Virus record (IMG/VR): IMGVR_UViG_3300010354_000183
Span: 1 to 42,798 of that record
Direction: 5' to 3' (one strand)
Source of the DNA: a virus
DNA: 42,798 nt
A model generated the notes under the pieces. The model did no database searches and was not told where the DNA came from. It was given only the letters and a program-made list of their open reading frames with translations. Shown one piece after another: positions 1 through 42,798 of the stretch (position 1 is its first letter; each line of letters begins with the position of its first letter). The position numbers were made by a program, and so were the translations under genes.

Positions 1-794
1 GATGCAGAAAGCAATCCATTTGCATCGGAATGAACAACGTAAGGTGCATCCAATCCACCTAACGACGGAAGAACAAGTTGATCGGTGCTTACAGGATTTT
101 TAAGTACGTCGTCTCCGGCTTCATTTTGCAACGTAAAGCTAGACGTACTGCCGGCAAAGCCCCTCGCAACCATACCCTTACTGCCGTCAAGGTATAAAGA
201 TGCAGCGGTAGGAGTACCACCAGAAGTCAGAGTCAATAAAGGAGTTCTTGAACGAATAGTCAGTGTAGTTTCGTTGAAGGTAGGGTCGCCAATTTCAGAT
301 AAGTTTTGAGAAAGTTTAATTTTTTGAGAATCGCTGTCAAGCTCTAGGCCATTAAAAACAGCGGGGCTCCATACCGTTGGGTTAGGCTCTCCTCCTGTTC
401 TTAAAATTAAACGAGTGTGTTGGTCTGCCAACAAAGAAACAATTTCTGGAAGAGTAAGAACGGCGTTTGAAAAGTCTGTGATATTAGTTGAAGTTAATAT
501 TAACTCCGCTTCTTCCACGTTTGCACTATATGTAATTTGAGTGCCGCCGCCGCTGGTGGTCGAAGTCCAAGAGATTGTCCTAGTGTCCAAAAAAGTCAAA
601 AATGGCGGAATATCTGTAGTAATCCAGTCTGACAACAAAGATGTTCCTTGCGCCACATAAAACTTTTTGGCTACTAAATCATAATAGCCCTGCCCTACGA
701 ATATTGGAACCGAAGCTGGGGGGGCTGCAGATACTGTAACTTTTAATTCATGAATATCTTCGCCAATTAAGTCTTTATGTAAAATTTCAGACAT
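1..794 (-). CDS. Virion (tail or fibre-like) protein, C-terminus beyond window
   Basis: An open frame of at least 264 codons starts at an ATG at 794-792 (MSEILHKDLIGEDIHELKV) and is still open at base 1, so the gene is cut by the left edge. The product is rich in Ser, Thr, Gly and Asn, has no Cys and no signal peptide, and ends in short beta-type repeats (LTLTSGGTP, AASLYLDGSKG), as phage fibre and decoration proteins often do. No family was recognised, so a structural role is inferred from composition and phage context. The plus-strand ORF inside it is a shadow. The gene is divergent from the small genes starting at 899. Confidence 0.75.
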   Translation of the reverse strand, partial: MSEILHKDLIGEDIHELKVTVSAAPPASVPIFVGQGYYDLVAKKFYVAQGTSLLSDWITTDIPPFLTFLDTRTISWTSTTSGGGTQITYSANVEEAELILTSTNITDFSNAVLTLPEIVSLLADQHTRLILRTGGEPNPTVWSPAVFNGLELDSDSQKIKLSQNLSEIGDPTFNETTLTIRSRTPLLTLTSGGTPTAASLYLDGSKGMVARGFAGSTSSFTLQNEAGDDVLKNPVSTDQLVLPSLGGLDAPYVVHSDANGLLSA

Positions 795-850
795 TTTGCA
801 CCTTTACAGGAGTTTGGACGTGACCTTATGGCCTTATTTTACAATAATAC

Positions 851-878
851 TAAAGGTTTTTCCATTCTAGACCGAATA
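851..878 (+). promoter_or_regulatory. Weak sigma28-like promoter candidate
   Basis: TAAAGGTT at 851-858 matches the sigma28 -35 consensus at 7 of 8 positions. After a 12-base spacer, ACCGAATA at 871-878 matches the -10 consensus GCCGATAA at only 5 of 8. It sits about 20 bases before the ATG at 899, the same tight layout as the better minus-strand sites. It is the only plus-strand candidate of this class and may be chance. Confidence 0.3.
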
Positions 879-884
879 GAATGG
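862..884. repeat. Perfect inverted repeat, candidate operator
   Basis: CCATTCTA at 862-869 and TAGAATGG at 877-884 form 8-base arms around a 7-base centre, between the divergent genes starting at 794 and 899. Neither side has a T-run, so it is unlikely to be a terminator. Its place over the spacer and -10 of the candidate promoter at 851-878 fits a repressor site. Confidence 0.45.
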
Positions 885-898
885 TATGGAGGTGAGCT

Positions 899-1012
899 AT
901 GTTTAATTTTGCTCTTGTGCTGGTCGGTTCGCTTATGATAGTGTTGCCATTGCTACTTATGAATATGAGTGGGAGCCGCCATGACGATGAAAAAACTCAA
1001 AGAAGAAAATGA
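899..1012 (+). CDS. Small single-pass membrane protein, 37 aa
   Basis: A 37-codon frame starts at ATG 899 after a strong Shine-Dalgarno GGAGGTGA at 888-895. The product begins MFNFALVLVGSLMIVLPLLL, one hydrophobic helix, and ends in a charged tail (HDDEKTQRRK). The topology suggests an inner-membrane protein with a short cytoplasmic tail. Its 3' end overlaps the next gene, which starts at 981. The function is unknown; small membrane proteins of this kind in phages can act in lysis control or superinfection exclusion, but nothing here decides that. Confidence 0.6.
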   Translation: MFNFALVLVGSLMIVLPLLLMNMSGSRHDDEKTQRRK

Positions 1013-1244
1013 AAAACTTAAAGAGATAATTAGGGATACGTTGTGGATGGCTCAAAGGTATGCTGACGGGCGTTCGACTTATGCGCCTCATATGTTCAAT
1101 ACGGCTGTTCATGGGTTAGATGCGTTGGGCCTAGCTCATCTTCATGTTGGTGATTCTGCAAATGACAATAGACGTTTTGCGCGTGATGGAATGTATGGCG
1201 AATGGTGTTCTGTAACTAAAAGATTTATTAAGGAAGGGAAATGA
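981..1244 (+). CDS. Hypothetical protein, 87 aa
   Basis: The ATG at 981 is preferred over the GTG at 969 because GGGAG lies at 971-975, five bases upstream. The N-terminus (MTMKKLKEENEKLKEIIRD) has a leucine/charge pattern typical of a short coiled coil. The rest is rich in His, Asn and Arg and matches no family I know. The last codons overlap the start of the AP2 gene in an ATGA junction, indicating translational coupling. It may act with that DNA-binding protein, but this rests on position alone. Confidence 0.65.
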   Translation: MTMKKLKEENEKLKEIIRDTLWMAQRYADGRSTYAPHMFNTAVHGLDALGLAHLHVGDSANDNRRFARDGMYGEWCSVTKRFIKEGK

Positions 1245-1783
1245 TTATGAAAATTGGTATTAAGGGCATTTCTTATAGCGCAACTGAGCGTAAGTATCTT
1301 GTAAGAATTATTCGTGACTCCAAGAGAGTTTACTTGGGACGATTCTCTTCTCTCGAAGAGGCTAAGCAGGCGCTTGACCAAGAACAAAACAAACAAGACA
1401 CCCCTGAAGAGTTGCCAATCCTGAGCGCACTAAGGGCAGAGTTTGCCTCTAGGAAATCAGGCAAAAAGCCTAAAGTATCCGTTGCCAAGCCCACCCCTAA
1501 ACCAGATGTGTTTGTGAGTGTTCACAATAGAACTGCCAAAAAGCCATCAAAAGTAAAACCAAAGAAACCAGAAGTTCTTTCTAAAGTCTTGAAAGAAGAG
1601 AGTCCGGTTGTTACGACGGGAGATTGGCGCATTAGCGGCCCTAGCCAAACCGATTACGATAAGAGCGTGGCCAATAAAACCCTTGAGCTTATCCTGAAAC
1701 GCTTGCTTGAGTTGGCTGACGAGAGGAATACTTCTGTCTTTGATGTGATTGTCCAAGAAGTGGCAAGACTCAGTAAGAAATAA
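1241..1783 (+). CDS. AP2-domain DNA-binding protein
   Basis: The 180-residue product begins with an AP2-type domain at about residues 3-45: GIKGISYSATERKYLVRI, then VYLGRFSSLEEAKQAL. This is the three-strand-plus-helix pattern seen in phage and plant AP2 proteins. A basic Lys/Pro-rich linker follows (about 75-115), then a C-terminal helical part (TLELILKRLLELADERN, about 145-180). Phage AP2 domains usually accompany HNH homing nucleases; here the HNH part is absent, so a regulator or nucleoid-type DNA-binding protein is more likely. The start overlaps the upstream stop (ATGA). A terminator hairpin follows directly after the stop. Confidence 0.75.
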   Translation: MIMKIGIKGISYSATERKYLVRIIRDSKRVYLGRFSSLEEAKQALDQEQNKQDTPEELPILSALRAEFASRKSGKKPKVSVAKPTPKPDVFVSVHNRTAKKPSKVKPKKPEVLSKVLKEESPVVTTGDWRISGPSQTDYDKSVANKTLELILKRLLELADERNTSVFDVIVQEVARLSKK

Positions 1784-1784
1784 A

Positions 1785-1806
1785 AAAGGCTCCGAAAGGA
1801 GCCTTT
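1785..1806. terminator. Bidirectional intrinsic terminator
   Basis: AAAGGCTCC at 1785-1793, a GAAA tetraloop and GGAGCCTTT at 1798-1806 form a perfect 9-bp stem. It lies between the convergent stops at 1783 and 1810. The minus-strand transcript has a run of six T after GGAGCC and the plus-strand one has TTTAATTTAT, so both directions can terminate, the minus one more strongly. Confidence 0.9.
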
Positions 1807-1809
1807 AAT

Positions 1810-2187
1810 TTATCCTAGCCACACGTAAATTCTGCACTTACCATCAGGGTCGCCAACTCCTACGTGAGAACCCAATGAATATGCTGCAAATTTAGTGCGC
1901 GGAGGAAATAGGCACATTGGCCCCGCATAATTTTCAATGGGTAGAGACTGCGCAGGAGCCAAGCACAATAGTTTTTGCCAAACGCCGTCTAAGCTAGACG
2001 GATTGGAAACCAAAATTTGCACTTCTTGGTCGGAATCATTATGAAAAATGACTTTGTGAGATTGGTCTGCCAATGTCATTAAAATTGCAGGTGCTAGTTC
2101 TGTAGCAGCAGCGAGAACAGCTTTTGTGGCATCACCGTAATCTAATTTTAGACCAGCTACACCATTATCAGAAAAAATACTTGGCAT
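1810..2187 (-). CDS. Hypothetical protein, probable virion component
   Basis: The 125-residue product starts MPSIFSDNGVAGLKLDYGD after a GAGG ribosome binding site. A central stretch (about 45-60, HKVIFHNDSDQEVQILVSN) has alternating hydrophobic residues as in beta-sandwich surface proteins of virions. There is no signal peptide, and the two cysteines in the middle and one near the end do not form a known motif. It is 9 bases downstream of the prohead-protease gene in the same orientation, which suggests a head-related job. No family was recognised, so the structural assignment is inference. Confidence 0.6.
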   Translation of the reverse strand: MPSIFSDNGVAGLKLDYGDATKAVLAAATELAPAILMTLADQSHKVIFHNDSDQEVQILVSNPSSLDGVWQKLLCLAPAQSLPIENYAGPMCLFPPRTKFAAYSLGSHVGVGDPDGKCRIYVWLG

Positions 2188-2196
2188 ATCAACCTC

Positions 2197-2979
2197 TTAT
2201 TGGTTTAAAGCGTTCCAAATGTCTTTCATACTGCGAGCATCTCCGCATTTTTTGCAGCGATTACTCCACTCTCGTGATGCCTTGAACATGCGTTCGGTAT
2301 CGCCGCAGCTCCAGCACTTAACAGAGCATGTACCACCCTTTAAAACATCTTCCAAAGATTTTTTCAACTGCTGAAGCTTCTGCTGAAGACGAATTTCAGG
2401 TCGATGCTTAAAAGACTCCGTAGCGCCTTCAGACTTCATGAATTTCTGCAGGTATTCTGCAGGTGGTGGTTCAATGGAAGACTTCATAAGGTCGTTCATT
2501 GGAAACATCTGAGCTTGTGGATTGCAAGGTTTAGCTGTAATAGCAATGGCGTCGGCGGAAGATTGCTTGATGACTTTATGCTCTGTTGACCCTTCTGGCC
2601 CGCCGCGTTTTAAGATAAGCCCTTCGATTGACATACCAATTTTTAGGGGAATATCAGGATTAGCAGCGGTATAGCGAATAAGTGCAGCAGCAGCATCTGC
2701 GTTTGGGTGTCCATCGGCAAGTTCTCCTTCAACATAAAGATAGGGGACTTTTACCAAATCCCAGCATTTTTTTTGGCGAGGAGTCTCGCAATCTTTTTCA
2801 GACATAATTTTCTTGTGAGCGGTAATTCCGCCAACAATACACCACGCGCCCTTTTGGTCGGAGTTGTGTTCGTCTGTAATCATGCGTAGGTTGGATGTAT
2901 CAATATTAGCAATTTCAATCAGTTCGCCTTGTTTGTCGACTGACTGTACCGCTCCCAACCCAAAGACTTTTAGTCCCAT
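2197..2979 (-). CDS. Prohead-protease-like protein with C-terminal zinc ribbon
   Basis: The 260-residue product contains VEGELADGHPNADAAAAL (about 83-100) and LKIGMSIEG (about 112-120). This matches the pattern of phage head maturation serine proteases, with a candidate catalytic His91 in the GHP motif and Ser117 in GMSIEG. Such enzymes cleave scaffold and capsid precursors inside the prohead. Residues about 215-250 hold a four-cysteine ribbon (CWSCG and CKKCG), which is unusual for the family. The ribosome binding site is AGGGG. Portal and Mu F-like genes elsewhere in the window fit a capsid role. Assignment is by motif, not by alignment. Confidence 0.7.
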   Translation of the reverse strand: MGLKVFGLGAVQSVDKQGELIEIANIDTSNLRMITDEHNSDQKGAWCIVGGITAHKKIMSEKDCETPRQKKCWDLVKVPYLYVEGELADGHPNADAAAALIRYTAANPDIPLKIGMSIEGLILKRGGPEGSTEHKVIKQSSADAIAITAKPCNPQAQMFPMNDLMKSSIEPPPAEYLQKFMKSEGATESFKHRPEIRLQQKLQQLKKSLEDVLKGGTCSVKCWSCGDTERMFKASREWSNRCKKCGDARSMKDIWNALNQ

Positions 2980-3015
2980 CTGAAACCCCTATGAAATACT
3001 TGTTATATTTTATCA

Positions 3016-3044
3016 TTGACTCGTATGTTTGCGTTTGGTAATAC
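3016..3044 (+). promoter_or_regulatory. Sigma70-type promoter of the helicase operon
   Basis: TTGACT at 3016-3021 and TAATAC at 3039-3044 are separated by exactly 17 bases. The predicted transcript start is near 3050, followed at once by GGAG at 3054-3057 and the ATG at 3063. It lies in the divergent gap between the protease and helicase genes. Confidence 0.75.
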
Positions 3045-3062
3045 AGATAAAACGGAGTTTTT

Positions 3063-4514
3063 ATGGCTAAAGATAATGCTTTTGAACCCATACACGGCCT
3101 TATTGGCGAATACAAGAACAATGAAATCACCTTGTCTGGCTCTGTGAGTGTACTTGAAACTGTCAAGAATCTCTTAACAGTTGAAAATAAAGGTGTCATT
3201 TCAAAGATTAAACAACTCAAACGTCAAAAGCCTTACAATGACAAGCACGCAATTAAAATAAAGAATGAAATTGCACAGTTAGAACTGGAAACTAAAGTTG
3301 AGTTTTATGGTGACAACGAGGACGGCACCTTGAGTGTGCCCCCAGGTTTTTGGTGGCTTGTGCCCAATATGGATGGTCACAAGGAAAAAAGCAAGGAGCT
3401 TAACCTGTCTCCAGTTGGCCCTAAAGTTCCAAGAGACTATCAGGCCGATGCCGTTAGAACGGCCCTGCAATATAAAAGAGGCTGTATTGTCCTTCCCACA
3501 GGAACGGGCAAGTCAATGTGTATCAGTCTGCTGAGCCGCGCCCTCATCGAGCGTGGCCTTAGAGTCCTGATTGTTGTCCCTACTGTCGAACTCATTTCCC
3601 AGATGCTCAAAGACATCAAACAGATTGCTCCCAAGAGCTGCGGAATTGGAGGCAAACACAAATTTAAAGAGGGTGTCGATATTGCTATTGCCACTGTTAA
3701 CAGTGGCCGTAACTACTCAGACATCTTTGACGCTATTATTATCGACGAAGCCCACCACTCTTCATCTAACATGTATAAAGAGCTAGCTATCTTTGGGAGT
3801 CGAGCCAAGTATATCTATGGCTTTACTGCGACCCCAGTCAGGGCAGACAACCTAGAGCTAGGCTTTCATGGGATTGTAGGTCCTATCGTCTTTCAGAGGG
3901 ACAGTAAATGGGCTATTGATAATGAGTATCTTTGTCCTGTAGCCATCACCTGCCTTACGATTACTGGACTTGGCCGCGTTCGAGAAATGACTCATCAGCA
4001 GACAGCCTATAAGATGCTTTCGACTCATGAGAAAGCACTCCATACGGTGCTTAATTTGGTAAAGAGCGGGCTGAACAAGGGTCTTAAAGTCTTAGTGTTG
4101 TTTAAGACCGTAGAGCCGTCGGCAGAGTTTTGCGAGTATGCAACCGAGATGGGGATATCTTGTGAGCCCGCCCATAGTGGATATCGCAATCCTTTCTATA
4201 AATTTAAAGACGGTAAGACTAATTTGTTGGTTTCTAACAGTAGCCTACTTGGGGAAGGTATTGATTTGCCCGATGTTGACTTCATGATTTCTTGTGTTCA
4301 GAACTCAGCAGAGGCTTTGACTCGGCAGGTTATTGGCCGTGGATTGCGATACAAGAAGGGAAAAAAGCTAATTTTTATTGATATTACAACTGCTGGGTAT
4401 GGAATTTGGAACAATGACAGCGAAAAGTTCTTTGATATTTTTAAACAGTATGCTAAGTCAAGATATAACGTATATGAAACAATAACGGACGATATTGTGT
4501 ATAAGGATATTTAA
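3063..4514 (+). CDS. SF2 (DEAH-box) helicase, UvsW/RadD-like
   Basis: The 483-residue product shows the superfamily 2 motifs in order: Walker A PTGTGKS (about 145-151), IIIDEAHH (motif II, about 223-230), GFTATP (motif III, about 253-258) and the C-terminal QVIGRGLR (motif VI, about 432-439). An N-terminal region of about 115 residues precedes the helicase core, as in T4 UvsW, which remodels branched DNA and acts in recombination-dependent replication. The bacterial RadD family is a close alternative. It is the first gene of a plus-strand operon with its own sigma70-type promoter, consistent with earlier expression than the minus-strand structural genes. Confidence 0.88.
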   Translation: MAKDNAFEPIHGLIGEYKNNEITLSGSVSVLETVKNLLTVENKGVISKIKQLKRQKPYNDKHAIKIKNEIAQLELETKVEFYGDNEDGTLSVPPGFWWLVPNMDGHKEKSKELNLSPVGPKVPRDYQADAVRTALQYKRGCIVLPTGTGKSMCISLLSRALIERGLRVLIVVPTVELISQMLKDIKQIAPKSCGIGGKHKFKEGVDIAIATVNSGRNYSDIFDAIIIDEAHHSSSNMYKELAIFGSRAKYIYGFTATPVRADNLELGFHGIVGPIVFQRDSKWAIDNEYLCPVAITCLTITGLGRVREMTHQQTAYKMLSTHEKALHTVLNLVKSGLNKGLKVLVLFKTVEPSAEFCEYATEMGISCEPAHSGYRNPFYKFKDGKTNLLVSNSSLLGEGIDLPDVDFMISCVQNSAEALTRQVIGRGLRYKKGKKLIFIDITTAGYGIWNNDSEKFFDIFKQYAKSRYNVYETITDDIVYKDI

Positions 4515-4516
4515 TT

Positions 4517-5437
4517 ATGTTTTCTAACAAAACAATTTATTGCCTTAATAGCGCAGCTGTTGGAGATTTAATTGCCGCAGCGCCAATACTAAAACACGCA
4601 ATTGAAACGTATCATCAACAAACCGATTACAAAGTTGCAATTTTTCCAGACTTTAAAGACCTTTTCCCCTTTGTTCCAGAAGAAAAATTTATAGAAATTC
4701 AAAGTAGTTATGATAAAGATTATTCGGTTAGATACTTAAATATTCCTGCTCCAAGCGGAAACGCATGTAAACTGACGCCGTCGAGACTAAAACTAACCCA
4801 CTATGCTTGCATTGGGTTGATGGCAAAAATTTTAAGCGATGCAGAATTACAATACGTTCCGCTCAATCCAACGGATGTTAGTAAATATGGCGTAGATTTT
4901 AGCAAAGCCGTTGTTATTATTACAACTTACAGAGACAAACAAAGAACAATCCCTGCAACGGAAATAAAAAAAATAGCTGAATATGTTTACGCAAAGGGGC
5001 TAGTTCCAGTGTATGTAGGAAAAACAGGAGCAATTAGTATATGGAAAAGCAACTTAGCAATGAGCGATTTTGAATATCCTGGCTTTGGAGTTGATTTAAG
5101 AGATAAAACATCTTTTAGAGAGCTTGCAACTATTATGAGCAAGTCCAGAGCCGTGGTTGGCATGGATGGAGGTCCAATTCATATTGCATGGACAACTCAG
5201 GTTCCAGTTGTTTGTGGCTTTACGACGATTAAACCAGAGCTAAGAATTCCGTATAGAGGCTTGGCTCAAACAATTTCAGTTGTTCCAAATATAATTTGCA
5301 ATTTTTGCGAGTCTGATTGGAATTTAAATTTTTGGGATTTTTCAAATTGTCCAAGAAAAATGGAAACCGTAGAGTGTGTATCAAAAATGTCGGCTTTTAA
5401 ATTTATTAGTGCGCTGGAGAGATTAAATATTTTTTAA
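4517..5437 (+). CDS. Glycosyltransferase family 9-like protein
   Basis: The 306-residue product starts with GDLIAAAPILKHA (about 16-28), like the N-terminal motif of ADP-heptose:LPS heptosyltransferases. It carries VVGMDGGPIHIAWTTQVPVV (about 213-232), the typical GT9 nucleotide-sugar site (DxGPxH). There is no membrane segment or signal, so it should act in the cytoplasm, transferring a sugar to host LPS or to a phage component; the acceptor cannot be read from sequence. It starts two bases after the helicase stop. It looks more AT-rich than the helicase gene, which hints at separate acquisition. Confidence 0.75.
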   Translation: MFSNKTIYCLNSAAVGDLIAAAPILKHAIETYHQQTDYKVAIFPDFKDLFPFVPEEKFIEIQSSYDKDYSVRYLNIPAPSGNACKLTPSRLKLTHYACIGLMAKILSDAELQYVPLNPTDVSKYGVDFSKAVVIITTYRDKQRTIPATEIKKIAEYVYAKGLVPVYVGKTGAISIWKSNLAMSDFEYPGFGVDLRDKTSFRELATIMSKSRAVVGMDGGPIHIAWTTQVPVVCGFTTIKPELRIPYRGLAQTISVVPNIICNFCESDWNLNFWDFSNCPRKMETVECVSKMSAFKFISALERLNIF

Positions 5438-5446
5438 GGGCATAAT

Positions 5447-5722
5447 ATGAATTTTTCCTTTCCTCATCGTTATAAATTGTATATAGTCTCCTATTGGAAC
5501 ACAGGACAGGATGAATATCATTCTGATGTTACTCTGTCTTCGATGCCATCAAAAGAAGATATTTTGAAAGTTTTAAGAAATTGTGACCAATTAGAAGGAT
5601 ATTCTGAAGAATATATTAATAATTTAAAAATTGATCGGCCAGATGGGTGGTATTATAAAAAAATTTTAATTTATACTCATTCAAGCAACGACCCATTTTG
5701 GAAATTGGTGCCATCACCTTAA
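5447..5722 (+). CDS. Hypothetical protein, 91 aa
   Basis: The frame starts after an AAGGG ribosome binding site, nine bases beyond the glycosyltransferase stop. The product (MNFSFPHRYKLYIVSYWNTG) is rich in Tyr, Trp and Asp, has no signal or membrane helix, and contains no motif I recognise. It belongs to the helicase operon by spacing and strand. Confidence 0.6.
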   Translation: MNFSFPHRYKLYIVSYWNTGQDEYHSDVTLSSMPSKEDILKVLRNCDQLEGYSEEYINNLKIDRPDGWYYKKILIYTHSSNDPFWKLVPSP

Positions 5723-5735
5723 GGGAGTAAAAAAA

Positions 5736-6029
5736 ATGAACACGGAGGCAATTGTTGCGCCTTGGGCGCATGATGAGTTACAATTAATGGGAATTGAACT
5801 AGGAGACACCGTTGATTTTGCAGATGAAAATTGTCACGTTGGCCATGGTGTCATTATTATGCTTAATAAAATGATAATCTATGTTTTGTTAGATAACGAT
5901 GAGGTAATTAAATTTGGAAGAACAACCCTAACGTCTTTAAGTGGTAAGTGGGAGCTATTGGGCTTATCAGAAAAGCAAATAAGAATATCTGCCGATAGAT
6001 GGAAAAAAGCAAAAAATACAATTATTTAA
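5736..6029 (+). CDS. Hypothetical protein, 97 aa
   Basis: An AAGGGAG ribosome binding site precedes the ATG at 5736. The product (MNTEAIVAPWAHDELQLMGI) has a region of alternating hydrophobic residues (about 35-60, VIIMLNKMIIYVLLDNDEV) that looks like a small beta-barrel fold rather than a membrane helix, because charged residues interrupt it. No family was recognised. It is the fourth gene of the helicase operon. Confidence 0.6.
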   Translation: MNTEAIVAPWAHDELQLMGIELGDTVDFADENCHVGHGVIIMLNKMIIYVLLDNDEVIKFGRTTLTSLSGKWELLGLSEKQIRISADRWKKAKNTII

Positions 6030-6052
6030 TTTTTTTAAAAAAAGGACTATAA

Positions 6053-6316
6053 ATGAAAACATATTCAAAGGAAGAAATTGACACTTTAATTGCTGAAGGA
6101 AAAACAGGAGACTATCATTTAGTTATTTACGCTCAAGACCTTATTAAAATGGCTCATGCAATTGCATATAATGCCCAATCCGGAAACACAGCGGGAATTT
6201 CCGCCCTTAGCGAAGACTGGAAGTTAGCAGTGGAAAAGCACTTAATCAAAGTGTTTAGCTCTTACCTCAAACAAGAAAAAATTCATATTATTAAAAGTAA
6301 GGATGAGGACGCTTGA
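6053..6316 (+). CDS. Hypothetical protein, 87 aa
   Basis: AAAGGA precedes the ATG at 6053. The product is mostly helical by pattern (MKTYSKEEIDTLIAEGKTGD, then LIKMAHAIAYNAQ) and ends in a charged tail. No motif was recognised. It is the last gene of the plus-strand operon and converges on the GT2-like gene, with only two bases between the stops. Confidence 0.6.
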   Translation: MKTYSKEEIDTLIAEGKTGDYHLVIYAQDLIKMAHAIAYNAQSGNTAGISALSEDWKLAVEKHLIKVFSSYLKQEKIHIIKSKDEDA

Positions 6317-6318
6317 TT

Positions 6319-6864
6319 TTATAAATCTATATTATAAGTAGATTTGTTTGAAAAAACAATTTTTTTTGTGACACTATAAATTAATCTTAATGTTTCAAAA
6401 TTGCTTTCATTATTGGAACTGAACCAAATACTATTGTTTTCTAAAAATTGTTTTTTTACTGCAAACGGAATGTTTGTTTCAGTATTAGCAAAATGCATCA
6501 AATGCTTTTCGTTGATTTTAAATACAATACAGTCGGCGTCTGGATTGGCGCTCAGTTCTTCTTCAAAAACATCGACATAGTTAGGACAAAAAGTATCAGT
6601 ATCGTTTAAAAAACAAACCCAATCTGTCATAGCTAATCTAATTAGAACATTTTTGTTTATCTCTTCTTTGGTGGTTGCCTTGTTTGAGCCGTTTAAATAA
6701 ACATATGTAAATTTGCTATATTTTGGTAATTCAGTTGGTTTACAGCCATTAAAACCTATAAGAGCCGTCCAATTTGAATTTGATTGAACTTGCAAAGAAG
6801 CAAGGGCTCTTGCTAATGTTGGTTTGTTTGTAGAAGAAACTAAAATTGTTAAATTATTAATCAT
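6319..6864 (-). CDS. GT2-like (GT-A fold) glycosyltransferase, short
   Basis: The 181-residue product starts LTILVSSTNKPTLARALASL, the first strand and helix of GT-A glycosyltransferases. It has DWVCFLNDTDTFCPNYVDVF (about 82-101), in which NDTD stands where the metal-binding DxD lies. At 181 residues it is shorter than usual family members of about 230-300, so the acceptor domain is reduced. The RBS is AAGGA. It is AT-rich like the GT9 gene and sits just downstream of the Mu F-like gene, an odd place for a sugar enzyme and therefore a likely insertion of cargo between phage modules. Confidence 0.65.
   Translation of the reverse strand: MINNLTILVSSTNKPTLARALASLQVQSNSNWTALIGFNGCKPTELPKYSKFTYVYLNGSNKATTKEEINKNVLIRLAMTDWVCFLNDTDTFCPNYVDVFEEELSANPDADCIVFKINEKHLMHFANTETNIPFAVKKQFLENNSIWFSSNNESNFETLRLIYSVTKKIVFSNKSTYNIDL
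6323..6345. terminator. Weak AT-rich hairpin at convergent gene ends
   Basis: AAATCTA at 6323-6329 pairs with TAGATTT at 6339-6345 around a 9-base loop, followed on the plus strand by GTTTG. It lies just past the plus-strand stop at 6316, inside the end of the minus-strand GT2 gene. The stem is AT-rich, so termination would be inefficient. Confidence 0.3.
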
Positions 6865-6873
6865 ATTAAATCC

Positions 6874-8010
6874 TTAGCTTTCTATATTAATTTCTTCGCC
6901 TTCGCTCAATTTTACTAACGAGCCAAAGCTATCTACCTTATACCCTTTAGGGACGTAAACTAACGTGCAGCGGCACCTGAAGTGACGCAATGGTTGACAG
7001 TTTTCCCATTGCGCCTTTTTCTTACCCAAATTATAGCCCGCTGGTTTTAAACCTGTAAGTTTAAAGTATTTTAAAGAACCATCTTCGTTTCTAGACCAAT
7101 TCTTACACTCCTCAGACACTCTATCGTCCTCGATTGAAACAATCGTCACAATTACGTCTTTGTCTTTGGAGCCAGCCAAGTTCATAATTGCTTGGCTTGT
7201 TGCCGTAGCAGACGCCATGCCAACTTCAGTCTTAACAACCAAGTCCCAATTTGTTGAGTAATCTTTAAAAGTATCTTTAAGAGTCTGTTTTGCCTTAGTG
7301 AGGCTGAGCTTGTGTTCGGCAACTGCCTTGACGGCATCGTGGACGGCCTCGCGTTTCTTTTTTGTTTCTGTAAGTTCGGATGCAAGTTGGTTAGCGACTC
7401 TATGGACGTTTGAAGTGTTTTCGTGATTATGTTCTGTAATAACTTGTTCAATCGCCGTTAAGGCTTTTGTTTTCATTTCGACAAGAGTTTTATGAAGATG
7501 TCTGGCCGTCTTTTCTTTAATAAACTTAAAAGTGTATTCCATGAACGGGTCTTTGGAAGCGTCCGTCTTGATTTTGGGTAGTTTTAGGGCCTTAGAAAAA
7601 TAATCGGACTGTGTGTCCACAGCGTCGAAGAAGCCTTGAAACAAAAGCCCCTTGGGCAGGTACGTCTTTAGTCCCAGCTCTTCAACGGCATCTTCAGCCT
7701 CTTGGCCAGCGGCTTTACCAAGTAAGGCGTATTTCAAAGCCAACATGTACTTTTCAATAATAGGGCCAAGTGTTTTATTTACATTAAGTTCGATACGTGG
7801 AACGAGCTTAGACCAGTTCTTAGGGATATTGTGAGAGTCTTCTGCCTTGGCCAACCTCTCTGACTTTAAGTAGCTAACAATATCGTCAACCATTTTATCT
7901 ACAATAATCTGATACGCCAAATTACCATTCTTCTCAAGCTGCTTGATGAACTTAAGGTGTTGGATTGTTTTTAAGACTGGCTTGACGTTTTTAAGTGTTT
8001 TCTTTTTCAT
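6874..8010 (-). CDS. Head morphogenesis protein (Mu gpF / SPP1 gp7-like)
   Basis: The C-terminal third carries the family pattern: VVKTEVGMASATATSQAI (about 265-282), then VSIEDDRVSEECKNW, and near the end HFRCRCTLVYVPKGY, the His/Cys motif of Mu F-like minor head proteins. These proteins sit at the portal or head-tail vertex and are ejected or needed for head maturation. The N-terminal 250 residues are largely charged helices. I chose ATG 8010 (AGGG upstream) over the GTG at 8028, giving 378 residues. It overlaps the upstream small gene by 20 bases, indicating coupled translation within the head gene cluster. Confidence 0.8.
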   Translation of the reverse strand: MKKKTLKNVKPVLKTIQHLKFIKQLEKNGNLAYQIIVDKMVDDIVSYLKSERLAKAEDSHNIPKNWSKLVPRIELNVNKTLGPIIEKYMLALKYALLGKAAGQEAEDAVEELGLKTYLPKGLLFQGFFDAVDTQSDYFSKALKLPKIKTDASKDPFMEYTFKFIKEKTARHLHKTLVEMKTKALTAIEQVITEHNHENTSNVHRVANQLASELTETKKKREAVHDAVKAVAEHKLSLTKAKQTLKDTFKDYSTNWDLVVKTEVGMASATATSQAIMNLAGSKDKDVIVTIVSIEDDRVSEECKNWSRNEDGSLKYFKLTGLKPAGYNLGKKKAQWENCQPLRHFRCRCTLVYVPKGYKVDSFGSLVKLSEGEEINIES

Positions 8011-8197
8011 GCAATGCCCTAAAATCACTTAGCATTTTATTCAATAAATCTTTTAGCTTCCAATCAGTTTCATTTTTAGCGTGGTGCTCTAATGTTTTAT
8101 AACAATGTAAGGCATTTACATAAAGAAACCAAACTCCGTCTTCGCGGTCGGTGAGAACTTCGGATTTTAATTTTTCAACCGCCTCATGCGTCCTCAT
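7991..8197 (-). CDS. Hypothetical protein, 68 aa
   Basis: I chose the ATG at 8197 (MRTHEAVEKLKSEVLTD) because AAGG lies eight bases upstream. The ATG at 8206 has the same AAGG directly against it, too close to work well. The product is helical and charged, with no motif recognised. It overlaps both neighbours: 14 bases with the gene before it and 20 bases with the Mu F-like gene after it, so the three are translationally linked. Confidence 0.6.
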   Translation of the reverse strand: MRTHEAVEKLKSEVLTDREDGVWFLYVNALHCYKTLEHHAKNETDWKLKDLLNKMLSDFRALHEKENT

Positions 8198-8834
8198 CTT
8201 TTTCATCCTTCTTTTTTTTCTTCGTCATTGTATTAGAAGTCATGCGAATAGGCGTGTCGCCTTTCTGGAAATCCTTAACGTGTTCATGCCACTTAGCCGA
8301 CAATCCTGTCAACTGAGTTCTCTTTCCAGATTTATGCAAAGCATGTCCGCCTGAAAAACCCTTGGGTGCTTGAATTTTAACTTTCTTTTTACGACCAGGT
8401 TTGCCCGGTTCTTGTGGCAATCCCTCGGCCCCTATGACTTCCTCGACCCATGACTCTTGAGTGTAAATATCACCGGATGCCTCTGGCATGGCTTCATAGA
8501 CGGCCTCTTTGAAAAGCTGAATGTCTTCAGAATTAACCGATTCTAAAATAGTTTCGGCAGTATTTCCAATAATTTCTTTAACTTCGGTTTCTTGCATAAC
8601 ATTTAGCTGAGCAATCCTGCGAGCAGAATCAATAGCCTCGCCATCTTCATCCATGAATTTCCAAAAGCAATAATTAGAGTGCATATCATTAACGAAGAAT
8701 GGGCAGGTGACTTTGTCTGGCTGTCCCGCCTTGATTGCTTCGATAGACTCTACGGCTAGTGGGCAGTGTGTTGAGGGAAGCTTTTCAAGCTTTCTCGGAC
8801 ACGTCTGCTGAAACCGCGTCGGCTTCGCTGCCAT
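8184..8834 (-). CDS. Hypothetical cysteine-containing protein of the head cluster
   Basis: The 216-residue product has a four-cysteine N-terminus (TCPRKLEKLPSTHCPL, then CPFF and YCFWKF, about 11-58), likely a metal-binding module. A helical part follows (SARRIAQLNVMQETEVKEII, about 71-90) that resembles a helix-turn-helix but is not diagnostic. The rest is acidic and the tail very Lys-rich (TKKKKKDEKDEDA). The start at 8834 is supported by AAGGAG seven bases upstream, although it overlaps the previous gene by 50 bases. Possible roles include scaffold or DNA-binding; neither is shown. Confidence 0.65.
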   Translation of the reverse strand: MAAKPTRFQQTCPRKLEKLPSTHCPLAVESIEAIKAGQPDKVTCPFFVNDMHSNYCFWKFMDEDGEAIDSARRIAQLNVMQETEVKEIIGNTAETILESVNSEDIQLFKEAVYEAMPEASGDIYTQESWVEEVIGAEGLPQEPGKPGRKKKVKIQAPKGFSGGHALHKSGKRTQLTGLSAKWHEHVKDFQKGDTPIRMTSNTMTKKKKKDEKDEDA

Positions 8835-9087
8835 CGCTGCTCTCCTTAGATTCCATGAATGCCTTGACGGCTGCCATATATTCTTCGTCTTTAGCTAGAA
8901 GATATTCGATATGCTCTTTTGACCAATGAGCTAGGCCAGCTAGGTCGTGGAGTTTTTGGCCCATAGCCTGCACTTCCATAACGAGATGGCCATAGGAAGA
9001 CACCATTTCGTCTAGCATCTTGAAGAACTCTTGTTGTTTTTCTGCGTCTTGTTCGACTGAGTCGAGATTATTAAGCAAATCAGACAT
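8785..9087 (-). CDS. Hypothetical helical protein, 100 aa
   Basis: The ATG at 9087 (MSDLLNNLDSVEQDAEKQQE) has AAAGGAGAGG upstream. The longer frame would start with TTG at 9120 and has no ribosome binding site. The product is almost entirely helical by residue pattern and acidic at its end (SDGSEADAVSADVSEKA), like many small phage scaffolding or chaperone proteins. It is the first gene of the cluster leading to the Mu F-like protein and follows a sigma70-like promoter. A scaffold role is inferred from position and composition only. Confidence 0.65.
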   Translation of the reverse strand: MSDLLNNLDSVEQDAEKQQEFFKMLDEMVSSYGHLVMEVQAMGQKLHDLAGLAHWSKEHIEYLLAKDEEYMAAVKAFMESKESSDGSEADAVSADVSEKA

Positions 9088-9109
9088 AGTTCGCCTCTCC
9101 TTTGAGGTA

Positions 9110-9138
9110 AAGGTAGACAATGTCTAAGGATTTGTCAA
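9110..9138 (-). promoter_or_regulatory. Sigma70-like promoter of the head-gene operon
   Basis: On the minus strand, a perfect TTGACA (9138-9133) is followed after 17 bases by TACCTT (9115-9110), a weak -10 (3 of 6). The -10 lies 22 bases from the ATG at 9087. The pair TTGAC and GTCTAC at the same spacing also occurs at 33889-33917, which supports a shared element. Confidence 0.45.
9114..9126. promoter_or_regulatory. Palindromic operator candidate TAGACA-A-TGTCTA
   Basis: Perfect 6-base arms flank a single base, exactly covering the edge of the -10 and the spacer of the promoter at 9110-9138. A dimeric repressor bound here would block RNA polymerase. Confidence 0.5.
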
Positions 9139-9171
9139 TTTGATGGAAGTTAAAATTAGAGTAGGTGTTAT

Positions 9172-9226
9172 TTTAGGATAAGGCGTTGGCCTAAAAGTAG
9201 ACTGGTGGTTAATTTAGGCTAAGGCG
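9172..9226. repeat. Two direct repeats, 41 bases apart, upstream of the head promoter
   Basis: TTTAGGATAAGGCG at 9172-9185 and TTTAGGCTAAGGCG at 9213-9226 differ at one base, and flanking bases (GGTG before, CTAAAA after) are also shared. The first copy can also form a 7-bp stem (TTTTAGG 9171-9177 with CCTAAAA 9190-9196). The second copy overlaps the stop codon of the small gene at 9219-9389. They could be activator or operator sites, or weak terminators. Confidence 0.5.
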
Positions 9227-9389
9227 ATAGACTAAAAACAGGCTCTTCAGTTATCTCAAACCGAGCCACGTTCTTAAACTCGTGCCTGCGGGTTAGATGT
9301 TGAAGCTCTCCTTCAAGCTCGTCGTCTGGGACGTTTGTGGCAACTACGTAGACTTCGTCATCAATTGTTGCTGTGATAGTGTAGAACAT
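9219..9389 (-). CDS. Small hypothetical protein, 56 aa
   Basis: A 56-codon frame starts at ATG 9389 after AGGGGGG, six bases upstream, and directly downstream of the sigma28-like promoter at 9412-9439. The product (MFYTITATIDDEVYVVATNV) has the beta-strand start and acidic body of the MxVYxI family of small proteins found elsewhere in this window (for example 9604-9789 and 33177-33380), though it is shorter. The function is unknown. The promoter, leader and ribosome binding site make expression very likely. Confidence 0.7.
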   Translation of the reverse strand: MFYTITATIDDEVYVVATNVPDDELEGELQHLTRRHEFKNVARFEITEEPVFSLSP

Positions 9390-9411
9390 GGCTTTCCCCC
9401 CTTTGATTTGC

Positions 9412-9439
9412 TTATCGGATTCTTATTGATAAAACTTTA
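9412..9439 (-). promoter_or_regulatory. Sigma28-like promoter E
   Basis: On the minus strand, -35 TAAAGTTT (9439-9432, 8 of 8), a 12-base spacer, and -10 TCCGATAA (9419-9412, 7 of 8). The ATG of the 56-aa gene is 22 bases past the -10. Confidence 0.75.
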
Positions 9440-9469
9440 TAAAGAGTCATAATTTCATTAGTTCGTAAT

Positions 9470-9556
9470 CTAAATTTCATGAGTATGAAATTTGTTTATA
9501 GTGAAAGTGGCTTTTATTATAGGCAAAGTAGTTTGTCTATAGTGGACAAGACTCAT
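9470..9556 (-). CDS. Possible 28-aa leader peptide or non-coding leader
   Basis: Between sigma28-like promoters B and E the only frame with an ATG at the usual distance from the promoter is this one (MSLVHYRQTTLPIIKATFTI, 28 residues). Its ribosome binding site is poor (GTGAG, four bases upstream). The region may instead be a non-coding RNA or a long leader. It contains two copies of TTTGTYTATAGTG (9491 and 9532) and a perfect hairpin at 9472-9493. Besides these I see nothing in 9440-9580. Confidence 0.25.
   Translation of the reverse strand: MSLVHYRQTTLPIIKATFTINKFHTHEI
9472..9493. repeat. Perfect 9-bp hairpin in intergenic region
   Basis: AAATTTCAT (9472-9480) and ATGAAATTT (9485-9493) flank a four-base loop. 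On the minus strand it lies about 80-100 bases after the predicted start of promoter B and 33 bases before the -35 of promoter E. It could end the B transcript weakly or bind a regulator. Confidence 0.4.
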
Positions 9557-9579
9557 AATTCTCACTCATAACATAAGGC

Positions 9580-9606
9580 TTATCGGCAGGACAAGGAAAA
9601 ACTTTA
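9580..9606 (-). promoter_or_regulatory. Sigma28-like promoter B, perfect consensus
   Basis: On the minus strand, TAAAGTTT (9606-9599), an 11-base spacer, and GCCGATAA (9587-9580) match the E. coli sigma28/FliA consensus at all 16 positions. The TAA of the -35 is the stop codon of the gene at 9604-9789. No convincing gene starts within 180 bases downstream. Confidence 0.8.
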
Positions 9607-9789
9607 GTCCGCAACTTCTAACTCAATAACTTTTGCTTTAGAAACAAATTCTGTATCTTTTGACCACTCTACGTAATCTTTATTGATTTGTTCAAGGGCC
9701 TCTTGAGCCTGCTCTTCTGTGCGATAAACAGTCAAATGAAGAAGGACAGTAAATGGGCCAGAATTTTCAACAATTGCGTAGACTTTCAT
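9604..9789 (-). CDS. Small MxVYxI-family protein, 61 aa
   Basis: The product starts MKVYAIVENSGPF and has YRTEEQAQEALEQIN in the middle: a strand, then a helix with the TEExA pattern. The gene at 10545-10742 (MKVYVIVE, FGTEELAQE) shares this plan closely. The genes at 30621-30860 and 33177-33380 share it more loosely, so these look like duplicated copies spread through the phage. The function is unknown. It is the last gene of the long operon, overlapping its upstream neighbour by four bases, and its stop codon is also the start of promoter B. Confidence 0.7.
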   Translation of the reverse strand: MKVYAIVENSGPFTVLLHLTVYRTEEQAQEALEQINKDYVEWSKDTEFVSKAKVIELEVAD

Positions 9790-10019
9790 TTCTCTTTCCC
9801 CCTCACCTCGACTACATAGTAAGTAATCGCAGCTCGCATGAACTCACTGACAACCTTATGCTTAATCCACTCGTACTCCGGCCACTCGCCCCATTCTGCC
9901 TCTTCCTTAACGATGTCTTCTATTAACCGGTCAATCTTGTCTTCTGGGGCGTTAAACTCGTCAACGTACAGGCAATGGTATAGGTAGTTGCTAGGAGGTA
10001 GGGTAAAGTTTTGTAACAT
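9786..10019 (-). CDS. Hypothetical protein, 77 aa
   Basis: The ATG at 10019 (MLQNFTLPPSNYLYHCLYVD) has AGGAGG four bases upstream and overlaps the previous stop as ATGA. The longer frame starting at 10055 lacks such a site. The product is acidic and rich in Trp and Tyr (EEAEWGEWPEYEWIKHKV, about 40-57). No motif was recognised. It is coupled to genes on both sides. Confidence 0.65.
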   Translation of the reverse strand: MLQNFTLPPSNYLYHCLYVDEFNAPEDKIDRLIEDIVKEEAEWGEWPEYEWIKHKVVSEFMRAAITYYVVEVRGKEK

Positions 10020-10345
10020 CAGTCCTCCTGCGGCAAGTCTGGAAATGCCTGCCATTCTTCCGGTCGTGTGTAGTGATTGATGAATAGCTTACCGTCATTG
10101 CTAATGGCGTAAATCTGTCCGTCTAGTTTGATTAGATTTGTGATTGTGCGCTTTCGTCCTTGAGGCAATCCGCCTGTCGCCATCGCAACATCGAAGCCTT
10201 TCAGGAAAAAGTGCTCTAAAACTTCTCGGCGGTGATCATACAACCATGTTTCACCATGTGTAGGCTCTAGTTCACTCCACCATTTTTCAAAAACCTTATC
10301 AAACATATCCTTCAATTCCTTCGGCGCGTCTTCAATGCGTTTCAT
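10019..10345 (-). CDS. Hypothetical protein, MKxIED family, 108 aa
   Basis: The N-terminal part (MKRIEDAPKELKDMFDKVFE, then EVLEHFFLKGFDVAMA at about 41-56) matches the next gene in the operon, 10342-10548 (MKSIEDLPEEVYLVFEKKFN, EHFFVAGYEAAIAE), so the two are tandem paralogues. This copy adds about 45 C-terminal residues containing LDGQIYAISNDGKLFI, a beta-hairpin pattern. The function is unknown. It starts at 10345 with an ATGA overlap. Confidence 0.68.
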   Translation of the reverse strand: MKRIEDAPKELKDMFDKVFEKWWSELEPTHGETWLYDHRREVLEHFFLKGFDVAMATGGLPQGRKRTITNLIKLDGQIYAISNDGKLFINHYTRPEEWQAFPDLPQED

Positions 10346-10548
10346 AGTTCCGTGATGTCCTTAACTATCAATCCGTTTTCTTCATCGAACTTTGCGCGTT
10401 CGGCGATGGCTGCTTCATAGCCTGCGACAAAGAAGTGTTCGGCACAAAGTATGACTTCCGCGTAAGTACATCGCAGATATGCGTATTCGTTGAACTTCTT
10501 TTCAAAAACTAGGTAAACTTCTTCAGGCAAGTCTTCTATGCTTTTCAT
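10342..10548 (-). CDS. Hypothetical protein, MKxIED family, 68 aa
   Basis: It is the shorter tandem paralogue of 10019-10345, sharing the MKSIED start and the EHFFVAGYEAAIAE helix. The ribosome binding site (AGGAG) and ATGA overlap with the upstream gene fix the start at 10548. No function can be assigned. Confidence 0.68.
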   Translation of the reverse strand: MKSIEDLPEEVYLVFEKKFNEYAYLRCTYAEVILCAEHFFVAGYEAAIAERAKFDEENGLIVKDITEL

Positions 10549-10742
10549 TCCTGCTCCTCCTTCTCCATAAACTTTAGCTCTAATTCTCGAATAGCAAACT
10601 TTTTGTCTGGATATGAGTCACTACTCCATAGCTTCATTGTCTCTTGCGCCAGCTCTTCAGTGCCAAAAGCTTGACTGACTAATTCTTGTATTGTGCCGAG
10701 TGCGTGTGTATGCAATATTTCAACAATTACATAGACTTTCAT
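10545..10742 (-). CDS. Small MxVYxI-family protein, 65 aa
   Basis: The product (MKVYVIVEILHTHALGTIQE, then FGTEELAQETMKLW) has the same strand-helix plan as 9604-9789, so it is a paralogue within the same operon. There is no signal, membrane segment or catalytic motif. It is linked to both neighbours by ATGA overlaps. Confidence 0.68.
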   Translation of the reverse strand: MKVYVIVEILHTHALGTIQELVSQAFGTEELAQETMKLWSSDSYPDKKFAIRELELKFMEKEEQE

Positions 10743-10852
10743 TCCTCATCCCCTTTCTCTCTGCGTTTCATAAAAAGCCGAATGAATCTTTTTTTGTGTG
10801 CTTTCTGCGCAAGTGCTATTAGCTTTTTAAGAGCTTTGTTAATGCGTTTCAT
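10739..10852 (-). CDS. Very small basic protein, 37 aa
   Basis: A 37-codon frame fills the gap between two operon genes exactly, with ATGA overlaps at both ends (10849-10852 and 10739-10742). The product (MKRINKALKKLIALAQKAHK, then KRFIRLFMKRREKGDEE) is an amphipathic, strongly basic helix. It could bind nucleic acid or the membrane surface. The two overlaps are the main evidence that it is real. Confidence 0.65.
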   Translation of the reverse strand: MKRINKALKKLIALAQKAHKKRFIRLFMKRREKGDEE

Positions 10853-11193
10853 TCCTCGACCTCCTCAATCGTAATCCTATACTTAGCCTGTAATGAGTGA
10901 ACTTTGTCCATTGAATAAACAAGTCCAAGGCTCTTGATGGCATCATTAAAATTAGCCCAGTTATTGTAAAAAGCATACACAATGCCTTCAAACTTTTGCG
11001 GCTCTTTTACTTCTGAAACAAGATTTTCGGCAGAAAGTAAGGCTTTTCCGTCGTGCGTAAAACCTATAAGAAGACGGTCGGCTCCGCGACCGCCTTCTCC
11101 GACGTAGCAATATGGCAGTCTTGCTTGGTCTGAGATAATCGTAAACACTCTGTTAAACTTGTCCTTGTATCTTTTACCTACTTCGAGTTTCAT
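10849..11193 (-). CDS. Hypothetical protein, MKLEVGK family, 114 aa
   Basis: The first 75 residues (MKLEVGKRYKDKFNRVFTII, SDQARLPYCYVGEG, then FTHDGKALLSAENLVSEVKE) align by eye with the whole of the next gene, 11190-11411, so they are tandem duplicates. The plan, a short beta domain with VGKxYxDxxNR, resembles small SH3-like barrels, but no known family was recognised. A C-terminal helical part of about 40 residues is unique to this copy. It is coupled by ATGA overlaps. Confidence 0.68.
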   Translation of the reverse strand: MKLEVGKRYKDKFNRVFTIISDQARLPYCYVGEGGRGADRLLIGFTHDGKALLSAENLVSEVKEPQKFEGIVYAFYNNWANFNDAIKSLGLVYSMDKVHSLQAKYRITIEEVEE

Positions 11194-11411
11194 TCTTCAA
11201 TCTTCCTTTCCATCTTCTGAGTCGTACCGAGTTCTTTTACAAGATTGATGTCATTAGAACCATAAATCGTTCCATCGTGTGAGTACCTTGCAAGCTCGCC
11301 AGTAAATAGAACTTCTCCTATGTAACAAAATGGAAGACTGGCTACATCTGAAATAATCTTAATAACTCTATTTTGGCTATCTTGGTATTTTTTGCCAACT
11401 TCGAGTTTCAT
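11190..11411 (-). CDS. Hypothetical protein, MKLEVGK family, 73 aa
   Basis: It is a paralogue of 10849-11193: MKLEVGKKYQDSQNRVIKII, SDVASLPFCYIGE, YSHDG and NLVKE recur in the same order. AAGGAG precedes the ATG at 11411. The function is unknown. The pair shows recent tandem duplication inside the operon. Confidence 0.68.
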   Translation of the reverse strand: MKLEVGKKYQDSQNRVIKIISDVASLPFCYIGEVLFTGELARYSHDGTIYGSNDINLVKELGTTQKMERKIEE

Positions 11412-11420
11412 AAAATCTCC

Positions 11421-11825
11421 TTAAATATCCCAATCATCACAAGCATCTAGCAGGTCTTCAACAATGTTAGCGCCCTCTGCATCGCGAGAACGATAGGCAG
11501 CATACATGATTTCCCACTCCAACCCATATTTATTAGCTCTTTCAAAACACGAGTCAACAATCTTAAGGTCTTCTGGGTCAAGATGTTCAGTCTTTATGTC
11601 TAGCCACGCTTTTAGCTCGTCAAAAGTCGGATAGACAGGCTCTTCAGACCATTCCTTCAGTGTGTCGAGGACACTTTGGGCGTTTACACTATTGGCATAT
11701 TCAAGAGGCGTTTTGTCAAAAAACAAATGATTTGGCGTGTTTAGCCATTCATTTGCTGCATCTTCGCCATCAAAAAGATTGAGGGCTAATTCTTTAATTT
11801 GTTGTAGTTGTTCAAGGCTATTCAT
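11421..11825 (-). CDS. DUF2384 (MbcA/ParS/Xre antitoxin-type) domain protein
   Basis: Residues about 15-60 (LFDGEDAANEWLNTPNHLFF, DKTPLEYANS, AQSVLDTL) match the toxin-binding domain of MbcA/ParS/Xre antitoxins: the ...AxxWLxxPN...xTPLE... pattern and a final helix. Antitoxins of this type pair with RES-domain toxins that degrade NAD. Here the domain lacks an N-terminal Xre helix-turn-helix and carries about 75 extra acidic residues. No RES toxin is next to it. I chose ATG 11825 (GGAGAAG upstream, ATGA overlap), giving 134 residues. A role as a stand-alone anti-toxin factor is inference. Confidence 0.7.
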   Translation of the reverse strand: MNSLEQLQQIKELALNLFDGEDAANEWLNTPNHLFFDKTPLEYANSVNAQSVLDTLKEWSEEPVYPTFDELKAWLDIKTEHLDPEDLKIVDSCFERANKYGLEWEIMYAAYRSRDAEGANIVEDLLDACDDWDI

Positions 11826-12175
11826 AAACTTCTCCGCAACAATCCGACCATGCTGCCATAGCACTCATAGCTGCAAACAGAATAACCCGCATGGCGCTCG
11901 TCTTCGTGAATGGTCTTTCCGCATTCTTCGCAGGCCAAGTAACCATAAAACGGCTCGTATTCGCCAATTCCAAGGCCACCTGAAGGAAACTGAAGGGCTG
12001 TGGGGTCAACAATTTCGCCATCTGGTTTGACGCACCACCAGTGAGGTTCGCGGCGGTTCCATAGTGGACAATAATAATGACCGCGCACTACTGTAAGCGA
12101 GGGGTCTTCGGCAGCAGCCTGTTCTGCCATTTCTTTGCATTTTCCTCGATATTTCATGTAGTTAGATTCAGTCAT
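11822..12175 (-). CDS. Hypothetical zinc-finger protein, 117 aa
   Basis: The start at ATG 12175 is supported by GGAAG; the ATG at 12187 lacks a site. The product has HYYCPLW, PHWWCVKPDGEIVDPTALQF (about 48-67) and a C-terminal four-cysteine finger (ACEECGK and VCSYEC, about 85-108), a likely zinc site. No catalytic family was recognised. The Cys arrangement suggests nucleic-acid or protein binding. It is coupled by ATGA to the DUF2384 gene, the kind of link seen between partners, but it does not look like a RES toxin. Confidence 0.65.
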   Translation of the reverse strand: MTESNYMKYRGKCKEMAEQAAAEDPSLTVVRGHYYCPLWNRREPHWWCVKPDGEIVDPTALQFPSGGLGIGEYEPFYGYLACEECGKTIHEDERHAGYSVCSYECYGSMVGLLRRSL

Positions 12176-12198
12176 AATTGCTTCCATTTAAAATAAGC

Positions 12199-12217
12199 TA
12201 CCGAGCATTCCTCGGTA
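12199..12217 (-). terminator. Hairpin with T-rich tail inside the operon
   Basis: TACCGAG (12199-12205) pairs with CTCGGTA (12211-12217) around CATTC. On the minus strand it is followed by GCTTATTTT. It lies between the lipoprotein stop (12226) and the next start (12175), so it may cause partial termination. Confidence 0.5.
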
Positions 12218-12225
12218 ACTGACTC

Positions 12226-12471
12226 TTATTCATAAACTCTTCCGCACTCTGCTTTTTCTACTATTAGCGGATTGTGCCCTCTCTCTTCAAGAGTTTTTTT
12301 CAACTTTCTGATGGCAACACAGCGGTTGCTGCCATGAGCAGCAAATGTCGTACTGTCAATAGTAATAAGGCAGAGATGAGGGTCATAAACAGTCGCACAC
12401 AAGTCTGGCTTATCAGGCTTTGGAGCAGTCGCACAACCAACCAATAAGAGTAATGCCAATAATCTAATCAT
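12226..12471 (-). CDS. Small lipoprotein, 81 aa
   Basis: MIRLLALLLLVGCATAPKPD is a classic lipoprotein signal with the lipobox LVGC, so Cys13 should be lipidated and the mature part lie in the periplasm or outer membrane. The mature chain has four further cysteines, enough for two disulfides. AGAGG precedes the ATG. Phage lipoproteins can block superinfection (as T5 Llp does) or act as outer spanins. The mature chain is not proline-rich enough, and has no inner-spanin partner, to favour a spanin. Confidence 0.7.
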   Translation of the reverse strand: MIRLLALLLLVGCATAPKPDKPDLCATVYDPHLCLITIDSTTFAAHGSNRCVAIRKLKKTLEERGHNPLIVEKAECGRVYE

Positions 12472-12482
12472 TTTTACCTCTT

Positions 12483-12914
12483 TTATCGGTATTCTTTAAT
12501 TACCTTATCATTCATCGCCACTATAATATCATGTCCATAATAACCGTTATGTTGGTTGTATGCTACTAACTGGAAGTCGCCCTTGTCTGTTTTAAAAGTT
12601 ACAAATATGCACTCTTCGGTCTGCAAGCTATAGGGTTTAAGTATTTTTGTATTAAGTGCCTCATCTGTCGTAACCACGTCGAGCAGTCGACCACCAACAA
12701 AATTGCTTAGGTCATCCTCTGAAGCTAAGTATCCCCAATTTTCACAGCAGTTTTGCTCATTGCAAATAACCACCGAGTATTTACTGCCATCAGTGCAAGT
12801 TACTTGATAGCCATCGTAAGTAATCCAAGGATACTCTTTTAAATCGAGGTGAATATCTTTAGACTTCAGTTCTTGAATATCTTTTATTGATTGGATGATT
12901 TTACTCATAGTCAT
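12483..12914 (-). CDS. DUF7448-like protein, 143 aa
   Basis: The product has GYQVTCTDGSKYSVVICNEQ followed by NCCENWGYLASEDDL (about 35-70) and near the end NQHNGYYGHDI. This combination (CCENWGY and HNGYYGH) is shared by a small family of phage and bacterial proteins of unknown function that I associate with DUF7448. I chose ATG 12914 with AGGGGAG six bases upstream; the GTG at 12920 is less likely. It has no signal sequence. It follows the DUF5672 gene with the stop just before the start. Confidence 0.6.
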   Translation of the reverse strand: MTMSKIIQSIKDIQELKSKDIHLDLKEYPWITYDGYQVTCTDGSKYSVVICNEQNCCENWGYLASEDDLSNFVGGRLLDVVTTDEALNTKILKPYSLQTEECIFVTFKTDKGDFQLVAYNQHNGYYGHDIIVAMNDKVIKEYR

Positions 12915-12916
12915 AA

Positions 12917-13528
12917 TCACTCCCCTTTCTTAACCAACCTCAACCTAGCATGAACTCCGAATGCTGGACTCATTTCCAAACATTCCCAACTAAACTTCTT
13001 AGCTAGCTCAAACGGAGCAAACGTAAACCCCTTGGCTTCCAAGTATGCCCTATTGAGCTGGCATATTGCCACGTCTTCTGCCCTGTGCATAGTAATATTA
13101 TTGTCATCTCGTAAAAAATCTTGAAGCCTTTTGCTCCTAAGAGAAAATCCCCCGTTACCTACATTGAAATGCTTGGGCACTCCCTTAAACAGAACACTCT
13201 CAGGCCATGGTGCTCCAATATAGTCGTACTGAAGAAACTTGTTGTTCCACAACTCTGGCTTCCAGACAAACCCATCCCACTGAGCTACCAAGACATGCTG
13301 AGTGTCAAAGTAATTAGCCAAGTCTTTAATCATGAAATGAGAATACTCTTCAATAGACTTAATTTGGGGGATTTTTACTATATTGGAGTCTTGAGTGCCG
13401 AAGTGAGTTAATAGTTTGGCGTCGCCAAAGTTGCAGGCAGCCCTACAATGGTCGAACGAGAGTCTGGCTCTGTCGTAGTCAACACAGTCAGCAATAATAA
13501 GAGTCACCGTAGGAAGATTTACTTTCAT
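12917..13528 (-). CDS. DUF5672-family protein, putative glycosyltransferase
   Basis: The 203-residue product has the DUF5672 pattern: PTVTLIIADCVDYDRARLSF at the N-terminus, YSHFMIKDLANYFDTQHVLV in the middle, then AQWDGFVWKP, YDYIGAPWP and VGNGGFSLRS. DUF5672 proteins are common near polysaccharide and glycosyltransferase genes and probably have a GT-A-like fold; the QWDG acidic residue may bind metal. Residue identities look complete for the family. The upstream gap (13529-13559) has only a weak ribosome binding site. It is one of four sugar-related genes in the window. Confidence 0.75.
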   Translation of the reverse strand: MKVNLPTVTLIIADCVDYDRARLSFDHCRAACNFGDAKLLTHFGTQDSNIVKIPQIKSIEEYSHFMIKDLANYFDTQHVLVAQWDGFVWKPELWNNKFLQYDYIGAPWPESVLFKGVPKHFNVGNGGFSLRSKRLQDFLRDDNNITMHRAEDVAICQLNRAYLEAKGFTFAPFELAKKFSWECLEMSPAFGVHARLRLVKKGE

Positions 13529-13559
13529 TTAAACACCATAAAGAAAAGTATAATTTCAG

Positions 13560-14021
13560 TTAAACAAAAGCCGCTTTTCCGCTTTGCTCTTTGAGTCTTT
13601 CCAAAATTTTATCTATTTGTCTTTTAGACTTCTCTTGAATGACGCCGCTTTTCTTGCTTCTCTCGTAATACTCAATGCGAATTTCACCTTCGTAAATATG
13701 CCAACTCATAAAAGGTATCTTGGCAACTTTATATACAGCTTTTTCGATTTTGGGGTTATCTTCGTTCTCAAACCGTCCGTCCATCTCTTGCAACACATAA
13801 ACTTCTCTCTCAAGAAGCTGAGCCAGTCTAACTAACAAAGCCTCATCCAAAGTAATGTCCAAGTCGCCATACCAAACCTTACCCAAGCCCTCGACGACAA
13901 CATTGGCATTAAAACAGACAAGGTTTTTGGGATGACGGCGTCTATAGCCAGACTTGGAGCCAGCAATCATTCTGCTCTTGAGGCCAAGTAGCATTTCTAC
14001 TATTTTTTCATGTTCAGACAT
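13560..14021 (-). CDS. Hypothetical protein, 153 aa
   Basis: The product has FNANVVVEGLGKVWYGDLDI and LVRLAQLLEREVYVLQEMDG in its middle part, a strand-rich core, and a basic helical C-terminus (KRQIDKILERLKEQSGK). GGAG precedes the ATG at 14021. No family was recognised with certainty; it has no signal or membrane segment. It is two bases downstream of the next upstream gene, within the long operon. Confidence 0.6.
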   Translation of the reverse strand: MSEHEKIVEMLLGLKSRMIAGSKSGYRRRHPKNLVCFNANVVVEGLGKVWYGDLDITLDEALLVRLAQLLEREVYVLQEMDGRFENEDNPKIEKAVYKVAKIPFMSWHIYEGEIRIEYYERSKKSGVIQEKSKRQIDKILERLKEQSGKAAFV

Positions 14022-14023
14022 AA

Positions 14024-14260
14024 TTACTCCACAATTCTAATGTGGCGGAAGATGCCGGCTCCTTGAGGACGGGCAATCACGTTCTCTTCGCGCAGCCTAA
14101 AGCATAACTCAGCCACATTATCTTCGTCAAGAGTTATTTGAATGTCTGCCTTTTGAGCAGACCTTTCTAAATCTCTTATTCCAATTACTTTTGTTTTCTT
14201 TTTTAAAAGGATTTTTTTGACCAACTCAACGAGCTGGTCAAGAGTCTCATTTATTTCCAT
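14024..14260 (-). CDS. Hypothetical protein, 78 aa
   Basis: The product (MEINETLDQLVELVKKILLK, then VIGIRDLERSAQKADIQITL) has helix-turn-helix-like spacing of short helices and ends with GAGIFRHIRIVE, which could form a wing. That would fit a small DNA-binding protein, but no family was recognised. It overlaps the upstream gene by 10 bases. Confidence 0.55.
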   Translation of the reverse strand: MEINETLDQLVELVKKILLKKKTKVIGIRDLERSAQKADIQITLDEDNVAELCFRLREENVIARPQGAGIFRHIRIVE

Positions 14261-14550
14261 GAGACGTTGATGTAGGGACGGCTAAAGCCAGCCTGAAAGC
14301 CAAGCTGATTCATCTTATCAATTACTTTTTTAGTAACTTCTTCTTCTTGGAGGTTGGCAAGACGGATGCGCTCTTTTTCCATATCGCCCATCTTGTAAGA
14401 CATATCGTAAAGCCCGCGCTTAGCAGCACTAATCGCATCTTCCAAAAGAATATCAACAATAAAATCCATAAGACTCTGCAATCTTTTGTCTTTTTGCTCA
14501 GGGTCATTAAACTTGTCTGCTAGTTCTCTTGCTTCTACTGCTTTACTCAT
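14251..14550 (-). CDS. Hypothetical helical protein, 99 aa, first gene of long operon
   Basis: The ATG at 14550 (MSKAVEARELADKFNDPEQK) has GGAGG eight bases upstream; the longer frame starts with TTG. The product is nearly all helical and charged, ending FSRPYINVSWK. It is the first gene after sigma28-like promoter F, directly downstream of the portal gene, so a structural or packaging-related role is possible but not shown. Confidence 0.65.
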   Translation of the reverse strand: MSKAVEARELADKFNDPEQKDKRLQSLMDFIVDILLEDAISAAKRGLYDMSYKMGDMEKERIRLANLQEEEVTKKVIDKMNQLGFQAGFSRPYINVSWK

Positions 14551-14571
14551 AACGGGTACCTCCAAGTACAA

Positions 14572-14599
14572 TTATCGGAACACACGGGAACGAACTTTA
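14572..14599 (-). promoter_or_regulatory. Sigma28-like promoter F
   Basis: On the minus strand, -35 TAAAGTTC (14599-14592, 7 of 8), a 12-base spacer, and -10 TCCGATAA (14579-14572, 7 of 8). It lies immediately after the portal stop codon and 21 bases before the ATG at 14550, and should drive the operon down to 9604. Confidence 0.75.
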
Positions 14600-14600
14600 A

Positions 14601-16595
14601 TTATTCTTCATCAATCTTTGAGTCATGAATCCTAAGCCATGATTTCAATAGGCTTTCGTGGTTAGACTTCATAGACTCTTCCCAAGCCTTCTGAAGCTCA
14701 ACGTCTTCTGACTTCTGCTGCTCTTCTGGCTGCTGTTGAGGCTGACCCTGTTGTGGTTGTCCACCTTGAGCCGCCTGTTGCATCTGAGCCTGTTGCATCT
14801 CAAGCTGCATCTGTTGGCCTTGCAATCCCAATGCCTGCTGCTGAGCCTGCATCTGCTGCATACCCATCTTGAGTTGCTGATAGGCTTGGTTGAGGTTGGG
14901 GTCAATAATAAAGTCTAACTCTGGACGCTTACTTGCACCTTCCATTCCAAAGTACGCTTCCATAAACTTTCCATAAGTCATATAGCGCACAACATTTTGA
15001 TGGAACGTAGAGGCTAGAGGAACGTCGCCGCCATACTCAAATTGTCTATTTTTGTCAGATTCGCTGAACAGCGAATTTAGAGTTGCTGTCGTCTGTAGCT
15101 CTTGGACTTGGCGTTGCAACACGCCTTCACGTGTCTCATTACCAACGCCGAATGCTGCTACCTTGTAACGCTTCTTGGCTTCGGGGAAGTTTTGATAGAC
15201 GGCATCATTGATGTCTTCCATCAAGATATCTACTAAGAGTCTTAGACCGCGCTCTTCACCTTGAACGAGTTCGTAGTCACGACTTCCTTGCCCCATGCCT
15301 GCAGTATCGCCCAACTGTCCAAAGCCAGCTTCTGTAGGGGAAATCTGAAAGGCAGAGCACAATGCACGAATGACCGTTTGCTCGACCTGCATCCATTCCA
15401 TATCTTTTGGAGTCTCAGTTGTCTTGATAAGCTCAAGCTCAACCGGCCCACCAATGACTGGAATAACAGCACTATTGTCTGTTCTTGTTGCTAGGTTTTG
15501 AATCTCCATCTTGAAAGATTCAATATCTTCATCAGAAATTTTGACTGATGGGTCGGTTGGCCTAATGACAATCATGCTCTTTGAGAGCTGACCCTTTACA
15601 AACTGATTGCGGAGGTAACTCAATGTGTGCTGATGAATGTAAACCAAGAACAAAGCAAACTCAATAGGCCCCATTGGGTAACCATTGAGGTCAAGGAATG
15701 ATTGAACTTGATAGTAAACAACTTTCAAGTCTTCTTCAGTAAAGAAGCCAGTCTGAACGCCGTCTACTTCTTGTACGTAAGCGATGGGCTTTTCATTAAC
15801 GGGAATCTTGTTGTACTGCTCAGCGTCTACTTCTGATTGCTGAGCAATATCAGAGACAGCGGTTACATGAACCTTAGAGCCAAACTTAACTTGCTTGATA
15901 GTCTCAATAGGAGTTGGCCTAAAAGCGCAGATAGTCCCATCAGCATTTAGAAGGTTCTGTCTAGCACTACGGCCAAACGTCAACAATGCACGGGACTGAG
16001 CCTGAAAGTAGTCCTTCAAAGAACAATGCTTGAAAGTAGGGTCGGCGGCTTCATACATCTCATCAAGGATTCTTTTGTCTGAAGTACCGCACCTCAACAC
16101 CCACTCAAGGATGGCTTTCTTTTCCGCTTCACGAAGTTTGAGTTCGCGCTCAAAAGCTTCTTCTGTCTCAAAGTCTTCACGGCGAATCTCTTCTAGGTCG
16201 ATAACGCGAACACCCTTGTCAAACTTAGACTCAGATTGAGCACCAAAGCTAGAAATTTGGGCAACACGGGTGTTGATGATTGCGCCAATATATGGGTCAA
16301 TCAATGAAAGCTCTTTGAGTTCAGCATCGGAAAGGCGCTTGGGTTCTTTTGAAAGAGAGTCGCCTACACCAATGCGAGTATTAAAGCGTGAACCAAACTT
16401 GACTTTAGATTGTTTATATTTGCGCTTTTTGAACTCTTCTTCGTTGATTTTTTGAACATCGGACTTAGACAGCATTGTGCGACCAAGGCGCTGCTTAATG
16501 ATTCCAGTCACATCATCAATCGAGTTGACGTTGATGTTTTCGTCTGGACTTATGCCGTCTGCTATTTTGATAGTAATTTTCTTATCGTCTGACAT
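14601..16595 (-). CDS. Portal protein
   Basis: The 664-residue product has the length and helical layout of myovirus portal proteins. It includes a long helix rich in Glu and Arg after residue 125, AIYVQ/YYQVQSFLDLNGYPMG-type core strands, and the stretch GFGQLGDTAGMGQGSRDYEL (about 420-440). The last is typical of portal clip and wing regions with glycine-rich loops. Residues about 565-635 are extremely Gln/Met-rich and may be disordered. The portal forms the dodecameric ring through which DNA enters and leaves the head. The ribosome binding site is AGGA. It is 15 bases from the virion gene upstream. Confidence 0.8.
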   Translation of the reverse strand: MSDDKKITIKIADGISPDENINVNSIDDVTGIIKQRLGRTMLSKSDVQKINEEEFKKRKYKQSKVKFGSRFNTRIGVGDSLSKEPKRLSDAELKELSLIDPYIGAIINTRVAQISSFGAQSESKFDKGVRVIDLEEIRREDFETEEAFERELKLREAEKKAILEWVLRCGTSDKRILDEMYEAADPTFKHCSLKDYFQAQSRALLTFGRSARQNLLNADGTICAFRPTPIETIKQVKFGSKVHVTAVSDIAQQSEVDAEQYNKIPVNEKPIAYVQEVDGVQTGFFTEEDLKVVYYQVQSFLDLNGYPMGPIEFALFLVYIHQHTLSYLRNQFVKGQLSKSMIVIRPTDPSVKISDEDIESFKMEIQNLATRTDNSAVIPVIGGPVELELIKTTETPKDMEWMQVEQTVIRALCSAFQISPTEAGFGQLGDTAGMGQGSRDYELVQGEERGLRLLVDILMEDINDAVYQNFPEAKKRYKVAAFGVGNETREGVLQRQVQELQTTATLNSLFSESDKNRQFEYGGDVPLASTFHQNVVRYMTYGKFMEAYFGMEGASKRPELDFIIDPNLNQAYQQLKMGMQQMQAQQQALGLQGQQMQLEMQQAQMQQAAQGGQPQQGQPQQQPEEQQKSEDVELQKAWEESMKSNHESLLKSWLRIHDSKIDEE

Positions 16596-16610
16596 GTAAA
16601 ATTCCTATTA

Positions 16611-17591
16611 TTAACAAGTGGTTCCATTCAATCCAGAAGCACACCACAAGCCCTCAATCATAAGCATACCGTCTGAGTAATTTTTAACAATAACCTCTGA
16701 GCAGGTCACGGAGCTTGCAAATATAGCTGTATCATTTAAAGGAGAGAGGTCAAGCTCTTTTTCATCAATCATTAACTTAAACGAACCCTTTGCTTTTAGT
16801 GCGATGTAGTAAATAGTATTAATAAAAATCCTAAACCCTTCTGTAATGTTGGTTACCGTTTCGGGAACAAGAGATGGCGCTTCGATGTCAATATAATCTG
16901 CCGACACGGCAACAATTTTAAAAGCACCTCTGTTTCCGTAATTAAAAGCAACGGACGCAATATTTAAAGTATCTGTAACTTGCGCCCCAAATGAAGAAAA
17001 AACCTTTAAAATATCTAAATAATCAAATCCCATTAAAACATTTGGATCATTTACCAAAACCCCAGAATCTTCTACGTCTAAGTAGTTTGGCCCAATGCCT
17101 ACAATTCTGCAGGGCACTCCAGTGTTTACGGCATTAAACGGGGACTGTAGTCCAATATCATTGTCTTTTTCAAAAAGAAGAATATCATTTAGTTTAGCGT
17201 TAGAGCCGATTGAACCAGAAAATTGTACGCGACTTACGTTGTCATTTAATCTAACAACGCTTACGGTGGTTAAATCGTTAACGGTCAATGCACGACGAAC
17301 GCGAAAATTTGGATTAGTTCCTCCAATCCATCGAATTCTCCACAAAGACTCCTGGTCTAAACTGTTGTAGGGCTGAATAATCTGAAGTTGAGTTGTACTA
17401 TCCAAACTCAATGATTTTCGAGTAGAGGCAATTACTCTTTCTTCGTAGGGGTCCAGAGAGATAGAAAACCCCTCGGCAATATCTAATTTCAATCCGCCAA
17501 CTTCAAAGTTTATAGTTGCAGCGGTTGTTGATTTTAGCGGATTTTCAACTGAAGATGCCGCTGTATTTAAAGTCAAAGATAGATAGGACAT
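16611..17591 (-). CDS. Probable virion structural protein, 326 aa
   Basis: The product starts MSYLSLTLNTAASSVENPLK and is rich in beta-strand patterns with repeated short modules (RIVGIGPNYLDVEDSG and KIVAVSADYIDIEAPS are similar in plan: strand, YLD/YID, acidic end). AGGAG precedes the ATG. Such repeated modules are common in phage baseplate and decoration proteins, and similar phrases recur in the baseplate gene at 37622-40153 (EVGYNYFKIRNKY). Two cysteines near the C-terminus are unpaired by motif. The structural role is inferred. Confidence 0.6.
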   Translation of the reverse strand: MSYLSLTLNTAASSVENPLKSTTAATINFEVGGLKLDIAEGFSISLDPYEERVIASTRKSLSLDSTTQLQIIQPYNSLDQESLWRIRWIGGTNPNFRVRRALTVNDLTTVSVVRLNDNVSRVQFSGSIGSNAKLNDILLFEKDNDIGLQSPFNAVNTGVPCRIVGIGPNYLDVEDSGVLVNDPNVLMGFDYLDILKVFSSFGAQVTDTLNIASVAFNYGNRGAFKIVAVSADYIDIEAPSLVPETVTNITEGFRIFINTIYYIALKAKGSFKLMIDEKELDLSPLNDTAIFASSVTCSEVIVKNYSDGMLMIEGLWCASGLNGTTC

Positions 17592-17618
17592 GTCAAAACT
17601 CCTATAGTCTTTGACATT

Positions 17619-17939
17619 TTACCCCGAACCATGAAGAAAGTCAAGAATAGAATATTCTATAATTTGAATGTTTTTTTCAGTAGCCGCTTCCAGTTCTTTT
17701 AACATTGTCGGCGTTTTTGCGCCAAAAACCCATATTTCGTGACAGCCGTGCATCAGCATTGAAGCCATTACGACGGCCTTATCTCGATTTTTATAATCAG
17801 AAAAATCGAGAAGAGAGTTATACGCTGTAGCCCAACATACGGGATTGTGACCCATCTTAATGATTTTATTACAAATTTGATTAAACTGTAATATAGAATT
17901 TGGGTCACGCCAAGGAGCACACACGTAGATATTTTTCAT
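17619..17939 (-). CDS. DUF4406/DUF7768-like (nucleoside deoxyribosyltransferase-type) protein
   Basis: The start at ATG 17939 has AAAGGA upstream. The product begins KNIYVCAPWRDPNSILQFNQ and has ASMLMHGCHEIWVFG (about 70-84), then MLKELEAATEKN. This is the layout of small Rossmann-like proteins related to nucleoside 2-deoxyribosyltransferase, in which a Glu of the final helix is catalytic (here within LKELEAA). These proteins may salvage or cleave nucleotides. The usual glycine of the SxGM loop is replaced (KTPTM), so activity is uncertain. Confidence 0.68.
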   Translation of the reverse strand: MKNIYVCAPWRDPNSILQFNQICNKIIKMGHNPVCWATAYNSLLDFSDYKNRDKAVVMASMLMHGCHEIWVFGAKTPTMLKELEAATEKNIQIIEYSILDFLHGSG

Positions 17940-17957
17940 TGAAATCCTTTGTTGGGT

Positions 17958-17969
17958 AGTTGGCCAACT
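17958..17969. repeat. 12-bp perfect palindrome AGTTGGCCAACT
   Basis: It lies in the short gap between the stop of the 34-aa membrane protein (17975) and the start at 17939. It could be an operator. It is too short a loop for a hairpin and there is no T-run. Confidence 0.4.
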
Positions 17970-17974
17970 TAATT

Positions 17975-18079
17975 TTACAGTAAATTTAAAATCCACGTTA
18001 CCAATCCAATCCAAAAAAAACCAATTTTAACCATGCAGTAGCCAACAAACAAAACAATAGCACTAAAAATAAGATTCAT
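17975..18079 (-). CDS. Small membrane protein, 34 aa
   Basis: A 34-codon frame starts at ATG 18079 after GGAGG, with sigma28-like promoter G 20 bases further up. The product (MNLIFSAIVLFVGYCMVKIG, then FFWIGLVTWILNLL) is hydrophobic over its whole length, with only one Lys in the middle, giving one long or two short membrane helices. Holin-like or exclusion functions are possible. It lies inside a longer open frame whose start is unsupported; the ribosome binding site decides the start. Confidence 0.65.
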   Translation of the reverse strand: MNLIFSAIVLFVGYCMVKIGFFWIGLVTWILNLL

Positions 18080-18099
18080 AGTTCGCCTCCATGATTTTC

Positions 18100-18126
18100 T
18101 TATCGGACTGGTGGCACTATCCTTTA
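18100..18126 (-). promoter_or_regulatory. Sigma28-like promoter G
   Basis: On the minus strand, -35 TAAAGGAT (18126-18119, 6 of 8), an 11-base spacer, and -10 TCCGATAA (18107-18100, 7 of 8). The -35 overlaps the stop codon of the HNH gene. The 34-aa gene follows 20 bases past the -10. Confidence 0.6.
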
Positions 18127-18452
18127 GTTTTTTCTTTGAGGTGTTTTTCTGCATCTTCTCGGACATTGAGGTTTTTGTTTTTAAAGCTGCCAAAATGGCC
18201 AAACTTTAAATGACAGTTATCTTTCCCTGGTTTATCGCACAACGTAATAAGGTTGTTTACATCTAATTCTAAGGTCGGGTTTTCATGAAACGGCTCAATA
18301 TGGTGAACTTCTAAAAACTCTGTGCAGCCGCAAGCTGCACATGAGCTATAAGTTTTTAAAAAAGATTTGCGTAATGACGGCCACTTGGAAGAGCGTTTGG
18401 AGAAAAGTTTGGTTTTTCCCTTAATTACATCTTTTACGTGGCCAATAATCAT
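18117..18452 (-). CDS. HNH endonuclease, 111 aa
   Basis: The product contains CAACGCTEFLEVHHIEPFHE (about 37-56), NNLITLCDKPGKDNCHLKFG (about 66-85): two CxxC-type cysteine pairs around the catalytic HH, the Asn and the final His of the HNH beta-beta-alpha-metal fold. Small HNH proteins of this type are often encoded near phage terminases and help packaging nicking, and others are homing enzymes. Its ATG shares one base with the tail-fibre stop (TAATG), with no clear ribosome binding site, so translation is coupled. All catalytic residues appear intact. Confidence 0.85.
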   Translation of the reverse strand: MIIGHVKDVIKGKTKLFSKRSSKWPSLRKSFLKTYSSCAACGCTEFLEVHHIEPFHENPTLELDVNNLITLCDKPGKDNCHLKFGHFGSFKNKNLNVREDAEKHLKEKTKG

Positions 18453-21400
18453 TATGGCGCTAAGGTAGGGGTAGAGGGCAATTGAACAACGCTGAGGGTG
18501 TTTTGTAGCTTTATGTTTCTTGGCTGCAAAACAGCAATATGATTAAAAGAAATCATATCGTAAATCATTGTTCCGGTGCCTCTTACGCAATATCCTGTAC
18601 CGCTTGCCACATCAAACATAGCGAGAGTCGAAACAACAAACACACCGTTTGTCGCAACTGAAACTCCGCTTCCGTTTGCGGTCAAATTACGGATAAGGGA
18701 TGAACTAACAGCGCATGTTGCGCCCGCTGCAACTTGAACGATTTCAGCGGCAGAATTAGTCTCTATGCCAGAAAGGGCCACCTGCGCAAGACCGCCGTTT
18801 ACGACTAATGCTTTTGAGGCGCCGTAGAGGTCGGAATTAGTAATTCTTAAAAATCTTACATTTGTTGTGATTAATGTTCCGTCTGTGCTGGCCGCATTAA
18901 TAATACATCCGTCCATTCTCACGGTTGTTGCGGAGGTGTCTGTATTTGTTAAGCTTACTAGGCTAGAAGTTCCTGACCCTCTGTACACATAACAGCCGCT
19001 TAGGTTAAGGCGCACTGGGGCTGTACCGCCGAGCGAAACTCCGCTGGCAGTAGAGCTAGCATTAATAAGCACATTTGAGATAAATACTTGATTGTCTACA
19101 GCTGAGCCACTTGTTGGGGCAAAGTTAAGTTTACCAACAACAATGCTGGTGTTTCTTGCCGCACCCAATCCAATAATATCAACGCGCCCCTTAAGTGTTG
19201 CATCGCCCCAAACGCCTTCACCGAGGAGGATTACCTGCCCAGGGGAAGCCGCATCAATAGCTGCCTGCAAAGTTGGATATTCGCCACCGGCTAAACACCA
19301 AATTGCAGAGCCTTTTTTCATATATTGTGCAGCGTAGTCTTTAACAGCGGATACGGACGGAGCTAAATCTGATTGCAAGCCAGACATATTATTAATAATT
19401 ACAGCATTTTTTGCTCTTGTTTCATTAAAATAAAGGTTTTGCGAACCTTCAGTAATTTGATCTGACCCTAAGCTAATTGCTCCGGACAAACCATTTACGG
19501 ATGAAACATAATTAAGTGCCGCAATTTGAGCGTCGGTATAGCTTTTAGCAGTCTGGACAGCCTGAGCATCTCCAGCCGTTCTGCTGGTAATTTCAGCATT
19601 TAAGTCAATCTTAGAAGATTTGCGAATCTCAAGCTTAGACTTGCGTTTAATTGCAGAGCTATAAACACCGACCGATTCAGCAACAAACTGACAATTATTA
19701 GCGGAAGTTCCTGAATCAGAGCCAAGTGCGGCTGTCAATACACGCTCGGAAGCCTCTCTTGTGCCATTTGAGCTAGATGACGGAGACATAGATAGGCGAG
19801 GCAACTCAGGATGAACTTTAGGATCTTGACCAAAGTGCATGAGATACTTAACGCCAACCACAGCGGAACTGTCAGCAACGTAAACTACTCTTGATTTGTA
19901 CCAGCTGGCTGCGTTTCCAGACGCAGTCGGAGTTGTATAAACCGCCAAAAATGGCTTACTAACAACTGAGTCAAAAGTTACCACCGCGTATGCACTAAAG
20001 TCTCCAAGAGAAATGTTCTCTTTCGATCCGTCAAAGAAATACCAGTTAATTTTCTGCCCTTGAGCAGCATTTTTAAAATACCAACCATCTCGATTGTTTG
20101 GATCTTGAGTGCCAGCAAGCGCATCTGCATAAACAGCGGAATTGTTTTCAAATAAAGAGGTAACTTGGGTATTAAGATTTAAATTAATATCAACAATTTT
20201 GACATTTAAAACTGCATTTTCAGCGGAACGATTTGAAATTTCTAAATTAATTGAACTTTGCAAAGCGTTATCTGCACTTTGACGAGCTTGTTGTTCAAGT
20301 GTCATCGCCTCTGAACGGTCAAAAATTTCTTGGTCAATCTTAGCATCAAGGGCTTCTTCCGCGTTTGTTGCGCGAACTCCTTCATCAGCAATATCAGCCG
20401 AAATTGCCTCATCAGCGGCTTGGCGCGCCATCACCTCATCGGCAATTTCTTGGGCTCGATTAGACGCTTCGATTGCAATGGTATTTTGAATTAAATCATC
20501 GGCGGCTACTCGCGCAATTATTTCCGATTCGAGAGCGCCTTGAGTGGCTGCAATTAAAGCTTGCAACGAAGCCTCGGTTGCAATAGCTCTTGTCTCCTCG
20601 GCATCAATCCTAAATTGAACGTCGCCGATTTGACCAGCGACGGTAGCGGCAAAACTGGCGTCGCCACCGATTGCATCGGCAAGCTCCTTAAGCGTATCAA
20701 GAACCGCAGGAGCTGAAGCAACCAAGTCCGCAACCTTTTGGTCAGCGTATGATTGAGCCGAAATTAGAGTTGCAGCATCGCCTGCAATGCGGGCAGAAGC
20801 TTCCGACGAAACAGCAGCGGCACGGGCAGCTACTTCGGCGTCGATAGTACCTTGGAGCGCCGTGTCGTTTGCTGCACGGGTTGCAGCTTCAGCCGAGACA
20901 GCAGCCTGACGGTCGCTGATTTCCATGCTGAGCGAAGCTTGAAGTGCAGCTTCAGCGTTCTGAGCGCGGGTAATCTCAGCTGAGATGTTGTTTTGGAGAA
21001 CAAGGTCATCAGCTTCGCGTGCCGATGTTTCAGAAGTTAAGCTTGCCGAAAGAGCCGAGTCAGCATTTCCGCGAGTCAGCGCTTCAGCAGCAACTGCGCC
21101 TTCAAGAGCAGTGACGGAAGCTTGGAGAGCAGCTTCTGCAACCTGAGCGCGATTGATTTCCGATGCCAAGCTTACCGAAAGAGCAGCTTCTGCAGCGGCA
21201 GCGCGAACTTCTTCAGTGTCAATTTTGGCCTGAAGTGCAGCGTCTGCAGCTTCGCGAGCGGCAGCTTCCGCAGACACGGCAAATTGACGGTCACTGACTT
21301 CAGTACCGATGGAAGCTTGAAGCGCAGCTTCAGCGTTCTGAGCGCGAGTGATTTCGCCTGAGATGTTGTTTTGAAGAACAAGGTCTGCGTTTTCGCGGGC

Positions 21401-24400
21401 TGATACTTCAGAAGCCAAGTTTGCCGAAAAAGTTGACTCAGCGTTTCCGCGAGTCAGGGTTTCAGCAGCAATCGCAGCTTCAAGGTCAGCGACAGATGCC
21501 TGCAAATCAGCTTCAGCATTCTGAGCGCGGCTGATTTCGCTGCTAAGCGACAAGGTAAGAGCAGCTTCTGCAGCGGCAGCGCGAGCTTCTTCAGCAGCGA
21601 TGGCAACTTGAAGAGAGTCTTCAGCCGCCATTGCGCGTGTTTTTTCAATCAAATCGCCCGCAATACGTGCAGATTCTTCGGAAAAATCGGCACTTTGACG
21701 TAAGTCTGCTTCAGTATTGATATTATTTTGAAGAATATTGTCTGCAGCAATTCGCTCAGTTTTTTCCACATCAATTTCGCTGCTTAGCGCGTTATCGGCG
21801 ACTTGACGAGCGGAGGCTTCTGCTTGAACATTGGTTGTGCTATTGTTGGCTAGTTCTAAAATTGTTCCTTGAATACTAGCATCAGCGGTCTGAAACGCAG
21901 TTACAATTTCAGACAAGGAATCAAGAGCATCTGGATTAATGTTTAAAAGAACAGCGTCAACCCTTGCTGCAAGATTAGCCTCTGCGGCCAACGCTCTTTG
22001 CTGCTCAGAAAATACCTCTGCGTCTGTATATGACTTGGCATCTTTAAGGGCTTTTGCAACCGAACCTGTAACAGTATCAGAACCTTCTAACATATTAAGA
22101 CGATTTGATAAATCATTATCTGCCCCCACACGGGCTGCAGTTTCTGCGTTATCTGCGGAAATACGATTAAGAACCTCAATATCAATTTTTTCTTGAAGCT
22201 GAGCATCAGCCGCCATGCGGGCTGATTTTTCAGCATCGGCAGAGTTTTGCACTTCCATAACAGAGGCAGCGCGGAAAGCTGTTTCTTCATTTAGCGCCGC
22301 TTGAAGAGCGTTTTCTGCCGCAATTGCGCGAGACATTTCAACAAGATCGGATGCTTCTCTAGCAATTATTTCTTCACTTAAAGCCAATAAAATACTTGCA
22401 TCGCCCGATTCACGAACTGCGGCTTCCTCGGACAGGCTTGCTCCTAAAGCGGAGTCGCTGGCGGCGCGGGCGGACCGCTCTTCGCTCAAATTAAAATCAC
22501 TCGATGAAGCAAGGCTTGAGATGGCGGCTTGAATTTCAGAATCAGCGGCCTGAAACGCGGTTACAGCTTCTGCCAACGAATCAAGAGCGTCTGGGTCGAT
22601 ATTTGCAAGAACATTGTCAATTCTTATTGCAAGTGCAGACTCTGCCGCTAGGGCGCGAGTGGTTTCTAAATCAATCTCTGCTCTTAACGCCTCATCGCCG
22701 TTTTGGCGCAAAGATGCCTCTGCATTAATAGCGTTTGTAGACGATATACTAGACGCTTGCTGTTGTGTTCTAAAATAGTTAGCAAGTTCATCTACTTGAA
22801 TCTGCAAAAAGCTATCGCCGGCAACTCGGCTGGATTGCTCTGCGGCGATTGCTGCGTCTAAGGATGAGTCTGCATTTTGACGAGCGGTAATTTCTGCGTC
22901 GATTTCATCTTGACGAGTTGAAATTTCGCTGTCTATTTGATTTTGAAGCGACTGATACGCTTCGTCTCTTTCCTGAGCTTCTAGTTCAATAGCGGTTGCA
23001 AGGGAATTGTTTGCCGCAATTCTTGCGGTTGCCTCATCGTCTACCTTAGATGAGCTATTAATAGCGAGGCTGGAAATTGCGCCCTGAAGATTGGAGTCGG
23101 CATCTTGAAACGCTGCGACGATTTCTGACAACGAATCGAGCGCATTTGTATCTAAGTTAGACAGTACATTATTAATACTCGCTTGAAGTGCAGCATCAGC
23201 GGCTTGACGAGCTGCGGCTTCTGCTGAAACAGCAGATTGCCTAGACAAAACCTCATTATTAATAGATACTTGCAGAGTATTATCGGCGCTTTCGCGTGCT
23301 GTTTTTTCGGCGTCAATCTTTCCTTGCAACGCTAAATCTGCATTTTGACGAGCTGCGGCTTCGGTTGCCAGCGCACTTTGTCTTAAAACGATTTCAGCGT
23401 TAAGATTATTTTGTATAGTATTATCAGAATTTTGTCGAGATGCCGATTCCAAGCCGAGGTTGTTTTGAATTGTCGAATCAGCTTCCGCTCTTTGGGTGCT
23501 TTCATGAGCAATCATGCTTTGAAGATTTGCAATGTTTGCAATTCTTGCAGACACCTCTTCGGCAACCTCAGCCTTGCGAGCGGTTGATTCGATATTGATT
23601 GCGTTTTGTAATTGATTGTTGGCAGTTATTCTGGCTGCTTGTTCAGATGAAATGTTGTTTTGCAAAGCTGCATCTGCGTTTTGACGAGCAACTTGCTCTG
23701 CACTGAGAAGAGAGGACATGTCCATATCACTGGATTGTCTTATTGAAATTTCTGCATTTAAAGAAATTAAAAGTGAATTTTCAGCAGCTTGCGCACGAAC
23801 CACTTCCGCAAAGAGAGAATTGGATAGGCCAGACTCAACGGATTGGGCGCGGCTTACCTCGTTGGAAAGCAAAGATGATAAATTGGCGTCGGCCTGTGCG
23901 CGAGCGGCAACTTCATTATTTATTAAAGTTTCAAGCGTATTTTTTTGATTATTCAGTGATTCCGCAAGAGAGAGTTCCGCGCTTACAATCGAAGTTTGCA
24001 ATAAACCATCTGCGTCCCTGCGAGACTGCGATTCTGCATTAACGGCGGCAATTCGAGATGCTTTTTCAGCAGAATCTGCGGAAATTCTTTCTGTTTTTTC
24101 AATATTATCAGCATTTTCTCTCAAAGACGCTTCGGCATCAATGGCTGCTATGCGACTATTTTTTTCAGCAGAATCTGCGGCAATTCTTTCTGTTTTCTCC
24201 AAATCGGTATATACCCTAGCGTCTTTGAGCGCTTTTGCGACCGAACCTGTAACAGTGTCAGAACCTTCCAAAACATCCAAACGATTACTTAACAAAGCAT
24301 CGGCGACTTGGCGAACGGTTTTTTCTGCATTTAAATTGACAGTGCTGTTATTTGCCAAAGTAGTAATAGTATTGTTTAAATTTAAATCAGCATCCTGAAA

Positions 24401-24880
24401 TGCGCTTACAATTTCAGACAAAGAGTCTAAGGCAGCGGGGTCTACGTTTGACACCATATTATTAATTTTTGCACTTAAAGATGCCTCAGCGGTAATTGCT
24501 CTCGCGCTTTCTGTGCTAACAGAACTGTCTGTGTAGGCTTTTGCATTTTTTAAAGAATTAGCTATAGATCCTGCAACTGCGTCAGAGCCTTGAACTACAT
24601 CTAAACGCTCTTCTAGCTCTTCGTCGGCAGAGCGGCGCGCTTCGGACTCAGAAGCCAATGAGCTATTACGAGCCGCCGCTTCAGCATTGATTTTATTATG
24701 AATTGTTGCATCTGAAGCAATTCTTGCTGTCTGTTCGTTTTGAATCGCAGCAAAAAGCTCTGCATCTGCCGCAATATCTGCGTCCGATCTTTGCTCCACG
24801 CTATTAATTAAGTCTTCGGCCGCATCTTGGGTAACTAAGCTATATCTAATTTGTAACTTGGTTTTATCTTTTAGTGCCAT
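18452..24880 (-). CDS. Giant tail fibre with coiled-coil repeats, 2142 aa
   Basis: Residues about 10-1570 are dominated by imperfect repeats such as SARIAADxxL and AARQNADLALQ, a trimeric coiled-coil pattern. A module with (I/V)(D/N)PxALDSLSEIV(T/S)AFQ recurs at about 145, 577, 760 and 980, with a variant near 1395, and LEGSDTVTGSVAKALKDA occurs twice. Residues about 1573-1740 form a globular beta domain. At about 1793 the motif LSGAISLGSDQITEGSQNLY typical of fibre knobs appears. From about 1853, EYPTLQAAIDAASPGQVILL starts a pectate-lyase-like right-handed beta-helix, likely the receptor-binding tip. Fibres of this length reach far from the virion. Confidence 0.85.
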   Translation of the reverse strand: MALKDKTKLQIRYSLVTQDAAEDLINSVEQRSDADIAADAELFAAIQNEQTARIASDATIHNKINAEAAARNSSLASESEARRSADEELEERLDVVQGSDAVAGSIANSLKNAKAYTDSSVSTESARAITAEASLSAKINNMVSNVDPAALDSLSEIVSAFQDADLNLNNTITTLANNSTVNLNAEKTVRQVADALLSNRLDVLEGSDTVTGSVAKALKDARVYTDLEKTERIAADSAEKNSRIAAIDAEASLRENADNIEKTERISADSAEKASRIAAVNAESQSRRDADGLLQTSIVSAELSLAESLNNQKNTLETLINNEVAARAQADANLSSLLSNEVSRAQSVESGLSNSLFAEVVRAQAAENSLLISLNAEISIRQSSDMDMSSLLSAEQVARQNADAALQNNISSEQAARITANNQLQNAINIESTARKAEVAEEVSARIANIANLQSMIAHESTQRAEADSTIQNNLGLESASRQNSDNTIQNNLNAEIVLRQSALATEAAARQNADLALQGKIDAEKTARESADNTLQVSINNEVLSRQSAVSAEAAARQAADAALQASINNVLSNLDTNALDSLSEIVAAFQDADSNLQGAISSLAINSSSKVDDEATARIAANNSLATAIELEAQERDEAYQSLQNQIDSEISTRQDEIDAEITARQNADSSLDAAIAAEQSSRVAGDSFLQIQVDELANYFRTQQQASSISSTNAINAEASLRQNGDEALRAEIDLETTRALAAESALAIRIDNVLANIDPDALDSLAEAVTAFQAADSEIQAAISSLASSSDFNLSEERSARAASDSALGASLSEEAAVRESGDASILLALSEEIIAREASDLVEMSRAIAAENALQAALNEETAFRAASVMEVQNSADAEKSARMAADAQLQEKIDIEVLNRISADNAETAARVGADNDLSNRLNMLEGSDTVTGSVAKALKDAKSYTDAEVFSEQQRALAAEANLAARVDAVLLNINPDALDSLSEIVTAFQTADASIQGTILELANNSTTNVQAEASARQVADNALSSEIDVEKTERIAADNILQNNINTEADLRQSADFSEESARIAGDLIEKTRAMAAEDSLQVAIAAEEARAAAAEAALTLSLSSEISRAQNAEADLQASVADLEAAIAAETLTRGNAESTFSANLASEVSARENADLVLQNNISGEITRAQNAEAALQASIGTEVSDRQFAVSAEAAAREAADAALQAKIDTEEVRAAAAEAALSVSLASEINRAQVAEAALQASVTALEGAVAAEALTRGNADSALSASLTSETSAREADDLVLQNNISAEITRAQNAEAALQASLSMEISDRQAAVSAEAATRAANDTALQGTIDAEVAARAAAVSSEASARIAGDAATLISAQSYADQKVADLVASAPAVLDTLKELADAIGGDASFAATVAGQIGDVQFRIDAEETRAIATEASLQALIAATQGALESEIIARVAADDLIQNTIAIEASNRAQEIADEVMARQAADEAISADIADEGVRATNAEEALDAKIDQEIFDRSEAMTLEQQARQSADNALQSSINLEISNRSAENAVLNVKIVDINLNLNTQVTSLFENNSAVYADALAGTQDPNNRDGWYFKNAAQGQKINWYFFDGSKENISLGDFSAYAVVTFDSVVSKPFLAVYTTPTASGNAASWYKSRVVYVADSSAVVGVKYLMHFGQDPKVHPELPRLSMSPSSSSNGTREASERVLTAALGSDSGTSANNCQFVAESVGVYSSAIKRKSKLEIRKSSKIDLNAEITSRTAGDAQAVQTAKSYTDAQIAALNYVSSVNGLSGAISLGSDQITEGSQNLYFNETRAKNAVIINNMSGLQSDLAPSVSAVKDYAAQYMKKGSAIWCLAGGEYPTLQAAIDAASPGQVILLGEGVWGDATLKGRVDIIGLGAARNTSIVVGKLNFAPTSGSAVDNQVFISNVLINASSTASGVSLGGTAPVRLNLSGCYVYRGSGTSSLVSLTNTDTSATTVRMDGCIINAASTDGTLITTNVRFLRITNSDLYGASKALVVNGGLAQVALSGIETNSAAEIVQVAAGATCAVSSSLIRNLTANGSGVSVATNGVFVVSTLAMFDVASGTGYCVRGTGTMIYDMISFNHIAVLQPRNIKLQNTLSVVQLPSTPTLAP

Positions 24881-24960
24881 TTTTTATCTCACTTGTTTGC
24901 ATGTATAGCCTAAAAATAAAACACAGACTTTAAAAACTATTTTGTAAGATTATTTTAACA

Positions 24961-27900
24961 CTAGATGCTAAACTTAATTAGTTTTTTCTTTGGTTCAGGA
25001 GCTGGCCCCTGAGAGTCGCCTTCAATAAGGTGCCCCATGCCAGCTTTTCTGTAAGCGTCTATAGTCATTTCAGCTAGTTGCGACGGCATCATAGGGACGC
25101 CCATTTCTTTATAGGTATCGTACATAGCGGCATCAATATCTTTGCGATAGGCTTGTTCGCGGGTCATGGGGGCCTGTTCAATATTCTTTTTGGAGGCGAT
25201 ACGAATTTCCATAGAGGTTCGGTATTTGTCCAACGCATACCGAAAAGCATCGCAGTTTTGTACGGCAACCCCATTAACCGTATAAGACTCGTCATCCTCT
25301 ACCGACAAGGTATAGACTCTGCCAGTGTACTGATGAGTCGATGTCTTTTTAATGAGCATAGCGGAGTATAGACCCTCCGTCTTGATTTTGTTACTAGGCA
25401 TCTCTGCCCTTTTGTCTATTTTTATATTTTTGGCTTTATAGACTTCCTTGATTAGTTCGTCCTCTTGCGTTTTATTCAATAGAATAAGAGTATCGTTAAT
25501 ATCCAAAGTAACGATATATTGGTTATTCTTAAAAGTTGAGCTTTTGCCAATAGAAGCCCACTTCCCAATACACTCCCTAACCCTTATTTTGGGTTTAAGT
25601 CCTACTTTTTGCATCATATAAAGAAGTTGATAAGCCAAATGCTTTGATATCGTTGAAATGACCAAACCATTAGGGGCAAAATGACCATCCCCAAAAGCAT
25701 GGCCAAGAATAACATACCAAGTATTTTCTACACTTAGGTTGTGAATATAGTCTGGATACTTTTTATCTAAGTGAGCGCCAAATGGCTTCAAAACCGTATA
25801 AAGTGGTTTGGAGTTTATACATATCCTATCTCCCAACTCATTGTCCTTTTTATAAGAAAACATATTTTTAATATGAAATTTTGTTGCGATTTTTGAATAC
25901 ACTTCTCTAACCAAAGCTTCTCTTTGATGAATTGCTATGGATATTGTATTTCTGTCTCCGTTTTTAGATTGGCCACAAGAGCCTTCAGCGGCAAAATGCC
26001 CATGGACAAAGGCCATGTATTTGTCAAATTCAATGTTAGTTTCACAAAAATCCATTTTTCTACGGGACATCAACAGGGTATCGGAATATCTTGTCCACTG
26101 AGGAAGCAGTTTAGTCATATCGATAGAAGTAAAGACCTCTGGCGATTCATCAACTCCAAACAATACAGTTTCTTTGTTTTTTGCATTTTTTATTGTTTTT
26201 TGCAATGATTTTGCTGGTTTGAAGCTTGGCTCGCCGACTTTTCGTAACTGTCCAGTAAGCTTTATTCCGTTTTCTGTTTTATTTGAACGCTCAAAAGACA
26301 GTGTAAAGAACGGATGTTTGGGCGTACAGAAAATACTCTCTCTGCCGTATGGCTGTATTTCCAACAACTCCCCGCTGTACTCACTAGACATAACCGCCTT
26401 GACTCGCTTAAAGCGACCCTTGTGAGTCAGTACATAATCATCGGGCTGGACATCTTCAATATTTACAGCGCCCTTACTTGTGATAACTTTGTGCTCTGCA
26501 GTAAAACAAAAGTGAGTGTTATCATCGTCTTCGTATCGACTTGTGTCAAACTCTCCACGGGGGTCTTTCTTGTGCATCCAACCAATCATACAATCAATAG
26601 CAAAGTCCATCCCCGAATCGTTTTCCGTCTTGCAAAATACTACGTCGGACTCTTGACGCTCTACGTTCCACAATAACGACTGAATTTGGCTTACACCTGT
26701 TTCAATTTGAGCTGGCTTTTTAGTTTTGACGGCGAAGCCATACGGCTGAAAATAATGGGCCGAGCCAGCATCGGCCATATCAGGGCAGATAATGTCTGGC
26801 GGAAAAGTCATACATTCTTTTTGTCTAATAGTTTCAGCCCACTGAGAGTTAGGGTAGCCCGTAGCTGCGCGAACGCTTAAAACAATGCAACGCGATTGAG
26901 TTTGTGAATACAGAATTACCGTAACCACGGCGGCATCTCTAACACCCCAGTCAACACCAAAGCTAACTTCCCACTTGTTCGTCACTGCCCAAGCATAGAC
27001 ATCCTGCTTAGTGCATTTTCTATTCGCTTTCCATTGTTGACCAGTTACCCAAAGCCAAGTTTCTTCCACGTTTCTCACGTGAAGATGACGACTAAACGTA
27101 GGAAACACTAAGCCGCCGGTTTCAGGACGCCAGTTCAAAATCTGGGCAATAATCTTATTGGCTTCTTTGGTTTCTTTAATAAAGTTGCCCGTAAAGGCAA
27201 TTGTTCTTAATGTCTTTGACTTGCCTGTTTGCTTAGGAGCGCGAGCTTGACAGGCAATAAACGCAGGACAAGTAACGCAGCCTTCGTAGGCCAATATTTC
27301 TTTGTACTTGGTTTTGATAGCCTGCGGCTCTTCTTGAAATGTCTCCTCATCCCATCTAACTTTAAGGTTTTCCGTATGAAGGTATGCCTTGAGTCTTTTC
27401 TCTCCGTGAACTTCGGGAGGGCACTTTCTCATGAAGTCTACTGCTGACCACTTATCCAACCTAATGTCCGTATCTTCGCCCTTCTCGGCCTCTTCCATCA
27501 ATTCTTGCAAGGGTCCCTGAGAAGTCTTGCGAGACGACAAAGAAATTGTGATTGGCTCAAAGCCGTGTTCGTCTTGAGTAGGGTCGGCAACCATAGCAAC
27601 TTCTGAAAGAATCTCTCTGGGTGTTAAGTCACACTCATCTCGAATGATAATAGACGCACGTGATGAGTTAGCACCTTCAAGGGTTGCTGCTGTCACAAAT
27701 ACGTCTGCATCATCTTTAGATGTATATGAGTTGGGAGGCAAATTAGATAGTCTAAGTTCGCCTGCTCTGTTTGTTTCAAAGTGGTCTTGAAGTTCTGGAA
27801 TACGGAGGAATTTCTTAAGATACTTGATTGCCTTATAAGATTGATCTTTGATGGCGGCAATCTGCAGGCATGACCTTCTAAAGTGAACCATGGCCAACCA

Positions 27901-28191
27901 GTGAATGACTGCCGACATAACGGTTTTCATTGAGTTACGAGAAGCAGCTACGACAACACGATGGGCTCCCTTGTTGGTCCTCATGGTACAGTAAATTTGC
28001 CAAACAGACTCCATAGGATTAGAAGTAGACAGTTCGTCTACTGTACAGTCTGGCAAATCTAGCTTAAGGAAAGTTTTAATAAATTGTTGAAGCTCTTCTT
28101 TAGATTCACAAATAGTAAACAAAAGGCGCTTACGCATCTCAATGCGCAGTCGCTGTTCTTCTGTTATTTCTGGTTCTTTTTTCTTAGCCAT
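24961..28191 (-). CDS. terL: Terminase large subunit (TerL) containing an intein
   Basis: The 1076-residue frame encodes the DNA-packaging motor. The N-terminal ATPase has a variant Walker A, AASRNSMKT (82-90), and Walker B, IIIRDECD (181-188). The C-terminal RNase H-like nuclease has GVDWGVRDA (about 406-414) and ICPDMADAG (about 465-473). The third nuclease motif, HFCDAFRYAL, is interrupted after HF by a 418-residue intein (562-979), leaving a 658-residue spliced enzyme. The start overlaps the end of glpX by eight bases and the ribosome binding site is weak, so translation depends on coupling. Portal and protease genes elsewhere complete the head set. Confidence 0.9.
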   Translation of the reverse strand: MAKKKEPEITEEQRLRIEMRKRLLFTICESKEELQQFIKTFLKLDLPDCTVDELSTSNPMESVWQIYCTMRTNKGAHRVVVAASRNSMKTVMSAVIHWLAMVHFRRSCLQIAAIKDQSYKAIKYLKKFLRIPELQDHFETNRAGELRLSNLPPNSYTSKDDADVFVTAATLEGANSSRASIIIRDECDLTPREILSEVAMVADPTQDEHGFEPITISLSSRKTSQGPLQELMEEAEKGEDTDIRLDKWSAVDFMRKCPPEVHGEKRLKAYLHTENLKVRWDEETFQEEPQAIKTKYKEILAYEGCVTCPAFIACQARAPKQTGKSKTLRTIAFTGNFIKETKEANKIIAQILNWRPETGGLVFPTFSRHLHVRNVEETWLWVTGQQWKANRKCTKQDVYAWAVTNKWEVSFGVDWGVRDAAVVTVILYSQTQSRCIVLSVRAATGYPNSQWAETIRQKECMTFPPDIICPDMADAGSAHYFQPYGFAVKTKKPAQIETGVSQIQSLLWNVERQESDVVFCKTENDSGMDFAIDCMIGWMHKKDPRGEFDTSRYEDDDNTHFCFTAEHKVITSKGAVNIEDVQPDDYVLTHKGRFKRVKAVMSSEYSGELLEIQPYGRESIFCTPKHPFFTLSFERSNKTENGIKLTGQLRKVGEPSFKPAKSLQKTIKNAKNKETVLFGVDESPEVFTSIDMTKLLPQWTRYSDTLLMSRRKMDFCETNIEFDKYMAFVHGHFAAEGSCGQSKNGDRNTISIAIHQREALVREVYSKIATKFHIKNMFSYKKDNELGDRICINSKPLYTVLKPFGAHLDKKYPDYIHNLSVENTWYVILGHAFGDGHFAPNGLVISTISKHLAYQLLYMMQKVGLKPKIRVRECIGKWASIGKSSTFKNNQYIVTLDINDTLILLNKTQEDELIKEVYKAKNIKIDKRAEMPSNKIKTEGLYSAMLIKKTSTHQYTGRVYTLSVEDDESYTVNGVAVQNCDAFRYALDKYRTSMEIRIASKKNIEQAPMTREQAYRKDIDAAMYDTYKEMGVPMMPSQLAEMTIDAYRKAGMGHLIEGDSQGPAPEPKKKLIKFSI
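25255..26508 (-). other. LAGLIDADG intein in terL, 418 aa
   Basis: Splicing signals: Cys1 in CFTAEHKVITSKGAVNIEDV; block B CTPKHPFFTL with the TxxH motif; C-terminal VYTLSVEDDESYTVNGVAVQ ending in Asn, followed by extein Cys980. The penultimate residue is Gln rather than the usual His, a variant known in some active inteins. The centre holds two LAGLIDADG-type blocks, MAFVHGHFAAEGS (about intein 160-175) and VILGHAFGDGHFAPNG (about 262-278), so a homing endonuclease is present. The second block keeps an acidic GDG; the first ends in AEG. Insertion lies directly before the Asp of TerL nuclease motif III. Confidence 0.9.
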
Positions 28192-29086
28192 AAGTTGTCT
28201 TTATGAATCTTCTTTCTTTTGGAGTCAATATAACTGAATGGACCTCATTGTGGGTGACTCCGTTCAACAAGAAAGAGTCTGTCACCCCCGTCGCAATAAA
28301 GGCTATATGTTCACCATGGGCCATGTCTACCGTATCGTACTCTATATCGTCGCGTTTGTGCATTTTGGCAGCCCGCTCTTTCAGTTCCGGCGTATCTAAT
28401 ACTAAACGTCCTAGAATCCTTCCACCCAGACTCTTGACTGCTACAGCCGATACAACACCCTCTGGAGCGCCGCCAATACCCATCAACACATCGTACTTGC
28501 CCATACACACACCAATAGCAGCGAGTACGTCGCCATCACTGATGAGTGATATTTTAGCTCCTAATTCGGTAATTTCTTTAATCAAATCAATATGTCTTGG
28601 CCTATCTAAAACACAAACAGTCAGGTCTTTGACTGGCCTCCTCATTGTGTCGGCAATTGCCTTAAGGTTTTGTGTAGGAGTATTGAATAGACTTACTGAG
28701 GCACTTTTTGCTTTTGGATTAACAACTATCTTGTCCATATAGCAGTCAGGTGCCCGCATTAGGGTCCCCCAATCTCCTACGGCTATTACAGAGATAGCGT
28801 TGGGCTTGCCTTTAGCAACCAACTCAGTTCCTTCTAGTGGGTCTACAGCAATGTCACACTTGTCGCCACGGCCTGTCCCTAACCTCTCTCCAATGTACAA
28901 CATAGGGGCTTCGTCTAGCTCACCTTCACCAATAGCCACAACACCTTGAATGTCCATAAAATCAAATTCTGCCCTCATGGCATCTACAGCAGCTCCATCT
29001 GCTGCATTCTTGTTCATCTTGCCAATCCACTTAGAGCTAGCAAAAGCTGCTGCTTCAGTGACTCGCAAAAACTTAAAAAAATCCAT
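28184..29086 (-). CDS. glpX: Class II fructose-1,6-bisphosphatase (GlpX)
   Basis: The 300-residue product matches GlpX along its length. It has KNAADGAAVDAM (Asp30), IGEGELDEAPMLYIGERLGT (Glu54), DIAVDPLEGT (Asp82, Glu85) and GIGGAPEGVVSA, the metal and phosphate site of the lithium-sensitive FBPase family. E. coli GlpX equivalents are Asp33, Glu57, Asp85 and Glu88. The enzyme converts fructose-1,6-bisphosphate to fructose-6-phosphate in gluconeogenesis, feeding the pentose phosphate route; in autotrophs it serves the Calvin cycle. It is shorter than E. coli GlpX (336 aa), mainly in the C-terminal part. It lies between a small zinc-ribbon gene and terL in a packaging operon, an unusual metabolic cargo. 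Confidence 0.93.
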   Translation of the reverse strand: MDFFKFLRVTEAAAFASSKWIGKMNKNAADGAAVDAMRAEFDFMDIQGVVAIGEGELDEAPMLYIGERLGTGRGDKCDIAVDPLEGTELVAKGKPNAISVIAVGDWGTLMRAPDCYMDKIVVNPKAKSASVSLFNTPTQNLKAIADTMRRPVKDLTVCVLDRPRHIDLIKEITELGAKISLISDGDVLAAIGVCMGKYDVLMGIGGAPEGVVSAVAVKSLGGRILGRLVLDTPELKERAAKMHKRDDIEYDTVDMAHGEHIAFIATGVTDSFLLNGVTHNEVHSVILTPKERRFIKTTYG

Positions 29087-29089
29087 ATC

Positions 29090-29464
29090 TTACCTGTCTT
29101 TAGGGTTTGTGTGCGCGTCGCAAGCTGTATAAACCCAATACTGACCTCTAATTTTGCCAGCTTCTCCGCAAGTATCACAGACAAACTGACTCATGTCCTC
29201 AAACATTCTAATAATCTTTTCATCCTCTTCGGTTGAGTAGTCAGTGTAAGCTCTTAGAGTTCCAAACTTTTCTTTGATTTGCACAAAATAAAGAGGACTT
29301 TCTCCATCAATAGGTATTTCTTTGGCTTTGCGGGCAGCTATTAGCTGCTCGCACATGTCCCAAACAAGTCCGTACCACCCCTCTCTAACTTCAATGGGGC
29401 ACTTATCAAGCAGTTCTGGAAATTGTTCTTTTAGTGCTTCGTAACTAATCTTTTCTGGCTTCAC
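29090..29464 (-). CDS. Hypothetical protein with C-terminal zinc-binding motif
   Basis: The 124-residue product starts with GTG at 29464 after GGGAGGA. It contains FVQIKEKFGTLRAYTDYSTE (about 58-77), then VCDTCGEAGKIRGQYWVYTA followed by CDAH, a Cys/His set that would bind zinc. I have seen this arrangement in phage proteins of unknown function. It overlaps the metalloprotease-lipoprotein gene by 20 bases and precedes glpX by three bases, so all are in one operon. Confidence 0.68.
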   Translation of the reverse strand: MKPEKISYEALKEQFPELLDKCPIEVREGWYGLVWDMCEQLIAARKAKEIPIDGESPLYFVQIKEKFGTLRAYTDYSTEEDEKIIRMFEDMSQFVCDTCGEAGKIRGQYWVYTACDAHTNPKDR

Positions 29465-30047
29465 AAGATATTCCTCCCGTTTCGTCCATCATGGTTTGCG
29501 TTACTGTAGCAGTCTCTGCTGAGCTTGTCAATGACAAAGTCCCGCCAGCCCTAAGAAACACAGCCTTCAACAAAGCCGGCCAATTAAAAAACAAAGTTTT
29601 TTCTGACAAAAGGTAGCTGTTCATGATGTCTTCTTCGTCGTCGTAATGAGGAAAGATTTCGGCGTCTCCAGCAGCCAAAGTGCAGTGCATCATCTCATGA
29701 ATAATGACAGTGCGCATGGAGTGTGAGTCTAGGTTGTACCAACTTTCTGTAACTTCAACCCACCTTTGGCCACTATGGTGCATATAGCACTTGCCCAAAA
29801 CCATTTTTTCAGAAAAAGATTTAACTGTTTTAATTGATTTAATTTTTTTAAAGTTTTTTTGACAAAGTTCAGAAACTCCAAACTTTTCACAATGGCCTGC
29901 AAATTCCATGACATACGGGAGAAGCTTAGAATCTACTTTTGACTTATCAATGTAGAACGGGACAGGGACTTCTTTTTCTACTTCTACTATTTGTTGCTCG
30001 ACGGTTCCACACCCAATTAACAACAAAGCCAAAAGTATCTTCAGCAT
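29445..30047 (-). CDS. Lipoprotein with HExxH zinc-metalloprotease motif
   Basis: MLKILLALLLIGCGTVEQQI is a lipoprotein signal with lipobox LIGC, so the protein should be anchored in the envelope. Residues about 117-140 hold VIIHEMMHCTLAAGDAEIFP followed by His and, ten residues on, DIMNS. This is the HExxH zinc site with a downstream third His and a Met-turn-like IMN, as in small metzincin-like proteases. Paired cysteines (HCEKF, ELCQK, GKCYM, MHCTL) could form disulfides. It may cut envelope or peptidoglycan-associated proteins during entry, lysis or exclusion; the substrate is unknown. A degenerate relative is at 32799-33161. Confidence 0.72.
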   Translation of the reverse strand: MLKILLALLLIGCGTVEQQIVEVEKEVPVPFYIDKSKVDSKLLPYVMEFAGHCEKFGVSELCQKNFKKIKSIKTVKSFSEKMVLGKCYMHHSGQRWVEVTESWYNLDSHSMRTVIIHEMMHCTLAAGDAEIFPHYDDEEDIMNSYLLSEKTLFFNWPALLKAVFLRAGGTLSLTSSAETATVTQTMMDETGGISCEARKD

Positions 30048-30056
30048 AAAAACTCC

Positions 30057-30251
30057 CTATTCAATAACTTTAAATTCTTTTAGTCGGCTGCAAGTCGAAG
30101 ACTGCCTAATCAACATTAAGTCAACAATATCAAGACTTTTGCATAATTGCGTTACAGTGCCGCAGACAGCGTAAGGGTGATTATCTTTTATGATAATTAA
30201 GTTATTCCCGCAGACTTGAAAGAGCATAATGGCTGCAACTAAGTGTTTCAT
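30057..30251 (-). CDS. Secreted small protein, 64 aa
   Basis: MKHLVAAIMLFQVCGNNLII has a Lys-His start and a hydrophobic stretch like a signal peptide. The cysteine at 14 lies where a lipobox would be, but FQVC is not a good lipobox. The mature part has Cys near 30, 37 and 54, so disulfides are possible. It has an ATGA overlap with the upstream gene. The function is unknown. Confidence 0.6.
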   Translation of the reverse strand: MKHLVAAIMLFQVCGNNLIIIKDNHPYAVCGTVTQLCKSLDIVDLMLIRQSSTCSRLKEFKVIE

Positions 30252-30517
30252 TGCTCTTCGTCCTGTTCGTCATCGTATTCAATTTCATCATTCATGAGGC
30301 CAACCACTGCATAGTCATCGCTGTAGCGGTCCTCCGGAGCTTCTACACTGACGTTGGCTGCGCCAGAGCCATTAAGGATACTTTCAATAATACAAGCAGA
30401 TTCATAATCCGTTGTATTAATCATGAGCATCTTCCCAAACATCTTGATGGACTTATAGGGTATGTTCATTTTGGTCAAGAAGTCTGCTGCCTGAAGTATC
30501 ACTTTTGGATTAGCCAT
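30248..30517 (-). CDS. Hypothetical acidic-tailed protein, 89 aa
   Basis: The product has IPYKSIKMFGKMLMINTTDY and ACIIESILNGSGAANVSVEA, two strand-helix units as in a small ferredoxin-like fold, and ends in a very acidic tail (DEIEYDDEQDEEQ). AGGGG precedes the ATG at 30517. No family was recognised. It is the third gene after promoter C. Confidence 0.62.
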   Translation of the reverse strand: MANPKVILQAADFLTKMNIPYKSIKMFGKMLMINTTDYESACIIESILNGSGAANVSVEAPEDRYSDDYAVVGLMNDEIEYDDEQDEEQ

Positions 30518-30529
30518 GACAGTGACCCC

Positions 30530-30619
30530 TTAGTCTTGAATGATATTAACCATCAACCCCAACACAAACAATCCAGCTATAACAATTGAAAAAATAAGAA
30601 AAAATTGATATTCTGTCAT
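30530..30619 (-). CDS. Small membrane protein, 29 aa
   Basis: A 29-codon frame starts at ATG 30619 after AGGGG, exactly filling the gap between two operon genes. The product (MTEYQFFLIFSIVIAGLFVL, then GLMVNIIQD) is a single membrane helix with a short acidic end. The good ribosome binding site and tight placement support it. The function is unknown. Confidence 0.62.
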   Translation of the reverse strand: MTEYQFFLIFSIVIAGLFVLGLMVNIIQD

Positions 30620-30620
30620 C

Positions 30621-30860
30621 TTAAGCCCCTAAAAACTGAGAGTTGATTTTGTAATAAAAATTGTAAACACACCCATCTTTTTCTTTTTTTCTAGCAAAGG
30701 TATCTTCTGCGTCTGACAATGGCTCGCAACCCCATTCTTTCAAAAGGTTGACAGCATCTTCCTTATTACGAAACACTTCGTACCACACACTGGCAGCGCC
30801 ATAATTTGGAGAAACATCTTCATATGAATTAACCACTGAAGTAATTACATAAACTTGCAT
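30621..30860 (-). CDS. Small MxVYxI-family protein, 79 aa
   Basis: The ATG at 30860 has AAAGGAGG six bases upstream; the longer frame would start at the transcript start itself. The product (MQVYVITSVVNSYEDVSPNY, then VFRNKEDAVNLLKEWG) has the same strand-helix plan as 9604-9789 and 10545-10742. It is the first gene of the operon that leads to glpX and terL, behind sigma28-like promoter C. Confidence 0.68.
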   Translation of the reverse strand: MQVYVITSVVNSYEDVSPNYGAASVWYEVFRNKEDAVNLLKEWGCEPLSDAEDTFARKKEKDGCVYNFYYKINSQFLGA

Positions 30861-30897
30861 AAAGCCTCCTTTACGAGCTGAATTGCTCATATAAGAC

Positions 30898-30924
30898 TTA
30901 TCGACTGTTTATTGTGAAACTTTA
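30898..30924 (-). promoter_or_regulatory. Sigma28-like promoter C
   Basis: On the minus strand, -35 TAAAGTTT (30924-30917, 8 of 8), an 11-base spacer, and -10 GTCGATAA (30905-30898, 7 of 8). The -35 lies within the last codons of the lipoprotein gene at 30909-31247. It should drive 30860 through glpX to terL. Confidence 0.75.
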
Positions 30925-31247
30925 GGGCAGTCAAACACTTTTTTTGAAATTTTTTCTAAAACTTCAAATTTGCCAGCGCTGCCAGATAATTCCGAGTCCC
31001 AACGTCCGTCGTCAAGAAGCCATCTGTAGTAATAACGATCTACGCCGACTTTCTCAATTTTGACTCTATGGCGAGATTCAGTTTCGCCTTTAAGCAAATC
31101 TACAATCATAAGACAGTCGCCAACCTTGTATTTTGGCTTGCGTTTGGGCGTTTGGGTAGGGGAGGGCGTTGGTTGTGGAGCCAAGTTTGGAACTTGCGGA
31201 GATGTTGCGCAACCAACGAATAATGCACATAAAAATAAATGTCTCAT
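30909..31247 (-). CDS. Proline-rich lipoprotein, 112 aa
   Basis: MRHLFLCALFVGCATSPQVP has a lipobox FVGC, followed by a Pro/Thr/Gln-rich linker (PQPTPSPTQTPKRKPK, about 24-40) that could span peptidoglycan. The C-terminal domain starts KYKVGDCLMIVDLLKGETES, a small SH3-like beta barrel by pattern, and ends with a second Cys. AGGA precedes the ATG. A Pro-rich linker after a lipobox also occurs in outer spanins, but the C-terminal barrel argues against that. The last codons form the -35 of promoter C. Confidence 0.7.
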   Translation of the reverse strand: MRHLFLCALFVGCATSPQVPNLAPQPTPSPTQTPKRKPKYKVGDCLMIVDLLKGETESRHRVKIEKVGVDRYYYRWLLDDGRWDSELSGSAGKFEVLEKISKKVFDCPKVSQ

Positions 31248-31257
31248 AAAAATTCCT

Positions 31258-31309
31258 AGTTAGAAAAATAACCAATTTTTTCACACCAGCGCTGAGGGTT
31301 TTCCTAACT
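31258..31309. repeat. Long-armed inverted repeat between two genes
   Basis: AGTTAGAAAAA (31258-31268) and TTTTCCTAACT (31299-31309) pair at 10 of 11 positions around a 30-base loop that contains the palindrome CAGCGCTG (31287-31294). On the minus strand it covers the stop of the 31304 gene and the leader of the lipoprotein gene. It could act as a structured leader or a weak terminator. Confidence 0.4.
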
Positions 31310-31555
31310 AAAAAATTTTAATAAAAGTTTTTTAAAAAAATTAATTTTTTGTTTAGGAGCTTCTGTTTTTACAAAATTTTTATTGTTAACGACTTTTTGA
31401 ACACTAGCTTCTAAACTAGAGATAAGATAAAGTTTTCGATTTCCAACTGCTAGCATTGTTTGAACTTTGCCATTTTTTTCCAGTTCATCCAGTTTTTCTT
31501 GAGAAAGCTCAAACATTTTTTTAACTTTTGAAGCACTGATCCACGTTTCTTTCAT
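31304..31555 (-). CDS. Small helix-turn-helix (excisionase/MerR-like) protein, 83 aa
   Basis: WISASKVKKMFELSQEKLDE (about 5-24) followed by LEKNGKVQTMLAVGNRKLYL is the winged-helix plan of phage excisionases and MerR-type DNA-binding domains: helix, turn, recognition helix, then a wing ending in KLYL. The C-terminus is basic and Phe-rich (NFFKKLLLKFFS), possibly amphipathic. It may regulate nearby promoters. The AT-rich sequence resembles the DUF2827 gene just upstream. Confidence 0.6.
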   Translation of the reverse strand: MKETWISASKVKKMFELSQEKLDELEKNGKVQTMLAVGNRKLYLISSLEASVQKVVNNKNFVKTEAPKQKINFFKKLLLKFFS

Positions 31556-31575
31556 TTTATTTTCCCATTTTTAAA

Positions 31576-32724
31576 TTAAGATTTATAAACCATTTCAATT
31601 AACTTTTCGTATGATTTAATATTTTTGGGATTATCTGGCAAAAACTGAGAAGCATATTCTCTTGATTTTTTTAAATATTTTTCATCTACATAATCATTTG
31701 TATCAAAATGATTAGCTATGTATTCTAAGTGCTTAATTGCTGTTTCTGAATCATTTTGCGAATAGTACCAACCCAATTCTTTCATCATCGGGCTATTGTG
31801 AACGACGGGATATCCAAGCCATGCGGCATCTAAATACAAATAATTTAGTTCACATTGATTTTGGTGGCACAAAACAATGTCGGTATTTTCCTTCAAGGTC
31901 CACACAATTGGATATCTAGCTTCAAAAAAACATTTTTTATTTTTATTAATTTGAAAATCTTTAACCATCTGAATCATATCAGGTTTTTGCATAATTTCTT
32001 TTCCGCCAAAAACACTAAAAAATTTAATGGTTTCTGGACTTTTTCTTTCTAAGAGTTCCGCTGTAACCAATGGAACTGCGCAGGTTTTTACAACATTTAA
32101 ATTTGGTTCCATAGTGGAAATTCTTTTTGCCTTTTCTCCGCTCGGAGTATAATTTGCAGTAAAATTGTATTTTTTATTTTTATTAAAAAGATTAACATGC
32201 TCTTGAATAAATTTGCTGTCCCAAATGTATGGCCCAATGTGAGTCTGGCATCCATAAATTGCTTGAAAAAAATACTTATCTCTTTCGTAAAAATGAGGAC
32301 TAAGCCAAACTGCGGAAACATGTTCGTTTTTTTTATAAATACCACCAGGGGGGATATTAAATAAAGTCCTTTCATTAAACATCGCTAGTTCTGCCCCAAG
32401 AATTTGCTTAACAATTTTTTTACCTGTTGCTTTAAAAGCAGCATATTCTTCTACAGCAAGGCTTCCGTGACAAACAACGATTAAGTCGCATTTTTGTTTT
32501 GCCTCTTCCTTAGTAATAATAAAAGAGGCGTACTCATTCCATGCAGTATTTACAGGACTGCCCTTTACTTTAGCGGTATTAATCATGTACGATTCATTTA
32601 TATTTTTGCATTTTTTGAATAATTTTTGAAGAGTTATCACATTTTGTCGAATTCCGTTGCTAAATAAGTTTGTTGCTTCGTAATCATCAATTGAAATAGT
32701 AATACCAATATTTATTTTTTTCAT
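31576..32724 (-). CDS. DUF2827-family protein, putative glycosyltransferase
   Basis: The start at ATG 32724 has AAGGA upstream. The N-terminus (MKKINIGITISIDDYEATNL, FSNGIRQNVITLQKLF) is the DUF2827 signature, with the NGIRQN motif. Later come KIVKQILGAELAMF and, near the end, YLDAAWLGYPVVHNSPMMKE, where a GT-B transferase would bind its sugar nucleotide. Family members sit in polysaccharide clusters. At 382 residues it is full length. It is strongly AT-rich and has its own sigma70-type promoter, so it looks like an independently acquired cargo gene. Confidence 0.72.
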   Translation of the reverse strand: MKKINIGITISIDDYEATNLFSNGIRQNVITLQKLFKKCKNINESYMINTAKVKGSPVNTAWNEYASFIITKEEAKQKCDLIVVCHGSLAVEEYAAFKATGKKIVKQILGAELAMFNERTLFNIPPGGIYKKNEHVSAVWLSPHFYERDKYFFQAIYGCQTHIGPYIWDSKFIQEHVNLFNKNKKYNFTANYTPSGEKAKRISTMEPNLNVVKTCAVPLVTAELLERKSPETIKFFSVFGGKEIMQKPDMIQMVKDFQINKNKKCFFEARYPIVWTLKENTDIVLCHQNQCELNYLYLDAAWLGYPVVHNSPMMKELGWYYSQNDSETAIKHLEYIANHFDTNDYVDEKYLKKSREYASQFLPDNPKNIKSYEKLIEMVYKS

Positions 32725-32758
32725 GCGCAATTCCTTTTTTGTTGCAACCACTTACAAC

Positions 32759-32787
32759 AATATAGTCTTTTTTAAAAATATTTTCAA
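32759..32787 (-). promoter_or_regulatory. Sigma70-type promoter of the DUF2827 gene
   Basis: On the minus strand, TTGAAA (32787-32782) and TATATT (32764-32759) are separated by exactly 17 bases, with an A/T-rich stretch upstream that could be an UP element. The ATG is 34 bases downstream of the -10. Confidence 0.65.
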
Positions 32788-32798
32788 CAAAAAAATAT

Positions 32799-33161
32799 TT
32801 ATTTTGTAAGGTCCAAAAGATTGGCAAACTCATCAAACCTTAACAAGCTGCTCTCAAGCGTCCCTAAATTTAAGCCACAGTGAAAAAATAGCTCATAAAC
32901 GGCGGTTTTATTGTTTTGATCTACATGATTTTTATAAATCACAATTTGTCTAACAGGATTACCATCTTCAAACCAGCAGCCTTGTTCATCGGCAGACTCT
33001 GACAAACTATGGATAACCATTTGAGTATCACATCTTTCCCCGTGAAGAGACTTACAGTTAGCCACAAAGTCATGCAGCATATCATCCGCCTTGATTTCTG
33101 TAGGGGTTTGAGGAGCGCCGCAGCCAACCAACAAAACAAAGGAAAACAAATACTTAAACAT
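32799..33161 (-). CDS. Lipoprotein, inactive relative of the HExxH lipoprotein
   Basis: The start at ATG 33161 (MFKYLFSFVLLVGCGAPQTP, lipobox LVGC) has GGAGG upstream. The layout matches 29445-30047: C-x(6)-C (CKSLHGERC), GCW/GKC, a strand, then AVYELFFHCGLNLG aligned with VIIHEMMHCTLAAG. In this copy the first zinc His is Tyr (YELFFHC) and the third His and Met-turn are missing, so a zinc protease would be inactive. It may be a binding or decoy relative. The alignment is by eye and remote. Confidence 0.65.
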   Translation of the reverse strand: MFKYLFSFVLLVGCGAPQTPTEIKADDMLHDFVANCKSLHGERCDTQMVIHSLSESADEQGCWFEDGNPVRQIVIYKNHVDQNNKTAVYELFFHCGLNLGTLESSLLRFDEFANLLDLTK

Positions 33162-33176
33162 AAATACCTCCATAAA

Positions 33177-33380
33177 TTAAACGTATTCGCCCAACTCTTC
33201 ACAAAAGATTTTAAACTGCAAACCATTCGTTGTCCACAACTTATTTTGACTGTCCGTAGCAGACCAACGCTCAAGCGTGCGGACATAAGCTTCCGCTTCG
33301 CCGAGCGTTGAGAACTCAGCTTCAAAAGATTGGTCTACAGTCCAGCCGTCAGTTACAGAGTCAATAATCACTACGTACAT
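33177..33380 (-). CDS. Small MxVYxI-like protein, 67 aa
   Basis: The product (MYVVIIDSVTDGWTVDQSFE, then FSTLGEAEAYVRTLERW) has the strand-then-helix plan of the small paralogues at 9604, 10545 and 30621. GGGGGTGA precedes the ATG. It is directly behind sigma28-like promoter D. The function is unknown. Confidence 0.66.
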   Translation of the reverse strand: MYVVIIDSVTDGWTVDQSFEAEFSTLGEAEAYVRTLERWSATDSQNKLWTTNGLQFKIFCEELGEYV

Positions 33381-33400
33381 AACTCACCCCCATGAATAAC

Positions 33401-33427
33401 TTATCGTTATGGCCAAAAATAACTTTA
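33401..33427 (-). promoter_or_regulatory. Sigma28-like promoter D
   Basis: On the minus strand, -35 TAAAGTTA (33427-33420, 7 of 8), an 11-base spacer, and -10 AACGATAA (33408-33401, 6 of 8). The ATG at 33380 follows 20 bases past the -10. Phased repeats lie just upstream. Confidence 0.62.
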
Positions 33428-33435
33428 ATAAAAAA

Positions 33436-33488
33436 TTCTATTGACCTTCTATCGGCCAATCTATTGACTTCTATTGACTTCTATTGAC
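33436..33488. repeat. Tandem 10-bp repeats TTCTATTGAC upstream of promoter D
   Basis: Copies start at 33436, 33447 (variant TTCTATCGGC), 33459 (ATCTATTGAC), 33469 and 33479. The spacing of 10-12 bases puts all on nearly the same face of the helix. The array ends about nine bases before the -35 of promoter D and begins over the stop codon of the gene at 33481. It looks like an activator-binding array. Confidence 0.75.
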
Positions 33489-33801
33489 CAAGCTGCTTGC
33501 GCAGTTCACGCATGAAGCGTGCTCCGCCTGAACCAGACTTATTCATGACAAATAGGCCATCCTGCAGAGCAACAGCTCCGCCAATAGAACCACCATCAGT
33601 GCCCCAGACAGAACCGCCCTTCAAGGGAGCCAAATCAAGGACACTGGAAGCCATCATGTCGCATTCACAGAATGCTTGACGGTCACCTGCTTCAAACTTT
33701 CTCGTAATTCTGATGACAGTGTCGCTGGTCGCAACAATGTTGAATTTGTGCTTGGTTGCAGTTTCAATGAAGGTTCTGGCTTGGGCTTGAAGATTGTTCA
33801 T
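33481..33801 (-). CDS. Hypothetical protein, 106 aa
   Basis: The product begins MNNLQAQARTFIETATKHKF and has VIRITRKFEAGDRQAFCECD, then a Gly-rich part (GGSVWGTDGGSIGGAVALQD, about 62-81) and a basic end (MRELRKQLGQ). The Gly-rich central loop suggests a small beta fold binding nucleic acid or nucleotide, but no family was recognised. GGAGG precedes the ATG at 33801. It has two candidate promoters upstream, one sigma28-like and one sigma70-like. Confidence 0.65.
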   Translation of the reverse strand: MNNLQAQARTFIETATKHKFNIVATSDTVIRITRKFEAGDRQAFCECDMMASSVLDLAPLKGGSVWGTDGGSIGGAVALQDGLFVMNKSGSGGARFMRELRKQLGQ

Positions 33802-33832
33802 GGAAGACCTCCGTAGTTGACTTACATAAGTC

Positions 33833-33859
33833 TTATCGGAGGGTCAAGGAGAAACTTTA
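33833..33859 (-). promoter_or_regulatory. Sigma28-like promoter A
   Basis: On the minus strand, -35 TAAAGTTT (33859-33852, 8 of 8), an 11-base spacer, and -10 TCCGATAA (33840-33833, 7 of 8). The ATG at 33801 lies 31 bases past the -10, with GGAGG between. Confidence 0.78.
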
Positions 33860-33888
33860 ATTGTTTTTTTATTTGAATAAGTCTTTTA

Positions 33889-33917
33889 TTTGTAGACTAC
33901 AGCAAAAAGAAAGTCAA
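33889..33917 (-). promoter_or_regulatory. Sigma70-like promoter upstream of promoter A
   Basis: On the minus strand, TTGACT (33917-33912), 17 bases, TACAAA (33894-33889, 4 of 6). Together with promoter A this would give a tandem pair of different sigma classes. It shares TTGAC-N14-16-GTCTAC with the promoter at 9110-9138. Confidence 0.4.
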
Positions 33918-33920
33918 TGA

Positions 33921-34601
33921 TTATTCTTTTGATTCTTCTTCAAGAGCTTTCAAGGCTTCGATACGCTTTTCAGAAGTCTCAAGTAATTCAACGGTTTGAG
34001 CATCTGTGACTTGAGTCTGGGCCTGTGTCTGGCCGCCATTCAATGTTAATGTCTGGTTACTAACATTAACAAGGGGTTGTTTGGCGGAAAGGCGCATAAA
34101 AGCATCAATCTTGTGGACTTCGCCAACAATCCCTAAAAAGTCCTTCATCTCTTTGATGTTTTTTGGTACAAAGCCAGAGTCGCCAGCAGCCATCTCGCCG
34201 GCCAAAACTTTCTTCAAGTCGTTCTCAATCGCAATCTTAGTCATAGTAAAGATTGTGTCAATAGCCTCTTTACCAAAGACCTCTAGAACGCTGCCGTCTG
34301 CTTGTTGGTTGGCCATCTGCATTCTAAGGCACCAGTTGTATCTCAATAAGCTCAAAACGATAGTCTCAGGCAGATGACCTGACTGTCTGGCAATCTGAAC
34401 ACAAGTTCTGCCCATGGCATAGACACCAAATAGGGCGGCTTCTTGAGAAGGACTGACAATCAAAGTCTTTTGAGCTGCTAGTGCCCTCTCGGCAATGTTG
34501 CGTTCTTCTTCTGTTAGCCAAGTATAGTCGCGTTCGTATGCTTCTTGAAGTTCTTTCAAGAGTTTCTGCTGAGCTAGTTGCTGTTCGGTCACTTTAGCCA
34601 T
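33921..34601 (-). CDS. Helix-turn-helix protein, possible terminase small subunit
   Basis: The 226-residue product has ALFGVYAMGRTCVQIARQSG then HLPETIVLSLLRYNW (about 61-95), a helix-turn-helix with the IARQSGHLPE turn, as in terminase small subunits and related packaging recognition proteins. The C-terminal 50 residues are Gln/Thr-rich and end in an acidic helix. TerL is in the same window but separated by several kilobases, so the small-subunit call is tentative. Its ATG has no nearby Shine-Dalgarno sequence; see the hairpin at 34610-34630. Confidence 0.5.
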   Translation of the reverse strand: MAKVTEQQLAQQKLLKELQEAYERDYTWLTEEERNIAERALAAQKTLIVSPSQEAALFGVYAMGRTCVQIARQSGHLPETIVLSLLRYNWCLRMQMANQQADGSVLEVFGKEAIDTIFTMTKIAIENDLKKVLAGEMAAGDSGFVPKNIKEMKDFLGIVGEVHKIDAFMRLSAKQPLVNVSNQTLTLNGGQTQAQTQVTDAQTVELLETSEKRIEALKALEEESKE

Positions 34602-34609
34602 TGTGTATT

Positions 34610-34630
34610 AGTACATATTAAATATGTACT
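34610..34630 (-). promoter_or_regulatory. Hairpin between Shine-Dalgarno and start codon
   Basis: AGTACATAT and ATATGTACT form perfect 9-base arms around three bases. The only Shine-Dalgarno for the gene at 34601, AGAGGA (34639-34634), lies 32 bases from the ATG. With the hairpin folded, the distance falls to about 11 bases. An in-frame stop lies directly upstream of the ATG, so no earlier start is possible. Two further palindromes lie nearby: AGATATATCT (34646-34655) and ATTCGC-A-GCGAAT (34671-34683). Confidence 0.6.
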
Positions 34631-34685
34631 GAGTCCTCTTTTAATAGATATATCTTCTATCCGCAACTCTATTCGCAGCGAATAC

Positions 34686-35102
34686 CTAAATCGAATAAGC
34701 CGGATTTATTTCCGGTAGTTGCGGCAATGTTCTCACAAACTCGATGTCTGCGTCAACTCCGGAAGTCCTCTGAAGTAATAGCTTAAAACCATCCGAGGAC
34801 GCTCTGTGCTTACCGACTCTTTTAAGTTTGACGTGCCTAAGCCAAAACCAACTTAATCTCCCAAACGTATCCCACTTGCCTTCAAGTAAATCTCTATTAA
34901 CAGGACAAAGGAGGATTTTAAAGTCATCGCCATTTTTTTGTATGGCAACGATAGCATCATCCGCGTCAAACCATAACGCGGTGCCGAGCCGCAATTTATA
35001 AATTTGAGTTTGAGTTAAATCAACCCCCAAAGTCTCCTGTCGTACAACCGATGCGAGGGTTTTGCGTTTAATTTTTTTTGTCAAATCAATAACATTACTC
35101 AT
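34686..35102 (-). CDS. Hypothetical protein, 138 aa
   Basis: The product starts MSNVIDLTKKIKRKTLASVV, a basic N-terminus, and has GTALWFDADDAIVAIQKNGD and WDTFGRLSWFWLRHVKLKRV in its middle part. There is no signal or membrane helix despite several Trp. AAGGAG precedes the ATG. It is nine bases downstream of the large fibre-like gene, in baseplate context. No family was recognised. Confidence 0.6.
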   Translation of the reverse strand: MSNVIDLTKKIKRKTLASVVRQETLGVDLTQTQIYKLRLGTALWFDADDAIVAIQKNGDDFKILLCPVNRDLLEGKWDTFGRLSWFWLRHVKLKRVGKHRASSDGFKLLLQRTSGVDADIEFVRTLPQLPEINPAYSI

Positions 35103-35111
35103 AAAAACTCC

Positions 35112-37589
35112 TTAAATGAGTTCCCAGTCTCCCGCTGCATTGGCAACAAGGACAAGGGAAGCTCCATCTGACTGAATAACAAAAGAAGTGTCGCCATCTA
35201 TCGTATCTGTGCCACTTGGATTAACTGTAATTGTATTTGTATAAGAGCTGTTAAACCTATCTTTAACAATTACAGTATGACCATCCCCTACCGCGCTAAT
35301 TGCGGGCAATGTTACTGTAGCAGCGGAAGATGAGGTGTCAACAGAAAGAATGTGGTCGGTTGAAAGTACGGCGTACGTTCCTGACACATTAGCTCTCTTA
35401 ACTGACTGCGCGCCCTCAATTCGAGTTCTACTAAGAGATTTACCAACTTTAATTTCGTTGGCGTTTTCAAACAAACGAGCGTCGGTGACTGTTGATGTCA
35501 CATCAACGTCTGTGTCGTGAATCCAAACATTTTCTACCTGAAGTCTTTGAGGAGTGGCGCGGCCTTTAGCCCCAACTGCCGTTCCATCAAAGAACATAAC
35601 ATACGAGCTACCGCCAATCGTAACCTGCTTGGCGAGCATAAATACTTGGCGATTGTCGTAATTTCTTAAGGGCGAGTTTGTCGCATCTCTTATTTGATAA
35701 ACATTTGTAGTCGTAACATCTGATACGTCGCCGGCGGTTAACACATACGGAGTTGCCGAATAAGTATCTGAAATTTTTACCCATAATTCTTGGTTAGTAT
35801 TAAGGGTAATGGTCTTGTTCATTTGATAAGTAAAAATTGCAGGGTTTTGCGTTGTATCTGAATTAGTTCTATTGCTTGTTTTTCTTTTATAAAAAGACAA
35901 ATAAACGGTGTTATCTAGGGGAGACAGTAAGCTGGGATTAAAGCCCAACGTATTTGAAACATAAGCAATATCAGGGTCCAGCGTCAAAATTGGCTCTGCG
36001 CCAAAATCATTTTGATTTTCGTTGTCTGCGCCAGTATCTACAACTTCAATTTCTTCTCCCGCAGATAAATTTCCATATCCGCGTAGATAAAAAGTCGTAC
36101 CTGTTCTGCGACCAAGCCAATACCAATCTACATCGTTAGCGGGTATGTCGGTCGGGCCTCTTACTTGCAAATCCGCATTGGAATAGCGCGACCTGAAATA
36201 TCTGTACTGTTCGGTTGTTGACGTTGAAATGGCTCTGTCTAGCTCGACTGCGCGAATCGTAGAGCCGGCCACAGCCCCTTCGGTTGTTATGACGGTTGTT
36301 CCGTCATAAAGTTTTGTGACTTTATAATAAGATAGTATTCCATCGGATTCTTTCCTAATGTAATCGCCAACCGCAACGCCAATAAACAGACCATTTCCTT
36401 CGACCGACTTGGCAGCATCTAAACCACCTCCAGGGGAAACAGTCGGTTTCCATAAAACCGGAGTGTTTGTGAGGCGAGTATTTCTTTGCAAGGTTAGATA
36501 AAGTGAATCTCCCTCATCCAACGCAGGAGACTGGAAGTTTATTTGACTATATTGGCGACCCGATGAGTACGTTCCACCAAGTTGCCATCTAGTCTGGTAT
36601 CCATAATTATTTTCCCACTGAACAGTAGAGGCACCCTCGCTTCTAAGAATATTGTCAGTTGGGATACCTGATATTGTTTTATTCCAAAAGATGGTTGCAG
36701 AAGGAATCGCAAGAATAGAATGGCCGGCCTGAGAATCTAAAAATAGCGACAATAGGGAAAGATTTAAAGGATATCCGGAAGAGCTACCCGCATCTTGATA
36801 CCAAGTAGGCGTTCCTTTGATTTCTTTTAAAACAGTCATCATGGCATTTAGCCATTCTTTAAAGGTCTTGATTCCTTTATCGTTTAAGACTGTTCCGTCA
36901 ATTGTATTGGAATAATACACAGACGCTGGGTCTGTATTATCCATTCTAGAGGCAATATCAGAGGTCTGCGGAGGTTCTTGCCGAGAGGTTGAATCCCAAG
37001 GAAATACGTATGATGAGTTAGGAGTTGGACCGCCCGTAGCTAGCCTAAAAAATAGGTCACGAGAGTCTACAACTTCGGTAACATTTGTAGCTCCAGTAGA
37101 AATCTTGGCAATTTTAATGGAGTTTGGAGTAAATCCACCAAATCTTTGGACAAGCTTTGGAACTATAATTTTTTGTGTATCAACGGTTTCAACGTATTCT
37201 GAACCGGCAGCCGAATCCGCTGTAATTGCCAGCGAATCCCAAAATCCCTTGGATACCGCTCCGCTTGTGGATGTTTCTAATATTAGTTCTAGGAAAATTT
37301 CTGAATTACTTTGAAGATTTATAGTCAAATCAGAATCACTTGGTAGTCCCTTATAAAAGGGGGCAACCAAGTTATCAGGACAAAATATCAAAGAATCTGC
37401 AATTTTTACATTGACTGTAAGGCCAGTCCATTCTGTTATCTCTAAGCCGCGCACAACAAAAGACGCACTGCCGGTAAGAGACATTAGCAAATTTCTAATA
37501 TCATTAACAACATACGAGTCAATCGCTAACAAATCAGGAAGATCAACTCGCTGACCGCCTAACCAATTAACTCTTGATTGAACTGACAT
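35112..37589 (-). CDS. Baseplate-associated tail fibre protein, 825 aa
   Basis: The N-terminus (RVNWLGGQRVDLPDLLAIDS, YVVNDIRNLLMSLTG) is the attachment-type start common in phage baseplate and fibre proteins. Long stretches of beta-strand repeats follow. The C-terminus (VTLPAISAVGDGHTVIVKDR, then SGTDTIDGDTSFVIQSDGAS, ending AGDWELI) is the terminal beta domain widely found in tail fibres and spikes. It contains no recognisable enzymatic motif. AAAGGGAG precedes the ATG. It sits just after another baseplate gene, so a short fibre or collar attached to the baseplate is the best interpretation. Confidence 0.75.
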   Translation of the reverse strand: MSVQSRVNWLGGQRVDLPDLLAIDSYVVNDIRNLLMSLTGSASFVVRGLEITEWTGLTVNVKIADSLIFCPDNLVAPFYKGLPSDSDLTINLQSNSEIFLELILETSTSGAVSKGFWDSLAITADSAAGSEYVETVDTQKIIVPKLVQRFGGFTPNSIKIAKISTGATNVTEVVDSRDLFFRLATGGPTPNSSYVFPWDSTSRQEPPQTSDIASRMDNTDPASVYYSNTIDGTVLNDKGIKTFKEWLNAMMTVLKEIKGTPTWYQDAGSSSGYPLNLSLLSLFLDSQAGHSILAIPSATIFWNKTISGIPTDNILRSEGASTVQWENNYGYQTRWQLGGTYSSGRQYSQINFQSPALDEGDSLYLTLQRNTRLTNTPVLWKPTVSPGGGLDAAKSVEGNGLFIGVAVGDYIRKESDGILSYYKVTKLYDGTTVITTEGAVAGSTIRAVELDRAISTSTTEQYRYFRSRYSNADLQVRGPTDIPANDVDWYWLGRRTGTTFYLRGYGNLSAGEEIEVVDTGADNENQNDFGAEPILTLDPDIAYVSNTLGFNPSLLSPLDNTVYLSFYKRKTSNRTNSDTTQNPAIFTYQMNKTITLNTNQELWVKISDTYSATPYVLTAGDVSDVTTTNVYQIRDATNSPLRNYDNRQVFMLAKQVTIGGSSYVMFFDGTAVGAKGRATPQRLQVENVWIHDTDVDVTSTVTDARLFENANEIKVGKSLSRTRIEGAQSVKRANVSGTYAVLSTDHILSVDTSSSAATVTLPAISAVGDGHTVIVKDRFNSSYTNTITVNPSGTDTIDGDTSFVIQSDGASLVLVANAAGDWELI

Positions 37590-37621
37590 TTTTGCTCCCT
37601 TTACCTAATACTGCGATTTTA

Positions 37622-40153
37622 CTACTTATAAGGCTCAATACTTTCGTCAGCAAAGCGCAACTCCGGATACAATACATCTTCTGTTATAAAAACACCAGCC
37701 GAAATAATTGTTTTTATGATTTCAAAAAAACTATCTCTTGCTTTTGATGTGCCAGTCAAAAAAGGCTGAAACATCAGTCCGTTAGGTGATGGAGAAAATG
37801 GAAGCAATTGTTTTACTTGCCGAACCGTGGCTAGCTTTGAATGAGTTTTTTTAAAAACATAGGATGGGTCTATAACAATCTGCCCACCCGATAAGGTTAT
37901 GTAACGAACAGGGCCCTCTTCCAAAGAAGTGCCGTAATCAAAAACAACGTAGCCTCCGTTTTCATCAAAATCCAATGCAGAATCTACCGTTACCAGAACT
38001 CCGCTTTCGCCCTTAAGAATAATATTTTCAAGAATTGCTCCGTTTGAGCTTGGTAAGTATTTATAAACACTTCCATTTGGATCATAAAGGTATGAACCCA
38101 AATACAACGGACTGCTTGGTTGTACGTAATCAACCACCGTCATCATTAAATTATTTATAAAAATTTCCTGATTGATTGCCGATGTTTTATCAAAATAACA
38201 CGTTGCTGTTGACTCTCCCCACACGGTTTGCGTAGTTTGAGTTTTGACATTTGAGGCAATTGGTTGATTTGGAATCACTGACCAGTCTTCTATAGTCTCA
38301 AAATCTATGCTGGTTGTTCCAACTTTAGAAACTACATGTTGTCTTGTTTTTAGCTTTTCCCAAGCATATGAATTTAAAACATTTGCAGTTCCGTCTTCAT
38401 ATAATTTAAATTTTTTTCCGACTGTGCCCAACTTAGAAAAATTGAGCGCGGAGACAGAAGCAAATTGTAGTCGATATTTTTTATCTCCAAGTGGATATAA
38501 AGTAGATACGCTGGTTGATGGTAGTCCTATGTTTTTTTGATTTATTTTAAAAGATATTTTTGTTTCCGATAAAATTTTATTAACTACCCATGCCCCATTG
38601 ACGCTTAAAAGGCTTTCAGGATTGGCCGAGGATAAATTTATTATAATTTCTGAATTTTGAATTAATCCATGCGGATAATTAAACTCAACCTCAACAATAT
38701 CTGAGTCAAGATCACAAAAAAATGGATTATTTTTACCAATTTGAGTTGCCGAAGTGTGCGGCAAAACGGCATTATTGTCCGACAAATCGAGTGTCAACAC
38801 TCCAGTCGAGGGGTTAATTCCAACAATCTTATATTTTTTGTTAGCAAAATTTGCGTTTGAACGCCCCGTTTCTAGCACGAAGCTATTTCCCTGTTGCGGA
38901 AAGTAAGTGTTAAGAGTTATTGGAATTTTTATAAAATTTCTAGAAAAATCAATTACTTGGTGCTTAAGTCCATAAATATGCCATGCGCCCTGCAAAAATC
39001 TTTTTACAATTGGAGGAACTGCGGGCACAGTAATTGCCAACTCATCGTCGGTGGATTCCAACGAATACGAAAACAAATCTTGGTCATAAACTCTATAAGG
39101 AATGTTTTCTGTAAAAATCACATCCCTTGATGAAAGTTGTAAAACTTCGCCCTGATTTGATATTGGCAATTTTAAATATTTATTTCTGATTTTAAAATAA
39201 TTGTATCCAACCTCGATAATTTCGTGTGTTCCGTTTAAAACGGAATAGTTGCCCTGAATTAAGTCAACCAATATAGTTACTATGTTGCCATTATTGTCTA
39301 TAACGTCGTTTCCTAAAATATCTTGAATTGGAACAGCAACGGCTCCGCTTATTCCTACATCAAATTGTCCTCGAATCGTTACTATATCCCCTACTTTTGC
39401 TAGATGAACAGAGGGGGGCGGTCCATCAATATATTGAAAAGTAATAATATCTGAATAGTCGGCTATTTTTGAAACCGACCAACGTGTTTGAAATGAATTT
39501 GTTGTAGGAATTACATTTGGAAATAAAAATAGATTTTGTAGCGTTCCGCCGGTAACTTGTATAATTTCATTTAAACCAGACCCGCTTGACATTATTCTGA
39601 GTTTATTTTTTCCAACTGTCCTGTCATAGAATACAGTCGCAATATAGTGGTCTTGAGCAGAATTTATGTATGTCGCTAGTTCAGAAGCGGATACGCTTTT
39701 AATATTAGAAAACATCGTTGTATCAATCGTTAAGCGATGTTCCGTTTCTCGTGTTTTAACAATTAAATCATCTTTTTCCTTGAGGCGATATGGTTCCGGT
39801 TGGGCACAAATTATATTTGGACGAGTCAGTGTTTGAGAAAAGTAAATTTCCAAAACGCGGAGCAACAAAGCCAAGGTTGTTTTTGGCTGATTAATCATTA
39901 ATGGGGCGAGCGGTTTCAATCCTTCAATATTTAATCCAGCGTCTCTTGGAAGATAAAAACCATTGCGGGCCGCGAGCTTGAACACATACTCAGCATCTGC
40001 TGTGGTAAAGAAAAACTGATTTTGTGCAAATTCCGCGTATGCCTCTAATTGGGCGACGATGTCATCGGCCCCATCTAAAAAGGCATTTACAATTGGAGCC
40101 TGTTCCGCATTTGGCTTTGCAACTAATGGTAAATATTGACGAATATTTGACAT
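37622..40153 (-). CDS. Baseplate protein, 843 aa
   Basis: The N-terminal 100 residues are helical (MSNIRQYLPLVAKPNAEQAP, then FTTADAEYVFKLAARNGFYL), as in the plate-core part of baseplate wedge proteins. The rest is a series of beta modules with recurring short phrases (GDIVTIRGQFDV, GYNYFKIRNKYLKLPI) separated by loops, which suggests repeated domain duplication. It starts two bases after the J-like gene, so they are co-translated and likely interact. No exact family was recognised; the assignment rests on context, length and module style. Confidence 0.65.
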   Translation of the reverse strand: MSNIRQYLPLVAKPNAEQAPIVNAFLDGADDIVAQLEAYAEFAQNQFFFTTADAEYVFKLAARNGFYLPRDAGLNIEGLKPLAPLMINQPKTTLALLLRVLEIYFSQTLTRPNIICAQPEPYRLKEKDDLIVKTRETEHRLTIDTTMFSNIKSVSASELATYINSAQDHYIATVFYDRTVGKNKLRIMSSGSGLNEIIQVTGGTLQNLFLFPNVIPTTNSFQTRWSVSKIADYSDIITFQYIDGPPPSVHLAKVGDIVTIRGQFDVGISGAVAVPIQDILGNDVIDNNGNIVTILVDLIQGNYSVLNGTHEIIEVGYNYFKIRNKYLKLPISNQGEVLQLSSRDVIFTENIPYRVYDQDLFSYSLESTDDELAITVPAVPPIVKRFLQGAWHIYGLKHQVIDFSRNFIKIPITLNTYFPQQGNSFVLETGRSNANFANKKYKIVGINPSTGVLTLDLSDNNAVLPHTSATQIGKNNPFFCDLDSDIVEVEFNYPHGLIQNSEIIINLSSANPESLLSVNGAWVVNKILSETKISFKINQKNIGLPSTSVSTLYPLGDKKYRLQFASVSALNFSKLGTVGKKFKLYEDGTANVLNSYAWEKLKTRQHVVSKVGTTSIDFETIEDWSVIPNQPIASNVKTQTTQTVWGESTATCYFDKTSAINQEIFINNLMMTVVDYVQPSSPLYLGSYLYDPNGSVYKYLPSSNGAILENIILKGESGVLVTVDSALDFDENGGYVVFDYGTSLEEGPVRYITLSGGQIVIDPSYVFKKTHSKLATVRQVKQLLPFSPSPNGLMFQPFLTGTSKARDSFFEIIKTIISAGVFITEDVLYPELRFADESIEPYK

Positions 40154-40155
40154 TT

Positions 40156-42798
40156 TTACTGCCCAACATTAATATTAGTTGTGGGGTCAATAACGACTGC
40201 CTTCTCATTATCTGCCACTGGAATTCGTCCGTCAACTGCTATTGGTAGAGTTTCGATAATTTCAACGGATGTAACTCCAGGGATGTCCTGCACCAAACCA
40301 ATTAATTCAGACAAGATAACAGATTGGCCAATTCCCAAACCACTAATAAACGAAGCAACTGCAGAACGAACAACCGAAGCAATCACGTTAATAGAAATAC
40401 CTTCGCGTGTGCGCACGCGGAAGGTTACTGCCACCGAGCGAGGAATTGGGGGCAATACGGAAACGTCTGTTCCAGTAGACTTGACACCTGGGTAGCGATT
40501 AATAGACGTTGGAACACCGTCTACGGTTCTTTGCGCTTCTCTGATTAGTCCGCCAAAAATTTTGTATCCGTCAATGCCTGTTTTAGGTACTGTCTCATAT
40601 CCCAATTTATGTGTACATTTAATTTCTGTACCCAATGCATTTGAGATTTTTTGATAAGATTTAGACGGAACTAAAAACAACTCAGAATTTTCTGAATTTT
40701 TTGAGTCAATCGCCCATCCTTGGACTAATCTAAATGCAGAAAACGGAGTTTTTTCAATAAATCCAATATTTTCTTCGTTGATTGATTCAATTTCAATTAA
40801 TCTTGAGGCTGGCGGAGCACCCGCTGGCATATCAAATTCGATATATTGACAAATGTCCGCCGATAGTCCGTAATAACCAATTGCGGTTATATTCCACAAA
40901 CCAACCAACGACTGCACAAACCACTTGGTTGTGCCGTCCATGCCAGAACCTGTTCCGACTGGCCACTCTCCGGTTCCCTCCGCAGCGGAAGCAATTGATA
41001 GTTTGCACCCCGGCAAGACAGATTCAGAATCAACAATACGAACGGGGCGAGGGTCAATTGCATAATCTACGGGGTCGTTATATGAAACTTGTAATTCTTT
41101 ACCCCACCACAATTGGCCTATATTGGCCTGCCCCGCTACTGTGCGAGAGCTAGCATCATAAAACACATCTTGAGTAGGCAAAATGGAATTATACAAAATC
41201 ATTGTATTTTTGCCGTCATGAGCAATTAGTTGATACTGACCATCTGCTCCTGAGCCAAAACCATTTAAGAAAACATAATCGTCTGTATTTACGCCGCTGT
41301 TTGCTAACAGTAGGGTGTCATTTGCATATTCTGGAGATACAGCTCCATCGGATGTGTTTGATAACAAAAGTGCAGAAAAACCATCTGATAGTCTTTTTAA
41401 GATTCCATAAGAATACTTACCAGAAATAGCCTGTGCATGGGTTCCTGTTAAAACCGTGTTGCCCACCACCTCAACGCCCTGAGGTCCTGCTTTATAATTA
41501 GTTTTAATATTTTTTTCCGTATAAATACTTGGAATAAATACTAAATCTGTACTGGCAGCCAAACTCAAGCCAAGGTGGTCTTGCGTAAGATTGGGGGCCA
41601 TAATAACAATTTCTCTTGTATCATTCACCTGTACTACGGGATATCCCAAATATCCCGTAAGTCCGTATGGATTTTCTTGATACAAATCGCTTCTTACGCA
41701 GCGTCCAGAATCAATTGCTGGACAGTTTAGCTCAGACGGAAAGGCTGCCGACCTAATATACATCATGTCGCCAATTCTGGCGGACAGCACTTCTGTTGGG
41801 TGATTGGTAAGGCTAACAGTAGCTAGTCCAACTGATGGACTATTGTATGTTACATCAATTGTAGCGCCGGAGGTTAGAGGTTCCGTTCCGCTTGCAGAAA
41901 TTCCAGAAATACTGACTGTTTGACCATTTCTTAAAAAATATAAACGACCTCGATATGCGCCCGCCTGCTCATAAATCATTTTGGTTCCGGAACGAAACCA
42001 AGTTTTTTCATTTGCCGTATTGGCAGGCGTCTGATTTACCAAAGGCGATGAAACCCTAAATGGCCTTAGCAAATCAGTAGTCAGTGCGTTTGTAACCTGA
42101 ACAATCGACCCCTTGGGCAACTGTTTGGTCTGAGAAGACAATAAAGAAAAATACGCAGAATTGTTTTGTGACGACGCCGCCTCAAGAACGGTTGTTTCGT
42201 AATTATTAGTGAGCGTATCTTTTGGATATACAGCTCCTCTGGTTCCGCGTAGCTTAGATGATATTTGTATCTTTGATGCACCCTCAGAGCGCACAATGTC
42301 TGCTTGAATGGGCAGCGAAGATGCAGGAGCAAAATTTGCCCACCGTCCAAAAGTTTCGGTGTTGGTTGGCAAAATATAGACTTCTTCACCAACTGAAGAG
42401 TATGCGGTGCCTAAAATTGCGCTTCCATTTGGAAACATGGAATCGTTTGACTGGAGCACCGTCTTAATCCAATTGTTGGTTGAGCTATAATCATAAATTG
42501 CACACCCTTCTGAGCGGTTTGCCAAAAAGGCATGAAACTGCAAAGCGGCTGTTGGATTAGTAATAGACGCAGGCAATGAGCTGGTATTTGTATAGTTGAT
42601 ATACGTTGACCTTGGAATCTCAGGAGCATTTGGGGTCAAAAAGCTCGTCGTATCCAAACCCAATGTAGATGCGGTAACGATGCTTGCGTCTGGCAAGTAT
42701 GCGTTGAGTGCGTCCGCCAAATCTTTTAATGTTTTGGGGGCTATTGCAAAAGATTGTAATTGATAATCAGAGGCATTAAAAACTGTGCTCAATGCAAC
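40156..42798 (-). CDS. Baseplate J-like protein (T4 gp6-type), N-terminus beyond window
   Basis: The frame is still open at the right edge, so the true start lies outside; the TTG at 42792 has no supporting site. The C-terminal part has PPIPRSVAVTFRVRTREGIS, then VRSAVASFISGLGIGQSVIL and LIGLVQDIPGVTSVEIIETL, matching the C-terminal region of baseplate J/gp6/gp47 proteins. These form the wedge ring of contractile-tail baseplates. The central region is long and beta-rich, larger than Mu gp47 (about 360 aa). This gene is the main evidence that the phage is a myovirus. Confidence 0.78.
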   Translation of the reverse strand, partial: VALSTVFNASDYQLQSFAIAPKTLKDLADALNAYLPDASIVTASTLGLDTTSFLTPNAPEIPRSTYINYTNTSSLPASITNPTAALQFHAFLANRSEGCAIYDYSSTNNWIKTVLQSNDSMFPNGSAILGTAYSSVGEEVYILPTNTETFGRWANFAPASSLPIQADIVRSEGASKIQISSKLRGTRGAVYPKDTLTNNYETTVLEAASSQNNSAYFSLLSSQTKQLPKGSIVQVTNALTTDLLRPFRVSSPLVNQTPANTANEKTWFRSGTKMIYEQAGAYRGRLYFLRNGQTVSISGISASGTEPLTSGATIDVTYNSPSVGLATVSLTNHPTEVLSARIGDMMYIRSAAFPSELNCPAIDSGRCVRSDLYQENPYGLTGYLGYPVVQVNDTREIVIMAPNLTQDHLGLSLAASTDLVFIPSIYTEKNIKTNYKAGPQGVEVVGNTVLTGTHAQAISGKYSYGILKRLSDGFSALLLSNTSDGAVSPEYANDTLLLANSGVNTDDYVFLNGFGSGADGQYQLIAHDGKNTMILYNSILPTQDVFYDASSRTVAGQANIGQLWWGKELQVSYNDPVDYAIDPRPVRIVDSESVLPGCKLSIASAAEGTGEWPVGTGSGMDGTTKWFVQSLVGLWNITAIGYYGLSADICQYIEFDMPAGAPPASRLIEIESINEENIGFIEKTPFSAFRLVQGWAIDSKNSENSELFLVPSKSYQKISNALGTEIKCTHKLGYETVPKTGIDGYKIFGGLIREAQRTVDGVPTSINRYPGVKSTGTDVSVLPPIPRSVAVTFRVRTREGISINVIASVVRSAVASFISGLGIGQSVILSELIGLVQDIPGVTSVEIIETLPIAVDGRIPVADNEKAVVIDPTTNINVGQ

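Follow-up and report, generated by a model that had tools for sequence, protein, structure and literature searches.

A probable hairpin-bridged, split ribosome binding site before a candidate small terminase gene in a phage and two of its relatives

We describe a site that is probably a split, or 'accommodated', ribosome binding site, in which a hairpin bridges the interval between a distal Shine-Dalgarno (SD)-like sequence and the start codon. It lies on the minus strand of a 42,798-nucleotide virus DNA (IMGVR_UViG_3300010354_000183, positions 1 to 42,798), called the window here, and it precedes a 226-amino acid gene at 33921..34601. On that strand the order of elements is AAGAGGACTC-AGTACATAT-TTA-ATATGTACT-AATACACA-ATG, in which the SD-like AGAGGA (34634..34639) is separated by CTC from the 5' arm of the hairpin, AGTACATAT (34622..34630), followed by the UUA loop (34619..34621), the 3' arm ATATGTACT (34610..34618), an 8-nt spacer, AATACACA (34602..34609), and the ATG itself (34601-34599). 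The hairpin is a perfect 9-bp stem spanning 34630-34610, and subtraction of its 21 nt reduces the distance from AGAGGA to the ATG from 32 to 11 nt. An in-frame TAA occupies 34610-34608, only 6 nt 5' of the ATG, and therefore no in-frame start is possible further upstream; moreover, the ATG is the true start, since the proteins of all close relatives align with its product from the first residue of MAKVTEQQ. The sequence-only reading had described a gene with no ribosome binding site within 20 bases, a stop in frame 5' of its ATG, AGAGGA at 32 bases and a perfect 9-bp hairpin that would shorten this distance to about 11; the last three were confirmed by direct reading of the minus strand, and the first by the anti-SD pairing energies given below.

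The anti-SD pairing energy just 5' of the stem was -5.8 kcal/mol in the window and -6.8 and -5.4 kcal/mol in two related contigs with the same arrangement, L002 and L006, whereas the 20 nt before the ATG gave +0.8, +1.4 and +0.8 kcal/mol in the same order, so that strong pairing is found only upstream of the stem. Folded alone, the window hairpin had an energy of -7 kcal/mol (z -4.35), and the 9-bp stems of the three hairpin phages ranged from -7 to -9 kcal/mol; in a 180-nt context, the stem pairs of the window reached probabilities of 0.77-1.0. The longer-context fold was ordinary by z-score (-0.79), and the AUG was partly paired in it (unpaired probability 0.15-0.44), which counts against the split-site reading. 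The chance of the arrangement was estimated per 60-nt upstream region, with a perfect stem of at least 9 bp, an SD of -5 or better and the right spacings; it arose in 4 of 200000 sequences with the dinucleotides of the window and in 33 of 200000 with the region's own composition (2e-5 to 1.6e-4), or roughly 0.1-0.7% over the approximately 40 genes. The hairpin alone is weak evidence, because perfect hairpins of at least 9 bp number about seven in the window, where about one would be expected. Some of these are probably terminators. For the hairpin described here an intrinsic terminator, with its G+C-rich stem and following U run, is not supported, as AAUACACA follows the stem and a terminator scan found none there.

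Relatives were sought by scanning viral collections and bacterial and archaeal genomes, which yielded nine contigs (L002-L010), seven of them distinct; further viral protein scans and the bacterial and archaeal genome scan added none, and annotated phages gave no DNA match. Two of the nine, L002 and L006, share the arrangement of the window, namely an SD, 3-4 nt, a 9-bp stem, 6-8 nt (8 nt in L002, 6 nt in L006) and the ATG; in both, the stem is preceded at the corresponding position by an SD-like GGA, and the loop is identical. All three phages thus have an over-long SD distance with no SD nearer, together with a stable hairpin that brings the distance into the functional range, from 32 to 11 nt in the window and in L002 and from 30 to 9 nt in L006. 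The stop codon of the upstream gene, which in the window encodes 138 amino acids (34686..35102, minus strand), lies 84 nt from the ATG in the window, 46 nt in L002 and 44 nt in L006. In the remaining contigs (L003-L005 and L007-L010) the insert is missing and the ATG follows the upstream stop after 3-4 nt; in other words, the phages without the hairpin are also without the long gap. AGGAG is absent from the orthologues that lack the insert, and all that is present in L003, L008 and L009 is GAUGUGA, which is partially complementary to the anti-SD.

The stem is paired in all 27 cells of a comparison of three phages by nine pairs, where L002 carries one compensatory double change (A-U to G-C) and L006 one change from A-U to G-U; with three sequences only, the covariation amounts to one pair, and 180 of 500 shuffles gave as much. 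The arms themselves, whose conservation had been proposed as a check, are kept in the relatives that have the hairpin. The hairpins of the window and L006 are identical at 20 of 21 positions and those of L002 and L006 at 18 of 21, whereas identity at fourfold-degenerate sites is only about 41-52% (49-52% in the two flanking genes for the window against L006); judged by this sequence comparison, the SD and the stem are conserved beyond neutral expectation. The window and L002 are close relatives, and their hairpins match except for the compensated pair, although between the two the 5' flank that carries the SD has largely been exchanged for a sequence 38 nt longer; despite this exchange, both retain a usable SD 3-4 nt before the stem. 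The outgroups L008-L010 lack the element, and it was therefore probably gained within the group of the window, L002, L003, L006 and L007, and later lost or exchanged, with the trees leaving the order of gain and loss undecided (support 53-67).

From the anatomy of the site, its conservation, the stability of the stem and the anti-SD pairing confined to its 5' side, all of them direct observations, we infer that ribosomes use the site and need the hairpin. On the polycistronic mRNA, AGAGGA would pair with the 30S subunit, and the 9-bp hairpin would remove the intervening 21 nt, placing the AUG about 11 nt from the SD, where it could enter the P site. The element would thereby serve the second of two neighboring genes. 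In relatives with the start 3-4 nt behind the upstream stop, translation is probably coupled to that of the upstream gene; the insert, by moving the start 44-84 nt away, would have broken this proximity, and the split site would supply an initiation signal of its own.

Two other explanations appear unlikely, to about the same degree. In the first, the hairpin is the binding site of a regulator, either in the RNA, as a translational operator, or in the DNA, as an operator formed by a 21-bp palindrome, and spacing is secondary. The core CATATTTAATATG, including the loop, is indeed invariant in the three phages, beyond what a mere spacer needs, and as DNA the hairpin is almost perfectly palindromic; recombination that spread the element could also account for the conserved loop and inner stem. 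On the other hand, the site exists as a single copy per genome with no sign of a regulon, and a pure operator would leave unexplained both the SD that, with the flank replaced, again stands 3-4 nt ahead of the stem and the absence of an SD nearer the start. The site is also not a repeated element, since other exact matches of the motif in viral contigs fall in unrelated contexts, and an Rfam search of the site gave no match. In the second, the SD and hairpin are incidental, and the gene is translated by upstream coupling or SD-independent initiation. The absence of an SD must be read with the caveat that 82 of 414 genes in four genomes of the family, about 20%, have none, such that this gene may not need one, and orthologues in L003 and L007-L010 have no AGGAG and start 3-4 nt behind the upstream stop. 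Against this stand the distance of the stop, 44-84 nt in the three phages that have the hairpin, and the retention of SD and stem beyond neutral expectation. In a scan of the same 414 genes, a 9-bp stem combined with no proximal SD was found only at the three orthologous sites; across approximately 380 kb of family phages no other convincing split site was seen, and the five matches to a loose criterion were not above shuffles (mean 3.4).

A variation in which the site acts as a two-state switch is improbable, although it draws on a feature of two of the phages. Directly after the upstream stop, L002 (5955-5961) and L006 (5957-5963) carry the arm a third time, as GCACTAA or GTACTAA, and this copy varies in step with the stem and could pair with the 5' arm, enclosing the SD; the site would be closed as long as its first part alone is transcribed or free, and pairing of the 3' arm would open it. 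The window has no such copy. If the switch were real, expression of the 33921-34601 gene would be coordinated with upstream translation.

The last two readings are both very unlikely. A transcript that is leaderless or has a short leader, made from a promoter that overlaps the palindrome, would suit the AT-rich region and its TAATAT, but no sigma-70-like promoter was found there, the phage's own promoter class (TAAAG-N15/16-CGATAAG) is absent before this gene, and a promoter would give no reason for an SD at a fixed distance. A minicistron started from AGAGGA at the AUG in the 3' arm (34616, AUG UAC UAA), with reinitiation at 34601, has in its favor that AUG-NAC-UAA occurs in all three hairpin phages, but this follows from the stem sequence; moreover, the codon is sequestered within the stem (pair probabilities near 1) and lies 17 nt from the SD.

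The gene served by the site is a probable small terminase subunit gene, as suggested by a weak match of its product (22% identity over 85%, E 2e-3) to the protein directly before the large terminase of Myxococcus phage Mx1. The product had no match in Pfam and none of significance in PHROG, including to T4 gp25 or gp38, and its AlphaFold model was too poor for use (pLDDT 42). Several other features of this phage family were recorded. The large terminase gene (24961-28191, minus strand) contains an intein with a LAGLIDADG domain, and its apparent orthologue in the L002 contig, which has the same upstream sequence, is an uninterrupted frame of 658 amino acids. Adjoining it is a glpX-type fructose-1,6-bisphosphatase gene (28184-29086, minus strand; PF03320, E 1e-110), an unusual metabolic gene for a phage, and between the large terminase and portal genes lies a repetitive protein of 2142 amino acids (18452-24880, minus strand), which by its appearance only is probably a tail fibre. 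Sites of the form TAAAG(TTT)-N15/16-CCGATAAG precede genes on the minus strand of the window at 33859, 30924, 18126, 14599, 9606 and 9439, six where 0.05 would be expected, and they occur in all nine family contigs searched; their sequence is similar to the sigma-28/FliA promoter consensus. Four family contigs were searched for a sigma-70 region 2 protein, and none had one. The phage may use its host's flagellar or attack-phase sigma factor, which would point to a motile, perhaps Bdellovibrio-like host.

The mechanism is already known from phage T4, and the comparison supports the site as a further, sequence-based case of it. PMC3014915 reports that hairpin-accommodated SD spacing was shown by mutation and probing for genes 25 and 38. 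Gene 38, which the sequence-only reading had rightly named as a known example, has a hairpin that cuts the SD-AUG distance from 22 to 5 nt (PMC3014915); as here, it lies between SD and AUG, but the gene is different and the folded distances here are 11 and 9 nt. In the better studied gene 25, at the 26-25 junction, the reported shortening is from 27 to 11 nt (PMC3014915, citing Nivinskas 1999, Malys and Nivinskas 2009), compared with 32 to 11 nt here, and the site is described as present in close T-even phages and absent in distant ones. Both sites thus split SD from AUG by a hairpin, at an intercistronic junction and in a close subset of relatives. Gene 25 is a baseplate gene shown experimentally to be so served; the gene here is unrelated to it, a probable small terminase gene in a different phage group, and its site is a sequence-based prediction. 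It is not a homologue of the T4 sites, as the gene is another one, with the Mx1 protein as its nearest match, and its origin is apparently independent of theirs. It would extend, by a case of apparently independent origin and with phylogenetic support, a mechanism for which two T4 genes have been the main examples. The phages with and without the insert, and the replacement of the SD flank at constant position, offer a natural series for the origin of such sites, and for annotation the site warns that a missing proximal SD need not imply a wrong start.
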